In this document: positions 1 to 64,000 of the stretch, one piece after another
How positions within the stretch are numbered: the stretch's first letter is position 1
Layout of the letters: each line of letters opens with the position of its first letter
Position numbers and translations under genes: made by a program
Source of the DNA: Emcibacter sp. SYSU 3D8
GTDB lineage: Bacteria > Pseudomonadota > Alphaproteobacteria > SMXS01
Length of the DNA stretch: 64,000 nucleotides
Direction of reading: 5' to 3'
Assembly (NCBI RefSeq): GCF_039655875.1
Contig: NZ_JBBYXK010000004.1
Location: forward strand, 1 to 64,000
Notes under the pieces: model-generated
The model's database searches: none
The model's input: the letters and a program-made list of their open reading frames with translations, nothing else
What the model was told of the DNA's origin: nothing

Positions 1-98
1 TTGACGCCTTCCGACGCCAGAAGATCAACTACCCGGCGACCAATGCCCTTCGTCGAGCCCGTCACGATGGCATTCTTGCCCTTTAAACCCAGATCCAT
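1..98 (-). CDS. Short-chain dehydrogenase/reductase, N-terminal fragment (runs off the window)
   Basis: Only the first 32 codons lie in the window; the rest continues beyond base 1. Reading from the ATG at 98, the protein begins with a short hydrophobic beta strand followed by the Rossmann signature TGSTKGIG, the NAD(P)-binding glycine motif of classical SDR enzymes. The substrate cannot be told from this part. The TetR regulator at 221-868 lies 122 bases upstream on the same strand and may control it. The family call is firm because the motif is exact; the function is unknown. Confidence 0.8.
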   Translation of the reverse strand, partial: MDLGLKGKNAIVTGSTKGIGRRVVDLLASEGV

Positions 99-220
99 GT
101 CCGTATTCCCGTTTTGTGAATGGTGAGGCCGGCGCTTTCCCGCCGCCGGCCGGAACGCGCAGGGACTCTACGCGTGACGTGCTGCGAACCGCAATAGATT
201 ATACCGCGATATACTCATCT

Positions 221-868
221 TCAGTTCCGGCGGCGGCGCGCCAGTTGCGGGTGAATTTCCTGGATCAGCCGGAAGGCCATGTCGCGGCTGGGACCGCTCA
301 GGAATGGATAGATCGCCTTGGCCGCCGAGTATTTCTGCGCCTTGGCCAGATCCTCGTCGGCAATGACGTCGTTGGCCCAGTAAAGGCGTACAGCGCCCGA
401 GGCGAGCATCACGTCGTGGAGCAGGTAGTCGACATTGGCGGTGTCGATCAGGTCGCCGTCGCGCTTGATGTCCAGCAGCGCCTCGCGGTGAAACTTCTGC
501 ATGTTCTCGCCGATCGAGAACTTGGCGGGATCGCCGGCCAGGATTGGCTCCAGTGCCCGCGCCAGGTTGGGAATCTCCAGCGTGTGGGCCGACGTGCGCT
601 CGATGATGTCCATCAGGCGCTGGAAGCCTGTGCTGGTTACCGCGCGGTTGATGGATTCGAAGACCAGGCGAAGGCGTTCCTCGATGGCCTTGCCAAGCAG
701 GTTGTCCTTGCTGCCGTAGAGGTCGTACAGGCTCTTGTACGCCACGCCGCTTTTCTCTGCGAGCTCGCGCATGGTGACCCCGGAATAGCCCTTTTCGGCG
801 ATCAGCTGGCGCGCAACCGAGAGAATGTTCGAGCGGCGCCGCAGTTGCCGTTCAGTCAGCCGCTTCAG
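221..868 (-). CDS. TetR/AcrR family transcriptional regulator, probable CTG start
   Basis: The N-terminal helix-turn-helix covers roughly residues 10-55 (ILSVARQLIAEKGYSGVTMRELAEKSGV, then YKSLYDLYGSKDNLL), as in TetR repressors; the rest is the ligand-binding helical domain. The first ATG in frame (772) would cut the DNA-binding domain in half. Upstream the frame stays open to a stop at 916 without any ATG, GTG or TTG. The best start is CTG at 868, about 10 bases after GGGAG, giving 215 residues; ATA at 871 is the other possibility. The gene precedes the SDR fragment on the same strand. The ligand is unknown. Confidence 0.8.
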   Translation of the reverse strand: MKRLTERQLRRRSNILSVARQLIAEKGYSGVTMRELAEKSGVAYKSLYDLYGSKDNLLGKAIEERLRLVFESINRAVTSTGFQRLMDIIERTSAHTLEIPNLARALEPILAGDPAKFSIGENMQKFHREALLDIKRDGDLIDTANVDYLLHDVMLASGAVRLYWANDVIADEDLAKAQKYSAAKAIYPFLSGPSRDMAFRLIQEIHPQLARRRRN

Positions 869-989
869 TATGGCTGGTCTCCCTTCAGTGGCCCTGAAAA
901 ATCGTGGTTCTGTTCACCGGGTGTTGTTGGAGGATGGCGAACGGGATAGCGCAAGTCGAGGGTGAATGAACATCCACCGGCGGCACCGG

Positions 990-1100
990 TCCAAAAAAGA
1001 ATGCCGGGCTCTTGCGAGCCCGGCAGTATAGGGAAGACTTCACGTCTTGGGGAGACGATGAATGGGAGGGCTCTAGAAACGGGGAGGAAATAGAGCCAGC
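990..1100 (-). ncRNA. Candidate trans-acting small RNA with anti-Shine-Dalgarno loop (MmgR/suhB-like)
   Basis: On the minus strand a 7-bp hairpin (arms 1091-1097 and 1069-1075, GGCTCTA/TAGAGCC) exposes the loop TTTCCTCCCCGTTTC. A linker rich in CCCTCCC and CTCCCC follows, then a perfect 9-bp terminator stem and a run of six T. A CU-rich loop that can pair with ribosome binding sites, next to a strong intrinsic terminator, is the pattern I remember for alphaproteobacterial sRNAs of the MmgR/suhB (alpha-r8) family. No convincing protein fits here. The 5' end is not fixed by the sequence. Family membership is an inference from memory. Confidence 0.45.
993..1024 (-). terminator. Rho-independent terminator
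   Basis: GCCGGGCTC and GAGCCCGGC form a perfect 9-bp stem around a GCAA tetraloop (1003-1024). On the minus strand ATTCTTTTTT follows. The T run makes this directional: it ends a minus-strand transcript coming from above 1025, the candidate sRNA or possibly read-through from the LysR gene. Confidence 0.8.
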
Positions 1101-1470
1101 TCCCACGAAAACCTCAATATGAGGAGGCTTTCGGGTCACCACGCTGAACCGTTGCTTCGTGGTGACAAGACAGAATTTAGTTGTGCGGCGCAGCGCAGTC
1201 CACAGAGATGACGTCAAATCTGTTATGCATTCAGCGCATAACAAATCAGTAAGCCATTTTAAACCAGTAACTTACAGACAGATATGTAGGGATTTTTGCG
1301 AATTGTGCAGTGCAGTGCGACGGATAGGCCAGACTTTTCAATCGATTGGCTATCCGGTACGGCGAGCGCGCGCCATCACCCGGGCGCATGAAAACCGTCC
1401 TTGAGGATGGAATTAAATGGAGGCTGGACAGCCGGTCGTCAAGAGGGGGCCGGTCGGTTTTCGCTGGCCG
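1101..1470. other. Non-coding stretch with two inverted repeats
   Basis: No supportable gene is seen. Two inverted repeats stand out: GTCACCACG/CGTGGTGAC at 1135-1143 and 1158-1166 (9 bp, 14-base loop), and GTTATGC/GCATAAC at 1222-1228 and 1236-1242 (7 bp, 7-base loop). Neither has a T tract, so they are more likely operators or RNA structure upstream of the candidate sRNA than terminators. A minor CCTCA/TGAGG hairpin lies at about 1111-1123. Confidence 0.4.
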
Positions 1471-2358
1471 TCAGAATTTCGCGCTGCGGACGTGGTCCAC
1501 CAGGAAGTCGCGGAACACCGTGATTCGAGTCACGTTGCGCAGTTCCTCGGGATAGACGAAGTAGACCTTGAAGGTCGGTCCCTCGAGATCCGGCAGCACC
1601 TGCACCAGATTGGTCCCGGGCACGGCGATGTAGTCGGGCAGGGCCGCGAGGCCCAGGCCGCTCTCGACCGCCTTGAGAATGCCGTAGATGTTGTTCACCG
1701 CCAGCACCGGCTCGCGCACCCGGTCGCCGGCGCCCGCATGGATGATCCAGTTCAGATCCTGCAGCGGCCTCGGGGCCTCGGGGCCATAGGAGATGATGGC
1801 ATGGTTGTCCAGGTCTGCCGTCGAGGTCGGCGCGCCGTGGGCCGCCACATATTCGGGCGAGGCGTAGATATGGTAGTGCACCGTCATCAGCTGGCGCTGG
1901 ATCAGATCGGGCTGGTGGGGCGGGTGAAAGCGGATGGCCGCGTCCGATTCGCGCATGGCGATATCGATCTCGGAATCCGACAGTAACAGGTTGATGCCGA
2001 TGTCGGGATAGGCCTCCCGGAATTCGCGCAGATGCGGCACCAGCCACGTCGAGCCGAAGCCGACCGTGGTGGTGACGTTGAGGCGTCCACGGGCCGCCGT
2101 CCGGCTATCGCGCAGGATGGCTTCGGTCCGCTCGAGTTTCACGAAAACTTCGCTGACCGTCTCGAACAGCGTCTCACCCTGTTCGGTGAGGATCAGGCCG
2201 CGGGGATGGCGGTGGAACAGCGAAAAGCTGAGGCTCTCCTCGAGCCCGGAAATCTGTCGGCTGATCGCCGACTGGCTGAGATTAAGCTCGTCGCTGGCGT
2301 GCGTGAAGCTGCCCGCCTTGGCGACCGAGTAGAACGTCCGCAGCTTGTCCCAGTCCAT
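1471..2358 (-). CDS. LysR family transcriptional regulator
   Basis: A 295-residue protein beginning MDWDKLRTFYSVAKAGSFTHASDELNLSQSAISRQI, the winged helix-turn-helix of LysR regulators (residues 1-60). The periplasmic-binding-like effector domain covers about 90-290. The start at 2358 is preceded by GGGGGAAAGCCC; a longer reading from 2403 adds a tail without family similarity. It lies 60 bases downstream of trxB on the same strand and may be co-transcribed with it. Next to trxB and lrp-greA-carBA this LysR position is conserved in alphaproteobacteria. The inducer is unknown. Confidence 0.9.
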   Translation of the reverse strand: MDWDKLRTFYSVAKAGSFTHASDELNLSQSAISRQISGLEESLSFSLFHRHPRGLILTEQGETLFETVSEVFVKLERTEAILRDSRTAARGRLNVTTTVGFGSTWLVPHLREFREAYPDIGINLLLSDSEIDIAMRESDAAIRFHPPHQPDLIQRQLMTVHYHIYASPEYVAAHGAPTSTADLDNHAIISYGPEAPRPLQDLNWIIHAGAGDRVREPVLAVNNIYGILKAVESGLGLAALPDYIAVPGTNLVQVLPDLEGPTFKVYFVYPEELRNVTRITVFRDFLVDHVRSAKF

Positions 2359-2418
2359 TGGGCTTTCCCCCGATGATACGCCGCGCCGAAGCAATCCCGT
2401 CACTCCGGCACGACGATG

Positions 2419-3387
2419 TTACTCCGCCGCCTGCTTCTCATGCACTTCGTGGGCGGCGATGAATTTCTCGGCCTCGAGCGCGGCCATGCAGCCCATGCCC
2501 GCAGCCGTCACCGCCTGACGGTAGACTTTGTCGGTCACGTCGCCCGCCGCAAATACGCCGGGAACCGCGGTCGACGTGCTGTCCGGATTCTTCACGATGT
2601 AGCCGCCGTCGTCGAGCGGCAACTGGCCGACGAACAACTCGGTCGACGGCGTGTGGCCGATGGCGATGAAGACGCCATGTGCAGGCACCTCGGACACCTT
2701 CCCGGTCTTGACGTTGTGGATGCGCACGCCGGTCACGCCCACGGGATCGGTGCCGCCGATAATGTCCTCGACGACGCTGTCCCAGATCACCTCGATCTTG
2801 TCGTGGTTGAACAGCCGATGCTGCAGCACCTTTTCCGCGCGCAACTCGTCGCGGCGATGGATGAGCGTCACCTTGGTGGCGAAATTGGTCAGGAACAGCG
2901 CCTCCTCGACGGCCGTGTTGCCGCCGCCGATCACGATCACTTCCTTGCCGCGGTAGAAGAAGCCGTCACAGGTGGCGCAGGCCGACACGCCGAAGCCCTG
3001 GAATTTCTGCTCGCCCGGAAGGCCGAGCCAGCGCGCCTGTGCGCCGGTCGAGATGATCAGGGTCTCGCCGACATATTCCGTGCCGCTGTCGCCGACAGCG
3101 ACGAAGGGACGCTTGGACAGGTCGACCGATACGATGACATCGGAAATCAGGGTCGTGCCCACATGTTCGGCCTGGGCGCGCATCTGGTCCATCAGCCATG
3201 GACCCTGGATGACGTCGGCGAATCCGGGGTAGTTTTCTACGTCGGTGGTGATGGTCAGCTGGCCGCCGGGCTGGATGCCCTGCACCATGACGGGATTGAG
3301 TGCCGCACGGGCGGCGTAGATCGCCGCAGTATAACCTGCGGGTCCCGATCCGATGATCAGCACCTTGGTGTCGATGCGTTCTGCCAT
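2419..3387 (-). CDS. trxB: Thioredoxin-disulfide reductase
   Basis: Cytoplasmic FAD enzyme that passes electrons from NADPH to thioredoxin. At 322 residues it has the standard length. Visible motifs are the FAD-binding IGSGPAGYTAAIYAARA near residue 12, the redox-active CATC within SACATCDGFFYRG near residue 135, the NADPH-binding IGGGNTAVEEA, and the C-terminal FAD motif VFAAGDV. The start has GCGGAGAGAAGC upstream. The 2-Cys peroxiredoxin gene lies just upstream on the same strand, so together they would make a peroxide-reduction route through thioredoxin. An Irr-box-like palindrome is found at 3453-3469. Confidence 0.97.
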   Translation of the reverse strand: MAERIDTKVLIIGSGPAGYTAAIYAARAALNPVMVQGIQPGGQLTITTDVENYPGFADVIQGPWLMDQMRAQAEHVGTTLISDVIVSVDLSKRPFVAVGDSGTEYVGETLIISTGAQARWLGLPGEQKFQGFGVSACATCDGFFYRGKEVIVIGGGNTAVEEALFLTNFATKVTLIHRRDELRAEKVLQHRLFNHDKIEVIWDSVVEDIIGGTDPVGVTGVRIHNVKTGKVSEVPAHGVFIAIGHTPSTELFVGQLPLDDGGYIVKNPDSTSTAVPGVFAAGDVTDKVYRQAVTAAGMGCMAALEAEKFIAAHEVHEKQAAE

Positions 3388-3452
3388 GCTTCTCTCCGCT
3401 GGCGGCTGCCGGTTTCCTCAGATAAGTCCGGCGCCTTTGTTCGCAAGTGCAC

Positions 3453-3469
3453 TCTAGAACGGTTCTGGA
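3453..3469 (-). promoter_or_regulatory. Irr-box-like (iron control element) palindrome upstream of trxB
   Basis: TCTAGAACGGTTCTGGA contains the exact core TAGAACGGTTCT and matches the Irr/ICE consensus as I remember it (TTTAGAACNRTTCTAAA) at 14 of 17 positions. It lies 66-82 bases upstream of the trxB start. A second, better match sits upstream of the peroxiredoxin gene. Binding by Irr is inferred; no irr gene is in the window. Confidence 0.4.
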
Positions 3470-3519
3470 CTTGAGGGAATCGCAGAACACGGTTGTGAAG
3501 AAAGTATTTAACCCGGATC

Positions 3520-3545
3520 GCGGCGAAGCGGAACCGCTTCGCCGC
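3520..3545. repeat. 12-bp hairpin between peroxiredoxin and trxB genes
   Basis: GCGGCGAAGCGG and CCGCTTCGCCGC form a near-loopless perfect stem (two bases, AA, between the arms). It lies just past the end of the peroxiredoxin gene and upstream of trxB. There is no T tract on either strand, so it could be a weak terminator, an mRNA-stabilising or processing structure that decouples the two genes. Confidence 0.55.
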
Positions 3546-3566
3546 CCAGCCGGGCGCTCCGGCGCG

Positions 3567-4169
3567 TCAAAGGGCCTCGCCGTGCCGGGCGAGATAGTCG
3601 GCCACGCCCTGCTTGTCCGGAGTCATGCCGGCGTCGCCCTTCTGCCAGCCGGCCGGACACACTTCGCCATGTTCTTCGTGGAAGCGCAGGGCCTCGACAA
3701 TGCGCACCGCCTCGTCGGCATTCCTGCCCAGGGGCAGGTCATTGACGATGGCCTGGCGCACGATGCCCCGGCGATCGATGAGGAAGGTGCCGCGCAGCGC
3801 GACCGAATCGTCGATCAGCACGCCATAGTCGCGGGCAATCTGCTTGGTGATGTCGGCGACCATCGGAAACTTCACCGGCCCCAGCCCGCCTTCATTCACC
3901 GGCGTGTTGCGCCAGGCGTAGTGGCTGTACTGGGAATCGACGCTCACCGACACCAGCTTGGCGTCCAGCCCGGCGAGCGTGTCGGACCGGTTGCTGTAGG
4001 CGAGAATCTCGGAGGGACACACGAAGGTGAAGTCCAGCGGGTAGAAGAACAGGATCCCGTAGCTTCCATCGAGATAGCGCGTGAGGTTGAAGGACTCCTG
4101 GATGTCGCCGTCCGGCATCACGGCTGCCGCGGTGAAATCGGGGGCCTGACGACCAACAAGACTCGTCAT
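3567..4169 (-). CDS. Typical 2-Cys peroxiredoxin (AhpC/Prx1 type)
   Basis: 200-residue thiol peroxidase that reduces hydrogen peroxide and organic peroxides. The peroxidatic cysteine is in FTFVCPSE (residue ~50) and the resolving cysteine in EVCPAGW (~170), with the catalytic Thr/Pro upstream in the same loop and the conserved Arg in LRGTFLID. AGGAG stands 10 bases before the ATG. trxB lies downstream on the same strand and lrp is divergent. The upstream region is strikingly AT-rich for this genome and carries a TATAAT element overlapping an Irr-box-like palindrome, which suggests iron/heme-linked control rather than only peroxide sensing. Confidence 0.95.
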   Translation of the reverse strand: MTSLVGRQAPDFTAAAVMPDGDIQESFNLTRYLDGSYGILFFYPLDFTFVCPSEILAYSNRSDTLAGLDAKLVSVSVDSQYSHYAWRNTPVNEGGLGPVKFPMVADITKQIARDYGVLIDDSVALRGTFLIDRRGIVRQAIVNDLPLGRNADEAVRIVEALRFHEEHGEVCPAGWQKGDAGMTPDKQGVADYLARHGEAL

Positions 4170-4209
4170 GCTTAGGTAACTCCTTTTTTAACATGTGATA
4201 AAAGTGATA

Positions 4210-4226
4210 TTTAGAATAATTATAAA
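4210..4226 (-). promoter_or_regulatory. Irr-box-like palindrome overlapping the -10 element of the peroxiredoxin promoter
   Basis: TTTAGAATAATTATAAA differs from a perfect TTTAGAA-N3-TTCTAAA palindrome at one base. On the minus strand it contains TATAAT (4219-4224), placed to start transcription about 42 bases before the peroxiredoxin ATG. A repressor bound here would block RNA polymerase. The match to the iron control element of Irr is from memory; the palindrome and -10 overlap are directly visible. Confidence 0.5.
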
Positions 4227-4428
4227 TCATGCAAGAGGGTTTTGAGATTCGTTCGCAAAAAGTCCGGCGGGCTGATATGCGTGGCGTGCGGGGCTGTCGG
4301 GGACTTCGGATCGGCGTGACGTTTTCGGAAATCTTATGACGATATCCTTTGCTATTGTTCCCGAGATTTGTAATTTAATTTCCGAACCGCGGCGGCGTTC
4401 GCGCACTTCCTTTCATGGACCGTATCTC

Positions 4429-4911
4429 ATGAAGCTCGATGACATCGATCGCAAGATTCTCAGGCTGTTGCAGGAGAACGGCCGCATGACCAATGTGGAA
4501 TTATCGCGGCAGGTGGGCATTTCGGCGCCGCCTTGCCTGCGCCGTGTCCGTGCCCTCGAGGAAAACGGCTATATCGAGGGCTATCACGCCCAGCTCAATG
4601 CCGCCGAGTTGGGGTTCGGTCTTACGGTGTTCGCCATGGTGGGGCTGCATTCGCAGGCCGAGGCTGACCTGAAGTCCTTCGAAGACCTGGTGCGGGGCTG
4701 GCCGATGGTGCGCGAGTGCCACATGCTCAACGGCGAGATCGACTTCATGCTGAAGATCGTCGCCCGCGACCTCAACGAGTTTCAGACCTTCCTGACCTCA
4801 CGGCTGACGCCGGCGCCCAACGTGGCCAGCGTCAAGACAGCGCTGACCATCCGCAGCGCCAAGAGCGAGCCGGGCGTGCCGTTCGGGTTGCCGGAAAAAC
4901 GGGGAGGCTGA
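4429..4911 (+). CDS. lrp: Lrp/AsnC family transcriptional regulator
   Basis: 160 residues. MKLDDIDRKILRLLQENGRMTNVELSRQVGIS is the classic N-terminal helix-turn-helix of Lrp regulators, and the rest is the RAM (ACT-like) effector domain that binds amino acids. An upstream in-frame ATG at 4336 would add 31 residues without family similarity, so 4429 was chosen. It is divergent from the peroxiredoxin gene across an AT-rich 259-base region and convergent with greA (stop codons 4 bases apart). It probably senses an amino acid; which one cannot be told. Confidence 0.92.
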   Translation: MKLDDIDRKILRLLQENGRMTNVELSRQVGISAPPCLRRVRALEENGYIEGYHAQLNAAELGFGLTVFAMVGLHSQAEADLKSFEDLVRGWPMVRECHMLNGEIDFMLKIVARDLNEFQTFLTSRLTPAPNVASVKTALTIRSAKSEPGVPFGLPEKRGG

Positions 4912-4915
4912 GGCC

Positions 4916-5389
4916 TCAGATGAACTTCACCTTGAGAATCTCGTAGGCGCGGTGGCCGCCGGGCGCGGCAAAATCCACCTCTTCGCCTTCGGACTTGCCG
5001 ATCAGGGCGCGGGCGAGCGGCGAATTGATCGAGAGGAAGCCCGATTTGATGTCGGCTTCCACTTCGCCGACGATCTGATAGGTGCGCTCCTCGTCGGTCT
5101 CGATATCGACCATCGTGACCGTCGCGCCGAATTTCACGGTCTTGCCTGACAGTTTGGACACGTCGATGACCTCGGCGCGCGAGATCATGTCTTCCAACTC
5201 CAGGATCTGGCCTTCGATGAAGGCCTGGCGTTCCTTGGCGGCATGGTATTCGGCGTTCTCCGACAGATCGCCATGCTCGCGCGCCTCGGAGATCGCACGG
5301 ATCACCGCCGGACGCTCGTCAAGCTTGTAACGGCGCAAGTCGCCCTCGATACGATCGAGGCCTTTTGCCGTCATCGGAATCTTTTCCAT
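4916..5389 (-). CDS. greA: Transcription elongation factor GreA
   Basis: 157 residues, the usual length. It rescues backtracked RNA polymerase by stimulating cleavage of the transcript 3' end. The N-terminal coiled coil holds the acidic tip (SENAEYHAAKERQ), followed by the C-terminal FKBP-like domain ending in GHRAYEILKVKFI. It lies 79 bases downstream of carB on the same strand, the conserved alphaproteobacterial order carA-carB-greA, with a hairpin in the gap. Confidence 0.96.
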   Translation of the reverse strand: MEKIPMTAKGLDRIEGDLRRYKLDERPAVIRAISEAREHGDLSENAEYHAAKERQAFIEGQILELEDMISRAEVIDVSKLSGKTVKFGATVTMVDIETDEERTYQIVGEVEADIKSGFLSINSPLARALIGKSEGEEVDFAAPGGHRAYEILKVKFI

Positions 5390-5430
5390 CGCCGTTCCTT
5401 TAAAACCCTTCGTGCCGCAAAGCCGTCACG

Positions 5431-5453
5431 ACCGGACGGCTATTCCGCCCGGT
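5431..5453 (-). repeat. 9-bp hairpin between carB and greA
   Basis: On the minus strand ACCGGGCGG and CCGTCCGGT pair (one G-T wobble) around AATAG. There is no T tract, so it may be a processing or partial-termination element between carB and greA. Confidence 0.4.
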
Positions 5454-5468
5454 GCGACGACTTCAGGA

Positions 5469-8703
<3,235 letters not shown>

Positions 8704-8711
<8 letters not shown>

Positions 8712-9879
8712 GCTTGGTCACCATGTCCATGAATTGTGTGAACAGGTAATGACTGTCCTGGGGGCCGGGCGACGCCTCGGGGTGATGCTGGACCGAGAAC
8801 ACCTGCTTGCCCTTGATGGCGAGGCCGCAGACGGTGCCGTCGAACAGCGATACATGCGTGACCTCGACCGTGTCGGGAAGGCTGTCGGCATCGACGGTGA
8901 AGCCGTGGTTCATGGAGGTGATCTCGACCTTGCCGCTGCGCAGGTCCTTGACCGGATGGTTCGCGCCGCGATGGCCCTGATGCATCTTCAGGGTCTTGCC
9001 GCCGGCGGCCAGCGCCAGCATCTGGTGCCCAAGGCAGATGCCGAACACCGGCAGTCCACTGCCGATCAGGTCGCGGATGACAGGCACGGCGTACTCGCCG
9101 GTGGCGGCGGGATCGCCCGGCCCGTTCGACAGGAACACGCCGTCGGGCTTGTGGGACATGATTTCCCTGGCCGTGGCGTTGGCAGGCACCACGGTGACCC
9201 GCGCGCCTTCGGTCGCCAGTGACCGGGCTATGTTGTTCTTGAGGCCGTAATCGACGGCGACGATATGCGCGATCGGGCTGTCCTGCCGGCCATAGCCGTT
9301 CTCCAGCGACCAGCGGGTCTGGTCCCAGCCATAGGTCTGGGTGCAACTGACATCCCGCGCGAGGTCCATGCCTTCGATGCCGGGCCACGACCGGGCCTGC
9401 TCGAACAGCGCGGGCAGGTCGAATTTGCCGTCGGGCGCATGGCAGATCACGCCATTGGGCGGTCCGCCCATCCTGATCCGGCGCGTGAGTCGCCTGGTGT
9501 CGACCCCGGTGATGGCGATCAGGTTGTGGCTGGCCAGCCAGTCATTGAGGTGGCTGACGGCGCGGAAATTGGACGGCTCGGTGATCCGCTCGCGCATCAC
9601 CAGGCCGCGTGCGGCCGCGTTCTTGGCCTCGACATCGTCGAAATTGGCGCCGACATTGCCGATGTGCGGGAAGGTGAAGGTGATGATCTGGGCGGCGTAG
9701 GAAGGATCGGTAAGGATTTCCTGGTAGCCTGTCATGGCGGTGTTGAAGCACACTTCGCCCACCGCGCTACCAGAAGCTCCCGCGCCATAACCCCAATAAA
9801 CAGTGCCGTCGTGAAGCACCAGAGCGCCAGTGATCCCGCGATGGGGCGGCGCGTCCGGTAAAGTGACGTGGTCGGGCAT
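8704..9879 (-). CDS. carA: Carbamoyl-phosphate synthase small subunit
   Basis: 391 residues. It hydrolyses glutamine and feeds ammonia to CarB. The N-terminal CPSase_sm domain ([14 protein letters not shown]...[12 protein letters not shown]) is followed by a class I glutamine amidotransferase domain with the nucleophile cysteine in [11 protein letters not shown] and the catalytic His/Glu in [10 protein letters not shown] strong sigma70-type promoter lies at 9940-9968 and the stop overlaps carB by 8 bases. Confidence 0.98.
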
Positions 9880-9939
9880 TCAGGTCTCCGGCTGGGCCTG
9901 CGCGAGCGGCAACGTGGCGGCATCGCGCAAATTTTCGGG

Positions 9940-9968
9940 ACCATAAGCGCTGCCAGCAGGTGGGTCAA
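9940..9968 (-). promoter_or_regulatory. Sigma70-type promoter for carA-carB
   Basis: On the minus strand TTGACC (9963-9968) and TATGGT (9940-9945) are separated by exactly 17 bases, about 60 bases before the carA start. Spacing and both hexamers fit the vegetative consensus well. Confidence 0.65.
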
Positions 9969-10129
9969 GTGAAACGCTGGCTGAAAAATGCAAGCCTTTT
10001 CAACGGCTTAATGTAGAAGGCCTAGTTTGCCATCCTGACTTGCATATTATAGAGTCACTTATGAGGGTGCCAACTTGCATAGGTTGGGGACGACTCCCCA
10101 TCGGTACCAGCCAACAAACGAGGTGCAAC

Positions 10130-10585
10130 ATGCTGCGTGAACAGCTCACGGAGGCACTCAAGGACGCCATGCGGGGGCAGGACAAGCGGCGGACCAGCAC
10201 GCTGCGCCTGATCCTGGCCGCGATCAAGGATCGTGACATCGCCGGGCGGGAAAACGGCAGCCGCGATCTGGTGGGCGACGATGAAATTCTGCAATTGCTG
10301 CAGAAAATGGTGCGCCAGCGCCGGGAATCGATCGAGACCTTCGAGAAGGGCGGGCGCATGGAACTGGCCGATCAGGAGCGCGACGAGATCGTCGTCATCG
10401 AAGGCTTCCTGCCCAAGCAGATGGCCGATTCCGAGATCGACGCCGCCGTTGATGCCATGGTCGCCAAGCTCGGCGCGGTCGGACTGAAGGACATGGGAAA
10501 GGTCATGGCGGCGCTGCGCGAGCGTTATCCGGGCACCATGGATTTCGGCAAGGCCTCGGCCGCCGCCAAGGCCCGGCTGTCCTGA
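10130..10585 (+). CDS. GatB/YqeY domain-containing protein
   Basis: 151 residues, matching the small YqeY proteins related to the tRNA-binding tail of GatB. MLREQLTEALKDAMRGQDKRRTSTLRLILAAIKDRDI and the C-terminal LKDMGKVMAALRERYPGTMDFGKASAAAKARL are family hallmarks. AGGTG precedes the ATG at 10130; a longer reading from 10040 adds 30 residues of leader sequence. It lies 54 bases upstream of dnaG, a conserved neighbour pair, divergent from carA. The role is unclear; it may help amidotransferase or tRNA handling. The upstream gap holds a small GGGGA/TCCCC hairpin (10086-10099). Confidence 0.9.
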   Translation: MLREQLTEALKDAMRGQDKRRTSTLRLILAAIKDRDIAGRENGSRDLVGDDEILQLLQKMVRQRRESIETFEKGGRMELADQERDEIVVIEGFLPKQMADSEIDAAVDAMVAKLGAVGLKDMGKVMAALRERYPGTMDFGKASAAAKARLS

Positions 10586-10639
10586 CCTGCGCAGCCGATC
10601 CGCGTTTCGGCGCGGCGGTGGACACGATAGAGTGACGGC

Positions 10640-12502
10640 ATGCGCTTCACCCCGGAATTTCTCGACGAGCTGCGCCTCAGGGTCCGGCTGACCGACGTCG
10701 TCGGCCGGCAGGTGAAACTGGTGCGCAAGGGACGAGAATCCGGCGGTCTGTGCCCGTTTCACAACGAGAAAACCCCGTCCTTCACCGTCAACGACGAGAA
10801 AGGGTTCTATCATTGCTTCGGCTGCGGCGCGCACGGCAACGTCATCGACTTCGTGATGAACACCGAGGGGCTGGGCTTTCCCGAGGCGGTCGAGCGGCTG
10901 GCGGGCGAGGCCGGCATGGCGCTCCCCGTATGGTCGGAGGGCGACCGCGCTCAGGATGACAGGCGCAAGAGCCAGCACGAGGTCATGGAGATCGCGGCCG
11001 CCTGGTATCAGTCCCAGCTCGCGGCCGGGATCGGGCGCGGCGCGCGGGATTACCTGCAGCAGCGCGGACTCACCGCCGAGACCATCAAGACCTTCCGGCT
11101 GGGTTTCGCGCCCGAGGCGCGGACGACGTTCAAGGATGCCATGCTGGCGCGCAAGATCGACGAGCAATTGCTGGTCGACACCGGCATGCTGATCCGGCCC
11201 GAGGACGGCGGCGCCTCCTTCGACCGTTTTCGCGACCGGGTGATGTTTCCGATCACCGATCCCCAGGCGCGAATCGTCGGTTTTGGCGGCAGGGCGCTGG
11301 GCGATGCCCCGGCCAAGTATCTCAACTCGCCGGAAACCGCGCTCTTTCACAAGGGCAAGCTGCTCTACAATCACGCCCTGGCCCGTCCGGCGGCCCGCAG
11401 CGCCGACCGCGTCGTGGTCGCTGAAGGCTATATGGACGTCATCGCCCTGGCCCAGGCCGGACTGAAAGAGGCGGTGGCGCCGCTGGGAACGGCGGTGACC
11501 GAGGACCAGCTGGCGCTGTTGTGGCGCATGGCCGCCGAGCCCATCTTCTGTTTTGACGGCGATTCCGCTGGGCTCAGGGCCGCCGAGCGGGCGTTGCTCA
11601 AGGCACTGCCGCTGCTCAAGGCGGGGCAATCCCTGCGATTCGCGACCCTGCCCAAGGGCGAGGATCCCGATACGCTGATCAGGAACCAGGGCGTCGGCGC
11701 CATGCGCGACGTGTTGGACCGGGCGCGGCCGCTGATCGACGTGCTCTGGGATGTGGAACTGGCGCGCCAGCCGGTCGACACGCCCGAGCGCAGGGCAGGC
11801 TTCAAGGCGCGGCTGCGCGAGCTGTTGGGCGGGATCACCGACACCGATGTGCGCGGTTTCTACCGTGACGAGTTCGACGTCAGGACCCAGGCCCTGTGGG
11901 CGCCGCGCCGGTTCGAGCGGCAAGAATTCCGGGGCAAGGGCAAGGGCCGGCGGGACTTCCAGCCGCCGGTGAGCCGGGAGCTGCTGGCGACGCCTCTGGC
12001 ACGGGGCGCGGGCTTTACCAACCATCGCCGGGAGCGGCTTATTCTGTTGACGATGCTGAACCATCCGGGTCTGATCGAGGTCCATCACGAAGAGCTCATG
12101 GCGGTCGATATGGACAGTGTCGAGCTTGACAAGTTGCGTGCCGCAATCATACGAATTGCCGCAAGCTGCCATCATTCTGATGACAAACTTGAAAGTTCAA
12201 CCATCCGGAACCACCTGTACGGGGAAGGTTTCGGCATGGCCGTGCAACGTTTGGAGGGGGATAAAGGGTTGGTAGGCGACTCGTTCGCTAGGCCCGATGC
12301 AACTGCCGACTCCGCCGAACAGGGCTTGCGCGCGCTGCTTCGGGCCAGCCAGCTGCAGCTTTTGCAGCACGAGCTGGAAGCGGCTGAGGTTGATGCGATG
12401 TCTGACGATAGCGTTGAAGCGGAGCGAGCGACTCACCGGGCGCGAGATATTCGCGCACAGATCGAGGCGCTGATGGAAAGTTTGTCCGGAATGGACCAGT
12501 AG
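10640..12502 (+). CDS. dnaG: DNA primase
   Basis: 620 residues. It makes RNA primers at the replication fork. The N-terminal CHC2 zinc ribbon shows Cys38-x2-His41 and Cys59-x2-Cys62 (CPFH...CFGC). The catalytic core and Toprim domain follow ([17 protein letters not shown], then FCFDGDSAG), and the C-terminal region, about 450-620, is the helicase-binding domain. It is followed by rpoD, the conserved macromolecular-synthesis pair. Confidence 0.97.
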
Positions 12503-12653
12503 ACGGTCGCCGGATCAAGCCGGCGGCGAAAAACAACGAGGAAACAGCCAGGCGCCACAAGCGTTCTGGCGGCTTAGTTCGAGACACGAAGTTCAGGCTG
12601 CATCGCCGGATGTTTATCCGCGTACTGCAAGCCTTAGAGGAGCAGAGACGTTC

Positions 12654-14669
12654 ATGGCGAAGGACGCATCCGAGTCGGTGAAAGAGCGCGACGAGACCGA
12701 GGAGTCGGGCGACAGCCCGCTCGTCGATTCGTCCGCGGAAGCGGTCAAGAAGATGATCGCCGCCGCAAAGGAGCGGGGGTATGTCACCTATGACGAACTG
12801 AACCGGGTGCTGCCGCAGGATCAGCTGTCCTCGGAGCAGATCGAGGACATCATGGCGATCATGTCCGAGATGGGCATCAACGTCATCGAGAACGAGGAAG
12901 CGGCCGAAGATTCCGAGGAAACGGGAGACGCGCCTGCGGGGGCCGAAGACGACGAACTGAGCGGCCCGCGCACCAAGGAAGTCGAGGTCGATCGCACCGA
13001 CGACCCGGTGCGCATGTATCTGCGCGAGATGGGCAGCGTCGAGCTGTTGTCCCGTCAGGGCGAGATCGCCATCGCCAAGCGTATCGAAGCCGGCCGCAAT
13101 GCCATGATCGACGGCCTGTGCGAAAGCCCGCTGACATTCGCCGCCATCACCGACTGGCATGACCAGCTGATCAACCAGCAGCTGCTGCTGCGCGACATCA
13201 TCGACCTGGATGCCACCTATGGCGCCGGTCCTGGTGCCAATGACTCGCTGCCGGCCGAAATGGCCGGCGAGGACGCCCCGCCCGCAGGCACCGAAGCCTC
13301 GAGCGACGAGAACGATGAAGAGGACGAGGCAGAAGAGGAGGGGCCCGCGCCGGCCGGCGCTCCGGGTGCCGACGACGATGAAGAGAACGCCGACGAGGCC
13401 GCCGTATCGCTTTCGGTAATGGAAGAGCGGCTGAAGCCCGAGGTGATCGAGAAATTCGAGCAGATCTCGGCCACCTACAAGAAGCTGGAGAAGCTTCAGC
13501 AAGCGCGCCTCGATGTGCAGCTCCGCCAGGGCACCTTCTCACCGGCCCAGGACAAGAAATACCGGACGCTCAAGGCCGAGATCATCGCGCTGGTCAACAT
13601 CGTCCATCTCAACAATTCCCGCGTCGAGACGCTGGTCGAAGAGCTCTACAACTACAATCGCCGGTTGCTCGGTCTGCAGGGGCAGCTGCTGCGCCTTGCC
13701 GAGAGCAACAAGGTCAATCGCACGGAGTTCCTGCAGCAATACCAGGGTCACGAACTGGACCCGGACTGGCTGCAGAAGGTGGGACAGCTGCCGGGCAAGG
13801 GCTGGAAGGCTTTTGCCGAGCGGGAAGCCGTCCGGGCCGAGGCGATCCGCAAGGAGATCGCCGAGATCAGCCAGCACAGCGGCCTGCCGATCAGCGAATA
13901 CCGGCGCGTCGTCCAGACCGTCCAGAAGGGCGAGAAGGAAGCCCGGGTCGCCAAGAAGGAAATGGTCGAGGCCAATCTTCGACTGGTGATCTCGATCGCC
14001 AAGAAATACACCAACCGCGGCCTGCAGTTCCTTGACCTGATCCAGGAAGGCAACATCGGCCTGATGAAGGCGGTGGACAAGTTCGAGTATCGCCGCGGCT
14101 ACAAGTTCTCGACCTATGCCACCTGGTGGATCCGCCAGGCGATTACCCGCTCGATCGCCGACCAGGCGCGGACGATCCGTATTCCGGTCCACATGATCGA
14201 GACCATCAACAAGCTGGTGCGCACCTCGCGCCAGATGCTGCACGAGATCGGCCGCGAGCCGACTCCCGAGGAACTGGCCGAAAAGCTCTCCATGCCGCTC
14301 GAAAAAGTGCGCAAGGTGCTGAAGATCGCCAAGGAGCCGATCAGCCTCGAGACGCCGATCGGCGACGAGGAGGACAGCCATCTGGGCGACTTCATCGAGG
14401 ACAAGAATGCGGTCCAGCCGCTAGACGCCGCGATCCAGGACAATCTGCGCTCGACCACGACGCGGGTGCTGGCCTCGCTGACGCCGCGCGAGGAGCGGGT
14501 GCTGCGCATGCGTTTCGGCATCGGCATGAACACCGACCACACCCTCGAGGAAGTGGGACAGCAGTTCTCGGTGACCCGGGAACGCATCCGGCAGATCGAG
14601 GCGAAGGCGCTGCGCAAGCTGAAGCACCCCAGCCGCAGCCGCAAGCTGCGCAGCTTCCTGGATACCTGA
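12654..14669 (+). CDS. rpoD: RNA polymerase primary sigma factor (sigma70/RpoD)
   Basis: 671 residues. Region 1.1 lies in residues ~20-90 and region 1.2 in [30 protein letters not shown] long non-conserved segment follows, then region 2 ([34 protein letters not shown], then [15 protein letters not shown]), region 3, and region 4 with [30 protein letters not shown]. The stretch at residues ~195-250 between regions 1.2 and 2 is extremely acidic and Ala/Pro/Gly-rich. GAGGAGCAGAGACGTTC precedes the ATG. A strong terminator follows. Confidence 0.98.
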
Positions 14670-14692
14670 TACGCCCTGTCATCGGGTGATGG

Positions 14693-14718
14693 AACGGCTC
14701 CCTCGGGAGCCGTTTTCC
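14693..14718 (+). terminator. Rho-independent terminator of rpoD
   Basis: AACGGCTCCC and GGGAGCCGTT form a 10-bp stem around TC (14693-14714), followed by TTCC. It starts 24 bases after the rpoD stop and separates rpoD from convergent trkH. Confidence 0.8.
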
Positions 14719-14755
14719 GTTGCGGGACTGCAGAGGGACGGTGCGGGAGGCCGCC

Positions 14756-16219
14756 TCAGACCCGCCAGAAGCTGCGGGTAAACAGCACGAAGACCGTGAA
14801 CAGCTCCAGGCGGCCCAGCAGCATGCCGACGCACATCATCAGCTTGGCGCTGTCTGAGAAGCCCGCATAATTGCTTGCCGGACCGGCGATGTCGCCCAGG
14901 CCGGGGCCCACATTGGAGACGATGGCCGCGCCCGCGCTGAGCGCGGTCATGAAATTCACGCCGGTCAGCGTCAACCCCACCGCCAGAACGAACATGGTGA
15001 CGAAGAACAAAAACATGAAGGCGATCACCGAGGTCAGCGTTTCCTCGCTGACCAGTGTGCCGTTCAGCCTGAGACTCATCACGCCGTGCGGGTTGACCAT
15101 GCGGAACAGGATCCGGCGGATGGCCTGGAACAGCACCTGGTAGCGGAAGATCTTCACCGATCCGGTGGTCGAGCCGGTGCAGCCGCCGACGAAGTAGAGC
15201 GCGAAGAAGACCATGGTCGCGCCGCCGCCCCACTGCAGGTAATCGGCGGATACGAAGCCGGTGGTGGTGATCGCCGAGATCACGTTGAAGGTGCCGTGGC
15301 GCAGCGCGTTTCCCGGCGACAGGTGGGTGCTGAAATACAGCCAGGCGCTCATGACCAGCGACACCGCGGCGCAGAAGATCAGGAACCAGCGGATCTGGTC
15401 GTCGAACAAAGACGGAATCGACTTCATGGTGAACTTGCGGCTGGTGATCGCCACATAGACCGTAAAGGGCAGCGAACCCGCCAGCATGAACACCACCGCG
15501 ACCGTCTCGAGATACAGGCTGTCGAACACCGCGATGGATGAATCGTAATTGGCAAAGCCGCCGGTCGCCACGGTCGACAGGGCGTGGCAGATGGCGTCGA
15601 GCAGCGACATGCCGCCCATCAGATAGGCGAGCGAGCACAGCCCGACCAGAACGGCGAACACACCGGTGATCGCCAGCGCGAGCTGGCCGGTGCTGGGCAG
15701 CAGCTTCTTGTCCTTTTCCGACGATTCGGTGCGGAACAGCTGCATGCCGCCCACCCGCAGCATGGGCAGCAGCGCCAGCGCGACGATGATGATGCCGACG
15801 CCGCCCATGGCGTGCAGCAGCGCACGCCACAGCAGCAGCCCAGCCGGCATATAATCGAGGCCGGAAATCACGGTCGCGCCCGTCGTCGTCAGGCCGGACA
15901 TGGTCTCGAACAGGGCGTTGACCGGGCTGAGGCGCGACTGGCCGAACATCATCGGCAGCGAGGCGAAGATGCTCACCACCAACCAGGTCAGCACCGTCAG
16001 CAGGAAGGTCTGCCGCAGTGACATTTCCGAGTGGGAGTGGCCGCGGTTGCCCAGCCACAGCAGCGCGCCGGCGAACCCGGTGATCACCGCCGAGCCCACG
16101 AAACCCAGGCTCTCGGTATGGACATAAGCGAGATCGACGGCGGCCGGAATCAGCATGGTCACGGCCAGAATGCCGAGCAGCATGCCGATAACCTGAAGGA
16201 TGGGGCGCAGATCAATCAC
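14756..16219 (-). CDS. trkH: TrkH family potassium uptake protein
   Basis: 487-residue inner-membrane protein with many hydrophobic segments. The four pore loops of the Trk/Ktr family are visible as TTTGATVISGL, VATGGFANYDSS, ITTTGFVSADY and AIVSNVGPGLGDI, each with the selectivity-filter glycine. It would form the K+ translocating subunit together with the cytoplasmic TrkA, which is not in the window. It lies downstream of the LLM oxidoreductase gene on the same strand, separated by a 10-bp hairpin. Confidence 0.93.
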   Translation of the reverse strand: MIDLRPILQVIGMLLGILAVTMLIPAAVDLAYVHTESLGFVGSAVITGFAGALLWLGNRGHSHSEMSLRQTFLLTVLTWLVVSIFASLPMMFGQSRLSPVNALFETMSGLTTTGATVISGLDYMPAGLLLWRALLHAMGGVGIIIVALALLPMLRVGGMQLFRTESSEKDKKLLPSTGQLALAITGVFAVLVGLCSLAYLMGGMSLLDAICHALSTVATGGFANYDSSIAVFDSLYLETVAVVFMLAGSLPFTVYVAITSRKFTMKSIPSLFDDQIRWFLIFCAAVSLVMSAWLYFSTHLSPGNALRHGTFNVISAITTTGFVSADYLQWGGGATMVFFALYFVGGCTGSTTGSVKIFRYQVLFQAIRRILFRMVNPHGVMSLRLNGTLVSEETLTSVIAFMFLFFVTMFVLAVGLTLTGVNFMTALSAGAAIVSNVGPGLGDIAGPASNYAGFSDSAKLMMCVGMLLGRLELFTVFVLFTRSFWRV

Positions 16220-16270
16220 GCCTGTTCCTTACGCTGCCTTGGCCGGTGCATCAAGCAGGCCATGAATCGG

Positions 16271-16296
16271 AACGGCCCCGCCGGAGCGGGGCCGTT
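16271..16296 (-). terminator. Terminator-like hairpin after the LLM oxidoreductase gene
   Basis: AACGGCCCCG and CGGGGCCGTT form a perfect 10-bp stem with a 6-base loop, 22 bases past the stop of the gene at 16318. The downstream T content is weak (TTCCGATTC on the minus strand), so efficiency is uncertain. Confidence 0.55.
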
Positions 16297-16317
16297 CGTC
16301 GCTGAACACGGGCCAGC

Positions 16318-17388
16318 CTATTCGGCGGCGATGTTTTCCTTGCTGCCGGCAATGTCCGCCATCAGGTGAATCGCCTCGGTCTGGCGAGCGCCGATGGAGA
16401 TGCCGGTGCAGCCGGAATCCGCCCATGCCGCCCAGTTCTGGCGGATGCGCTTTTCCGGGCCGATCAGGTTCTGCTCGTCGACATATTCGTCGGGCACGGC
16501 TGCGGCAGCCTCTTCCTTGCGTCCCGACAGGTACAATTCCTGGATGCGGTTGGCGGCGTCGCCATAGCCGAACTTCACCATCCGGTCCTTGTGGAAGTTC
16601 TTGTCCTTGTGGCCCATGCCGCCCGCATAGAGCGCAATGGTCGGCTTCAGCAGGGCGAGGCCGGCCTTGACGTCGTCGGTGATGTGCACCCCCACGCCGG
16701 CCTGAATCTCGAAATTGTCCATGCTCTTGCCGTTGCCGGCCTTGGCGAAGCCTTCTTTCAGCCAGTCGCCATACAGTTCCATGCCGCGCGGAGTCCAGCC
16801 AAGCGGCAGCCAGCCGTCGGCCAATTGGGCGGTGAGCTTCACCATGGTTTCGGTGCCCGAGCCGGTCCAGATCGGGATATTCGGGTTGGTGTGCAGAATG
16901 GACTTCAGCGGCTTGCCGATGCCCATGGCGCCGGGACGGTCGGCGGGCAGCGGCAAGGGCAATTGCTGGCCGTCATGGGTGACGGGTGCATCGCGCGCGA
17001 ACACCTTGCGCATGATGGTGATGTAGTCCTTCATCCAGTGATAGGGCTTGCCCCAGGGCTGGCCGTACCAGCCCTCGACGATCTGCGGGCCCGACATGCC
17101 GATGCCGGCGATGAAGCGGTTGCCGCCGGCCAGCGCGTCGACGGTGGCGGCCTGCATGGCGGCCATGGTCGGCGACCGGGCGGCCATCTGCATGATCGCC
17201 GTGCCCAGGCGAATGCGCTTGGTGTGGGCGGCGATGTAGGCGAGCGGCGTGACCGCGTCCGAACCGTACGCCTCGGCGGTCCAGACCGAGTCATAGCCCA
17301 GTTCCTCCGCCAGTTTGATCTTGTCCATGGGCAGGCTCATCTGCTGCCCCGAATAGCCGATCATCAGCCCCAGTTTGATGTTCTTCAT
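16318..17388 (-). CDS. LLM class flavin/F420-dependent oxidoreductase (Rv3520c-like)
   Basis: 356 residues with the luciferase-like TIM-barrel sequence throughout: KLGLMIGYSG at the start, AEELGYDSVWTAEAYGSDAVTPLAYIAAHTKRIRLGTAIMQ, then GIGMSGPQIVEGWYGQPWGKPYHWMKDYI. These segments resemble the family described in mycobacteria as Rv3520c-type probable F420-dependent oxidoreductases. The start MKNIKLG at 17388 has GGGAGAGCGGCA upstream; the longer reading from 17541 is rejected. Cofactor use (F420 or FMN) cannot be told; no F420-synthesis genes are in the window. It is divergent from the TonB-dependent receptor gene, with shared TTAC/GTAA repeats between them. Confidence 0.88.
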   Translation of the reverse strand: MKNIKLGLMIGYSGQQMSLPMDKIKLAEELGYDSVWTAEAYGSDAVTPLAYIAAHTKRIRLGTAIMQMAARSPTMAAMQAATVDALAGGNRFIAGIGMSGPQIVEGWYGQPWGKPYHWMKDYITIMRKVFARDAPVTHDGQQLPLPLPADRPGAMGIGKPLKSILHTNPNIPIWTGSGTETMVKLTAQLADGWLPLGWTPRGMELYGDWLKEGFAKAGNGKSMDNFEIQAGVGVHITDDVKAGLALLKPTIALYAGGMGHKDKNFHKDRMVKFGYGDAANRIQELYLSGRKEEAAAAVPDEYVDEQNLIGPEKRIRQNWAAWADSGCTGISIGARQTEAIHLMADIAGSKENIAAE

Positions 17389-17780
17389 TGCCGCTCTCCC
17401 TTGATCCGTTGGCGGGCTTCGCTTGATTCTGCACGCTAGCGTCTCGCCGGTCGACGCGCAACTGGTGTTACCGGCGGGTAAAATCATCAAGGATTGATCA
17501 CCGGGAATACGGGCGGTACCAGGGCCGGTCGCGTGTAACATTGGGCCATCAGGCAGCCCAGGGAGACGGTGGCCTGAGGGTTGATGCCTCGCTGGCCTGC
17601 ACCGTGTGCAGATGCGTTGATTTCATTGCCTGCGATGCCGCTCAGTCCTACGGCGACGCTTGAAAACTGGACCCTTCCTGATTTTCAGAGTTAACGCGGT
17701 AACCGTTCGCGTGTAACGTTATGGCTGGCTGTTCATTAAACAGCCGTCGCTGGTAATTGTTCTCTGGGGAGGGAAAGCCA
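17389..17780. promoter_or_regulatory. Divergent intergenic region with GTAAC/GTTAC repeats
   Basis: 392 bases between the LLM oxidoreductase and the TonB-dependent receptor. TTACC-GGCG-GGTAA is an inverted repeat at 17468-17481. TCGCGTGTAAC occurs twice, at 17529-17539 and 17707-17717. CGGTAACCG is palindromic at 17697-17705. GGCTGTT/AACAGCC (17727-17745) is a 7-bp hairpin close to the receptor start. No gene is seen. The repeated GTAAC-type elements could be sites for one regulator serving both genes. Confidence 0.4.
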
Positions 17781-20282
17781 ATGAAACAGCGCTCCACCGC
17801 GCCGCGCGCGGTTCAAGGTCTCAAACATCTCCTGCTTGCCAGTTCGCCCCTATGGGCGGCACTCATGTCCGCCGCGCCCGCCCATGCCCAGATCGAGCAG
17901 GTCGTGGTCCAGGCGCGCGGCGAACAGCAGGAAGTGCGTGACATTCCGGTGGCGATCACCGCTATCGGCGAAGAGAAGATCGAGAGATTCGCGCTCAAGA
18001 GCCTCGAGGATGTGGCGGCTGTCGCACCCCAGCTCACCATCGTCCGGGGCGGATCCGGCAGCGGCGCCAGCATCTCGATCCGCGGCATCCAGTCCAATTC
18101 CACGAGTATCGGCATCGAGCAGTCGGTCGCGGTCATCCTCGACGGCGTTTACTACCCGCAGGGCCGCGTTATCGACGAAGGGCTGTTCGATGTCTCCCAA
18201 GTGGCCGTGCTGAAGGGGCCGCAGGCGCTGTATTTCGGCAAGAACGCCACCGCCGGCGTGCTGGCGATCACCACCAACGATCCGGGCAACGAATTCGAGG
18301 CCATGGCCCGCGTTGGCTATGAGATCGAGCAGCAGCGGCTGGTGGCCGAATCCACCATTTCCGTGCCGCTGACCGACAAGTTCGGCATCCGCCTGGCGCT
18401 GCGCGGCACCAAGATGTGGGGCGGTTATATCGAGAACAACGCCGGGCCGACGAATTACGTGACCACCGATGCGGCCACCTTCCAGCAGACGGTGCATCCG
18501 AACGGTGCGCCGACCGAGAACAAGTTCCCGGCCGAGGAATCGTTCTATGCGCGCCTGACCATGAAGGGCACGCCCAGCGACCGTTTCACCTACACCATCA
18601 AGGGCAGCTTTGCCGATTACCGCATCTCGACCACCCAGGGCACCGAGCTGTTCGCCTGCCCGACCCTGAACGGTCAGCCTCACGCCAGCGTGGCCGATCC
18701 GGACAATCCCGGCTTCAACAAGCCGATTCCCAATACCGAGGCAGAGTGCGTCCCCGACTGGCGCGGCGCACAGAACCCGATTCCCCCGGATATCGCGGCC
18801 ACCGACCCGCTGCTGAACTGGTTCGGCAGCCAGCTGGGCGAAGAGTACCGGTCCTATGGCGTGACCGGAAAGTTCGACATGGACTTCGACCCCATCGACC
18901 TGTCCGCGATCCTCAATTTCCACCGCCAGCGCACCAACTGGGTGGGCGACTTCGACGGCGGCGGCGCCACCTCGACCTTTGCCGGCGAGCACAACACCTT
19001 CAAGAATTTCTCCACCGAAGTCCGGGCGGTGACCAAATTCGATTTCCCGCTCAACGCGGTGCTCGGCGTCTATTACCAGGACACCCAGCGCTACTTCACC
19101 CAGGACGTGATCTTCGCCGGCGCCGACAACTCGGCGGTGACCGATCCGACCCGGCAGTACGTCGCCTATGACAAGATTTCCGAAACCGCCGGCGAGACGA
19201 TCTCGGTCTATGGCGAGCTGATCTGGGACATCACCGACCAGCTGCAGCTTACCGGCGGCGTGCGCTACCTGCACGAGACCAAGGATTCCTACTTCATCCA
19301 GCCCTATGTGAACCCGTTCTTCACCGGCATCTTCTACCAGGGCTACACGCTGGAGGCCGATCAGTCGTTCAACGACGCCTCGCCCGAGGCCACGCTGCGC
19401 TGGGAGCCGACCGACGACCTCACCCTCTATGCGGCGTACAAGGAAGGGTTCAAGTCGGGCGGCTTCTCGAACAGCGCCATCCATTCGACGATCACCATCG
19501 TCAACAACGACCCCTCGACCTCGCTGCCCGATTTCGTCTTCGCACCCGAGCACGTCAAGGGTTTCGAGGGCGGCATCAAGGCCTCGCTGTTCGACCGGAC
19601 CCTCAGCGTCGAGCTCGAGGCCTATCACTACAAGTTCAAGGACCTGCAGATCGACTTCTTCAACTCGCCGACCTTTGCGTTCATCACCGAGAATGCGGGC
19701 GGCGCCAAGACGGATGGCGCCGAGCTGCAGTTCACCTGGGTGCCCGAACAGGTTACCGGCCTGACGCTGACCGGATCGTTGGCCTACAACATCGCCAAAT
19801 ACACCGACTTTGTGGCGCCCTGCTATGCCGGCCAGAAGCCCAGCCAGGGTTGCAACCTGCCGATCAGCGCCGGCGAGGTGCCCAAGCAGCAGCTGGCGGG
19901 CCAGACCCGCGCGCTGGCGCCCAGATGGGCCGGCTCGTTCGGCATCGACTATGAGGCGCCGATCGGCAATGGCCTGCTGATCGGGTTGTCGTCCAACGTG
20001 AAATGGAAGTCCAAGCACCGTCTCGGCGGGTTCAACAACCCGTATGACGAGCAGAAGGGCTATGCCACGTTCGATGCCGCGATCCGGTTCGGCAACGAGA
20101 ACCGCAACTGGGAGTTCGCCGTCATCGGCAAGAACCTGACCAACAAATACGCGCTGCTGTCGGCCGGCGACACGCCGGGCACGGGCGGCAACACCGGTAC
20201 CGAGCGCGGGTTCGTCGCGGACCGCTACGGCACGCCGATCGTCCGGCGCACCGTCGAGCTCCAGTTCACCTGGCGCTACTGA
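17781..20282 (+). CDS. TonB-dependent outer membrane receptor
   Basis: 833 residues. A signal peptide (charged start, hydrophobic LLLASSPLWAALMSA, cleavage after AHAQ) leads into a TonB-box-like IEQVVVQA. The plug domain follows (RDIPVAITAIGEEKIERFALKSLEDVAAVAPQL... VAVILDGVYYPQGR...VLKGPQALYFGKNATAGVLAI), then a 22-strand beta-barrel ending in the aromatic C-terminal strand VELQFTWRY. ATG at 17781 has GGGGAGGGAAAG upstream. The plug resembles the large receptor families of catabolically versatile proteobacteria. The substrate is unknown; the divergent oxidoreductase hints at an organic compound rather than a siderophore. Confidence 0.93.
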   Translation: MKQRSTAPRAVQGLKHLLLASSPLWAALMSAAPAHAQIEQVVVQARGEQQEVRDIPVAITAIGEEKIERFALKSLEDVAAVAPQLTIVRGGSGSGASISIRGIQSNSTSIGIEQSVAVILDGVYYPQGRVIDEGLFDVSQVAVLKGPQALYFGKNATAGVLAITTNDPGNEFEAMARVGYEIEQQRLVAESTISVPLTDKFGIRLALRGTKMWGGYIENNAGPTNYVTTDAATFQQTVHPNGAPTENKFPAEESFYARLTMKGTPSDRFTYTIKGSFADYRISTTQGTELFACPTLNGQPHASVADPDNPGFNKPIPNTEAECVPDWRGAQNPIPPDIAATDPLLNWFGSQLGEEYRSYGVTGKFDMDFDPIDLSAILNFHRQRTNWVGDFDGGGATSTFAGEHNTFKNFSTEVRAVTKFDFPLNAVLGVYYQDTQRYFTQDVIFAGADNSAVTDPTRQYVAYDKISETAGETISVYGELIWDITDQLQLTGGVRYLHETKDSYFIQPYVNPFFTGIFYQGYTLEADQSFNDASPEATLRWEPTDDLTLYAAYKEGFKSGGFSNSAIHSTITIVNNDPSTSLPDFVFAPEHVKGFEGGIKASLFDRTLSVELEAYHYKFKDLQIDFFNSPTFAFITENAGGAKTDGAELQFTWVPEQVTGLTLTGSLAYNIAKYTDFVAPCYAGQKPSQGCNLPISAGEVPKQQLAGQTRALAPRWAGSFGIDYEAPIGNGLLIGLSSNVKWKSKHRLGGFNNPYDEQKGYATFDAAIRFGNENRNWEFAVIGKNLTNKYALLSAGDTPGTGGNTGTERGFVADRYGTPIVRRTVELQFTWRY

Positions 20283-20391
20283 CGGTCTGAATGAATGGAA
20301 AGCCGGGGCCGCCGACCGGTCCCGGCATTCGCCGTTTCAGGGGCTTTGGCAATGCGCGCAATGATGCTATCAGATGCCGTCCTCGCCTCGG

Positions 20392-20468
20392 GGGCCTGTA
20401 GCTCAATTGGTTAGAGCCGGCCGCTCATAACGGTCTGGTTGCAGGTTCGAGTCCTGCCGGGCCCACCA
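20392..20468 (+). tRNA. tRNA-Ile2 (anticodon CAT, lysidine-modified)
   Basis: The full cloverleaf is visible: acceptor GGGCCTG pairs with CGGGCCC, D-stem GCTC/GAGC, anticodon stem GGCCG/CGGTC with loop CTCATAA (anticodon 20426-20428), T-stem GCAGG/CCTGC with TTCGAGT, and an encoded CCA end. CAT could mean Met or Ile2. The C4-G69 and C5-G68 pairs of the acceptor stem, known recognition features of the lysidine synthetase TilS, favour tRNA-Ile2, which reads AUA. Confidence 0.9.
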
Positions 20469-20523
20469 CACAGTCTGACGCTGCTGCCAGAGAGCCCGGA
20501 CGTCGGCGGGTTTCGCTAAGGGG

Positions 20524-21279
20524 TCATGACGATCTGGACCCGGTCAGATATCTGAATGCTTCAATGGGCAGGGGCAGTACCAGGGTTGAGGCTTTCTCTC
20601 CGGCGATCTCCTGGAGCGCCGACAGATACCGAAGCTGCATCCCCTGTTCGACAGATCCCAGTATCTTCGCGGCCTCGATGAGCTTCTCGGCCGCCTGTTG
20701 TTCGCCCTCGGCGTTGATGATCTTCGCGCGGCGGAGCCGCTCTGCCTCGGCCTGCTTGCCGATGGCGCGCACCATGGATTCGTTCAGATCCACGTGTTTG
20801 ATCTCGACGTTCGAGACCTTGATGCCCCAGGCATCGGTCTGCGTATCCAGAATCTCCTGGATGTCCCTGTTGAGCTTGTCGCGCTCGGCCAGCATTTCGT
20901 CCAGTTCATGCTTGCCCAGTACCGAGCGCAGCGTGGTCTGCGCGAGTTCGCTTGTGGCGGACATGTACTCGACCACCTGGAGGATCGCCCGTTCCGGATC
21001 GACCACGCGAAAATAGACGACGGCATTCACTGCGACCGAGACATTGTCGTGGGAAATGACGTCCTGGGTCGGCACATCGAGCACGATGGTGCGCAGGTCC
21101 ACGCGCTGCATGGTCTGCACGAGCGGAATCAGGATGATCAGGCCGGGCCCCTTCACCCCAGTGAACCGCCCCAGCGTAAACACCACGCCCCGCTGATATT
21201 CCTTGAGGACCTTGATCGCCGAGAAGAGAAACAGCAGGACCAGCAGGATGCCTGCCCCGAGAAAGCCGACGTCGACCAT
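20524..21279 (-). CDS. Slipin/stomatin-like SPFH membrane protein
   Basis: 251 residues: one N-terminal transmembrane segment ([18 protein letters not shown]) followed by an SPFH/band-7 domain ([38 protein letters not shown]) and an Ala/Glu-rich coiled coil ([31 protein letters not shown]). The upstream gene encodes its usual partner NfeD, and the two are separated by one base, so they form an operon. The pair is thought to organise membrane microdomains. Confidence 0.93.
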
Positions 21280-21280
21280 G

Positions 21281-22672
21281 CTAAGTGCTCCTCTGAGGTT
21301 CGGATGACGTGACGGTAAGCGTGAGGCCGTCTCGCCCGCTGACGCGAACGGTCTGCCCGGGTCTGAATTCGGCGGGACCCTGCGCCTTCCAGCGCTCTCC
21401 CCTGTACAGCACGGCCCCGGTATGTCCGCGCCAGTCGATAACCTCGACGATCGTGCCCGGCGCTGCTTCCTCGCCTGCCGCGATGGGCCGCCGGTGGGCG
21501 CGCAGGGCCAGTCCCAGCAGGAAGATCATCAGGCCGCCGAGGATCACCGTGGTCGTGATCACGAATCCGGGTGAAACCTGGAATTCCGGCGATTCCGTGT
21601 CGAAGAGCAACGTGGCGCCGACCACGAAGGCCGCACCCCCGCCGATGCCCAGCATGCCGAAGGACGGCGTGAACGCTTCCGCGACGATCAATGTCAGTCC
21701 CAGAGCGATAAGGGCGGCGCCGGCATAATTGACCGGCAGAACATTGAGCGCGTAAAGGCCCAGCAGGAGCGAGATACCCCCAATGGTGCCGGCGATGAAC
21801 GTGCCCGGATTATAGAACTCCAGGATCAGGCCATAGACCCCCACCATCATCAGCAGCAGTGCGATGTTGGGATTGGTGATGACCGACAGAAGTTTGGTGC
21901 GCCAGCTGGGCTCAAGCGATTCAACCGTCAGTCTGGCCAGCTTCAGCACCCTGTCTTCACCCATGATCTTTATCGAGCGGCCCTCCAGCGCTTGCAGCAG
22001 GGCCGGCACATCCTGGGCGATCATGTCGATGACGCCGGACTCCAGCGCCCTGGAGGCGGGCAGGCTCGCGGCCTCGCGGACCGCCTTGACGGCCCATTCG
22101 GCATTGCGCCCCCTGAGTTCGGCCAGGCTTTCGATATAGGCGGCGGAATCGTTCACGGCCTTGGCGGTGGAGGCGCTTCCCTTGGCGCTTTCGGTATCTT
22201 TTTCCTCGTCCTTTGCCTTGTCCGAGGGTTTCGGGTCACGGCCGGGAAGTTCGGTCGGCGGCCCCTGCAGATTGACCGGTGTCGCCGCGCCCAGATTGGT
22301 GCCCGGGGCCATGGCGGCTATGTGGCTGGCATAGAGAATATAGGTCCCGGCGCTGGCCGCCCTGGCCCCGGAAGGGGCGACGAAGGTGGCAACCGGCACC
22401 GGAGACGCCAGAATGCCCCTGATGATGTCGCGCATCGACGTCTCGAGCCCGCCCGGCGTGTCCATCCTGATCACGAGCAGCGCGGCATTCTCCCGGGCTG
22501 CCCGTTCAAGTCCCGATTCGATATATTCGGCCGAAGCCGGTCCGATTGCCTCCTGGACGTCGAGGACCAGAACGCGTTGCTGCGGTGCCTGAGCAAAGGC
22601 GAGCCCCGCCATGCCGGCCACGATCAGCAGCGGGGCAATGAACCGGCGGAGACCAGACAGCACTACTGTCAT
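21281..22672 (-). CDS. NfeD family membrane serine protease (ClpP-class domain plus OB domain)
   Basis: 463 residues. Signal peptide ([19 protein letters not shown]), then a ClpP/crotonase-like protease domain with [16 protein letters not shown] and the nucleophile region [13 protein letters not shown], and a candidate catalytic lysine in [11 protein letters not shown]. Four to five transmembrane segments follow (~240-400), and a C-terminal NfeD OB-fold ([23 protein letters not shown]). ATG 22672 was chosen because the longer reading from 22723 precedes the signal peptide. This long form pairs with the slipin downstream. Confidence 0.9.
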
Positions 22673-23123
22673 TAATTCGCTTCCCCGAATTCGACGGTTG
22701 CAGCAAGTCGCAGCTGCCATCATGGAACAGTGCGGTTGTCGGTTGCTCTACAACGCCGCATCAGTCCCAAGCCGGAAGTCTAGCATTATATGGACCGGTT
22801 TCGATGTCTGATGATTGCCCCGGTTTTGCTGGGCAATGACCAGGCTGAATTGGCCTGTTCTACAGGTGCGCCGACAACCGATGGCAACAGACCTTGTGGG
22901 CGGCGTTCGGAGCCCGGTTTCCAGGCGGCCAATTCTTCCCGTGCACGGCAGCCTGGAAAAACTGACCGGGTCATGCCGCCGGCGGGCGAGAAGGCGGCCG
23001 GCCGCGATATTTGGATGCGGGCGAGCCTCCTTGCCGGCATGGACAGATGCCGAACTGGCTTTCGTTTCGCGCGCGCCTCACGCATAAGTATTGGCATGGT
23101 GACGATTTTCGCCGGAGCGCTTT
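22673..23123. other. Intergenic region; probable -10 element for nfeD
   Basis: No convincing gene in 451 bases between divergent nfeD and the glycosyltransferase. On the minus strand TATAAT (22785-22790) within CATATAATGCTAGAC is a good -10 element about 115 bases before nfeD; its -35 is not clear. Open frames in this stretch have no family similarity I recognise. Confidence 0.35.
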
Positions 23124-24260
23124 ATGGATGATTTGTCAGCGGCCGTCGCGTCGGCGCCGGCCGTCCGCGCGCCGCCCGAGCTGACCATCGTGGTGCCGAC
23201 CTTCAATGAACGCGACAATATCCGACCGCTGCTCGGCCTGATCGCCAAGGCGCTCAAGGGCGACAGCTATGAAGTGGTGTTCGTCGACGACGACAGCCAG
23301 GACGGCACGCTGCAGGAGCTGCAATCGGTGGCGCGCAGCGATCCGGCGGTGCGTTACATCCACCGGATTGGCCGCCGCGGCCTGTCGTCGGCCGTGGTCG
23401 AGGGCATGCTCAGCAGCTCGGCACCCTATCTGGCGGTGATCGACGCCGACCTGCAGCATGACGAGACATTGCTGCCCGACATGCTGGCCGTGCTGCGTGG
23501 CGGCAAGGCGGACGTGGTCGTCGGATCGCGTTACGTGGAAGGGGGCGGCATGGGCGAGTGGGACGCGTCGCGCCAGTTCATCAGCCGCACCGCCACCCGT
23601 ATTGCCAAACTGATCATCCGCGCCGAGCTGACCGACCCGATGAGCGGCTTCTTCATGCTGACCCGCGAGGCGTTCGCTGGGGCGATGCGCAACCTGTCGG
23701 GCCAGGGCTACAAGATCCTGCTCGACATCTTCGCCTCCCATTCCAGCACGCTGCGGCTGCGCGAGCTGCCCTATGAATTCCGCACCCGCCAGCACGGCGA
23801 GAGCAAGCTCGATGCCCTGGTGACGTGGGAATATCTGATGCTGGTGGCCGACAAGCTGTTCGGGCGCCTGATCCCCGTCCGGTTCCTGATGTTCCTGATC
23901 GTGGGCGGCCTTGGCGTCTTCGTGCATTTCGGCGTGCTGACCCTTCTGCTGAAGGGTCTGAACGCCGACTTCCAGGCGTCGACCATCATCGCCACCATTT
24001 CGGCCATGACCTTCAACTTCTTCCTCAACAATTTGCTGACCTACCGTGATCGCCGCCTCAAGGGGATATGGCGGATCACCAAGGGTCTGTTCAGTTTTTA
24101 CGTCGTCTGCTCGCTGGGCGCGGTGGCCAATGTGGGCGTCGCGACGGCGCTGTTCGATCGCGACTATGTGTGGTGGGGCGCGGGACTTGCCGGCGTGCTG
24201 GTCGGATCGGTCTGGAATTACGCGGCCACCAGCCTTTTTACCTGGAGACAGAAGAAGTAG
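23124..24260 (+). CDS. Family 2 glycosyltransferase fused to a GtrA-like membrane domain
   Basis: 378 residues. The N-terminal domain (residues ~20-235) is a polyprenyl-phosphate sugar transferase of the DPM1 type: TIVVPTFNERDNIRPLL, VFVDDDSQDGTL, AVIDADLQHDETLLPDML, DPMSGFFMLTREAF. The C-terminal domain (~250-375) starts RFLMFLIVGGLGVFVHFGVLTLLL, with four transmembrane segments, and is of GtrA type, ending in the usual SLFTWR. It probably charges a lipid carrier with a sugar and helps flip it for envelope glycosylation. The same-strand genes downstream are a secreted protein and another glycosyltransferase. Confidence 0.92.
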   Translation: MDDLSAAVASAPAVRAPPELTIVVPTFNERDNIRPLLGLIAKALKGDSYEVVFVDDDSQDGTLQELQSVARSDPAVRYIHRIGRRGLSSAVVEGMLSSSAPYLAVIDADLQHDETLLPDMLAVLRGGKADVVVGSRYVEGGGMGEWDASRQFISRTATRIAKLIIRAELTDPMSGFFMLTREAFAGAMRNLSGQGYKILLDIFASHSSTLRLRELPYEFRTRQHGESKLDALVTWEYLMLVADKLFGRLIPVRFLMFLIVGGLGVFVHFGVLTLLLKGLNADFQASTIIATISAMTFNFFLNNLLTYRDRRLKGIWRITKGLFSFYVVCSLGAVANVGVATALFDRDYVWWGAGLAGVLVGSVWNYAATSLFTWRQKK

Positions 24261-24306
24261 CAGCGCCGCAAGGCAATCAAAATTTTATGACCACCAGGGG
24301 GTACCC

Positions 24307-25251
24307 ATGAAGCGTTTTGTCGTTTTCGCCGGGCTTGTCCTGGCCATTTCCGTCACCGTTTCGGCCGCTGTGGCGGGAACCTATCAGGATCTGCTCCAGC
24401 GAATGCCCGCGCTGCCGGCGACGGTGGAGGCCGCGTCCGCCATGTGGGTGCCAGCCGAAGCCGGTCCCGTGGAAGGCACGGCACTGAAGGCCGCCCAGAA
24501 GGCTCTCGACGACGCGCAGCATCGCCTGCCCGGCGCCCAGTCTCCTTCGGCCCAGCAGGCGCAGGCGCCGCAGATGACGCCGCTGGTGGAGTACTATGCG
24601 ACGCCCAAAGGTCAGGCCGAGCTCGAGGCCATGCCGCTCGACCAGAAAATGGCGGTCGCCCAGCGGCTGGCGCAGGAGATGAACCCGCAGGTGGGCCGCG
24701 CCACGGCGGTGAGCGACGGCGACAGCACCCAGATCGAAAAGATCCAGACCTATCCGGAAGCCACCGCCGTGCGGCAGAAACTGCAGGAATTGACCGCCGC
24801 CCAGGCCGATCTCGACCGGCAGTGGCGGGCTGACGAGGAGAAGCTGGCCGCGCAACAGGCCGCTGAGACGAAAAGGATACCGATCTGCGACGGCGAGGCT
24901 GCCGATCGCGACCCGCTCGCCATGCGCAACCTCGCCCTGTCCTATGTGCCGAAACATATCGCGCTCGCTAGGACCTACCTGCCCAGGCATCAGCCCTTGC
25001 TGGTGCAGATGCGGGCGGCAATCGCCCCCGAGATCGCCCATGCCGACATGGTGGTCGCCGCCTGGAGCGCAATCCAGGCCCCGGCCATGCGCCAGCGCAT
25101 GGCGCCGGTGACCCAGGGCGCGGCCAGTGCCGCCATAGTCGATGCCGGCCACGCGCTGGCATTCGTCCGGCAGGTGACGGAGAGAATCGCCAGGGTCACG
25201 GCGCGCAAGGCTGAAATCGAGCGCTACTATGCCGGGGCTACCGGCTGCTGA
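24307..25251 (+). CDS. Uncharacterised secreted protein
   Basis: 314 residues, no family recognised. A clear signal peptide (MKRFVVFAGLVLAISVTVSAAVAG) is preceded by CAGGGGGTACCC. The mature part is Ala/Gln/Glu-rich and largely helical, with a probable coiled-coil stretch around VRQKLQELTAAQADLDRQWRADEEKLAAQQAAETKR split by short turns, and only two or three cysteines (one near IPICDGEA, one at the C-terminus). It lies 46 bases after the GT2-GtrA gene and may share its transcript. A periplasmic or cell-surface role is inferred only from the signal peptide. Confidence 0.75.
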   Translation: MKRFVVFAGLVLAISVTVSAAVAGTYQDLLQRMPALPATVEAASAMWVPAEAGPVEGTALKAAQKALDDAQHRLPGAQSPSAQQAQAPQMTPLVEYYATPKGQAELEAMPLDQKMAVAQRLAQEMNPQVGRATAVSDGDSTQIEKIQTYPEATAVRQKLQELTAAQADLDRQWRADEEKLAAQQAAETKRIPICDGEAADRDPLAMRNLALSYVPKHIALARTYLPRHQPLLVQMRAAIAPEIAHADMVVAAWSAIQAPAMRQRMAPVTQGAASAAIVDAGHALAFVRQVTERIARVTARKAEIERYYAGATGC

Positions 25252-25383
25252 CGCGGCGGCGCGCTGGCTGGACGGGTAATGGCTTGCGCTGCCGGTAATG
25301 CCAGCGGCGGCGCCGTGCCGACACTGGCGCGGCGCCATGGAGCGCACTAGAATCGACGGCCCATCAGGAGGGGCGGGGGATCC

Positions 25384-26406
25384 ATGAGGCGAGTCAGAGC
25401 CCGTGTCGAGCGGCTGTGCCCTTCGTCAGCCGACGTGCTGCGCGTCTTCTATCGGCGATGGCAGGCGCGCCAGCATGCACGGGACCTGCTCCCGATCAAG
25501 GCCAGGCCAACGTCACCGCACCAGATACTTTGCTTTCTGGCGGTCCGCGACGAGATGATGCGGCTCCCCGATTTCCTGCGGCACTATCGCAGCCTCGGCG
25601 TGGACCGATTTGTGTGCGTGGACAACGGCTCGGTGGACGGGACCGCTGACTTTATGGCGGACCAGCCGGATGTGGACCTGTTCGCGACCAGTTCGCCGTT
25701 CGCCCGGGCGCGCGGCGGTGCGTTCTGGCTGTCGGGACTTGCACGAGGGCGCTACGCCGATCACTGGGGCGTAATGGCCGACGCCGACGAACTGCTGGTT
25801 TACGATGGCTGCGAACGGCATGGCCTTGGCGATCTCGTTCACGTCCTTGAGGCGGGCGGCCAGCGGTCATTGCCGGCCATGCTGCTCGACATGTATCCGG
25901 CCGGTCCGCTCCGCGCCGCCATACCATCGCGGGACCAGAGATTGACCGAAATATGCCCGCTGTTCGACGGGCGCGGCTATGAACCGATCGGCGAGGATGC
26001 TGCAGGGACAAGGACGCGTATTCGCAAGTTCCGCGGCGGCCCCAGGCAGCGTTTGTTCAGTTGTCCTGGCCGGACGTTCTACGTGGAACTCGGAAAGACG
26101 CCGTTCGCACGCTGGTCCAAGGACATCACGCTATTCGACTCGCATACCGTTCACCCCTTTGACCTGAACTTCGTATCCCCGACAGGTATCCTGCTGCACT
26201 TCAAGCTGATGTCAGACCTCGTCGAACGGGCGGAGACTGCCGTGCACCGAAGGTCCTATTTCAACGACTCGAAGGCATATCGCGAGGCGTTGCCGCTGCT
26301 TCAGTCCCTACCTGACCTCTCGGCGGTCTGGGAGGAATCACGACGATATGAGGGGTCGGCTTCCCTGGTTGAAGCGGGGCTGATGAGCGCCATCGACTGG
26401 CCGTGA
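25384..26406 (+). CDS. Family 2-like glycosyltransferase (Glyco_tranf_2_4 type)
   Basis: 340 residues. The central part reads ILCFLAVRDEMMRLPDFLRHYRSLGVDRFVCVDNGSVDGTADFM and later WGVMADADELLVYDG, the nucleotide-sugar binding and DxD-like (DADE) metal motifs of this family. The C-terminal third carries aromatic and His motifs (GILLHFKLMSDLVERAE) seen in related enzymes. GGAGGGGCGGGGGATCC precedes the start. There is no signal peptide or membrane segment, so it is probably cytoplasmic. The sugar and acceptor are unknown; likely envelope polysaccharide or protein glycosylation. Confidence 0.82.
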   Translation: MRRVRARVERLCPSSADVLRVFYRRWQARQHARDLLPIKARPTSPHQILCFLAVRDEMMRLPDFLRHYRSLGVDRFVCVDNGSVDGTADFMADQPDVDLFATSSPFARARGGAFWLSGLARGRYADHWGVMADADELLVYDGCERHGLGDLVHVLEAGGQRSLPAMLLDMYPAGPLRAAIPSRDQRLTEICPLFDGRGYEPIGEDAAGTRTRIRKFRGGPRQRLFSCPGRTFYVELGKTPFARWSKDITLFDSHTVHPFDLNFVSPTGILLHFKLMSDLVERAETAVHRRSYFNDSKAYREALPLLQSLPDLSAVWEESRRYEGSASLVEAGLMSAIDWP

Positions 26407-26473
26407 CGGCTGCGTCCAGCCGTTCTAGGATAACAGGATCGAGTGACCACGCGGCAGTGGCAGGGGAGAGCGG

Positions 26474-27220
26474 ATGACGACCGACTATTTCGATATGACC
26501 GGCAAGGTGGTGCTGGTCACCGGCGGCAGCCGCGGCCTTGGCCGCGACATGGCGCTGGCCTTCGCCAATCAGGGCGCCGACATCATCGTCGCCAGCCGCA
26601 AGCTGGAAGATTGCGAGAAGGCCTGCCGGGAGATCGAGGGCATGGGCCGCAAGGCGCTTGCCCAGGCCTGCAATGTCAGCAAGTGGGATGACATGGAGCG
26701 GCTAGTCGACGCCGCCTACCTGGCCTTCGGCAAGGTCGACGTGCTGATCAACAATGCCGGCATTTCGCCGGTCGCACCATCGTCGCTGGAGACCAGCGAG
26801 GCGCTGATCGACAAGATACTGGCGGTCAATTTCAAAGGGCCGTTCCGGCTGATGTCGCTGATCGGGACGCGCATGGTCGAGGCTGGCGGAGGCTCGATCA
26901 TCAACATCAGCAGCATCGGGGCCATCAGGCCCACCCCTGACATCGCTCCCTATGCCGGCGCCAAGGCGGGACTCAACGCCATCACCAAGGCATTCGCCCA
27001 GGAGTACGGGCCCAAGGTGCGGGTCAATTGCATCATGGCAGGCCCGTTCTGGACCGACATCTCGAAGTCGTGGCGCGAGGAGGCGGACAAGAACGCCACC
27101 AACCCTGCCGGACGTATCGGCAGGCCGCACGAGATCGTCACCGCCGCGCTCTATTTCGGCAGCGATCATTCGTCGTTCACGACCGGTTCGGTGATCGCTG
27201 TCGACGGCGGTATCACCTGA
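26474..27220 (+). CDS. SDR family oxidoreductase
   Basis: 248 residues, a classical short-chain dehydrogenase. The cofactor motif is TGGSRGLGRD; NNAG is at ~88; the catalytic Ser is in NISSIGA and Tyr-x3-Lys in YAGAKAG; the C-terminus GSVIAVDGGIT is typical. An arginine/serine pair after strand 2 (VASRK) suggests NADP. GGGGAGAGCGG precedes the ATG. The substrate is unknown. It stands alone between a glycosyltransferase and an MscS channel gene. Confidence 0.9.
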   Translation: MTTDYFDMTGKVVLVTGGSRGLGRDMALAFANQGADIIVASRKLEDCEKACREIEGMGRKALAQACNVSKWDDMERLVDAAYLAFGKVDVLINNAGISPVAPSSLETSEALIDKILAVNFKGPFRLMSLIGTRMVEAGGGSIINISSIGAIRPTPDIAPYAGAKAGLNAITKAFAQEYGPKVRVNCIMAGPFWTDISKSWREEADKNATNPAGRIGRPHEIVTAALYFGSDHSSFTTGSVIAVDGGIT

Positions 27221-27312
27221 GCGAAACCCTGCCCCGTGCCGGCGCGGGTTGCCGCCACCGGATCGAGGGCTAATTCCAACAGTTCGGGCCATCCTGCGAT
27301 AAAGGGGCGGCG

Positions 27313-28404
27313 ATGCCGGAACTGTTCGACAATCTCGCCGACAGCCAAGGGTTTGGCTGGGTGCCGTTCTGGCTGATCGCCAGCGCCGTCGCCGTTGTGG
27401 TTGCAGCCTCGGCTCTTGCCCTGCATGGCGCGCTGCTGCGCAGGATCGACCGGCACCCCGGACAAATCTTCACCGCGCAAGCACTGCGACGTACCCGCGG
27501 CGTGGTCAGATTGGGCATCCCCGTCCTCGTGGCGGCGCTCCTGTCGCGGTTCCTTGAGGTGTCACCCGCGGTGGAGACGCTCATCGACCGGGTTGGCGTC
27601 CTTGCGTTGCTGTTTCTGCTGGGCTGGACGCTGTTGATCCTGTGCGACCTGAGCGCGGATCTCTATCTGCGCCGCTACCGCCTTGACGTTGCGGACAATC
27701 TGCATGCGCGCAAGATGGTCACCCAGGTGCGGATTCTGAAGCGGACGGCGAAAACCCTGGTGGTCGTCGTCTTCCTGGCGCTGATGCTGATGACATTCGA
27801 TACCGCCCGCCAGTTCGGCGTCAGCCTGATGGCGTCGGCGGGCGCGGCGGGGTTGATCCTCGGCCTGGCGGCGCGCCCGGTGCTGAGCAACCTGATCGCC
27901 GGTATCCAGATCGCCATCACCCAGCCGATCCGCGTCGATGATGCCGTCGTGGTGGAAGGAGAGTGGGGCTGGATCGAGGAGATCAACAGCTCCTTCGTGG
28001 TCATCAAACTGTGGGATTGGCGGCGGCTGGTGGTGCCGCTGGGCTACTTCATCGAGAAGCCGTTCCAGAACTGGACGCGCACGACCGCCTCGATCATCGG
28101 CACGGTCTATCTCTATGTGGATTACACCGTCCCCGTCGAACGGGTGAGGCAGAAGCTCGATAAGGTCGCCAGGGAAAGCGAACTCTGGGACGGACAGGTG
28201 GTCAACCTGCAGGTGACCGAAGGGACCGAAAACGCAATGCAATTGCGCGCGCTGGTCAGCGCCAGCACGTCGCCTAGGGCGTGGGACCTGCGCTGCGAGG
28301 TGCGGGAGAAGATGATCGACTTCCTGCAGCGCGAATTTCCGCAGGCGCTGCCGCGGCACCGGGTAGATCTGACGGCCGATGGCCCTCCGCCTGCCGGCGG
28401 CTGA
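27313..28404 (+). CDS. MscS family mechanosensitive ion channel
   Basis: 363 residues. Four N-terminal hydrophobic segments (first FWLIASAVAVVVAASALALHG) lead to the conserved pore helix and beta domain: VSLMASAGAAGLILGLAARPVLSNLIAGIQIAITQPIRVDDAVVVEGEWGWIEEI and VVPLGYFIEKPFQNWTR. The Gly/Ala-packed TM3 matches MscS. It would release solutes on osmotic downshock. GGGGCGGCG precedes the ATG. Confidence 0.92.
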   Translation: MPELFDNLADSQGFGWVPFWLIASAVAVVVAASALALHGALLRRIDRHPGQIFTAQALRRTRGVVRLGIPVLVAALLSRFLEVSPAVETLIDRVGVLALLFLLGWTLLILCDLSADLYLRRYRLDVADNLHARKMVTQVRILKRTAKTLVVVVFLALMLMTFDTARQFGVSLMASAGAAGLILGLAARPVLSNLIAGIQIAITQPIRVDDAVVVEGEWGWIEEINSSFVVIKLWDWRRLVVPLGYFIEKPFQNWTRTTASIIGTVYLYVDYTVPVERVRQKLDKVARESELWDGQVVNLQVTEGTENAMQLRALVSASTSPRAWDLRCEVREKMIDFLQREFPQALPRHRVDLTADGPPPAGG

Positions 28405-28579
28405 CGTCGGTCGCCTCCGGTCCGGGGCGGCCAGCAGCAGCCTGGAAATTGCATCTCGGACCGGCGTTCGCGGGGACATTTTTTTTCGCCGGCGGTGCAA
28501 TGAAACATTCATATCGGCAGGAAATGTCCTTGCAGCTGTGCTAGACTTTTTGCGTCGATTGAGACTCGGGGGAGGAATC

Positions 28580-29014
28580 ATGAGGACACGTCTCTGTATA
28601 GCGTTGGCGGGTGCCGTGCTGTTCGCCGTACCGGCCCTTGCGGCGCCTGTCGATTTTGCGGCCCGAAGTGAACCCGATGCCGTCGAGGCATCGCGAACGG
28701 CATGGGCTGATTCCATAGATGAGGCACAGCAGGAGGCCGGCAGTTCGACAGCGATTGCCGCGTTCAAGGTCGACCTCAATGGCGATGGAACCCCGGAGAT
28801 ATTCGGGCAGGTCAAGAATACCTATATCTGCGGCAATGCCGGTCCGTGTGTGTTCGTGATGACCAAACCCACCGGCGCCTATGACGTGTTGTTCAGCGTG
28901 CCCGGCGTGGAAAACGCCGAGATCCTCGATAGCAGGACGGGCGGTTGGCTGGACCTCATGATCAACGACGACAAGAAATACCGCTACACCGGCGGTACCT
29001 ACCGCAACCAGTAA
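28580..29014 (+). CDS. Small secreted protein with an EF-hand/FG-GAP-like loop
   Basis: 144 residues, family not recognised. Signal peptide MRTRLCIALAGAVLFAVPALAA, with a strong GGGGGAGGAATC site. Near residue 67 the sequence VDLNGDGTPEIFGQ has the D-x-N-x-D-G spacing of calcium-binding loops in EF-hand and VCBS/FG-GAP repeats. Two cysteines in YICGNAGPC probably form a disulfide in the periplasm. The function is not known; the rest looks like a single beta-rich domain. Confidence 0.75.
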   Translation: MRTRLCIALAGAVLFAVPALAAPVDFAARSEPDAVEASRTAWADSIDEAQQEAGSSTAIAAFKVDLNGDGTPEIFGQVKNTYICGNAGPCVFVMTKPTGAYDVLFSVPGVENAEILDSRTGGWLDLMINDDKKYRYTGGTYRNQ

Positions 29015-29465
29015 ACCGGCTATCTGACGGTCGGGCATTAACGCCGATTCATGGCCCAGATGGCGCGGTCCCGGAATCGTCGTGCTTCAGGCACGGGCGA
29101 GGCTATGGCTGTGGGAGCAGTTTGGTCCGGCGCCGGCTGGAGCCGGTAGGTTGACCCCTGCCGGCGCTGGAACTGGACATACCCGGCAAGGCCTGAATTT
29201 CCGTACCGCAGGGGAGCTGGGCGAAATTCTGGGCCCGGTGTGAACGGGCCTCGGACGAGCATGTCGGTACGGTAACGCGGTATGAGGCTGGTGGTTCCCC
29301 CGGCAGGTGCTTGCCGGCATGCCGCGCGGGGTGCGTCATCGGCCGCAGTCTACTAAAGTGCCTCATGAGATCCGCTTCGCCGACCGCCTTCCTTACACCG
29401 ACAAAGGCAAGCTGCAGCACACCGGACCCGAGGCTCAAGTGCTCGCAACCGCGCCCCAGGACACC
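29015..29465. other. Degenerate intergenic stretch containing an acyl-CoA ligase remnant
   Basis: 451 bases without an intact gene. Short stop-interrupted frames and GC-rich imperfect repeats (such as CCGGCGCCGG near 29128) occupy most of it. The last ~115 bases hold the acyl-CoA synthetase C-terminal remnant described separately. This pattern suggests a gene lost by deletion. Confidence 0.45.
29349..29441 (+). pseudogene. Remnant of an AMP-forming acyl-CoA synthetase C-terminus
   Basis: The frame reads STKVPHEIRFADRLPYTDKGKLQH, which has the order seen at the end of acyl-CoA ligases (KVPxEIRFVDxLPxTxxGKxxR), including the A10 motif with its catalytic lysine (TDKGK). A stop at 29283 and the lack of any upstream ligase sequence show that only about 30 residues remain. 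It is in the same frame as the enoyl-CoA hydratase downstream, with no stop between, so a GTG at 29307 could even translate both together. Confidence 0.55.
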
Positions 29466-30530
29466 ATGACGCCATCAGCCGATCAGCGCGAGGACGCACA
29501 GGACGAAGCCCCGGCCTCCCTCGCCGGCGAGCCCGCTGCGAGCGAGATCTTTTCGCCGGTGGGCGAGTTGCCATTGACCGTCATCGATCTGGATCAGGCC
29601 ACGATTGCCGCGCTGCGCGAGACCTGCGCGCTGGCGCCGCGGTCGGGTGTCCGGATCGGCGTCGACAGGGGTGGCGCGGTCCCCGGCGGAGTCGCGGACC
29701 TGTTCGACATCTTGCTGACGACGGGCGAGGCGACCGGCAAGAAATGGGTCCGCGTCGCGCCCGAAGACCTGGATCGCGAGATCGGCCGGCTCAGTGCGCG
29801 CGCGGCAGCGACACCGTTCGCCGCCTCGGTGTTCGCCCAGGTGCTGCGCATGGGCGCCAGCCTGTCGTTCGACGAGGGGCTGATACTTGAATCCTTCGCC
29901 TATTCGACCCTGCTCGCGGGCGGCGAATTTCACGCCTGGCGTGCCGCCAATCCCGCCCGCCGCCGCAGCGCGGAGCCGGAACACCTGGTCGACGTCGAGC
30001 GTGAGCGCGCGCTGCTGCGCATCAGTCTCAACCGGCCGGCGGCGCATAACGGCCTGAATGCCCGCATGCGTGACCAGCTTGCCGAGGCGCTCCGGGCCGC
30101 GGTGGCCGATCCGATGATCAGCCGCATCCTGCTGAAGGGCGAGGGGCCGTCATTCTGCAGCGGCGGCGACCTCGACGAGTTCGGCAGCGCCACCGACCAG
30201 GCACTGGCGCACGCCGTCCGTATCGCCCGGTCCGTGTCGTCGCTGGTACACCGCTGCACCGACCGGGTTTCCGTGCGTTTGCATGGCGCATGCCTTGGCG
30301 CGGGCATCGAGATCGCGGCCGCGGCCGGCAGCATTACCGCCGACCGCAGCGCGCGGCTGGGCTTGCCCGAGGTGGGCATGGGCCTCATCCCGGGCGCCGG
30401 CGGCACGGTGACCGTGCGCCGCCGCATCGGCCGTCACCGCACCTGTTACCTGGGCCTCTCCAGCCACCGGCTGACCGCCGAGGAAGCACTGGCCTGGGGT
30501 CTGATCGACGGGCTGGAGGACTGCGCGTGA
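29466..30530 (+). CDS. Enoyl-CoA hydratase/isomerase family protein with N-terminal extension
   Basis: 354 residues from ATG 29466 (AGGA site). The crotonase fold lies in the C-terminal half: SLNRPAAHNGLNARMRDQL, oxyanion loop GPSFCSGGDLDEFG, the first catalytic glutamate in CLGAGIEIAAAAG and the second in GLPEVGMGLIPGAGGT. The first ~160 residues are an extra domain I do not recognise, with an Ala/Leu-rich helical part. Both catalytic glutamates are present, so activity is likely on an acyl-CoA substrate. Upstream lies the ligase remnant in the same frame; the Rieske oxygenase cluster follows downstream. Confidence 0.82.
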   Translation: MTPSADQREDAQDEAPASLAGEPAASEIFSPVGELPLTVIDLDQATIAALRETCALAPRSGVRIGVDRGGAVPGGVADLFDILLTTGEATGKKWVRVAPEDLDREIGRLSARAAATPFAASVFAQVLRMGASLSFDEGLILESFAYSTLLAGGEFHAWRAANPARRRSAEPEHLVDVERERALLRISLNRPAAHNGLNARMRDQLAEALRAAVADPMISRILLKGEGPSFCSGGDLDEFGSATDQALAHAVRIARSVSSLVHRCTDRVSVRLHGACLGAGIEIAAAAGSITADRSARLGLPEVGMGLIPGAGGTVTVRRRIGRHRTCYLGLSSHRLTAEEALAWGLIDGLEDCA

Positions 30531-30651
30531 CGCGGCCGGCGCGGGACCGGACAAGCAAGGGATTGTGCAGACTGATTTGTCAGGCACGGCCTTCCTATAC
30601 TGTGATATACAAATAGCGATGACGGAGTATCGAAGTCGGGGAGACTGAGCG

Positions 30652-31950
30652 ATGAACGCGATTGTCAGGGTGACGGAAGACGTCTGGACGCCGGCCGCGA
30701 AAGCGCCGGAACCTGATCTGGGCACGGATATCATTCCGGCCAGCCGCTATACGTCGAAAGAGTTCATGCAGCTCGAATGGGAGCGCATGTGGACCAAGAC
30801 GTGGCTGATGGGCTGCCGCGAGGAGGAAATCCCCGAGACCGGCGATTACGTCACCACCGAGATCGGCCCTGAATCGCTGCTGATCGTGCGCGGCGAGGAC
30901 GGCAAGGCGCGCACCTTCTACAACGTCTGCAACCACCGGGGAAACCAGGTCAAGTTCGACAAGACCGGCAATTCCCGCACCCTGCAGTGCGCCTATCACT
31001 TCTGGGAGTATGACCTGACCGGCCGGTTGGTCAGCGTCCCCGACGAGCAGGATTTTGCCCAGGGCTGCCCCAGGGATCAGCTCAGCCTCAAGACCATCAA
31101 CACCGATACATGGGGCGGTTTCGTGTGGTTCAACCTGAACCCGGACGCCGAACCGCTGCTGGATTATCTGGGCATCATTCCCGAGCACCTGGACGCCTAC
31201 CATTTCGACAAGATGGCCATGACGTCGAACTGGACCGTCGAATGGGATTGCAACTGGAAAGCATCGGTTGACGCGTTCAACGAGGTCTATCACGTCCAGT
31301 GCATCCACCCGGAACTGCTCTACAACAACGACGACGTGAACATCCAGATCGACCTGTACGACAAGCACAGCCGTTACCTGATCCCCTATCAGGCGTGCAG
31401 CCCGCGGCTCGGCTACCTTCCGGAAGAAGTCCCGGAGATCGTCGCCGAATACATGACGTCCATCGGCATGGATCCGGCGCCATGGAATGGCCGGGTGCCC
31501 GAAATCCGGCGCGCGGTCAGCAAGTTCAAGCGCGAGAACCAGGACAAGCTGGGGATGGATTATTCCGACCTGAACGACGATCAGGTCGTGGACGACTACC
31601 ACTATTACATCTACCCCAACATCACGATGAACATCTTTGCGGAATGGATGCTGTTCTTCCGCCAGCGGCCGCACGAAACAGATCCCAACAAGATGTACTA
31701 CGACGTGCAGTTCTATAATTACGTGCCCAAGGGCAAGCCGCGCCCGCCGCTGCCCGACCACGACCAGTTCAAGCACGGCGAGAAGTCGCTGGGTCTGGTG
31801 CTCGACCAGGATTCGGTGAACCTGCCGCACGTCCAGAAGGGCACCAATTCGTCGGCGTTCAAGGGGCTGTGGATCAGCCACCAGGAGCGCCGCATCCGCC
31901 ACATGCACAAGACGCTGATGGACTATATCGACGGGGAGAACGGAAAATGA
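30652..31950 (+). CDS. Rieske non-heme iron oxygenase, large (alpha) subunit
   Basis: 432 residues. The Rieske [2Fe-2S] ligands are Cys93-x-His95 (CNHRGNQ) and Cys113-x2-His116 (CAYHFWEY). The mononuclear iron site is visible at DAFNEVYHVQCIHPE (His214 and His219), with an acidic ligand expected in the DDYHYYIYPN region. Such enzymes hydroxylate aromatic or aliphatic rings, or demethylate, using electrons from a reductase; none is encoded nearby. CGGGGAGACTGAGCG precedes the start. The stop overlaps the VOC gene (ATGA), so the two are coupled. The substrate is unknown. Confidence 0.92.
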   Translation: MNAIVRVTEDVWTPAAKAPEPDLGTDIIPASRYTSKEFMQLEWERMWTKTWLMGCREEEIPETGDYVTTEIGPESLLIVRGEDGKARTFYNVCNHRGNQVKFDKTGNSRTLQCAYHFWEYDLTGRLVSVPDEQDFAQGCPRDQLSLKTINTDTWGGFVWFNLNPDAEPLLDYLGIIPEHLDAYHFDKMAMTSNWTVEWDCNWKASVDAFNEVYHVQCIHPELLYNNDDVNIQIDLYDKHSRYLIPYQACSPRLGYLPEEVPEIVAEYMTSIGMDPAPWNGRVPEIRRAVSKFKRENQDKLGMDYSDLNDDQVVDDYHYYIYPNITMNIFAEWMLFFRQRPHETDPNKMYYDVQFYNYVPKGKPRPPLPDHDQFKHGEKSLGLVLDQDSVNLPHVQKGTNSSAFKGLWISHQERRIRHMHKTLMDYIDGENGK

Positions 31951-32432
31951 GTGACGTCATCGGAATTCACCACGTGGCTGTCGCGGTGCCGGACATCGAG
32001 CTGGCGCGGCGATTCTATGTGGACATCCTCGGTTTCGAGGATGCCGAGATCGGCGGTTGGGAAGCCGGCAACGAGTGGAACGACGCCATTGTCGGCCTGA
32101 AGAATTCGGCCGCGAGGGCGTTCATGTGCCGGGCGCCGAACTGCTACATCGAGGTGTTCCAGTATACCAGCCCGGAACCGGGCCCGCAGGATCCCAAGCG
32201 GCCGGTGAACGAATATGGCTACACCCATTTCGGCATGCAGGTGAAGGACATCCAGAAGGTCTACGACCGGCTCACCGAAGCCGGGCTTAGCTTCCACGTC
32301 GCACCGGACCGCATGGTGACCAACGAGAAGGGCGAACGGGTCGGCTTCTCGGCCACCTACGGCCGCGACTTCTTCGGCAATGTCTTCGAGATCATGGAAA
32401 TCCGCGAAGGCGCCGCCATCAACCCGCTCTAG
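31947..32432 (+). CDS. VOC superfamily protein (glyoxalase/extradiol dioxygenase-like)
   Basis: 161 residues. IGIHHVAVAVPDIELARRFYVDILGFEDAE opens a vicinal-oxygen-chelate module, with metal-ligand-like His8/9 and further YTHFGMQVKDIQKVYDRLTEAGLSF and FFGNVFEIMEI (Glu). Start ATG overlaps the TGA of the Rieske oxygenase gene. Probably a lyase, isomerase or ring-fission enzyme acting on the oxygenase product, or a binding protein; the exact reaction is not known. Confidence 0.85.
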   Translation: MSDVIGIHHVAVAVPDIELARRFYVDILGFEDAEIGGWEAGNEWNDAIVGLKNSAARAFMCRAPNCYIEVFQYTSPEPGPQDPKRPVNEYGYTHFGMQVKDIQKVYDRLTEAGLSFHVAPDRMVTNEKGERVGFSATYGRDFFGNVFEIMEIREGAAINPL

Positions 32433-32487
32433 GAACCGCTTGCTTCCCGGCTCGTTGGGCATTCGCCAACGATCAATGGAGGACGCG

Positions 32488-32559
32488 ATGAAGTGGGGAT
32501 TGTTGTGGCTGCTGGGCGTGCCGATTCCGGTGTTGATCCTGCTCTTTTTCCTGTTCTGA
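32488..32559 (+). CDS. 23-residue hydrophobic membrane microprotein
   Basis: ATG at 32488 has an excellent site (ATGGAGGACGCG). The product MKWGLLWLLGVPIPVLLI-type sequence is a single hydrophobic helix with a VPIP kink, ending LLFFLF. Similar tiny hydrophobic proteins are common in proteobacteria but have no known role. It lies between the VOC and SnoaL genes of the Rieske cluster. The strong ribosome binding site and clean transmembrane composition support it as real. Confidence 0.55.
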   Translation: MKWGLLWLLGVPIPVLILLFFLF

Positions 32560-32694
32560 CCGATTACCAAGGGGACTGGCGGTTGCCGCCGGTCCCCGGC
32601 TACATTACCTGCACCTGTGACTTAATCATTGGGTCACGGCTTCCAGGCAGGGCGCCGCCTTGCCTGAATGCATTATTGAAAAGGGGAGACGGGT

Positions 32695-33243
32695 ATGAGC
32701 GACGACCTTGTTGCCGAGCTGAAGGCGCTGCGCGCCGAGGTGGAACGACTGAAATCCAGGGACGAGATCCTGCAGCAGATCACCCGCTATGGCCGCGGCC
32801 AGGAATGGCTCGACCCGACCCTGATGGACGAAGTGTTCTACGACGACGCCCATGTGGATTTCGGTTTCTTCGTCGGCGTCTGGAAAGACTACAAGCCGGT
32901 ATTGATGGATATCGAAGCGCATGGCGAAACCACCTTCCATCTCTGCGCCGCGCCGGCCATCGAGTTCGACGGCCCGAACAAGGCCTACGCCGAGGTCTAC
33001 GGCATCGCCGGCGGCCGCGGCTATGAAGGCAAGACGAATGTCTTCGGCGGCCGCTATTTCGATGTGTGGGAGCGCCGCGACAAGCACTGGAAGATCGCCA
33101 GCCGCATCTTCAAGCTGGACTGGCACATCGACCATCAGTTCCCGCCGGGTGAGTCGGTGATGCATCCCGAACTCGAGCCCGCCAGGCCGCGGTCGCCGGA
33201 AAACAAGCTGTTCCGCCGCATGGGCCAGGACGTCACGGGCTAG
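32695..33243 (+). CDS. SnoaL-like / NTF2-fold protein
   Basis: 182 residues. After a helical N-terminus (LVAELKALRAEVERLKSRDEILQQITRYGRGQEWLD) the sequence follows the cone-shaped SnoaL_4 fold: YDDAHVDFGFFVGVWKDYKPVLMDIEAHGETTFHLCAAPAIEFDGPNKAYAEVYGIAG... and DVWERRDKHWKIASRIFKLDW. AAAGGGGAGACGGGT precedes the start. Family members include polyketide cyclases, small-molecule isomerases and beta subunits of ring-hydroxylating oxygenases, so it may handle a product of the upstream Rieske oxygenase. A terminator-like hairpin follows. Confidence 0.85.
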   Translation: MSDDLVAELKALRAEVERLKSRDEILQQITRYGRGQEWLDPTLMDEVFYDDAHVDFGFFVGVWKDYKPVLMDIEAHGETTFHLCAAPAIEFDGPNKAYAEVYGIAGGRGYEGKTNVFGGRYFDVWERRDKHWKIASRIFKLDWHIDHQFPPGESVMHPELEPARPRSPENKLFRRMGQDVTG

Positions 33244-33253
33244 GCCGCTTTCG

Positions 33254-33282
33254 GCTCCTGCCCCCGGCGAGAGGGCAGGAGC
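33254..33282 (+). terminator. Terminator-like hairpin after the SnoaL gene
   Basis: GCTCCTGCCC and GGGCAGGAGC form a perfect 10-bp stem around a 9-base loop, 11 bases past the SnoaL stop. No T tract follows, so termination would be weak or Rho-assisted. Confidence 0.5.
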
Positions 33283-33500
33283 ACCGATTGACATGTATCC
33301 GGGCTGATCCGGCTGCGGCGGCCCTGCGTCCCAACCTTCTTCCGAACGGGAGAGGGCTGCATAACCGCGCGGCGGTTACTGCCGTTTCCGCGCGGCGCAA
33401 AGGTCCCGGCTGCGGTGGTGCCATGAAACCAAACAGCCGGCCCGGACGTTACCGAGCGTAACCAAATCAAACAGGCCGATACGGGCCAATGGAGCGAAAC

Positions 33501-33656
33501 ATGCTCGGTACCATCCTGCTTATCATTCTGATTCTTCTGCTTATCGGCGCATTGCCGGCATGGCCTCACAGCCGCAATTGGGGCTATGCTCCGACTGGCG
33601 GCATCGGTCTGGTGCTGGTGATCATCGTCGTACTGCTGCTGCTCGGACGGATTTAG
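33501..33656 (+). CDS. DUF3309 family small membrane protein
   Basis: 51 residues: two hydrophobic helices flanking a short soluble turn (GTILLIILILLLIGALPAWPHSRNWGYAPTGGIGLVLVIIVVLLLLG). The central PxWPHSRxWGYxPxG motif is the DUF3309 signature. GGAGCGAAAC precedes the ATG. The function is unknown; these proteins are widespread in alpha- and betaproteobacteria. It is followed five bases later by the MipA/OmpV-like gene. Confidence 0.85.
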   Translation: MLGTILLIILILLLIGALPAWPHSRNWGYAPTGGIGLVLVIIVVLLLLGRI

Positions 33657-33661
33657 ATTCA

Positions 33662-34513
33662 GTGACACGACCCCTTCGCGTAGCCGGCGCCGGCATTGCC
33701 GCGCTTTTGACGACATTGCTCTCTGCGCCGGCCGCGCAAGCGGACAATACATTCTTCGGCCTTGATTTCGGCCAGTCCGACCTGCTGGAAGACGTGGGCG
33801 ATTTCTGGACCGATGTCAGCGGCGACTTCCGGGTCAAGCTGGGCGTCGGAACATCGGTGGCGCCCCGCTTCGAGGGCTCGGACCGCTACAAGGCCCGGGT
33901 CATGCCCAAATTTGCCGTGCGCTACAAGAATCTGGCGTCGATCAACAACACCCGCCTCCGGGTCTTCGCGATCCACAACGAGAATTTCGTGACCGGCCTG
34001 CAGGCGCGCTATCGCTTTGGCCGTGACGAAGATGCCTCGCCCGATCTGCTCGGTCTCGGCGATGTAAGCGATTCTTTCGAGTTGGGCGGCTTTGCCGAAT
34101 GGCGGCCGGGTTGGGCCGTTGTCGGCGTCGAGGTCGGCCGCGATGTGGCTGGCGGGCATGACGGCCTGCTCGCCGCGGTCTATGCCGGATCCCAGATGCC
34201 GCTTGGCGGCGGCTTCAACCTGGAGGGCGGCGCGCAGGTCACCTGGGCCAGCGGCAACTTCATGGGCCGCAACTTCGGCATCACCGAGGCTCAGAGCATC
34301 GCCAGCGGATTGCCCGAGTTCCATGCCGGCTCGGGCATCAAGGACGTGGCCGCCCGTGTCGGCGTCCGCTTCAACAAGTGGAAGCACTGGGAATTCGCCA
34401 GCTATGTCGCCTATTCGCGGCTGATGAGCGACGCCTCGGATAGTCCGCTGGTCAGGCAGCGCGGCAGTCCCAATCAGTTCATGTGGTCCATTGCCGGCCA
34501 GTACCGGTTCTAG
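33662..34513 (+). CDS. MipA/OmpV family outer membrane protein
   Basis: 283 residues from GTG 33662. A signal peptide (LRVAGAGIAALLTTLLSAPAAQA) is followed by the family's opening FRVKLGVGTSVAPRFEGSDRYKARVMPKFAVRYKN. It ends with an outer-membrane strand (SIAGQYRF). Repeated aromatic/glycine strands fit an 8-to-12-stranded barrel. The start has no good ribosome binding site and lies just after the DUF3309 stop, so translation may depend on reinitiation. MipA proteins link murein enzymes; the role here is unknown. Confidence 0.85.
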   Translation: MTRPLRVAGAGIAALLTTLLSAPAAQADNTFFGLDFGQSDLLEDVGDFWTDVSGDFRVKLGVGTSVAPRFEGSDRYKARVMPKFAVRYKNLASINNTRLRVFAIHNENFVTGLQARYRFGRDEDASPDLLGLGDVSDSFELGGFAEWRPGWAVVGVEVGRDVAGGHDGLLAAVYAGSQMPLGGGFNLEGGAQVTWASGNFMGRNFGITEAQSIASGLPEFHAGSGIKDVAARVGVRFNKWKHWEFASYVAYSRLMSDASDSPLVRQRGSPNQFMWSIAGQYRF

Positions 34514-34518
34514 CCGGC

Positions 34519-35787
34519 CTAACGTGCCGCCAGGACCGCGGCGAGATAGAGCACGCAGCCCACCAGGCCGCCGACGATGGTGCCGTTCACCCGGATGAAC
34601 TGCAGGTCGCGGCCGATGGCCAGTTCGGCGCGGTCGGTAAGGGTTTTTGCGTCCCAGCCCCGCACCACTTCGGTAATGAACGCACCGATCTCGCGCCGCC
34701 ACGGCACGATGCCGGTGCGCACCGCGTCGTCGAGCCAGGCGTTCAGGCGCTCGCGCATATCCGGCGCCTCGTCGAGCGTCCGGCCGATCGACCGGATGCC
34801 GTCGGCGACCGTGGCGCGGAGCGATTGCGAGTGAATCCCGTCGCCGTCCTCGAGTTGTACGCGCAGGTGCTGCCACAGGCTGGCCAGATAGTCCTGCGCC
34901 GCGGGACTGTTGAGGATGCGCTCGGCAAAGTCGCGCACCTGCCGCTGTGTCGCGGGCCTGCCGCGCAGATTTCCGATCAGCTCCTCGACGGCCTGGTCGA
35001 ATTTCAGCCGCACCGGGTGCCCTCGGTTGGTCATGTCGCCCAGCAGGTCCGAGACCCCGCCGACGATGACCGACGCCACCTTGCGGTCGATGCTGCGCGG
35101 GATCCACCATTTGCTCTGGGCATCGACGGTTTCGTAGATCGCGTCCTGGTTCTCGTCCAGATAGCGCCGGGCGACGACCAGCGCCTGATCCAGCACCGCG
35201 TGATGCTGGTTGGTGTCGCGGAGCAGGGCGAGCACGTTCCCCAGCACCGCCGGCAGATTGACGTTGTCGAGCTGGCGACTCAGCGCCCGGTGAAAGAACG
35301 CCCGTATGTCGGCATCGCTGACCGTCGCCATCAGCCGGGGCACGGCCGAGACCGCGCGGTCGGCGATCGTCCGCGCCACGCCCGGATCGCTCATCCAGCG
35401 ACCGACCCGTCCCGCCACGTCAACCGACCGGAGCTTGGCGGCGACGGTCTCGGGTTCCAGGAAGTGCCGGGCGACGAAATTGCCCAGATTCTCCCCGATC
35501 CTGTCCTTGTTGGCGGGCAAGATGGCGGTGTGCGGTATGGGAATGCCCAGCGGGTGGCGGAACAGGGCGGTCACCGCAAACCAGTCGGCAAGCCCGCCGA
35601 CCACGGCCGCTTCGGCGCCGTTATGCGCCAGGCCGATCCAGAATCCATCGATCGGCCAGAACAGGGTGGCCCCGTAAACTGCCGCCATGAACAGCAGCAA
35701 CAGGCCCGCGCCCAGGCGGTAGCGTCCCAGTGCCCGACGCTGAACCTCTTCCCATCCGGCGGTAGTTTCGGTATTTAGAGCGGTCAC
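34519..35787 (-). CDS. DUF445 domain-containing membrane protein
   Basis: 422 residues from GTG 35787. N-terminal transmembrane helix (LGAGLLLLFMAAVYGATLFW), then the conserved GLAHNGAEAAVVGGLADWFAVTALFRHPLGIPIPHTAILPANKDRIGENLGNFV motif of DUF445 (YjiN-like), long helical repeats and a C-terminal membrane helix (VGGLVGCVLYLAAVLAA). GGGGG precedes the start. Convergent with the MipA-like gene. The molecular function of this family is not known. Confidence 0.9.
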   Translation of the reverse strand: MTALNTETTAGWEEVQRRALGRYRLGAGLLLLFMAAVYGATLFWPIDGFWIGLAHNGAEAAVVGGLADWFAVTALFRHPLGIPIPHTAILPANKDRIGENLGNFVARHFLEPETVAAKLRSVDVAGRVGRWMSDPGVARTIADRAVSAVPRLMATVSDADIRAFFHRALSRQLDNVNLPAVLGNVLALLRDTNQHHAVLDQALVVARRYLDENQDAIYETVDAQSKWWIPRSIDRKVASVIVGGVSDLLGDMTNRGHPVRLKFDQAVEELIGNLRGRPATQRQVRDFAERILNSPAAQDYLASLWQHLRVQLEDGDGIHSQSLRATVADGIRSIGRTLDEAPDMRERLNAWLDDAVRTGIVPWRREIGAFITEVVRGWDAKTLTDRAELAIGRDLQFIRVNGTIVGGLVGCVLYLAAVLAAR

Positions 35788-35929
35788 TGGCCGGCCCCCA
35801 TGGTTTTCAGCACTGTAACTTTAACGTAACGCTGCGCCATCCGATCAGGTCCCGTCCCGGCTTGGGTAATGGACGCGGGGTTTAATGGCGCATGGAGTGT
35901 TAGGATCGTACAACCTGGAGGTACCGCCC

Positions 35930-36139
35930 GTGCAAGAAGTCGTCGTTCCGTGCCCTGCCTGTGGCAAGACGGCCTATCAGGCGCCGGAACGTCCCGCGAC
36001 TCTGGGTGAGATGGTCGGCAGCCAGTGCCCGCATTGCGGCCATGCCCTGACCAAGCCCGAGTTGCAGAAGCATTTCCAGGAGCAGATCCTGAAAGAAGCC
36101 GCCGCGCTGCTGTCGCGGATGCCGCAGCGCAAGTTCTAG
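35930..36139 (+). CDS. Small zinc-ribbon protein
   Basis: 69 residues from GTG 35930, which has GGAGG eight bases upstream; an ATG at 35885 lacks a good site. Two CxxC pairs (CPAC and CPHC) 20 residues apart form a zinc ribbon, followed by a helical tail ending QRKF. The family is not recognised. Its stop overlaps that of the convergent DoxX-like gene as a shared CTAG. Confidence 0.7.
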   Translation: MQEVVVPCPACGKTAYQAPERPATLGEMVGSQCPHCGHALTKPELQKHFQEQILKEAAALLSRMPQRKF

Positions 36140-36648
36140 CGGAACAGCAGCGCGCCCAGGTGATCGCTGACGATCCAGTTGCCGGCGCCCGCCAGGAACA
36201 GAAATACCATCAACGACGTCATCACCACGTTGCGCAGCGCCGCCGCGAAGTGGCCGATGAACGCGGTGAACGCCAGATGGCCGATGGCGTCGCGCAGCGC
36301 CGGCGGCGCGGATTCGTTGATCTTGTTGCCCATGGCCATGGCATCGTCGCGGTTGCGCAGATGGGTGATGAAGCCGCCGGCGCAGATCGGCGCCAGCAAC
36401 AGCGCGCCGACCCTCGGCTCGATACCGATCAGCACCGACAAGGCGCCCGCATACATGGCGATCAGCGCGACCGTGGCCATCAGTTTCACCGCGCCCGGTC
36501 CGGCGAGCGGCGTGCCGCGCAGCAGGATGCCGGTGTCGACGATCAGGCCATGCCAGCCGCGCGGGCTGGAATGGACCGCCGCAGCCAGCAGGAACACGGC
36601 GGCGATGTTCAGGCGCAGGATCAGGAAACCGATATCGGCCGCGTTCAT
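36136..36648 (-). CDS. DoxX-like membrane protein
   Basis: 170 residues with four hydrophobic helices: FLILRLNIAAVFLLAAAVHSS, VKLMATVALIAMYAGALSVLIG, RVGALLLAPICAGGFITHL and LRNVVMTSLMVFLFLAGAGNW. The layout resembles DoxX/DoxD proteins, which are often quinone- or redox-associated. CGGAGGAACATC precedes the ATG at 36648. It is divergent from the halohydrin-dehalogenase-like gene. The family call is moderate. Confidence 0.65.
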   Translation of the reverse strand: MNAADIGFLILRLNIAAVFLLAAAVHSSPRGWHGLIVDTGILLRGTPLAGPGAVKLMATVALIAMYAGALSVLIGIEPRVGALLLAPICAGGFITHLRNRDDAMAMGNKINESAPPALRDAIGHLAFTAFIGHFAAALRNVVMTSLMVFLFLAGAGNWIVSDHLGALLFR

Positions 36649-36802
36649 GATGTTCCTCCGGGATTGTCGCGCGCCACTGTGCGGCAGCCGCCGCACCCAT
36701 TGCAATGACAAGCATGGCTGGTGCGCCGTCACGCGCGCATGTTTACGCTGGACCTCGCCACCGACCCGTTGTCAGATCGCCGCGGACTGAAAGGGGAAGA
36801 TC

Positions 36803-37537
36803 ATGCTGCTCGAAAACCGCACAATCCTTGTCACCTTCGCCAGCCACTGGGCCGGCCCGGAAATTTGCGACAGCCTGCTCGCCGAGGGGGCGTCGGTCGT
36901 CTGCCAGGATCCCACATTCGCCGACAGTGCGCGGGCCGAGGCGTTCGTCGCCGGCCGCGCCTACCTGACCGCCATCGCCAGCACGGCGCCGGCCGACATC
37001 GTGGCCGAGGCGCTCACCGCGCTGGGCCATCTCGACGTGCTGATCAACAACGATGCGCATCCGGCGATCCGTGCGCCCATCGAAAGCGCCGATCCGCAGG
37101 ACTTTCGCGACGGCATCGAGGCGCTGATGGTGTTTCCGTTCATGATGGCCGCTGCCGCGGTGCCGCACATGAAGGCGCGCAAGTCGGGCAAGCTGCTGTT
37201 CCTCACCTCGGCCTCGGCGCTCAACGGCCTGGCCAATTACTCCATGTACGCCGCGGCGCGGGCGGGCGCCAACGGCATCGTCAAGTCGCTGGCGCGCGAG
37301 CTGGGCCGGGACAACATCCAGGTCAACGCCATCGCCGCAAACTACATCGAGAACCCGGACTATTTCCCGCCCGAGCTGATCGCCAACAAGGACGCCTACG
37401 CCAAGATGATGAAGAACATCCCGCTGGGCCGTCTGGGCAAGCCGCAGGAGGCGGCGCATCTGGTGGCGTTCTACTGCTCGGACCGCAGCGATTTCATCAC
37501 CGGCAACATCATGCCGTTCGCAGGCGGCTGGGCTTAG
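36803..37537 (+). CDS. Probable halohydrin dehalogenase (SDR-related)
   Basis: 244 residues. The glycine-rich NAD(P) motif of SDR enzymes is missing; instead there is T11-FASH-W16-A-G18, like the halide-pocket signature T-x4-F/Y-x-G of halohydrin dehalogenases, with Trp as the aromatic residue. The catalytic set is Ser136, Tyr149 and Arg153 (SASALNGLANYSMYAAARAGA), with Arg in place of the SDR Lys and the same 13- and 4-residue spacing as HheC. Other matches to that family are VVCQDPTF, LDVLINND, AANYIENPDYFPPE and ITGNIMPFAGGW. Such enzymes make epoxides from vicinal haloalcohols with release of halide, and open epoxides with nucleophiles. GGGGAAGATC precedes the ATG. Confidence 0.8.
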   Translation: MLLENRTILVTFASHWAGPEICDSLLAEGASVVCQDPTFADSARAEAFVAGRAYLTAIASTAPADIVAEALTALGHLDVLINNDAHPAIRAPIESADPQDFRDGIEALMVFPFMMAAAAVPHMKARKSGKLLFLTSASALNGLANYSMYAAARAGANGIVKSLARELGRDNIQVNAIAANYIENPDYFPPELIANKDAYAKMMKNIPLGRLGKPQEAAHLVAFYCSDRSDFITGNIMPFAGGWA

Positions 37538-37565
37538 AATCCAGGCTTGATGGTAGTACTGTTTT

Positions 37566-37835
37566 ATGGTACCAATCCACATGAAGCGACGCCATAGAGC
37601 CACGCTGGAGCTAATCTTCGCCCGCCCTGTGACCGGTTCGATCCGTTGGACCGAGATCGAGGCACTGTTTGTGGCTCTCGGGGCGGAAGTCAGCGAACGG
37701 GAGGGTTCGCGGATCGGCGTATTCCTGTTCGGCGAAGTGCGTGTCTTTCATCGCCCGCATCCTTCACCGGATACGGATAAGGGCGCGGTTGCCGGCATTC
37801 GGAAATGGCTGGACGAACATGGAGTAAGGCCATGA
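37566..37835 (+). CDS. hicA: HicA family toxin (mRNA interferase)
   Basis: Up to 89 residues; an internal ATG at 37581 (MKRRHRATLELIFARP) is the more usual HicA start. The family core reads IRWTEIEALFVALGAEVSEREGSRIGVFLFGEVRVFHRPHPSPDTDKGAVAGIRKWLDEHGV, with the catalytic histidine in VFHRPHP. Its stop overlaps the hicB start (ATGA). HicA cleaves mRNA when not held by HicB. It lies just after the halohydrin-dehalogenase-like gene. Confidence 0.9.
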   Translation: MVPIHMKRRHRATLELIFARPVTGSIRWTEIEALFVALGAEVSEREGSRIGVFLFGEVRVFHRPHPSPDTDKGAVAGIRKWLDEHGVRP

Positions 37836-38164
37836 ACAACGTGATCGAGATCTATGGGGAGAAGGCGGTCATCACCTTCGATCCGGATATTCAGATGCTG
37901 CGCGGTGAGTTTGTCGGCCTGAACGGCGGTGCGGACTTCTATGCCGAAAGCGTCCGCGATCTGATCGAGGAAGGCCATAGATCGCTGGCTGTTTATCTGG
38001 AGATGTGCAGAGAAAAGGGTATTGAACCAGGCCGGAAATTTTCCGGCAAGTTCAACGTCCGCCTCGACCCCGAAGACCATGCAGCGGCGGTCATTGCAGC
38101 GGCGGCGGCGGGCAAAAGCCTGAATGAATGGATCGTTGAGACGATCAAGGAAGCCGCGGCGTAG
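37832..38164 (+). CDS. hicB: HicB family antitoxin
   Basis: 110 residues. The N-terminal HicB-like domain (VITFDPDIQMLRGEFVGLNGGADFYAESVRDLIEEGHRSLAVYLEMCREKGIEP) binds the toxin. The C-terminal FNVRLDPEDHAAAVIAAAAAGKSLNEWIVETI is a ribbon-helix-helix DNA-binding segment for autoregulation. It is translationally coupled to hicA. The pair is complete with no visible damage. Confidence 0.92.
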   Translation: MNNVIEIYGEKAVITFDPDIQMLRGEFVGLNGGADFYAESVRDLIEEGHRSLAVYLEMCREKGIEPGRKFSGKFNVRLDPEDHAAAVIAAAAAGKSLNEWIVETIKEAAA

Positions 38165-38204
38165 CGCTCTTTTTAAGCGGCTGCTATGGGAAAGTGGACG
38201 CTGA

Positions 38205-38465
38205 CTAACGCGTGGTGAGGCGCCCTTGGCTCGCAAGATCTGCATAGATGCAATTCTCCTTGGCCGCATGATCGGGCACCGACGCGCTGACGTAGGCAGC
38301 CCAACCGTCTCCAGCCTTCGTAGGTTCGAAGTTGCTCAGTCCGCAACGCGATGCGGCAGCCTTGATCTGATCTGGCGTGGACCACATGCCAGCGTTCTCA
38401 TCACCATAAAAGCATCCACCCAAGGATGCGGCGATGGTTACAACCAATAAGAAGCGGCTAAGCAT
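38205..38465 (-). CDS. Small putative lipoprotein
   Basis: 86 residues. MLSRFLLVVTIAASLGGCFYGDE has a lipobox (LGGC, lipidated Cys18), and GGAGCAATAAT precedes the start. The rest has two further cysteines (SRCGL and ENCIY) that may pair. No family recognised. Base composition is less GC-rich than the neighbours, so it may be acquired. It is convergent with hicB. Confidence 0.7.
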   Translation of the reverse strand: MLSRFLLVVTIAASLGGCFYGDENAGMWSTPDQIKAAASRCGLSNFEPTKAGDGWAAYVSASVPDHAAKENCIYADLASQGRLTTR

Positions 38466-38568
38466 ATTATTGCTCCATAAGACGGTGGCATTCCTCTTAA
38501 GCTACAGCCGAGAACTGCCGTTGCCCGCAACGGGTCGAACCGGACATACCCGCTTATAAGACCATGCT

Positions 38569-38697
38569 CTATTTCCTGCCGACGAACGCGCTATTGCCGA
38601 ACAGGGCGCGCCATTGCTCGGGCGGCAGCTCGGTCTTCGACAGAGGCGGCAGGGCGTAGACGGCCTCGTTCATCACCGCCTTGCCGCCCTGATCCAT
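38569..38697 (-). pseudogene. Orphan C-terminal tail behind the truncated GST
   Basis: In another frame from the truncated GST gene, MDQGGKAVMNEAVYALPPLSKTELPPEQWRALFG continues to a stop at 38569 and looks like a real protein C-terminus (helical, balanced composition). Joined to the 169-residue GST by a frameshift it would give about 211 residues, a normal GST length, but the tail does not resemble a GST C-terminus to me. It may instead be the end of a different gene joined by deletion. Confidence 0.4.
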
Positions 38698-39182
38698 GGC
38701 CAGCAGGCGATGTCGGCGATGCTGTAGTCGCCCGCCAGGTATCCGGTCTTGCCGAGCTGGGTGTCCATCACCGTCAGCAGGCGCCTGGCCTCCCTTGTGT
38801 AGCGCTCCAGCGGATAGGCGTCGGCGACCGGTGCGTAGCGGATGAAGTGGTGAGCCTGGCCGTGGAGGGGGCCGATACCGGCCATCTGGAACATCAGCCA
38901 GGACAGGGCGCGGTGCCGGCCCTGCAGGTCAGCGGGCAGCAGCATGCCGGTCTTTTCCGCCAGATAGATCAGCACCGCCCCGGATTCGAACACGGTGCAG
39001 CCCGTCTCCGTGTCGATGATGGCGGGCAGCTTGCCATTGGGGTTGATCGCCTCCAGCCCAGGCCGCCAGCTTTCGGCCTCCAGCAGGTTGTAGGGGATCA
39101 CCCGGTAGGGCAGGCCGGTCTCCTCCAGCATGATGGAGACCTTGTGCCCGTTGGGCGTGGCGACCGTATGAAGGTCGATCAC
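38673..39182 (-). CDS. Glutathione S-transferase, C-terminally truncated
   Basis: 169 residues from GTG 39182, whose GTGA overlaps the sulfotransferase stop. IDLHTVATPNGHKVSIMLEETGLPYRVIPYN, NPNGKLPAIID and FESGAVLIYLAEKTG show a complete N-terminal thioredoxin-like domain with the glutathione-binding cis-Pro and ES motif. The helical domain ends abruptly at YSIADIACWPWIRAARR, 40-50 residues short of usual GSTs. It is therefore probably a damaged gene. The translational overlap shows it was once made together with the sulfotransferase. Confidence 0.75.
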   Translation of the reverse strand: MIDLHTVATPNGHKVSIMLEETGLPYRVIPYNLLEAESWRPGLEAINPNGKLPAIIDTETGCTVFESGAVLIYLAEKTGMLLPADLQGRHRALSWLMFQMAGIGPLHGQAHHFIRYAPVADAYPLERYTREARRLLTVMDTQLGKTGYLAGDYSIADIACWPWIRAARR

Positions 39183-40078
39183 AACTTGCCCGTGGCCAGC
39201 CAGCGGGCGCAGTCCTCGCCCAGCTGCTCGCGGGCCGTGGCTTCGTAGCGGGCGCTGTCCTCGGCGGTCAGGGTGTCGCGCCAGCGGCCGTTGACACCCT
39301 TGTTGATGAAGGTGGCCGCGCCGCCGTCCCAGAACACGCCGCCTAGCGGCGCCGACTTGGCGGCGTTCGCCTTCATGTAGTCGAAACCGCAATGCTCGAC
39401 GATGGCGGGGAAATGGTTCTCGTCGATGGCGATATCGAGGAAGCCGGCCATGCGCCGGATCTCGCCGGGCATGTCGCGCTTGAGGTCGTCGAAATGGATC
39501 AGCAGCACGTTGGGGAGATGGCGGATTTCCCACCATGACCGGATGTTCCCCCAGAACGGCCAGAACGGGTGGCCGTCGCGGTCCATCCAGTCGAGGAAAT
39601 ATTGCCGGATTGATTCCGGCGGCCGTTCGATCGGCGGCCCGACCCGGCCCGGCGCGTCATTCAGCATGTCGTACCAGGTCTGGTTGGCGTTGGCGTGGTG
39701 GTTGTACATGCTCCACACCACGTCGCGGCCGTCGCGGCCGATATAGATGTATTTGGCCTGTGGCGAGAACACCAATGCATCGACCGGCAGATGGGTCTTC
39801 AGGAAGCGCCGGTGGGTCTGCGCCTCGATCGCGGGCAGCTTGACCTCCTTGGGCGGCACCCGCAGATCGACCCAGGGCGACATCTCGCCCACATCCACGT
39901 CCGCCGATCCGTTGAACACCAGCTGGCCGACGATCTGCTGCGTCCAGGTGGTGCCCGATTTGCCGTAGGTGCCGACGATGATGTCGCCGTCGCGAAAATT
40001 GAAATCGTTCCACACCGTCGAATCGAAGTGATGGTTCTGGAATTCGCGCGTCTTTTGCGGCCAGGTCGGATCGTTCAT
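39179..40078 (-). CDS. PAPS-dependent sulfotransferase (cytosolic type)
   Basis: 299 residues. It would transfer sulfate from PAPS to a hydroxyl or amine. The 5'-phosphosulfate loop is TYGKSGTTWTQQI (Lys40), the probable catalytic histidine is in FLKTHLP (His96), the 3'-phosphate region is YIGRDGRDVVWSMYNHH, and FINKGVNGRWRD is the conserved C-terminal PAPS-binding loop. This is the Sulfotransfer_1 family of animal aryl/steroid sulfotransferases, uncommon in bacteria. It sits 14 bases after a VOC-like gene and overlaps a GST, which suggests xenobiotic conjugation. The acceptor is unknown. Confidence 0.92.
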   Translation of the reverse strand: MNDPTWPQKTREFQNHHFDSTVWNDFNFRDGDIIVGTYGKSGTTWTQQIVGQLVFNGSADVDVGEMSPWVDLRVPPKEVKLPAIEAQTHRRFLKTHLPVDALVFSPQAKYIYIGRDGRDVVWSMYNHHANANQTWYDMLNDAPGRVGPPIERPPESIRQYFLDWMDRDGHPFWPFWGNIRSWWEIRHLPNVLLIHFDDLKRDMPGEIRRMAGFLDIAIDENHFPAIVEHCGFDYMKANAAKSAPLGGVFWDGGAATFINKGVNGRWRDTLTAEDSARYEATAREQLGEDCARWLATGKL

Positions 40079-40092
40079 GGGCGCGGTACCTT

Positions 40093-40557
40093 TCAGGCGG
40101 CGCTGGCGGGTGACAGGAAAAGCTTCTCGAAATTCTCGATGGTGGCAAAGCCGAGATACTCGGCCTGGAACGCCGGCGTCAGAATTTCGAGCATGTAGAG
40201 ATTATCAACCCACAATTCGATCACGTGGAAGGGACCGCGGTCGTGGGTTTCGGTGCGCCAGCCTTCACGCTGGCCGATGGCGTGCACCTCGGCCTCGGAC
40301 CGGTCGACGCCGATCGCCAGATGAGCCTCCGACGGCGCTGCGGCGTGCCGCCGCTCGACCTGGGGGCCGCCCTCGCCGGGCAGCAGGACCTGGCCGGATG
40401 GATAGAATTCCACGGCTGTTCCCTTGTCGTCGCCCTTGATGGCGATGAACGAATCGGGAAAGACTGGAAAGGGCATCGACCGGCCCCTCCAGAGTTCGGC
40501 AAGCACACGGGCCGCCCGCTCGGGATCCCGTGACGGAAACGATGCGTGAAACAGCAT
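40093..40557 (-). CDS. VOC-like protein
   Basis: 154 residues from ATG 40557 (CAGGGGGTATCA site). MLFHASFPSRDPERAARVLAELW opens with a beta strand and helix as in glyoxalase/VOC modules, with EAHLAIGVDRSEAEVHAIGQREGW and FHVIELWVDNLYMLEIL later. The metal-ligand pattern is incomplete (His5, His97-like, Glu), so function is unclear. It is the first gene of a VOC-sulfotransferase-GST string with short or overlapping junctions. Confidence 0.65.
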   Translation of the reverse strand: MLFHASFPSRDPERAARVLAELWRGRSMPFPVFPDSFIAIKGDDKGTAVEFYPSGQVLLPGEGGPQVERRHAAAPSEAHLAIGVDRSEAEVHAIGQREGWRTETHDRGPFHVIELWVDNLYMLEILTPAFQAEYLGFATIENFEKLFLSPASAA

Positions 40558-40723
40558 TGATACCCCCTGGGCAAGGACGTTAGCCGGCACGGTCGCAGCG
40601 TCTCAGCCTAACCCAACCGCCCGGTGTGGACGAGATGTAGGATCGGAATACCTCCCGTTCCAGCGTGCGACCGATCAAACCGCCGGTGCAGAACTGCACA
40701 TCCTGCCGGGCGGCCGAAAGCCG

Positions 40724-41353
40724 CTACGCCTGCGCGCTTGGGCGGCCGCTGACGGCCGCGTACCAGCGCTGTAGATTGCCTTGATCCTCGCCGATGCGCG
40801 CCTTGATGGTCCGTGCGAAATCGATGGCGACCATGGCGGTGATGTCGGCGATGCTGTAGCGCTCGCCGGCCACATACTCGGTCTCGCCCAGCCGCTGCTC
40901 CAGCAGCACGAGGAAATTGGCGAAGCGCACCTTGCCGCGTTCGGCCAGTTCGGGAATCTGGGCGAAATCGGCCGGACCGGTGACGCTGCGATCCTTGAAG
41001 AACGGGCTGCTGTTGCGAAAGCCCTCGGCGACGGCGGCAAAGCCGTGCTGCTCGACGCGGCGATCCCACATCATCACCAGAGCACGCTCCAGCGGGTTGC
41101 GGCCGCACAGCGGCGGGTCCGGATAGACCTCTTCGAGATAGCGGCAGATGGCCGTGCTCTCGGTGATGATGGTGCCGTCGTCCAGCACCAGCGACGGTAC
41201 CTCGGCCAGGGGATTGATCCGGCGATAGTCGTCGTTCAGCTGGGCCCTCGAGCCCAGGTCAACCTCGATCCGGGGGATGTCGAGGCCCTTCTCGGCAACG
41301 AAAACCCGGACGCGGCGCGCATTGGGCGCCATCTTGAAGTCATACAGCTGCAT
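40724..41353 (-). CDS. Glutathione S-transferase family protein
   Basis: 209 residues, full length. N-terminal thioredoxin fold (MQLYDFKMAPNARRVRVFVAEKGLDIPRIEVDL; NPLAEVPSLVLDDGTIITESTAICRYLEEVYP) and C-terminal helical domain (YVAGERYSIADITAMVAIDFAR, WYAAVSGRPSA). The Ser/Tyr-like catalytic position lies in MAPNARRV. GGAGGACACC precedes the ATG. It lies upstream of, and in the same direction as, the VOC-sulfotransferase-GST genes and is divergent from an SDR. Confidence 0.92.
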   Translation of the reverse strand: MQLYDFKMAPNARRVRVFVAEKGLDIPRIEVDLGSRAQLNDDYRRINPLAEVPSLVLDDGTIITESTAICRYLEEVYPDPPLCGRNPLERALVMMWDRRVEQHGFAAVAEGFRNSSPFFKDRSVTGPADFAQIPELAERGKVRFANFLVLLEQRLGETEYVAGERYSIADITAMVAIDFARTIKARIGEDQGNLQRWYAAVSGRPSAQA

Positions 41354-41599
41354 GGTGTCCTCCAGTTCTTTGCCGCACGTTAAGGCGCACCGGCCGGAAG
41401 GCGCAAGCGCCGGACCGGGCCAGCGGTAACGGTTTCGCGAGGGGTCACGTGACTGGTATCCGAAAGTTCGGCTCAGCTGATGGCGCGGGACGTCTGCACG
41501 TCCACGACGATGCCCGAGACGATGGCGGTCACTTTGTGACTTCCACCGACGAAACCCTGTGGTAACAATGGCCGCGGATTCACGGGCGGAGGAAAAATA

Positions 41600-42511
41600 A
41601 TGGCCATCAGGTTCGACGGACGGGTCGCGATTGTCACGGGTGCGGGCGGCGGCGTGGGCAGGGCCCATGCCATGGAACTGGCGCGCCGCGGCGCGAAGGT
41701 CGTGGTCAACGATCTCGGCGGCGCCATCGACGGCAGCGGCGGATCGAGCGCGGCGGCGGATGCTGTGGTGGCCGAGATCAAGGCCGCGGGCGGCGAGGCC
41801 ATGTCCGACGGCTGCAGCGTCACCGACGAGGGCGGCGTCGCCAACATGGTCCAGAAGATCATGGACAGCTGGGGCCGCATCGACATCCTGATCAACAATG
41901 CCGGCATCCTGCGCGACAAGACCTTCGGCAAGATGGACATCGCCGATTTCCGGGCGGTGCTGGACGTGCATCTGATGGGCTCGGTGATCTGCTCGCGCGC
42001 CGTCTGGCCGATCATGCGCCAGCAGCAATATGGGCGCATCGTCGTCACCACCTCGGTGACCGGCCTGCACGGCAATTTCGGCCAGACCAATTACGGCGCG
42101 GCCAAGGCCGGCCTTTACGGCTTCATGAACGTGGCCAAGCTTGAAGGCGAGCGCGACAACATCCGCGTCAACACCATCTCGCCCTTCGCGCTGACCCGCA
42201 TGACCGAAAGCATGATCACCGGCGAGCGCGCGGCCATGTACGCGCCCGAACTGGTGTCGCCTGCAGTCATGTATCTGGTCAGCGAGGACGCGCCCACCGG
42301 CATGATCCTCAGCGCCGGCGCGGGCACCGTCTCGCGCGCCGCCATGGTCGAGACCCAGGGCGTCAACTTCGGCATGAACATCACCGCCGAGGATGTTGCC
42401 GCCCATATCGACGAGATCGGCGACATGTCGACCGCCAGGCCCATGCGCGATGCAACCGAGCAGAGCAAGAAGAATGCGGAGACGCTGGCCAAGGCGCCGG
42501 TGAAAGGCTGA
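41600..42511 (+). CDS. SDR family oxidoreductase, similar to multifunctional-enzyme type 2 hydroxyacyl-CoA dehydrogenases
   Basis: 303 residues. TGAGGGVGRAHAMELARRGAKVVVNDLGG is the cofactor motif, with the insert GGAIDGSGGSSAAADAVVAEIKAAGG typical of (3R)-hydroxyacyl-CoA dehydrogenase domains of MFE-2. Further motifs are NNAGILRDKTFGKM, the catalytic TTSVTGLHGNFGQTNYGAAKAG, and a long C-terminal tail. It probably oxidises a 3-hydroxyacyl-CoA, perhaps from steroid or fatty-acid side chains. AGGAAAAATA precedes the start. A strong terminator follows. Confidence 0.92.
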   Translation: MAIRFDGRVAIVTGAGGGVGRAHAMELARRGAKVVVNDLGGAIDGSGGSSAAADAVVAEIKAAGGEAMSDGCSVTDEGGVANMVQKIMDSWGRIDILINNAGILRDKTFGKMDIADFRAVLDVHLMGSVICSRAVWPIMRQQQYGRIVVTTSVTGLHGNFGQTNYGAAKAGLYGFMNVAKLEGERDNIRVNTISPFALTRMTESMITGERAAMYAPELVSPAVMYLVSEDAPTGMILSAGAGTVSRAAMVETQGVNFGMNITAEDVAAHIDEIGDMSTARPMRDATEQSKKNAETLAKAPVKG

Positions 42512-42541
42512 TCGGCCTTACGGAACAAGGGAGCGAGGGCA

Positions 42542-42580
42542 GGCCCGGCGCCGCGGGGACTCGGCGCCGGGCCGTTCTTT
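42542..42580 (+). terminator. Strong hairpin terminator between SDR and ribH2
   Basis: GGCCCGGCGCC (42542-42552) and GGCGCCGGGCC (42563-42573) form a perfect 11-bp stem, followed by GTTCTTT on the plus strand. It lies 31 bases after the SDR stop and just past the convergent ribH2 end. Confidence 0.7.
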
Positions 42581-42586
42581 GCTGAA

Positions 42587-43084
42587 CTAGGCCGCCGCCC
42601 TCGCGTCGCCGGCCTTCAACTGCCGCATGTTGGCCAGCGTCTGCGCGCAGGCGCCGGCCACTTCCGTACCCTTGATCACGAAGTGATCGCGGAAGAAGCG
42701 GTGATGCTCGTCGTGTTCGTGGAAATGCCGCGGCGTCAGCACGGCCGACAGCACCGGCACGTCGGTATCGAGTTGCACCCGCATCAGCCCGCTGATCACG
42801 GCATCCGACACATATTCGTGGGCGTATATGCCGCCATTGACCACAAGGCCGGTGGCGACGATGGCGTCATAGCGTCCCGATGCCGCCAGGATCTTGGCGT
42901 GCAGCGGAATCTCGAACACGCCGGGAACCTCGAAGAAGTCCATGGCGCTTTCGGGAATGCCGCGCTTGTCCATCTCGCGGACGAACGCGGTTCGGCACTG
43001 GTCGACGATGTCGCGGTGCCAGCAGGCCTGGATGAAGGCGATCCTGCCTGTATCGGTGGTGGTGTTCTGGTTGCTCTGATTCAT
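42587..43084 (-). CDS. ribH: 6,7-dimethyl-8-ribityllumazine synthase, type II (RibH2-like)
   Basis: 165 residues. It condenses 5-amino-6-ribitylaminouracil with dihydroxybutanone phosphate to lumazine, the step before riboflavin synthase. GRIAFIQACWHRDIVDQCRTAF, FEVPGVFEIPLHAKILAASGRYDAIVATGLVVNGGIYAHEYV, VLSAVLTPRHFHEHDEHHRFFRDHF closely follow the Brucella RibH2 type, which is decameric and expressed separately from the main rib genes. AAAGGGAGCACC precedes the ATG. An FMN riboswitch lies just upstream. Confidence 0.93.
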   Translation of the reverse strand: MNQSNQNTTTDTGRIAFIQACWHRDIVDQCRTAFVREMDKRGIPESAMDFFEVPGVFEIPLHAKILAASGRYDAIVATGLVVNGGIYAHEYVSDAVISGLMRVQLDTDVPVLSAVLTPRHFHEHDEHHRFFRDHFVIKGTEVAGACAQTLANMRQLKAGDARAAA

Positions 43085-43167
43085 GGTGCTCCCTTTCGCA
43101 AAGCAAGAATCAGGGCGCACGGGCCACAGCACGGCTGATCGCTTGCGCGCATCGCCGCTCTGGACGC

Positions 43168-43306
43168 CGTTCTCTTCCATCCGGACTATGACCGTCGGCT
43201 TCGGAATTGCACCGAATCTGCTGACCCTGGCGAGACGTGCCAGGCGCTCGCGGGCTTGCGCCGAAGCGCTTACCGCCGGTGGGGACTTTCACCCCGCCCC
43301 GAGAAC
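43168..43306 (-). promoter_or_regulatory. FMN riboswitch (RFN element) upstream of ribH2
   Basis: On the minus strand the RFN blocks appear in order: GGGGCGGGGTGAAAGTCCCC, ACCGGCGGTAA, AGCCCGCGAGCG, GCAGATTCGGTGCAATTCCG, AAGCCGACGGTCATAGTCCGG, and ATGGAAGAGA. The helices around them pair as expected for the FMN aptamer. It ends about 84 bases before the ribH2 start and should reduce expression when FMN is plentiful. Confidence 0.96.
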
Positions 43307-43384
43307 GTGCCGTGCCGGACCATCCGACACGACAGACTGTTTTTAGCTTGGGTGTTCTAAGGGCGCAATGCTCCGCCAGCAACA

Positions 43385-44011
43385 TCAGTCCTCATCGAAC
43401 TCGGCAAACGCTCGCTCACAGGTGAAGAAAGCCCCGTCGAGACGAACAAGCAGGTGCGCCATTCGATAGGCCTTCTGGTCGAGCACCGCAAAGGAAACGC
43501 CTTGCGCTTCCATCTCCTGGCATACGATCTGCCGTATGGCCTCCGGTCCCTGGGCTGCGAGATAGGATCGACGGCTGGTGATCTGTACGAACCCTGCCAA
43601 TGTGTCGCACGCGTTGAGGAAGTCGGACGCACCTTTGGATGCATTCGACGTCCTGAGATAGTCATGGACCTTGGCATGGAGAGCCAATGGGTCCGGGAGA
43701 GGGGCATTGCCGTAGATCGCGAAGATTGGTGGATGAGCCCATGCGTGATTGGCAAGCAGGGTGACCTCGAAATCTTCCAATGCTTCGTCGGATCGATCGT
43801 CGAAGGCGATGGGTAGGTAGACGAAGCCCTCACCGATCTCCTCGAAGACGAGAGACATGGTTCGCGAGGTGTAATAGTCCTCGTTACCCAACCACCAAGC
43901 GTAGCCCTTTACCGAGATGCGAAGTCCGTTCCCCGCGGCTTCGAAGGACGTAATGGAAGTTGGATGGTGGACTGCGCGTTTCTGAAGCAGTTCCAGTAGG
44001 TCAACTCGCAT
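43385..44011 (-). CDS. Hypothetical protein
   Basis: 208 residues, family not recognised. It begins MRVDLLELLQKRAVHHPTSITSFEA and contains mixed helical and strand segments (SVKGYAWWLGNEDYYTSRTMSLVFEEIGEGFVYLPIAFDD) without signal peptide or membrane helix, so it is probably cytoplasmic. Base composition is less GC-rich than its neighbours, suggesting recent acquisition. It lies 22 bases after the TetR gene on the same strand and just upstream of the riboswitch-ribH2 unit. A longer start at 44047 is possible. Confidence 0.65.
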   Translation of the reverse strand: MRVDLLELLQKRAVHHPTSITSFEAAGNGLRISVKGYAWWLGNEDYYTSRTMSLVFEEIGEGFVYLPIAFDDRSDEALEDFEVTLLANHAWAHPPIFAIYGNAPLPDPLALHAKVHDYLRTSNASKGASDFLNACDTLAGFVQITSRRSYLAAQGPEAIRQIVCQEMEAQGVSFAVLDQKAYRMAHLLVRLDGAFFTCERAFAEFDED

Positions 44012-44033
44012 GGGTTGCCTTGCTGCCTTGCCG

Positions 44034-44594
44034 TCAGCCCGCGTCATCGATGATCACCGAAGCGGCGCGCTTGGCCTGGCGGGCGGCGATGGGGGCGCCG
44101 AACTCGTGGGCCACGGCAATGGCGCCCTCGTGCAGCAGCAGCAATTGCTGCGCCAGGTTGCGCGGATCCTTCAGCCGGGCCGACTGGGCGTTTTCGAGCA
44201 TGTAGTCGAACACGGCGCGTTTCTGGGCGGCGGCGGCGGCATGGATCTGGTTGTTCTGCGCGCTGTATTCGCTGGCTGCCTTCATGAACACGCAGCCGTT
44301 GAACGCCTCTTGCTCGAACCATTCCTCCAGCGCGTCGAAAATGGCGAGCAGGCGCTCGCCCGGCTCCTCGGCGAGGCTGTCGGCGCGCTCGCGCAGCCAG
44401 GCGATGTATCGGGCGCCCTCCAGTTCCAGCGCGGCGACGATCAACTCGTCCTTCGACTTGAAGTGATTGTAGAGCGTCATCTTGGCGACGCCGGCCTGGG
44501 CCAGGATGGTGTCGATGCCGGTGGCGTGGAAGCCGTCGCGCTGGAACAGGGCGGCGGCGGTGCCGACGAGATGGTCGCGCTTGGGACTGGGCAT
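44034..44594 (-). CDS. TetR/AcrR family transcriptional regulator
   Basis: 186 residues. The N-terminal helix-turn-helix (RDHLVGTAAALFQRDGFHATGIDTILAQAGVAKMTLYNHFKSKDELIVAALE) is typical of TetR. The C-terminal domain (FNGCVFMKAASEYS, LHEGAIAVAHEFG) resembles regulators of small xenobiotic ligands. It is followed by the hypothetical gene and preceded by a 127-base gap before the patatin gene end. A candidate regulator for nearby detoxification genes; its target is unknown. Confidence 0.9.
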   Translation of the reverse strand: MPSPKRDHLVGTAAALFQRDGFHATGIDTILAQAGVAKMTLYNHFKSKDELIVAALELEGARYIAWLRERADSLAEEPGERLLAIFDALEEWFEQEAFNGCVFMKAASEYSAQNNQIHAAAAAQKRAVFDYMLENAQSARLKDPRNLAQQLLLLHEGAIAVAHEFGAPIAARQAKRAASVIIDDAG

Positions 44595-44721
44595 GGCACA
44601 CCTAAGGCAAACAGGTCTGTTTAGCCATATGTAGTATTACGGTCCGCTGCGCGCAACAGGATTTGGTCCTTTGACCGCCGTAAACCCCGGACTGGAGGCC
44701 TGCATGGGAAGGTGAGGCGGA

Positions 44722-46500
44722 TTATGACAGCAAGCCTCGGTCGCCCAGGTCCTTCTTGATCGCCTCCAGCGCCCTGTCCTTGATCAGCGACTTGAGCTTG
44801 CTTCTCGCGATCCATCCGACGAGATCGCCGATGGCGCCCTCTCCCATGCCGAGGTTCTTGAGCAGTCCCTTGACGGTGCCGCTGGACACCTTGCCCGCCC
44901 GGTTGGCGATTTTCGACTTCAGTTTCGCCTCCACGTCGCGCTTGTAATCGAGGCGCGGCCAGGCCGGAGCCTTGCACTCTTCGGCGGCGGTGCCCACGAG
45001 CGGTATCAGCTGAACGAAGTCCTGGTCCGCCACCCACGGGCCGTTGGGCATGGGCTTGGTCAGAGACCGGAACGCCGTGAGGTTGCCGGCGGTCTCGAAC
45101 GCGTCGGTCCAGCGGTGGACGATCGGGTTGTCCTTGTGGATGGCGAGGTGGGTGCGCAGGAATTGCTGGCAGTTCCGCCGGCCGAGGAAAAAATCGTGAC
45201 TGCGCAGGGATTCGTTCAGGAAGCCGGCGAAGCCGCCCAGGCCGGCAGAGGCGATATGGGTCTGGCCTTCCGGGATCCGGCCCCGCGTCGGGGCGATCAG
45301 GAACCGGCTGTACACGTTTTCGTGCAGCGCCAGCATGATCTCGTCGGGCCGGAAGCGCGCCTGGCGCTTCATGGTTCCCAGCAGATTGAGCGCCGTGGAG
45401 AACATGTCCGGCTTCTCGCCGGCAAAGCCCATCTCATGGGCGCGGCCTTCGTCGTCCGGAAATGGATCGATCATCAAGAGGGCCCGGTCGGCGGAAACCG
45501 GGTCGCGGGGATTGCGTTCGTCCGGCGCGCCCGACAGGGCGATGCGCGCAAATTCCAGCGGTTCGTTGTTCACGACGCCGCCATCGACGGTCCAGAAATC
45601 GTAAACGGGTTCCAGTTCGGCGGGCTTCATGTCCGGCGACACGGTGGGCGGGGTGCCGTCATCCGGCGCGCCTCCAGGCCGGGCCCAGATCTTGGCGTCG
45701 TAAAGCTGGCGCGAGTTCCGGAAGCGGCGCGCGGGCAGGCCGACAGGGAACGCCGACGTGGACAGCGCGGCCTCCAGCAATCTCTCCCATCCGTCCTGGG
45801 AACTTCCCTGGGTGCCGGGGAAGTTCACCGGGCTGGCCGCCACGGGTATGGCTTCGGGCTTGCCGTTGCCCGTGCCGCTGACCGCAAAGTGGGCATAGTC
45901 GCCATGGGTCAGCACGCGATGACCGCGCACCGGGTCGGCCGCAACCATCTGGATCAGGTAGGGGACACCGCGCAGGTTGGCGATGCTGAGGTAAAGCTGC
46001 AGCGGGTTGGCGATCCAGCCCGGCTTCGGCACATCCGGCCCGCCGATCGCCTTCCGCGTGGCCTTCGCCAGATTGGCCGCGACAATGTCCAGGGACGTGC
46101 CGTCGAGCAGCGAATAGACCTGCCCATCCTTGCTGATGTCCTTGGTGCCCAGCATGTCGGCAAGATCGATGTCGGTTACCCAGCACTTGTAGAAGAGGTT
46201 CTTCTCCATCGCCGCCTTGTCCTGGGGCGAGCGCACGGGGGTATGACCGGTGAACGGCACCATGGCCACCAGCGCACTGGCGATACCGCCCGCCGAGGCG
46301 CCCGAGGATGCGCGAATGACGACCTTGTGGTCGGGCACGGCGGGGCCGCCATTGAGCGCCGCCAGCTTGGCGGCTTCCCATTCGCCGAGCGCTTCGAAGA
46401 GAAAGTCCAGGACGCCCGCGGTGTAGGCGCCGGCGGAGACCGCACCCGCCATGACCAGCCCAAGCTCGAACGTCTCCGGCGCCGGTTTGCGCTTTTGCAT
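44722..46500 (-). CDS. Patatin-like phospholipase
   Basis: 592 residues. FELGLVMAGAVSAGAYTAGVLDFLFEALG carries the oxyanion glycine-rich loop; Ser69 lies in GASAG (SSGASAGGIAS), the nucleophile elbow; and DGGVVNNEPLEFARIAL holds the catalytic aspartate of the Ser-Asp dyad. Two long inserts and a C-terminal helical extension make it larger than plant patatins, as in many bacterial members. The start 46500 was chosen over 46596 because the family sequence begins with the catalytic motif soon after. Acts on lipids, possibly at the membrane; it is divergent from ettA. Confidence 0.88.
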   Translation of the reverse strand: MQKRKPAPETFELGLVMAGAVSAGAYTAGVLDFLFEALGEWEAAKLAALNGGPAVPDHKVVIRASSGASAGGIASALVAMVPFTGHTPVRSPQDKAAMEKNLFYKCWVTDIDLADMLGTKDISKDGQVYSLLDGTSLDIVAANLAKATRKAIGGPDVPKPGWIANPLQLYLSIANLRGVPYLIQMVAADPVRGHRVLTHGDYAHFAVSGTGNGKPEAIPVAASPVNFPGTQGSSQDGWERLLEAALSTSAFPVGLPARRFRNSRQLYDAKIWARPGGAPDDGTPPTVSPDMKPAELEPVYDFWTVDGGVVNNEPLEFARIALSGAPDERNPRDPVSADRALLMIDPFPDDEGRAHEMGFAGEKPDMFSTALNLLGTMKRQARFRPDEIMLALHENVYSRFLIAPTRGRIPEGQTHIASAGLGGFAGFLNESLRSHDFFLGRRNCQQFLRTHLAIHKDNPIVHRWTDAFETAGNLTAFRSLTKPMPNGPWVADQDFVQLIPLVGTAAEECKAPAWPRLDYKRDVEAKLKSKIANRAGKVSSGTVKGLLKNLGMGEGAIGDLVGWIARSKLKSLIKDRALEAIKKDLGDRGLLS

Positions 46501-46719
46501 AATATTGCCTTTCCAGAACAACCGGCCCCCAGCGGTGCAAACATGCAGCCGCGCCCACCCGAGGGAAAGGCTCCTACAATAGATTTCGGGCTTCAAGCGA
46601 TTTCAGCGTGGTTTGTCGGCCGGTCATGACGGCCTACATACAATCGTCCGCCGACACTCTCGACGAAGTGGCCTTGCTGCCGCTATAAACCGGCCCACCC
46701 AATCAACAGGAGTCTCTCC

Positions 46720-48402
<1,683 letters not shown>

Positions 48403-48420
48403 AAACCGCGGGGGCAAGCG

Positions 48421-48870
48421 ATGGCCGACAGGTACAAGCTGATCCCCGAGGTCTATCTGATCCTGGAGCGCGGCGAACAGGTGCTGTTGCTGCGGCGCTT
48501 CCAGACCGGCTATGAGGACGGCAGGTACGGTCTGGTCGCCGGCCATCTCGAAGCGGGCGAAAGCGCCGTCGCGGGGATCATCCGCGAGGCGCGCGAGGAG
48601 GCGGGCATGGTTTTGCGCGAGCAGGACCTGCGCCTTGTGCACACGGTCCACCGCAATGTGGGGGAAGGGCGTATGGGCCTGTTCTTCCGCTGCCGCCGCT
48701 GGAGCGGCGAGCCGGTGAACGCCGAGCCGCACAAATGCGATGACCTGTCGTGGTTCTCCTATGACCGCCTGCCGGAGAACGTCATCCCCTATATCGGACA
48801 GGCGCTGACGCTGGCGCGGGCCGGCAAGGCCTATTCAGACGTGGGCTGGGACCAGACGTCGCCGGTCTAG
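48421..48870 (+). CDS. Nudix hydrolase
   Basis: 149 residues. The Nudix box GHLEAGESAVAGIIREAREEAGM fits G-x5-E-x7-REUxEExGU with all metal-binding glutamates. It follows ettA by 18 bases. The substrate is not evident; it hydrolyses a nucleoside diphosphate linked to another moiety. Its stop codon overlaps that of the convergent dioxygenase gene as CTAG. Confidence 0.92.
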   Translation: MADRYKLIPEVYLILERGEQVLLLRRFQTGYEDGRYGLVAGHLEAGESAVAGIIREAREEAGMVLREQDLRLVHTVHRNVGEGRMGLFFRCRRWSGEPVNAEPHKCDDLSWFSYDRLPENVIPYIGQALTLARAGKAYSDVGWDQTSPV

Positions 48871-49775
48871 ACCTGTCCCCATATGCGGGGCGGCAACGGC
48901 GCGCCGGTGGCGAAGGCGTTCATGGCCTCGTCGCCGTAATGCTGGACAATGGCATCCTCGTAGGTGAGCACCCCGGCGGATTTCAGCGCTGCCCGGAGCG
49001 CGGCGGGCAATCTGACCGCCTGGGCGCCGAGGCGCTTGCGCAGTAGCTCGAGCTCGAATCGGCAATAATCTTCCGTATCGGACGACACGATGCCGAAGGT
49101 GAAAAACGTCGAGAGCTTCCGGTGCTTGCCGGTCAGGCGCCACCAGGCATCTTTTATGGCAATGACCCAGCGCGGCCAGCCAAGGCGCCGGCCTATGGCC
49201 AGCAGCAGATGCTCGAACGGGTCGGGCAGCACGCCGGCATGGATCACGCGTATGTCGAAGAACGCCACATCGCCCTCGTGGGTGCGCGGCCTTTCGTCCG
49301 GCAGTCCATCGGGGTTTCGCTGGCGGTGCGAGCCGCGCCGCACCTTCAGGCCAAGATGATCGGTGTCGTGGTCCTGCAAATAGATGCCGGCGCGGTAGAC
49401 CCGGCAATCGGGTCGCGACAGATAGTCGCCGCGGAAACAGCCGCCCAGATGCTCGTTGATGTCGCGGTGCCAGTGGCTCAGCATGTTCAGATGGGTGTCG
49501 CAATTGCCGCAGAATACGAGTTGGCCGTCACCCAGCAGGCCGCGGATGGCAGACAATATGCCTGGATGGCACAACAGCCAGTGCAGGCCGGGGATCATGA
49601 TCGCCGATCCGGGCTGGTGCCGGCCGAGACGTTCCCGGACGCCCCCTCTGCGGAAGTGCGCCAGCAATGTCCGGCGAAGATTTGCCGTTTCCTCGCGCGA
49701 GAGCACACCCGGTGCGATCCAGTAGCCGTTGGTCTCGATCAGGCGGCGGGGGCTCGCGGCGTCGGTCAGGTCCAC
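48867..49775 (-). CDS. Phytanoyl-CoA dioxygenase-like Fe(II)/2-oxoglutarate oxygenase (copy A)
   Basis: 302 residues from GTG 49775 (CGGAGGAACGGCT upstream). LIETNGYWIAPGVLSREETANLRRTLL opens as in the PhyH family. WHRDINEHLGGCF gives the His-x-Asp iron ligands, RVYRAGIYLQDHDTDHLGLKVRRGSH is the conserved core with the 2-oxoglutarate-binding Arg, and VIHAGVLPD gives the distal His. Its start overlaps the end of copy B by 10 bases, so it is the last of three coupled paralogues. The substrate is unknown. Confidence 0.88.
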   Translation of the reverse strand: MDLTDAASPRRLIETNGYWIAPGVLSREETANLRRTLLAHFRRGGVRERLGRHQPGSAIMIPGLHWLLCHPGILSAIRGLLGDGQLVFCGNCDTHLNMLSHWHRDINEHLGGCFRGDYLSRPDCRVYRAGIYLQDHDTDHLGLKVRRGSHRQRNPDGLPDERPRTHEGDVAFFDIRVIHAGVLPDPFEHLLLAIGRRLGWPRWVIAIKDAWWRLTGKHRKLSTFFTFGIVSSDTEDYCRFELELLRKRLGAQAVRLPAALRAALKSAGVLTYEDAIVQHYGDEAMNAFATGAPLPPRIWGQV

Positions 49776-50668
49776 AGCCGTTCCTCCGGTAATGGCTTGC
49801 CTGCCGCCATGTCGTCGAGAACGGCGGGGCCGAAGCGGCGCTTCAGTGCGGCATCGAATGTCAGCACGCCGGCCGCGTCGAAGGCATGGGCCACATCTTC
49901 GTCGATCCTGAATTTCTCGTGGCCCCAACGCATTCTGCGAAAGGTGATTTCGGCGCGGCAGAAGTCTTCTGTGTCGGGGTGCGGCGTGCCGAATGCGAAG
50001 AAGATGGCGGCCTTGGCCGGCTTGCCGGTCAGCCGCCACCAGGCCTTTTTCAGGCCGAGAATCCAGCCCGGCCATTGCAGGCGCCGGCCCAGGCCCACAA
50101 GCATCCGTTCGACCGGGTCGGGCACGATGCCGATGTGGTTGGTGCGGCAATCGAAAAAGATGATGTCGCCAGCCCTCGTACGGAGGTCGTCGACCGGCAG
50201 GCCGTCGTCCTGGCGTTGCCGGTGCGATCCTCGCCGCACCTTCAGCCCCCAGTCGTTGTCCGCGTGGTCCTGGAGATAGAGCGCCGCACGGTAGATCCTG
50301 CACTCGTCGCGGGCATGGTGGTCACCCTTGAAGAACGATCCCCTGTGGTCATGATCGTCCCGGTGCCAGCGTCCGACCACGTCAAGCTGGCAATCGCAGT
50401 CGCACAGCACCAGGGGGCCGTCTCCCAGCAATTGTCTCGCGGAGTCCAGCAATGCCGGATGACGGAGCAGCCAGGCCAGGTCCGGCATGGCGGCGACGGC
50501 GCCCTTGACGATGTAACCCAGCCGCTGGACATGCGCTAGCGGGTGCATCTGCTCCACAGCCACCGTACGCAGCCTGTCGATCTCGGCGGCAGTCAGGACA
50601 CCGCGCGCGACGTAATAGCCATGCGTCTCGATCTCCTGGCGTGGGTCAGCCCCGGCGGCGCCGGTCAT
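49766..50668 (-). CDS. Phytanoyl-CoA dioxygenase-like Fe(II)/2-oxoglutarate oxygenase (copy B)
   Basis: 300 residues. HGYYVARGVLTAAEIDRLRTVAVEQM matches the opening of copies A and C; WHRDDHDHRGSFFKGD gives His-x-Asp; RIYRAALYLQDHADNDWGLKVRRGSHRQRQ is shared; NHIGIVPD gives the distal His. The start overlaps the end of copy C by 4 bases (ATGA) and its own end overlaps copy A. Divergence from A and C is large enough that the duplication is not recent. Confidence 0.88.
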   Translation of the reverse strand: MTGAAGADPRQEIETHGYYVARGVLTAAEIDRLRTVAVEQMHPLAHVQRLGYIVKGAVAAMPDLAWLLRHPALLDSARQLLGDGPLVLCDCDCQLDVVGRWHRDDHDHRGSFFKGDHHARDECRIYRAALYLQDHADNDWGLKVRRGSHRQRQDDGLPVDDLRTRAGDIIFFDCRTNHIGIVPDPVERMLVGLGRRLQWPGWILGLKKAWWRLTGKPAKAAIFFAFGTPHPDTEDFCRAEITFRRMRWGHEKFRIDEDVAHAFDAAGVLTFDAALKRRFGPAVLDDMAAGKPLPEERLWT

Positions 50669-51549
50669 GACCAGACCCGGTCCCCGGGCAGCACGCCTGT
50701 GGCCGCGAATTGCGCCAGGACGTGGGGGCCCATCCGTGTTTCAAGCGCGGCCTCGTAGGTCAGCACGCCAGCGTCTTTCAGCGCGGACTGCAACGGTGCG
50801 GGCAGCGTGCAGTGCTCGGCCCCGACCCGTTCACGCCTGATGCCCATCTCGAACCGGCAGAAATCCTCGGAATCCGGACCTGGGGTGCCAAAGGCGAAGA
50901 ATATGGCCAGTTTGTCCGGCTTGCCGGTGACCTTCCAGTACCAGTCATTCAGGTTCACCAGCCAGGCAGGCGTGTCGCACGTGCGGGCGGCAAAAATCAT
51001 GGCGCGCTCGAACGTGTCGGGCAGTACGCCCGAATGCTCTGTACGGTAGTCGAAGAAGATCACGTCACCCGTGCGGGTCAACAGCGTGTCGGCAGGAAGA
51101 CCCGTAGCGTCGCGAACACGATGTGAGCCCCGCCTGATCCGCAACCCCAGTCCGTCAGTGTGATCCTGCAGATAGATGGCGGCGCGGTACACCCGGCACT
51201 CTGGACGGGCGAAGTAATCGCCGACGAACACTCCGCCCCGCTTGTCCTGGGTGTCGCGGTGCCACTTGCTGATCAGGTTCAGGTTGGCGTGACCGTTGCC
51301 GCTGAACACCACCTCACGGGTGCCCAGCAACTCGCGAAACATCGTGACGATGCCGGGATGGTGAAATATCCAGGCCAGCCCCGGCAGGGCGCAGGGCAAT
51401 CCGCCCTGATACCGTCCCAGCCGCTCCGGCTGGCCGCCCGAGGGAAAATGACGGGAGAGCTCGGCGCGTAGCCGCGCCACTTCGTCGCGCGATAGAAGAT
51501 CGCGCGCCACATAGTACCCATCGGCTTCGATGTGCTGTGCAGGCGTCAT
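50665..51549 (-). CDS. Phytanoyl-CoA dioxygenase-like Fe(II)/2-oxoglutarate oxygenase (copy C)
   Basis: 294 residues, first gene of the array. EADGYYVARDLLSRDEVARLRAELSRHFP is the PhyH opening; WHRDTQDKRGGVFVGDYFARPECRVYRAAIYLQDHTDGLGLRIRRGSHR holds the metal His-x-Asp and core; EHSGVLPDTFERAM gives the distal His. AAGGGGGCTGTC precedes the ATG. All three copies conserve the sequence W-H-R-D, R-[IV]-Y-R-A and RRGSHR, so each should be active. The cluster stands between mlaA and the Nudix gene. Confidence 0.88.
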   Translation of the reverse strand: MTPAQHIEADGYYVARDLLSRDEVARLRAELSRHFPSGGQPERLGRYQGGLPCALPGLAWIFHHPGIVTMFRELLGTREVVFSGNGHANLNLISKWHRDTQDKRGGVFVGDYFARPECRVYRAAIYLQDHTDGLGLRIRRGSHRVRDATGLPADTLLTRTGDVIFFDYRTEHSGVLPDTFERAMIFAARTCDTPAWLVNLNDWYWKVTGKPDKLAIFFAFGTPGPDSEDFCRFEMGIRRERVGAEHCTLPAPLQSALKDAGVLTYEAALETRMGPHVLAQFAATGVLPGDRVWS

Positions 51550-51626
51550 GACAGCCCCCTTGCGGGAGTATGAACCCGAAATCGGGGGCGCTCAACGGAT
51601 TGCAGGCAGCGCGAGACCGGTAAAGA

Positions 51627-52490
51627 TCAGCGGCCGGTGGGCGACAGCGGCGCTGGAGCCGGCGACTCTGGATCAGTCTGAGCCGGCGCGTCGAGATCCT
51701 CGTATTCCTCGAAGCCCGGCACGCCGTTTTCGCCTTCGTCGGGCGCCGCGCCATTGAGCACCTCCGACCGGCGGTTCTGCCGGTAGGCACTGCGCAGCGT
51801 GGCATAATAATCTAGGGATTCGCGCCGGAGCTGGTCGACCATCTCCAGGTTGCGGGCACGGGCATCGAGACCGGTGATGGCGATGCGGCCAAGGGCCAGA
51901 CCGCTGACATTCGCCTGATCGAGGCCGATCGTCACCGGATCGGCGAAGGTGTCCGCAACGGTGCCGACACCATCACGCAGCGTCGACGACCCCAGAAGCG
52001 GCAAGACCAGATAGGGACCCTCGCCGATGCCCCAGGCGCCGAATGTCTGGCCGAAGTCCTCGTTATGGCGCGGCAGGTCCAGATCGGTCGCCACGTCGAA
52101 GATGCCGCCGATGCCGACGGTGGAATTGGTGACGAACCGGCCGAACGTGACACCGGCCCGGTCCACCTCACCCTGCAGGACGTCGTTCACCAGGGTCAGG
52201 GGTTCGCCCACATTGCGCAGGAATACGGTGATCCGTTCCTCGACGAAGTTCGGCAGGATGAAGTGATAGACCTCGGCCAAAGGGCGGATCAGCACTTTGT
52301 CCAGGGCCTCGTTGACCGCAAAGATCGCCCGGTTGGTGGGCTCCAGCGGATCGTTCAGCTGCTTGTATTCGGCATGAGCGGCGGGATCGGTAGGAACGGT
52401 GGCGCAGCCGGCCAGCAATAGCCCGGCGACGGCCGCGAACGAGACGATTCTGCAAGTGCGGCTGAGGGTCTTGAGGCGTGAACTTGGCAC
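51627..52490 (-). CDS. mlaA: MlaA/VacJ outer membrane lipid-asymmetry lipoprotein
   Basis: 287 residues from GTG 52490, which gives a proper lipoprotein signal (CRIVSFAAVAGLLLAGC, lipidated Cys29); GGAG stands 11 bases upstream. NDPLEPTNRAIFAVNEALDKVLIRPLAEVYHFILPNFVEERITVFLRNVGEPLTLVNDVLQG and TLRDGVGTVADTFADPV are MlaA hallmarks. It extracts misplaced phospholipids from the outer leaflet and passes them to MlaC. The last ~40 residues are Pro/Glu/Asp-rich. Confidence 0.95.
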   Translation of the reverse strand: MPSSRLKTLSRTCRIVSFAAVAGLLLAGCATVPTDPAAHAEYKQLNDPLEPTNRAIFAVNEALDKVLIRPLAEVYHFILPNFVEERITVFLRNVGEPLTLVNDVLQGEVDRAGVTFGRFVTNSTVGIGGIFDVATDLDLPRHNEDFGQTFGAWGIGEGPYLVLPLLGSSTLRDGVGTVADTFADPVTIGLDQANVSGLALGRIAITGLDARARNLEMVDQLRRESLDYYATLRSAYRQNRRSEVLNGAAPDEGENGVPGFEEYEDLDAPAQTDPESPAPAPLSPTGR

Positions 52491-52618
52491 GGCGCCCGAT
52501 TCTCCGGCGAAAGATTGACTGGCTGCGGCATGTCGGCCGAACGCGACCATATCCCAACATGTTCCGGGGATGCTACAGCTTCCCATATCGGCTGACCCAT
52601 ATGCAGAACGCGGTTGAT

Positions 52619-52640
52619 TATATAAGGATATCTTTATATA
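52619..52640 (+). promoter_or_regulatory. Palindromic operator upstream of the sahR-metF-metH operon
   Basis: A 22-base near-perfect palindrome: half-site TATATAAGGAT and its complement, with core GGATATCTT and one mismatched pair. It lies 39 bases before the chosen start of the ArsR-methyltransferase gene and is the only AT-rich block in the area. SahR regulators, as I recall, bind AAGATATCTT-like palindromes upstream of methionine-cycle genes, so this is the likely autoregulatory site. Confidence 0.5.
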
Positions 52641-52678
52641 TGCATGCAGAGTTCACTCTGGGAAAACGGCCGACACTC

Positions 52679-53647
52679 ATGCAAGACCTGCTGGCAGCGT
52701 TGAAGGCGGCAGCCGAGCCGACAAGGCTGCGGCTGCTGGCGCTGCTCGAATATAACGAACTGACGGTGTCCGAACTGACCCAGATTCTCGGGCAGTCGCA
52801 GCCGCGCGTGTCGCGTCATCTCAAGCTGATGGCCGAAGCCGGGCTGGTCGAGCGTTTCTCGGAGGGCACCTGGGCGTTCTACCGGGTTGCCGACAACGAG
52901 ATGGGCCGCGCCCTGACCCGGTCTATCGTCGACCTGATCGTCGAGGAAGATCCGGTGCTGGCGCGCGATCTGGAGCGCCTCGAGCAGGTCAAGACGGCGC
53001 GCGCCGAATCCGCCGCCGCCTATTTCACCGATAATGCCGCGATATGGGACACCATCCGGTCGCTCTACATGCCCGAAGCCGAGGTCGAGAAGGCGGTGCT
53101 GGATTTGCTGGGCGGCGAGCCCGTGGGGAAGCTGCTCGACATCGGCACCGGCACGGGCCGCATGCTGTCGATCTTTGCCGGGCAGATCGAGCGCGGCCTT
53201 GGGGTGGACATGAACCGCGAGATGCTGGCCGTCGCCCGCGCCAACCTGGCGCAGGCGCAGATCCAGAATTGCCAGGTTCGCCAGGGCGACATGTACAATC
53301 TGGGCCTTGCCGCGGACGACTTCGACGTGGCGGTGTTCCACCAGGTGCTGCACTTTGCCGAGGAACCGGCGGCAGCGGTCCATGAGGCAGCGCGCGTGCT
53401 GCGGCCCGACGGCCGCCTGCTCATCGTCGATTTCGCGCCCCACACGCTCGAATATCTGCGCACCGACCATGCCCACAGGCGCCTGGGCTTCTGCGACGAC
53501 GAGGTTGCCGGCATGTGCCGGGCCGCGGGCTTTGGCGATGTTTCCATCCGGCATCTCGTGGGCGGCGAACTCACGGTCACCGTCTGGCTCGCCGCCAAGG
53601 CGGGGCGCCGTGCCGTGCCGTTGCACATCGTAGGGGAAAAGGCATGA
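52679..53647 (+). CDS. sahR: ArsR-type regulator fused to a methyltransferase domain (SahR-like)
   Basis: 322 residues from ATG 52679; an in-frame ATG at 52640 adds 13 residues. MQDLLAALKAAAEPTRLRLLALLEYNELTVSELTQILGQSQPRVSRHLKLMAEAGLVERFSEG is the ArsR winged helix. From ~140 on lies a class I methyltransferase-like domain: LLDIGTGTGRMLSIFA (SAM motif I), VDMNREMLAVARAN, FDVAVFHQVLHF. This architecture, together with metF and metH downstream, matches SahR, which senses S-adenosylhomocysteine. Its stop overlaps the metF start (ATGA). Confidence 0.82.
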   Translation: MQDLLAALKAAAEPTRLRLLALLEYNELTVSELTQILGQSQPRVSRHLKLMAEAGLVERFSEGTWAFYRVADNEMGRALTRSIVDLIVEEDPVLARDLERLEQVKTARAESAAAYFTDNAAIWDTIRSLYMPEAEVEKAVLDLLGGEPVGKLLDIGTGTGRMLSIFAGQIERGLGVDMNREMLAVARANLAQAQIQNCQVRQGDMYNLGLAADDFDVAVFHQVLHFAEEPAAAVHEAARVLRPDGRLLIVDFAPHTLEYLRTDHAHRRLGFCDDEVAGMCRAAGFGDVSIRHLVGGELTVTVWLAAKAGRRAVPLHIVGEKA

Positions 53648-54564
53648 GTTCGATGGCCGCCAGCATCGATCAGGCGACGGCGTTTTCGCTCCTGGACTGG
53701 GATCCGGGTCCGCTGAGCCTGTCGTTCGAATTCTTCCCGCCGAACAGCGAGAAGATGGAAGAGACCCTGTGGACGGCCATCAAACGGCTTGAGCCGCTGG
53801 CGCCGGACTTTGTTTCGGTCACCTATGGGGCCGGCGGCTCGACCCGCGAGCGCACCCACAACACGGTGGCGCGCATCCTCAAGGAAACCGCCCTGACGCC
53901 GGCCGCGCACCTGACCTGCATCGGCGCCTCGCGCGGCGAGATCGACGACATCGCCCGCCGGTACTGGGACGAGGGCGTACGGCACATCGTCGCCCTGCGC
54001 GGCGATCCCGCCGAGGGTACGTCTCGGTACATACCCCGCGAAGACGGCTACGCCTATGCGGCCGACCTTGTGGCCGGCCTGAAGCGCGTCGGCGACTTCG
54101 ATATCTCGGTCGCCGGCTATCCGGACGTGCATCCGGCCGCGCCCAGCCCCCAGTTCGACCTGGAATATCTGCGCCGGAAGGTCGATGCGGGCGCCAGCCG
54201 GGTGATTACCCAGTATTTCTTCGATCCGGCCACGTTCCTGCGGTTTCGCGACAAGGCGCGGGCGGCGGGCGTCAAGGCGCCGATCGTGCCCGGGATCATG
54301 CCGGTGACCAACTTTGCCCAGGTCAGGCGGTTCAGCGCCGGTTGCGGCGCGGTGGTGCCGGACTGGCTGGGCCGTCACTTCGACGGACTCGACAACGACC
54401 CGGCGACCACGCGCATGGTGGCGAGCGCCATCGTGGCCGAGCAGTGCCGCCAGCTCATCGCCGCCGGAGTCACCGAATTCCATTTCTACACGCTCAACCG
54501 GGCGGAACTGACGGCAGGCATCTGCCATCTGCTCGGACGGCGCCCGAAGGAGGCCGCACAATGA
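53644..54564 (+). CDS. metF: Methylenetetrahydrofolate reductase
   Basis: 306 residues. It reduces 5,10-methylene-THF to 5-methyl-THF, the methyl donor for Met[20 protein letters not shown] is the N-terminal TIM-barrel start with the catalytic Glu in [33 protein letters not shown] and [13 protein letters not shown] are FAD/folate-binding segments. It overlaps its neighbours at both ends (ATGA), so it is part of one transcript and translational chain. Confidence 0.95.
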
Positions 54565-55621
54565 ACCGCGAACAACGCCTGAAGGCGCTGGAGCAGGCCG
54601 CGCGCGAGCGCATCCTGGTGATCGATGGCGCTTTCGGCACCATGATCCAGGGTTACAGCCTGGACGAGGCGGCCTATCGCGGCGAACGCTTCAAGGACTG
54701 GCCCCACGATGTGAAGGGCAATAACGACCTGATCAACATCACCCAGCCCCAGATCGTCGAAGCGATCCACGACGCCTATCTGGAAGCGGGCGCCGACATT
54801 GTGGAAACCAACACGTTCAGCTCGACCACCATCGCCCAGGCCGATTACGGCATGGAGGCGATTGCGGCCGAGCTGAATCTGGCGGGCGCCCGCGCCGCGC
54901 GCCGCGCGGCTGACGCCTGGACGGCCAGGACGCCTGACAAACCGCGCTTTGTCGCCGGGGCGATGGGGCCGACCAACCGCACCGCCAGCCTGTCGCCCGA
55001 CGTGAACCGCCCGGGCTTCCGCAATGTGGATTTCGACGAACTGCGCCTTGCCTACAAGGAAGAGGCGCGCGCGCTGATCGAGGGCGACGTCGACATGATC
55101 CTGGTCGAGACCATCTTCGATACGCTCAACGCCAAGGCGGCGCTGTTTGCCGTCGACGAGGTGTTCGGCGAGATGGGGATCAGCCTGCCGGTCATGATCT
55201 CCGGTACCATCACCGACGCCTCGGGGCGCACCCTGTCCGGACAGACCACGGAAGCGTTCTGGTATTCCCTGCGCCACACCAAGCCGTTCAGCATCGGCCT
55301 GAACTGTGCGCTCGGCCCGGCCCAGATGCGGCAATATATCGCCGACCTGTCGCGGGTCGCCGACACGCGGGTCAGCGCCTACCCCAATGCGGGCCTGCCC
55401 AACGAGATGGGCGAATATGACGAGACACCGGAAATGATGCGTGACCACCTGCGGGAATGGGCCCAGTCGGGTCTTCTGAACATTGTCGGCGGCTGCTGCG
55501 GCACCACGCCGCCGCATATTCGCGCCATCGCCCAGGCGGTTTCGGATGTGAAGCCGCGGCCGATCCCGGAGCTGGATCACCGGCTGCGACTGTCGGGCCT
55601 CGAGCCGTTCACTGCCGCCGT

Positions 55622-55625
<4 letters not shown>
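54561..55625 (+). CDS. metH: Methionine synthase N-terminal part (homocysteine methyltransferase domain)
   Basis: 354 residues, corresponding to the homocysteine-binding domain of Met[16 protein letters not shown] starts the barrel; the zinc ligands are the Cys of GLNCALG and the two Cys of [12 protein letters not shown]. It is encoded separately from the folate, cobalamin and reactivation domains (next gene), with an ATGA overlap, so the enzyme is a split MetH. The break falls exactly at the domain boundary, so it is a natural arrangement rather than a frameshift. Confidence 0.93.
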
Positions 55626-58258
<2,633 letters not shown>

Positions 58259-58350
58259 GGATGGCGGCGGTCTACGTTTTGGCTACCTCCCCAACCAGCA
58301 TCTTTACTGCTAGGAGATGACGTGGAATTGATCGAGTGGGAGGTTATGGG

Positions 58351-59142
58351 ATGAGTAGTGGAATAACCACAAGTTCTCTCGCTTGTTTCCTTAGGGCTTG
58401 GCGCGCCGAAGTCGGGCTGATCGTTGAGCCGGGTAGATTCTTGCCTGAATTGTCGACGATGTCCGGTTCGTCGCGATCGCGACCTAGCGAGCTTCTTGAG
58501 ACCCGGAATCTCCCCGACATTGTGCGGCTTTCCGAAACGCTGTTCGCTTTGGCGCCATTGCTAATGGCAGCTCGACGCGATGGTGCGTTCATCGACATCT
58601 GGAAGCTGTCGCGAGTTGGTCGCAATGAGGTGCGAAACTGTGCAGTTCTGGCGTGGATATTCGATGCACATGAGAGCCACGGCAAAGGAAATGCAGTCTT
58701 TGCCGCCTTCTTACGCCGGCTTTGGAGCAAACATCCGAAGGTTTCGCTGCCGATTGACCCAGGGGAAAGATATGCGGTCTTCCGTGAATTGAATCCAGAT
58801 GGCGATGAGGCAAACAGGGTTGACCTCGTCATCGATGGTCCAGATTTCGTGATCTTTATTGAAGCGAAGATTGATGCAGTCGAGGGAAATAACCAGCTTG
58901 CACGCTACCTGTCACTCGCAAAAAACCGGGCAAGCCGAGCAGGCAAGCCGTGCTATGTAGTGATTTTTCTGTGCCCGGCTGCTAATCGGGGTCTCTCAAT
59001 CCCAAAAACTGACCATCTTGTTGTGGCGACTTGGCGCGATGTGGCTGCTGCGATCGGCGAGGTTGAACGGTCAACTGGAGACATTGAGAGTTTCGCCGCA
59101 CGGTTGCTTGGCCAGTTCAAGTCTCACATTCGAAAATTCTGA
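58351..59142 (+). CDS. PD-(D/E)XK nuclease family protein (PDDEXK_4-like)
   Basis: 263 residues from ATG 58351 (GGGAGGTTATGGG upstream). EVRNCAVLAWIFDAHESHGKGNAVFAAFL matches the N-terminal signature of the PDDEXK_4 family; the nuclease core follows as VDLVID (Asp158), IFIEAK (Glu171-x-Lys173) and EGNNQLARYLSLA (Gln182). These residues give an intact D-x12-E-x-K active site. Base composition is less GC-rich than the neighbours. It lies 10 bases before an unknown partner gene, so a two-gene module, possibly antiphage defence, is inferred. Confidence 0.8.
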   Translation: MSSGITTSSLACFLRAWRAEVGLIVEPGRFLPELSTMSGSSRSRPSELLETRNLPDIVRLSETLFALAPLLMAARRDGAFIDIWKLSRVGRNEVRNCAVLAWIFDAHESHGKGNAVFAAFLRRLWSKHPKVSLPIDPGERYAVFRELNPDGDEANRVDLVIDGPDFVIFIEAKIDAVEGNNQLARYLSLAKNRASRAGKPCYVVIFLCPAANRGLSIPKTDHLVVATWRDVAAAIGEVERSTGDIESFAARLLGQFKSHIRKF

Positions 59143-59152
59143 CGAGGAAGTG

Positions 59153-59803
59153 ATGCCCACGAATGCATTGAACACACTAATCGTTCGTCATCTCGCTGAC
59201 ATTGATGGTGCAGCCAAACATCTTTATGAAGTGGTTGAAGAACAGATTGGTAATGCCATAGGGGACGTCGTTAAGGATTGGGCGAAAGGCCTCGACCTTA
59301 AAGGCGAATTTGACTATCCGGATGGCGTGCTGTGGTTTGGACCGGCAGAATGGCAGGTCAGCGATGCGAAAAGAGAGGAATGGTATTTCTATTGGGAATT
59401 TGGCCCCGGTGAAGATGATTCATTCGAACAGCCTGGAGAGGGCAAAGATTTTTTCTGGCTGACCCGCCTATGTGGTCAGGGCAGGGGCACGCTGGGATTT
59501 CGCCTTCACTGCAACTATCAGTTTTTCCAGCAAGGCGCGAAGGCATGGCGCAGTTTCATGGCTGAGCAAGCGTGGCGCTTCCGTGAAAGGGGTTTTAACT
59601 TCGAGCAGGGTAGGGGGCAACTTTTCCTGCCAGTTCATGTTGATCCTGAAAGTCTAGCCAAGACGTTCGAGGAGAGCGGACAAGTCGTTGATGCGCTGGA
59701 TCCGATTGTTGCGGCACTCTCGACGATCTATGACGCGCGGCAATCGTTCGATCAACTTCTCAGTCATGCGAAACAGTCTCTGGGCGTGAGGGCGCAAAGT
59801 TGA
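59153..59803 (+). CDS. Unknown partner protein of the nuclease module
   Basis: 216 residues, no family recognised. ATG 59153 has GACGAGGAAGTG upstream. The N-terminus is helical (IVRHLADIDGAAKHLYEVVEEQIGNAIGDVVKDWAKGLDL). The middle is rich in aromatic and acidic residues (WFGPAEWQVSDAKREEWYFYWEFGPGEDDSFEQPGEGKDFFWLTRLCGQG) and the C-terminus is helical (LDPIVAALSTIYDARQSFDQLLSHAK). No signal peptide or membrane segment. The lower GC content and tight spacing to the nuclease gene suggest they work together and were gained together. Confidence 0.75.
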   Translation: MPTNALNTLIVRHLADIDGAAKHLYEVVEEQIGNAIGDVVKDWAKGLDLKGEFDYPDGVLWFGPAEWQVSDAKREEWYFYWEFGPGEDDSFEQPGEGKDFFWLTRLCGQGRGTLGFRLHCNYQFFQQGAKAWRSFMAEQAWRFRERGFNFEQGRGQLFLPVHVDPESLAKTFEESGQVVDALDPIVAALSTIYDARQSFDQLLSHAKQSLGVRAQS

Positions 59804-59949
59804 CCTCATTGGGAGGATATTGTCTCAGCGGCAATCTTTTTGCTGAGGGGGGGGTATCCGATCGTTTTGAGGTTACGCTACGGCACGAGAAATTTTCCGT
59901 TACGAGAAGCTGGCGACGATTTGATTCTGGTAGGTGTGTGATTGGGTAA
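59800..59949 (+). CDS. Possible small coupled gene (49 codons, TTG start)
   Basis: TTG at 59800 overlaps the TGA of the partner gene (TTGA). The frame reads TSLGGYCLSGNLFAEGGVSDRFEVTLRHEKFSVTRSWRRFDSG and stops at 59949. Composition looks protein-like (mixed charged, aromatic residues), but there is no family match and no independent ribosome binding site. It could be a third gene of the nuclease module or a chance frame. Confidence 0.3.
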   Translation: MTSLGGYCLSGNLFAEGGVSDRFEVTLRHEKFSVTRSWRRFDSGRCVIG

Positions 59950-60276
59950 AGCGGAAACCAACGATGCCGTCTTTATGAAGCTTCTCACCAAGTTGGTGCA
60001 TTTTGCGCCACACGGACTGCGTGGGGTGTTGAGGCTTTTCGTGCATCATCGCCGAGCCTGACGCGAACGGCGCCGTTCCTTTAGTAAACCGTTATTCGCA
60101 TCTTTTGTACGCGAGCGAACACCAGTTAAGAACGCCTGTCAAATATTGCTTGTTTTTGCAAGGATTGCCGGTTACCAAATTATGCGCGGCGTGAGTTTGT
60201 CCGAGTAGTAGGCAACATGCACTCGTGACTGTCTGGGCGCCGGTGTGTTCTGTTGAGAGTTTGCTGAGGACTGTCG
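59950..60276. other. Long leader region before the cold-shock gene
   Basis: 327 bases without a supportable gene. A 28-codon frame from 59976 is too weak to call. The region is moderately AT-rich near 60080-60190 and would form the long 5' leader usual for csp mRNAs, whose structure controls cold induction. No clear promoter pair was fixed. Confidence 0.35.
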
Positions 60277-60483
60277 ATGGCTACTGGTATCGTGAAGTGG
60301 TTCAACAAGACCAAGGGTTACGGCTTTATCGCGCCGGATTCGGGCGGAAAGGACGTATTCGTTCATATCACTGCGGTTGAGAAGTCGGGGCTTGGCGATC
60401 TGCAGGAAGGCCAGAAGGTTGCCTTCGAGCTGGTACCAGGCCGGGATGGCCGCACAGCTGCTGACGAACTGCAATCGGCCTAG
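60277..60483 (+). CDS. Cold-shock protein (CspA family)
   Basis: 68 residues, a single OB-fold. [49 protein letters not shown] contains RNP1 (KGYGFI) and RNP2 (VFVHI), which bind single-stranded RNA. Length is exactly that of alphaproteobacterial CspA. Its stop is shared with the convergent oxoprolinase gene as CTAG. The preceding leader is long, consistent with cold control. Confidence 0.95.
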
Positions 60484-63400
60484 GCGCTAGTTCCGTAGCC
60501 GCCGCCGCCGGGCGTCTCGACGACAAGCACGTCGCCGGGACCGACCGCCGTTTCGGCGCAGGCAGGTAGCGTCTCGCAGGCGCCGGACGCGCGCTCCACC
60601 CGGTTGACGCCGGATTTTCCTGCATGGCCTCCAGCCAATCCGAACGGCACATGCGACCTGTTGTTCGACAGGATGCCCGCGGTCATGGCCTCGTGGAAAC
60701 GCAGCCGGCGGATCACACCGTCGCCGCCGCGCCAGCGTCCCTGGCCGCCCGAATCGTCGCGGACCGAGAATGAGTCCAGCGTCACGGGAAAGCGGAACTC
60801 CAGTACCTCCGGGTCGGTCAGCCGTGAATTGGTCATGTGGGTCTGCACCGCGCTGGCACCGTCGAAGCCCGGCCCGGCGCCCATGCCGCCCGCCAGGGTC
60901 TCGTAATATTGGTAGTGATCGTTGCCGAAGGTCAGGTTGTTCATGGTGCCCTGCGCCGCTGCTGCCGCGCCCAGTGCGCCAAACAGCGCGTTGACCACGC
61001 ATTGCGACGTTTCCACATTGCCCGCCACCACCGCCGCGGGGTAGCGCGGATTGAGCAGCGACCCCTCCGGTACGATCAGCGTCAGCGGCTTCAGACAGCC
61101 TTCATTCAGCGGAATATCGTCAGCCACAAGACACCGGAAAGCGTAGAGCGTCGCTGCGCGGGTGATGGCCATCGGCGCGTTGAAGTTGTTGGCCTGCTGC
61201 GGGCTGGTGCCGGTGAAATCGACGGTTGCGGCGCGCCTGTCGCGGTCCACCGCGATGCTGACGGCGATGACGGCGCCGCAATCCATCTCGACCCTGAAAC
61301 TGCCGTCCGGCAGAACGTCGATCACCTGGCGCACGGCTTCCTCGGCATTGTCCTGCACATGGGACATGTAGGCCCGCACCACGTCGAGGCCGAACCGGTC
61401 GATCATGGCGAGGAGTTCGGCCGCGCCCTTTGCATTGGCGGCAACCTGCGCTTTCAGGTCGGCGACGTTCTGGTCCGGATTGCGCGCCGGCCACGTTCCG
61501 CCCGCCAGCAGGCCGCGGATCCCGGTTTCGAGGAAATGTCCGCCGGACACCAGGCGCACATTGTCGAGCAGCACGCCTTCCTGTTCGATGGAGGTGGAAC
61601 CGGGCGGCACCGAGCCCGGCGTGATGCCGCCCACGTCGGCGTGATGTCCGCGCGTCGCCGTGTAGAACAAGGGGGCGCCGTCCACGAACACCGGCGTCAC
61701 CACCGTAATGTCGGGCAGGTGCGTGCCGCCATTATAGGGCGCGTTGGTGACGAACACGTCGCCCGGGGCCATTTCGGGATTCTCTCGCATGACGGTGCGG
61801 ACGCTGTCGCCCATGGAGCCCAGATGAACCGGAATATGCGGCGCATTGGCGATCAGGCCGCCTTCGGCGTCGAACAGCGCGCAGGAGAAATCCAGCCGCT
61901 CCTTCATGTTCACCGAATGGGAGGTATTCTCGATCACCACGCCCATCTGTTCGGCGATGGACATGAACAGGTTGTTGAAGATCTCGAGTTGGACCGGGTC
62001 GGCTTCGGTGCCGATGGGGGCGCGGCGGACGGCTGCTTCCGCGCGGTCCAGGATCAGATCGCCGCGCTCGGTGACGACGGCGCGCCAGCCGGGTTCGACC
62101 ACGTTGGTGCCGTGCGCCTCGGCGATGATCGCCGGACCTTCGACCATGCGCCCGGGTGCCAGCGCCGCGCGGTCGAGCAACAGCGTGGGGCGCCATGCGC
62201 CGGCGAAGAATACCTCGATGCGCTCCTGCTCCCGCGCCGGTGCATCCGTTGCGGCTGCGGCGTGACGGGTTTCGGGCTGCGGCATGTGGCCCACGGCTTC
62301 CAGCGTCACCGCTTCGACGATCAGCGGCTTTCCGGAATCGCTGAAGCCGAAGCGGCGGCGGTGCGCCTCCTCGAACGCGGCCAGCACCGTGTCCAGGTCG
62401 CCAAACGCGACTTCCAGCGATGTATCGGTGCCGGCGTAGCGCAGATGCAACCTGCACAGCGTTTCCGTGCGCTCGGCAAGCGGCGCGACGGCGGGCACCG
62501 CATGGTCGCCCAGCCGCCGGAACACTGACTCCAGCGCCGCCAGCGTTTCCGCCGACAAGGGTTTCTCGACAGTTTCCTGGCGCAACTCCCGCGCCTCGGC
62601 GAGTCCCATGCCCAGCGCCGACAGCACGCCCGCCAGCGGATGGATCATCACCCGGGTCATGCCCAGCGCATCGGCGACCATGCAGGCATGCTGGCCGCCC
62701 GCGCCGCCGAAGCACACCAATGTGTAGCGGGACACGTCGTGGCCGCGCTCGAGCGAGATTCGCTTGATCGCCCGCGCCATGGTCTCGACCGCGACCTGCA
62801 GGAAGCCTTCCGCCACCTGCTCGGGCGAGCGGTCGCCGGCCTGCGCGGCGTACCCTGCGAATTTCCCGCGCACGGCCGCCATGTCGAGCGGTTGCCGGCC
62901 ATCGGCGCCAAACACCCTGGGAAACCGCTCGGGCCGGACCTTGCCCAGCAGGACGTTGCAGTCGGTCACCGTCAGCGGCCCGCCGCGTCCATAACAGGCC
63001 GGCCCCGGATCGGCGCCCGCCGAATCCGGCCCGGTACGGAACCGGCCGGCGTCGTAATGCAGCACCGAGCCGCCGCCTGCCGCCACGGTGTGGATGTACA
63101 TCATGGGCGCACGGATGCGGGTGCCGGCCACCACGCTGTCGGTGACCCGCTCGTATTCCCCGTCGAAATGACAGACGTCGGTGGATGTGCCGCCCATGTC
63201 GAAGCCGATGATGCGGCCGAACCCGGCCAGCGCGGCCGTACGTACCGCACCGACAACGCCGCCCGCCGGACCCGACAGGATCGCGTCCTTGCCCTGGAAC
63301 CGGCCCGCCTCGGCAAGGCCGCCGTTCGACTGCATGAACAGCAGGTTCGCGCTGCCCACCTGGCCGGCGATCCGGTCCACATAGCGGCGCAGCACCGGTG

Positions 63401-64000
63401 ACAGGTAAGCATCCGCCACGGTGGTGTCGCCCCGGCCGACGATCTTCATCAGCGGACTGGCCTGGTGGCTGACCGAGACCTGGGTGAAGCCCAACTCGCT
63501 GCAAAGGCCGGCCAGCGCCTGTTCGTGCGCGGGAAAGCGCCAGGCATGCATCAGGCAGATCGCGACACTTTCAATGCCCTCGGCGCGGGCCGGAAGCAGC
63601 GCCTGGCGCGCCTGCTCCAGGTCAAGGGCGGCATGTACCATGCCGTTCGCGCCGATACGCTCGTCGATCTCGATGACCCGTTCGTAAAGTGCCTCGGGCA
63701 ACCTGACATCCAGATCGAACAGCCGGGGACGGTTCTGGTAGCCGATTCGCAATACATCACCGAAACCACGTGTGGTGACGAACAATGTCCGCGCGCCGCG
63801 ACGCTCCAGCAGCGCATTGGTGGCGACGGTGGTGCCCATCTTGATGGCGGCAATGGCGTGTTCCGGGATGGGTTCGTCGTCTGCCAGGCCCAGCAGGTCG
63901 TGGATGCCCTGAACGGCGGCATCGGCATAGCGCTCCGGCGCCTCCGACAGCAGCTTGTGGGTGACCATGCCGCCACCCGGCCGCCGCGCGACGATGTCGG
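60480..64000 (-). CDS. 5-oxoprolinase / hydantoinase A-B fusion (5' end outside the window)
   Basis: At least 1173 codons; the frame continues past base 64000 (the codons before the first ATG at 63968 read [10 protein letters not shown], part of the family's N-terminal GGTFTDIVA block), so 63968 is not the true start. HyuA half: [61 protein letters not shown] (ATPase). HyuB half from ~residue 680: [38 protein letters not shown] and [24 protein letters not shown], ending in ETPGGGGYG. It hydrolyses 5-oxoproline or a hydantoin with ATP. Convergent with the cold-shock gene. Confidence 0.93.

Follow-up and report, generated by a model that had tools for sequence, protein, structure and literature searches.

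A halohydrin dehalogenase-like gene with a genus-specific tryptophan in its pocket motif

Halohydrin dehalogenases (HHDHs) are homotetramers that dehalogenate beta-halohydrins reversibly and without NAD(P), so that they both make and open epoxides. They are recognised by two motifs (PMC4989007): a pocket motif, T-x4-F/Y-x-G (motif 1), which stands where short-chain dehydrogenases (SDRs) have TGxxxGxG, and a catalytic motif, S-x12-Y-x3-R (motif 2). The aromatic residue of motif 1 is part of the motif used for database mining of HHDH biocatalysts, and in the text available of PMC11976700 the three motif 1 residues are said to appear highly conserved in nature, natural variants being reported at the threonine. 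According to the same text, Phe12 of HheC lines the nucleophile pocket and touches the halide directly, its substitutions alter activity, stability and selectivity, and the corresponding Tyr of HheB does not contact chloride. The HheC variants given there as active in both reactions are F12G, F12A, F12C, F12S, F12Q, F12H and F12Y; F12W is not on this list and is not mentioned by name in the available text. In HheG, significant activity was kept only by Y18F, and the authors note that Y18 mutants of HheG made by others were active in whole cells (PMC11976700). Our literature search covered open-access papers, with subscription journals outside its scope, and within it we came across neither a description of an HHDH with Trp at this position nor anything on subtypes E and F, nor a paper on the "Dehalogenation enzyme" 6a41 (released 2019), the best solved relative of the protein described below.

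The window, which is the whole stretch of 64,000 nucleotides analysed here from Emcibacter sp. SYSU 3D8, contains an open reading frame starting with ATG (36803..37537, + strand), whose product of 244 amino acids has an SDR fold; from the ORF list, PDB search, tree and model we call it a halohydrin dehalogenase-like gene. The first-pass annotation had described it as an SDR-like gene that lacks the glycine-rich cofactor motif, and the ORF and its translation confirm this: as in HHDHs, the glycine-rich motif is lost, and TFASHWAG stands where SDRs have TGxxxGxG. This stretch, read from the sequence as the pocket-lining motif 1 (T11-FASH-W16-A-G18; 36833..36856, +), keeps the Thr and Gly of the published pocket motif and has Trp16 (codon 36848..36850, +) at its aromatic position, opposite Phe12 of HheC in the alignment. 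Motif 2, also read from the sequence, is S136-x12-Y149-x3-R153 (37208..37261, +), with exactly the spacing published for HHDHs. The annotation was thus right about the triad and its spacing and about Trp16 at the aromatic position, and the numbering of T11, W16, G18, S136, Y149 and R153 holds. The classical SDR combination of TGxxxGxG and Y-x3-K is absent, Arg occupying the place of the catalytic Lys. Tyr-x3-Lys is found in the SDR ORFs of seven other loci of the same genome (L002-L008; 7 of 70 further matches), in one of which, L002, the script found no glycine motif.

The alignment also places the loop N180-Y181-IENPDYFPPE191 (37340..37375, +) opposite a loop of HheC that we take to run from N176-Y177 to F186-Y187, most of whose residues presumably have a role in the pocket. 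P175 and L178 of HheC are named in the available text of PMC11976700. Several segments had been put forward as family-specific; VVCQDPTF, LDVLINND and ANYIENPDYFPPE do have equivalents in HHDHs, whereas ITGNIMPFAGGW appears less specific, resembling the C-terminal segment of ordinary SDRs. All Pfam models above their curated cut-offs belong to the SDR superfamily, and the best 25 of 212 NCBIfam matches are all SDR-type and all below their curated cut-offs (top match 139 versus 215 bits), so that routine annotation would probably return "SDR oxidoreductase". Since a strict T-x4-F/Y-x-G search would miss the protein, we refer to it as a variant within the HHDH clade and not as a canonical HHDH.

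A sequence search of the PDB returned 6a41, named as a dehalogenase, as the best match over the full length (252 bits), followed by HheC- and HheA-type chains (137-149 bits) and by the D-type chains 7b73 and 8xxb, which are HheD2 and an HheD8 mutant (125-129 bits). FabG, the top chain named as an ordinary reductase, scored 97 bits, and HheB-type chains, also at 97 bits, did no better than ordinary SDRs, nor did G-type chains at 83-90 bits; as their scores fall within the SDR range, the family is not defined by sequence score alone. An IQ-TREE phylogeny of 48 rows split 44 HHDH-like rows, including six solved HHDH-family chains and leaving out subtypes E, F and G, from four SDRs with support of 100/100, although the program warned that some branches were long and that the bootstrap had not settled. 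The six rows with Trp formed one clade (100/99) inside Phe-bearing alphaproteobacterial relatives, and the B/D clade holding HheD2 and the HheD8 mutant was separate from it (99/94). Search and tree therefore agree in supporting, at the level of sequence, the expected grouping of the protein with halohydrin dehalogenases, apart from NAD(P)-dependent SDRs.

The suggestion that the protein may be a new subtype found no support. Identities between HHDH subtypes are given as below 30% in the available text of PMC4989007, and the window protein is 48% identical to 6a41 and 35% to HheC, types E, F and G being left out of this comparison; the rule itself fits loosely here, because HheC and HheA are already 34-35% identical to the window protein. 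The identity to 6a41 and the nested position in the tree speak against a new HHDH subtype, since the Trp is, as far as the aligned sequences tell, one genus-level F-to-W substitution within a known clade.

An AlphaFold2 monomer model of the protein, built from 36 sequences, had a mean pLDDT of 93.4 and a pTM of 0.91. Foldseek ranked 6a41 first (TM 0.94, 48% identity) and the HheC chains next. In VIA-align only 6a41 stood clear (Z 35.3, rmsd 1.9, 244 aligned), and the HheC chains (Z 31.7-32.4; for 1pwx Z 31.8, rmsd 2.0, 238 aligned) tied with a FabG (Z 31.5, rmsd 2.0, 234 aligned), which suggests that the modelled fold alone would not decide function. Residue by residue, 6a41 resembles the window protein in S-x12-Y-x3-R, in an NYxENPDYFPP loop and in being its best fold match, but has Phe at the aromatic position of motif 1 (TNVEKFAG). 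HheC of Agrobacterium radiobacter AD1 (1pwx, 5kwe; 34-35% identity) has the same triad spacing, a homologous N-Y loop and a fold close to that of the model, tied with FabG-type SDRs (Z 32.4 for 5kwe), but differs in Phe12 for Trp, in Pro-Phe for Ala-Leu at query positions 139-140 and in a longer pocket loop. HheD2 (7b73) and the HheD8 mutant (8xxb) share with the Trp clade GP-x-[IL]-C after motif 1 and the residues Ala139 and Leu140, and HheD2 also has SASAL at motif 2, whereas both belong to the B/D clade, carry Phe in motif 1 and are 32-36% identical to the window protein in structural alignments. As HheD2 has both GP-x-[IL]-C and SASAL, these features are not unique to the Trp clade. HheA (1zmo, 4z9f; 33-35% identity in structural alignments) has the HHDH fold and motifs, but Phe in motif 1 and a distant position in the tree on a long branch.

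The gene was found in six of seven genomes of the genus, the window's included, and all six copies read T[FS]A[ST]HWAG, the x1 position of motif 1 having changed to Phe or Ser. The orthologues are 75-86% identical to the window protein, and the triad and N-Y loop are retained in all six Trp proteins; the seventh genome (G005, 78% complete) gave no match at 1e-30. Two further genera of the family have Phe (TNVTHFAG in G007, TNVTHFVG in G008), and a third other genome of the family (G009) had no match. Pairwise dN/dS values within the genus (Nei-Gojobori, 15 pairs) were 0.10-0.34, indicating purifying selection. The agreement of six genomes and the low dN/dS rule out a sequencing error or a pseudogene, and the same Trp in orthologues from five further genomes of this genus, together with purifying selection, argues that the Trp gene is not a chance occurrence.

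A motif script was run over the fetched loci, covering 110 non-identical profile matches among the matches listed and, in the order with the nearest relatives of 6a41, 30 of 66 matched places. Among the 110 matches listed, 93 have Y-x3-R, 12 Y-x3-K and one Y-x3-Q, with four unread. Motif 1 in the 93 Y-x3-R matches listed was scored as Thr..Phe in 74, Ser..Phe in one, Thr..Tyr in two and Thr..Trp in six, nine were unscored, and the 93rd (L045) reads SNPGRFAG by eye; Ser thus replaces Thr in L039 and L045. Two of the nine unscored matches are incomplete sequences (L119, L120) and six are B/D-like with shorter spacing; reading by eye gave Phe for L055, L056, L057 and L121 and Tyr for L023, and the six B/D-like matches also include L122. 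The six Thr..Trp matches coincide with the six members of the genus, and no further HHDH-like sequence with Trp at the aromatic position was found among the matches listed. In the alignment, a distant HHDH-like row (L021, 1501-2220) shows Pro in place of the catalytic Tyr and is possibly a non-catalytic relative.

Of the 167 positions that are invariant in the genus, 23 changed on its stem, the residue there being unlike that of G007, of G008 and of G036. A13, W16, E20, I21, C22, A139 and L140 belong to this set; the three genomes compared have Pro, Val and Pro, respectively, at position 139 and Phe at position 140. Pocket segments, chosen after viewing the alignment, hold 7 of the 23 changes, which is not a significant enrichment (hypergeometric P 0.09).

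The neighbours of the gene in the window were compared with five other loci of the genus by tblastn at 1e-8. In all five, the same order was found for genes encoding a Rieske oxygenase, SnoaL, MipA, DUF445, an 84-aa CxxC protein, the HHDH and a sulfotransferase, some loci being interrupted by contig ends or insertions. Four of the five also have the glyoxalase-family gene at 31869, the GST at 40724 and the SDR at 41600, and three have the gene at 40093, which lacks a Pfam match; Rieske, glyoxalase, SnoaL, MipA, DUF445, sulfotransferase, GST and SDR are among the Pfam families nearby. The sulfotransferase gene (39179..40078, - strand; Pfam, tblastn), noted as context, lies ~1.6 kb downstream of the HHDH gene, and a match to it lies at most 1.7 kb downstream in 5/5 other genus loci, with 100 of 299 residues aligned in one of them (G002); in G007, G008 and G036, the stretches fetched that surround the gene with Phe gave no match. 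A HicA-HicB-type toxin-antitoxin pair directly follows the HHDH gene (37566..38164, +; Pfam), likewise as context, and none of the five other loci of the genus matched it at the same threshold.

We rejected a dehalogenation operon, as neither an epoxide hydrolase nor a haloacid dehalogenase is among the 20 Pfam-scanned neighbours in the window, four of which are without a Pfam match. The available text of PMC4989007 reports that only two HHDH genes share an operon with an epoxide hydrolase, which makes other physiological roles possible. Elsewhere in the window's genome (G000) there are four EHN-type epoxide hydrolase hits (contigs C1 and C4; L138-L141), none within the window, so that epoxides could be processed further; this family was matched in one of 14 control genomes. 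Haloacid dehalogenase gave no hit above the cut-off in that genome. A search with Trp_halogenase matched one 408-aa frame in two neighbouring segments (41-42 bits), a result that is uninformative because 5 of the 14 control genomes match as well. A mobile origin was also rejected on the conserved genus locus, the lack of any relative among viral contigs by tblastn and a single match among 72,556 plasmid records at 1e-30, a Microbacterium sequence of 35% identity annotated as haloalcohol dehalogenase.

We consider it likely, with a probability of roughly 0.7, that the product of the window gene is a halohydrin dehalogenase-like lyase that works independently of a cofactor and whose pocket aromatic residue is Trp in this genus; the reaction and the cofactor independence are proposed from homology to HheC. 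As in that enzyme, Ser136 and Tyr149 would hold a beta-substituted alcohol by its hydroxyl and remove the proton, Arg153 would lower the pKa of Tyr149, and the alkoxide would expel an anion (chloride, bromide or another small nucleophile) to give an epoxide, whose oxygen the same two residues would handle, in a reversible reaction. Motif 1 and the N180-Y181 loop would line the anion pocket, where Trp in place of Phe/Tyr and the nearby genus changes probably alter the size or affinity of the anion bound and keep the chemistry; Trp16 would thereby reshape this site.

A loss of halide-dependent chemistry in the Trp clade, with fold and triad now serving another conserved function, is unlikely in our judgement. 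The absence of F12W from the active HheC variants listed, the finding that, of the purified HheG variants, only that with Phe at the aromatic position stayed significantly active (PMC11976700, available text) and the further genus-specific changes that lie close to the pocket in the sequence (W16, E20, I21, C22, A139, L140) point in that direction, but the catalytic residues and N-Y loop are all retained under purifying selection, Ala139 and Leu140 also occur in 7b73 and 8xxb, and stem changes are not significantly enriched in the pocket segments.

A genuine HHDH in which Trp16 is functionally neutral, and which is indistinguishable from its Phe relatives, seems improbable to us. The change is confined to one lineage, motif 1 varies elsewhere (L039 and L045 have Ser in place of Thr) and the HheB Tyr makes no direct chloride contact, all of which would suit neutrality; the halide contact of HheC Phe12 and the effects of its substitutions on activity, stability and selectivity speak against it (both from the available text of PMC11976700). 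Just as improbable is a pocket rebuilt in this genus around Trp for an anion other than halide. One bold candidate for that anion is sulfate, an idea that comes from the sulfotransferase gene lying close downstream, both in the window and in each of the five other genus loci (one match being partial); if true, the enzyme would be a lyase that forms epoxides from beta-hydroxy sulfate esters and not from halohydrins. That the protein is an ordinary NAD(P)-dependent SDR whose motifs have degenerated we regard as very improbable, for although its significant Pfam matches and best 25 of 212 NCBIfam matches are SDR-superfamily models and the modelled fold is common to FabG-type enzymes, those NCBIfam matches stay under their cut-offs, TGxxxGxG is absent, Arg replaces the catalytic Lys, 6a41 and the HheC-, HheA- and D-type chains outscore SDR chains, and the tree separates the SDRs.

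By its sequence, then, the halohydrin dehalogenase-like gene truly belongs to the HHDH clade and shows a departure from the published pocket motif that is confined to its lineage. The natural Trp is informative because it breaks T-x4-F/Y-x-G and because F12W is not among the reported active variants of HheC. Its presence in every genus copy found, with purifying selection, suggests that the published motif rule is too narrow, and the genus offers a natural background that tolerates Trp, in which the role of the residue can be tested by W/F swaps between sister-genus orthologues.

Genome surveys showed that HHDH-like genes are not rare in Alphaproteobacteria, so the rarity that the first-pass annotation ascribed to HHDHs was wrong in scope. 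An alphaproteobacterial sample had matches in 46 of 385 genomes (E <=1e-35; window's genus included), the order with the nearest relatives of 6a41 (that of G286) in 65 of 76 and another alphaproteobacterial order (that of G151) in 27 of 40. A gammaproteobacterial sample had matches in 3 of 229 genomes at 1e-30, and a phylum-wide sample in 6 of 398; among these six, L022 is an ordinary SDR with Y-x3-K. The triad was checked in those matches that were fetched as loci, and distant HHDH types are under-counted because the query is alphaproteobacterial. Matches in most genomes of two orders argue for a native role rather than rare xenobiotic degradation.

Sir2-family and alpha-amylase-family genes lie near the HHDH gene in two families (L123 in G151, L135 in G845, L126 in G129); Pfam gave the Sir2 assignment in G151 and G129 and the amylase assignment in G151, and the remaining assignments come from clustering. 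In one family, all three genomes inspected carry a tandem HHDH-like pair (L131/G302, L132/G105, L133/G213), of which one copy has Ser-Tyr-Arg and the partner has Y-x3-Q, no motif 1 aromatic and no Asn-Tyr loop. The partner looks like a pseudo-enzyme, for which the heterotetrameric SDR BbsCD (7pcs) offers a comparison, and in G213 the pair is neighboured by genes for an ApbC/NUBPL-type NTPase and a GBBH-like_N protein.
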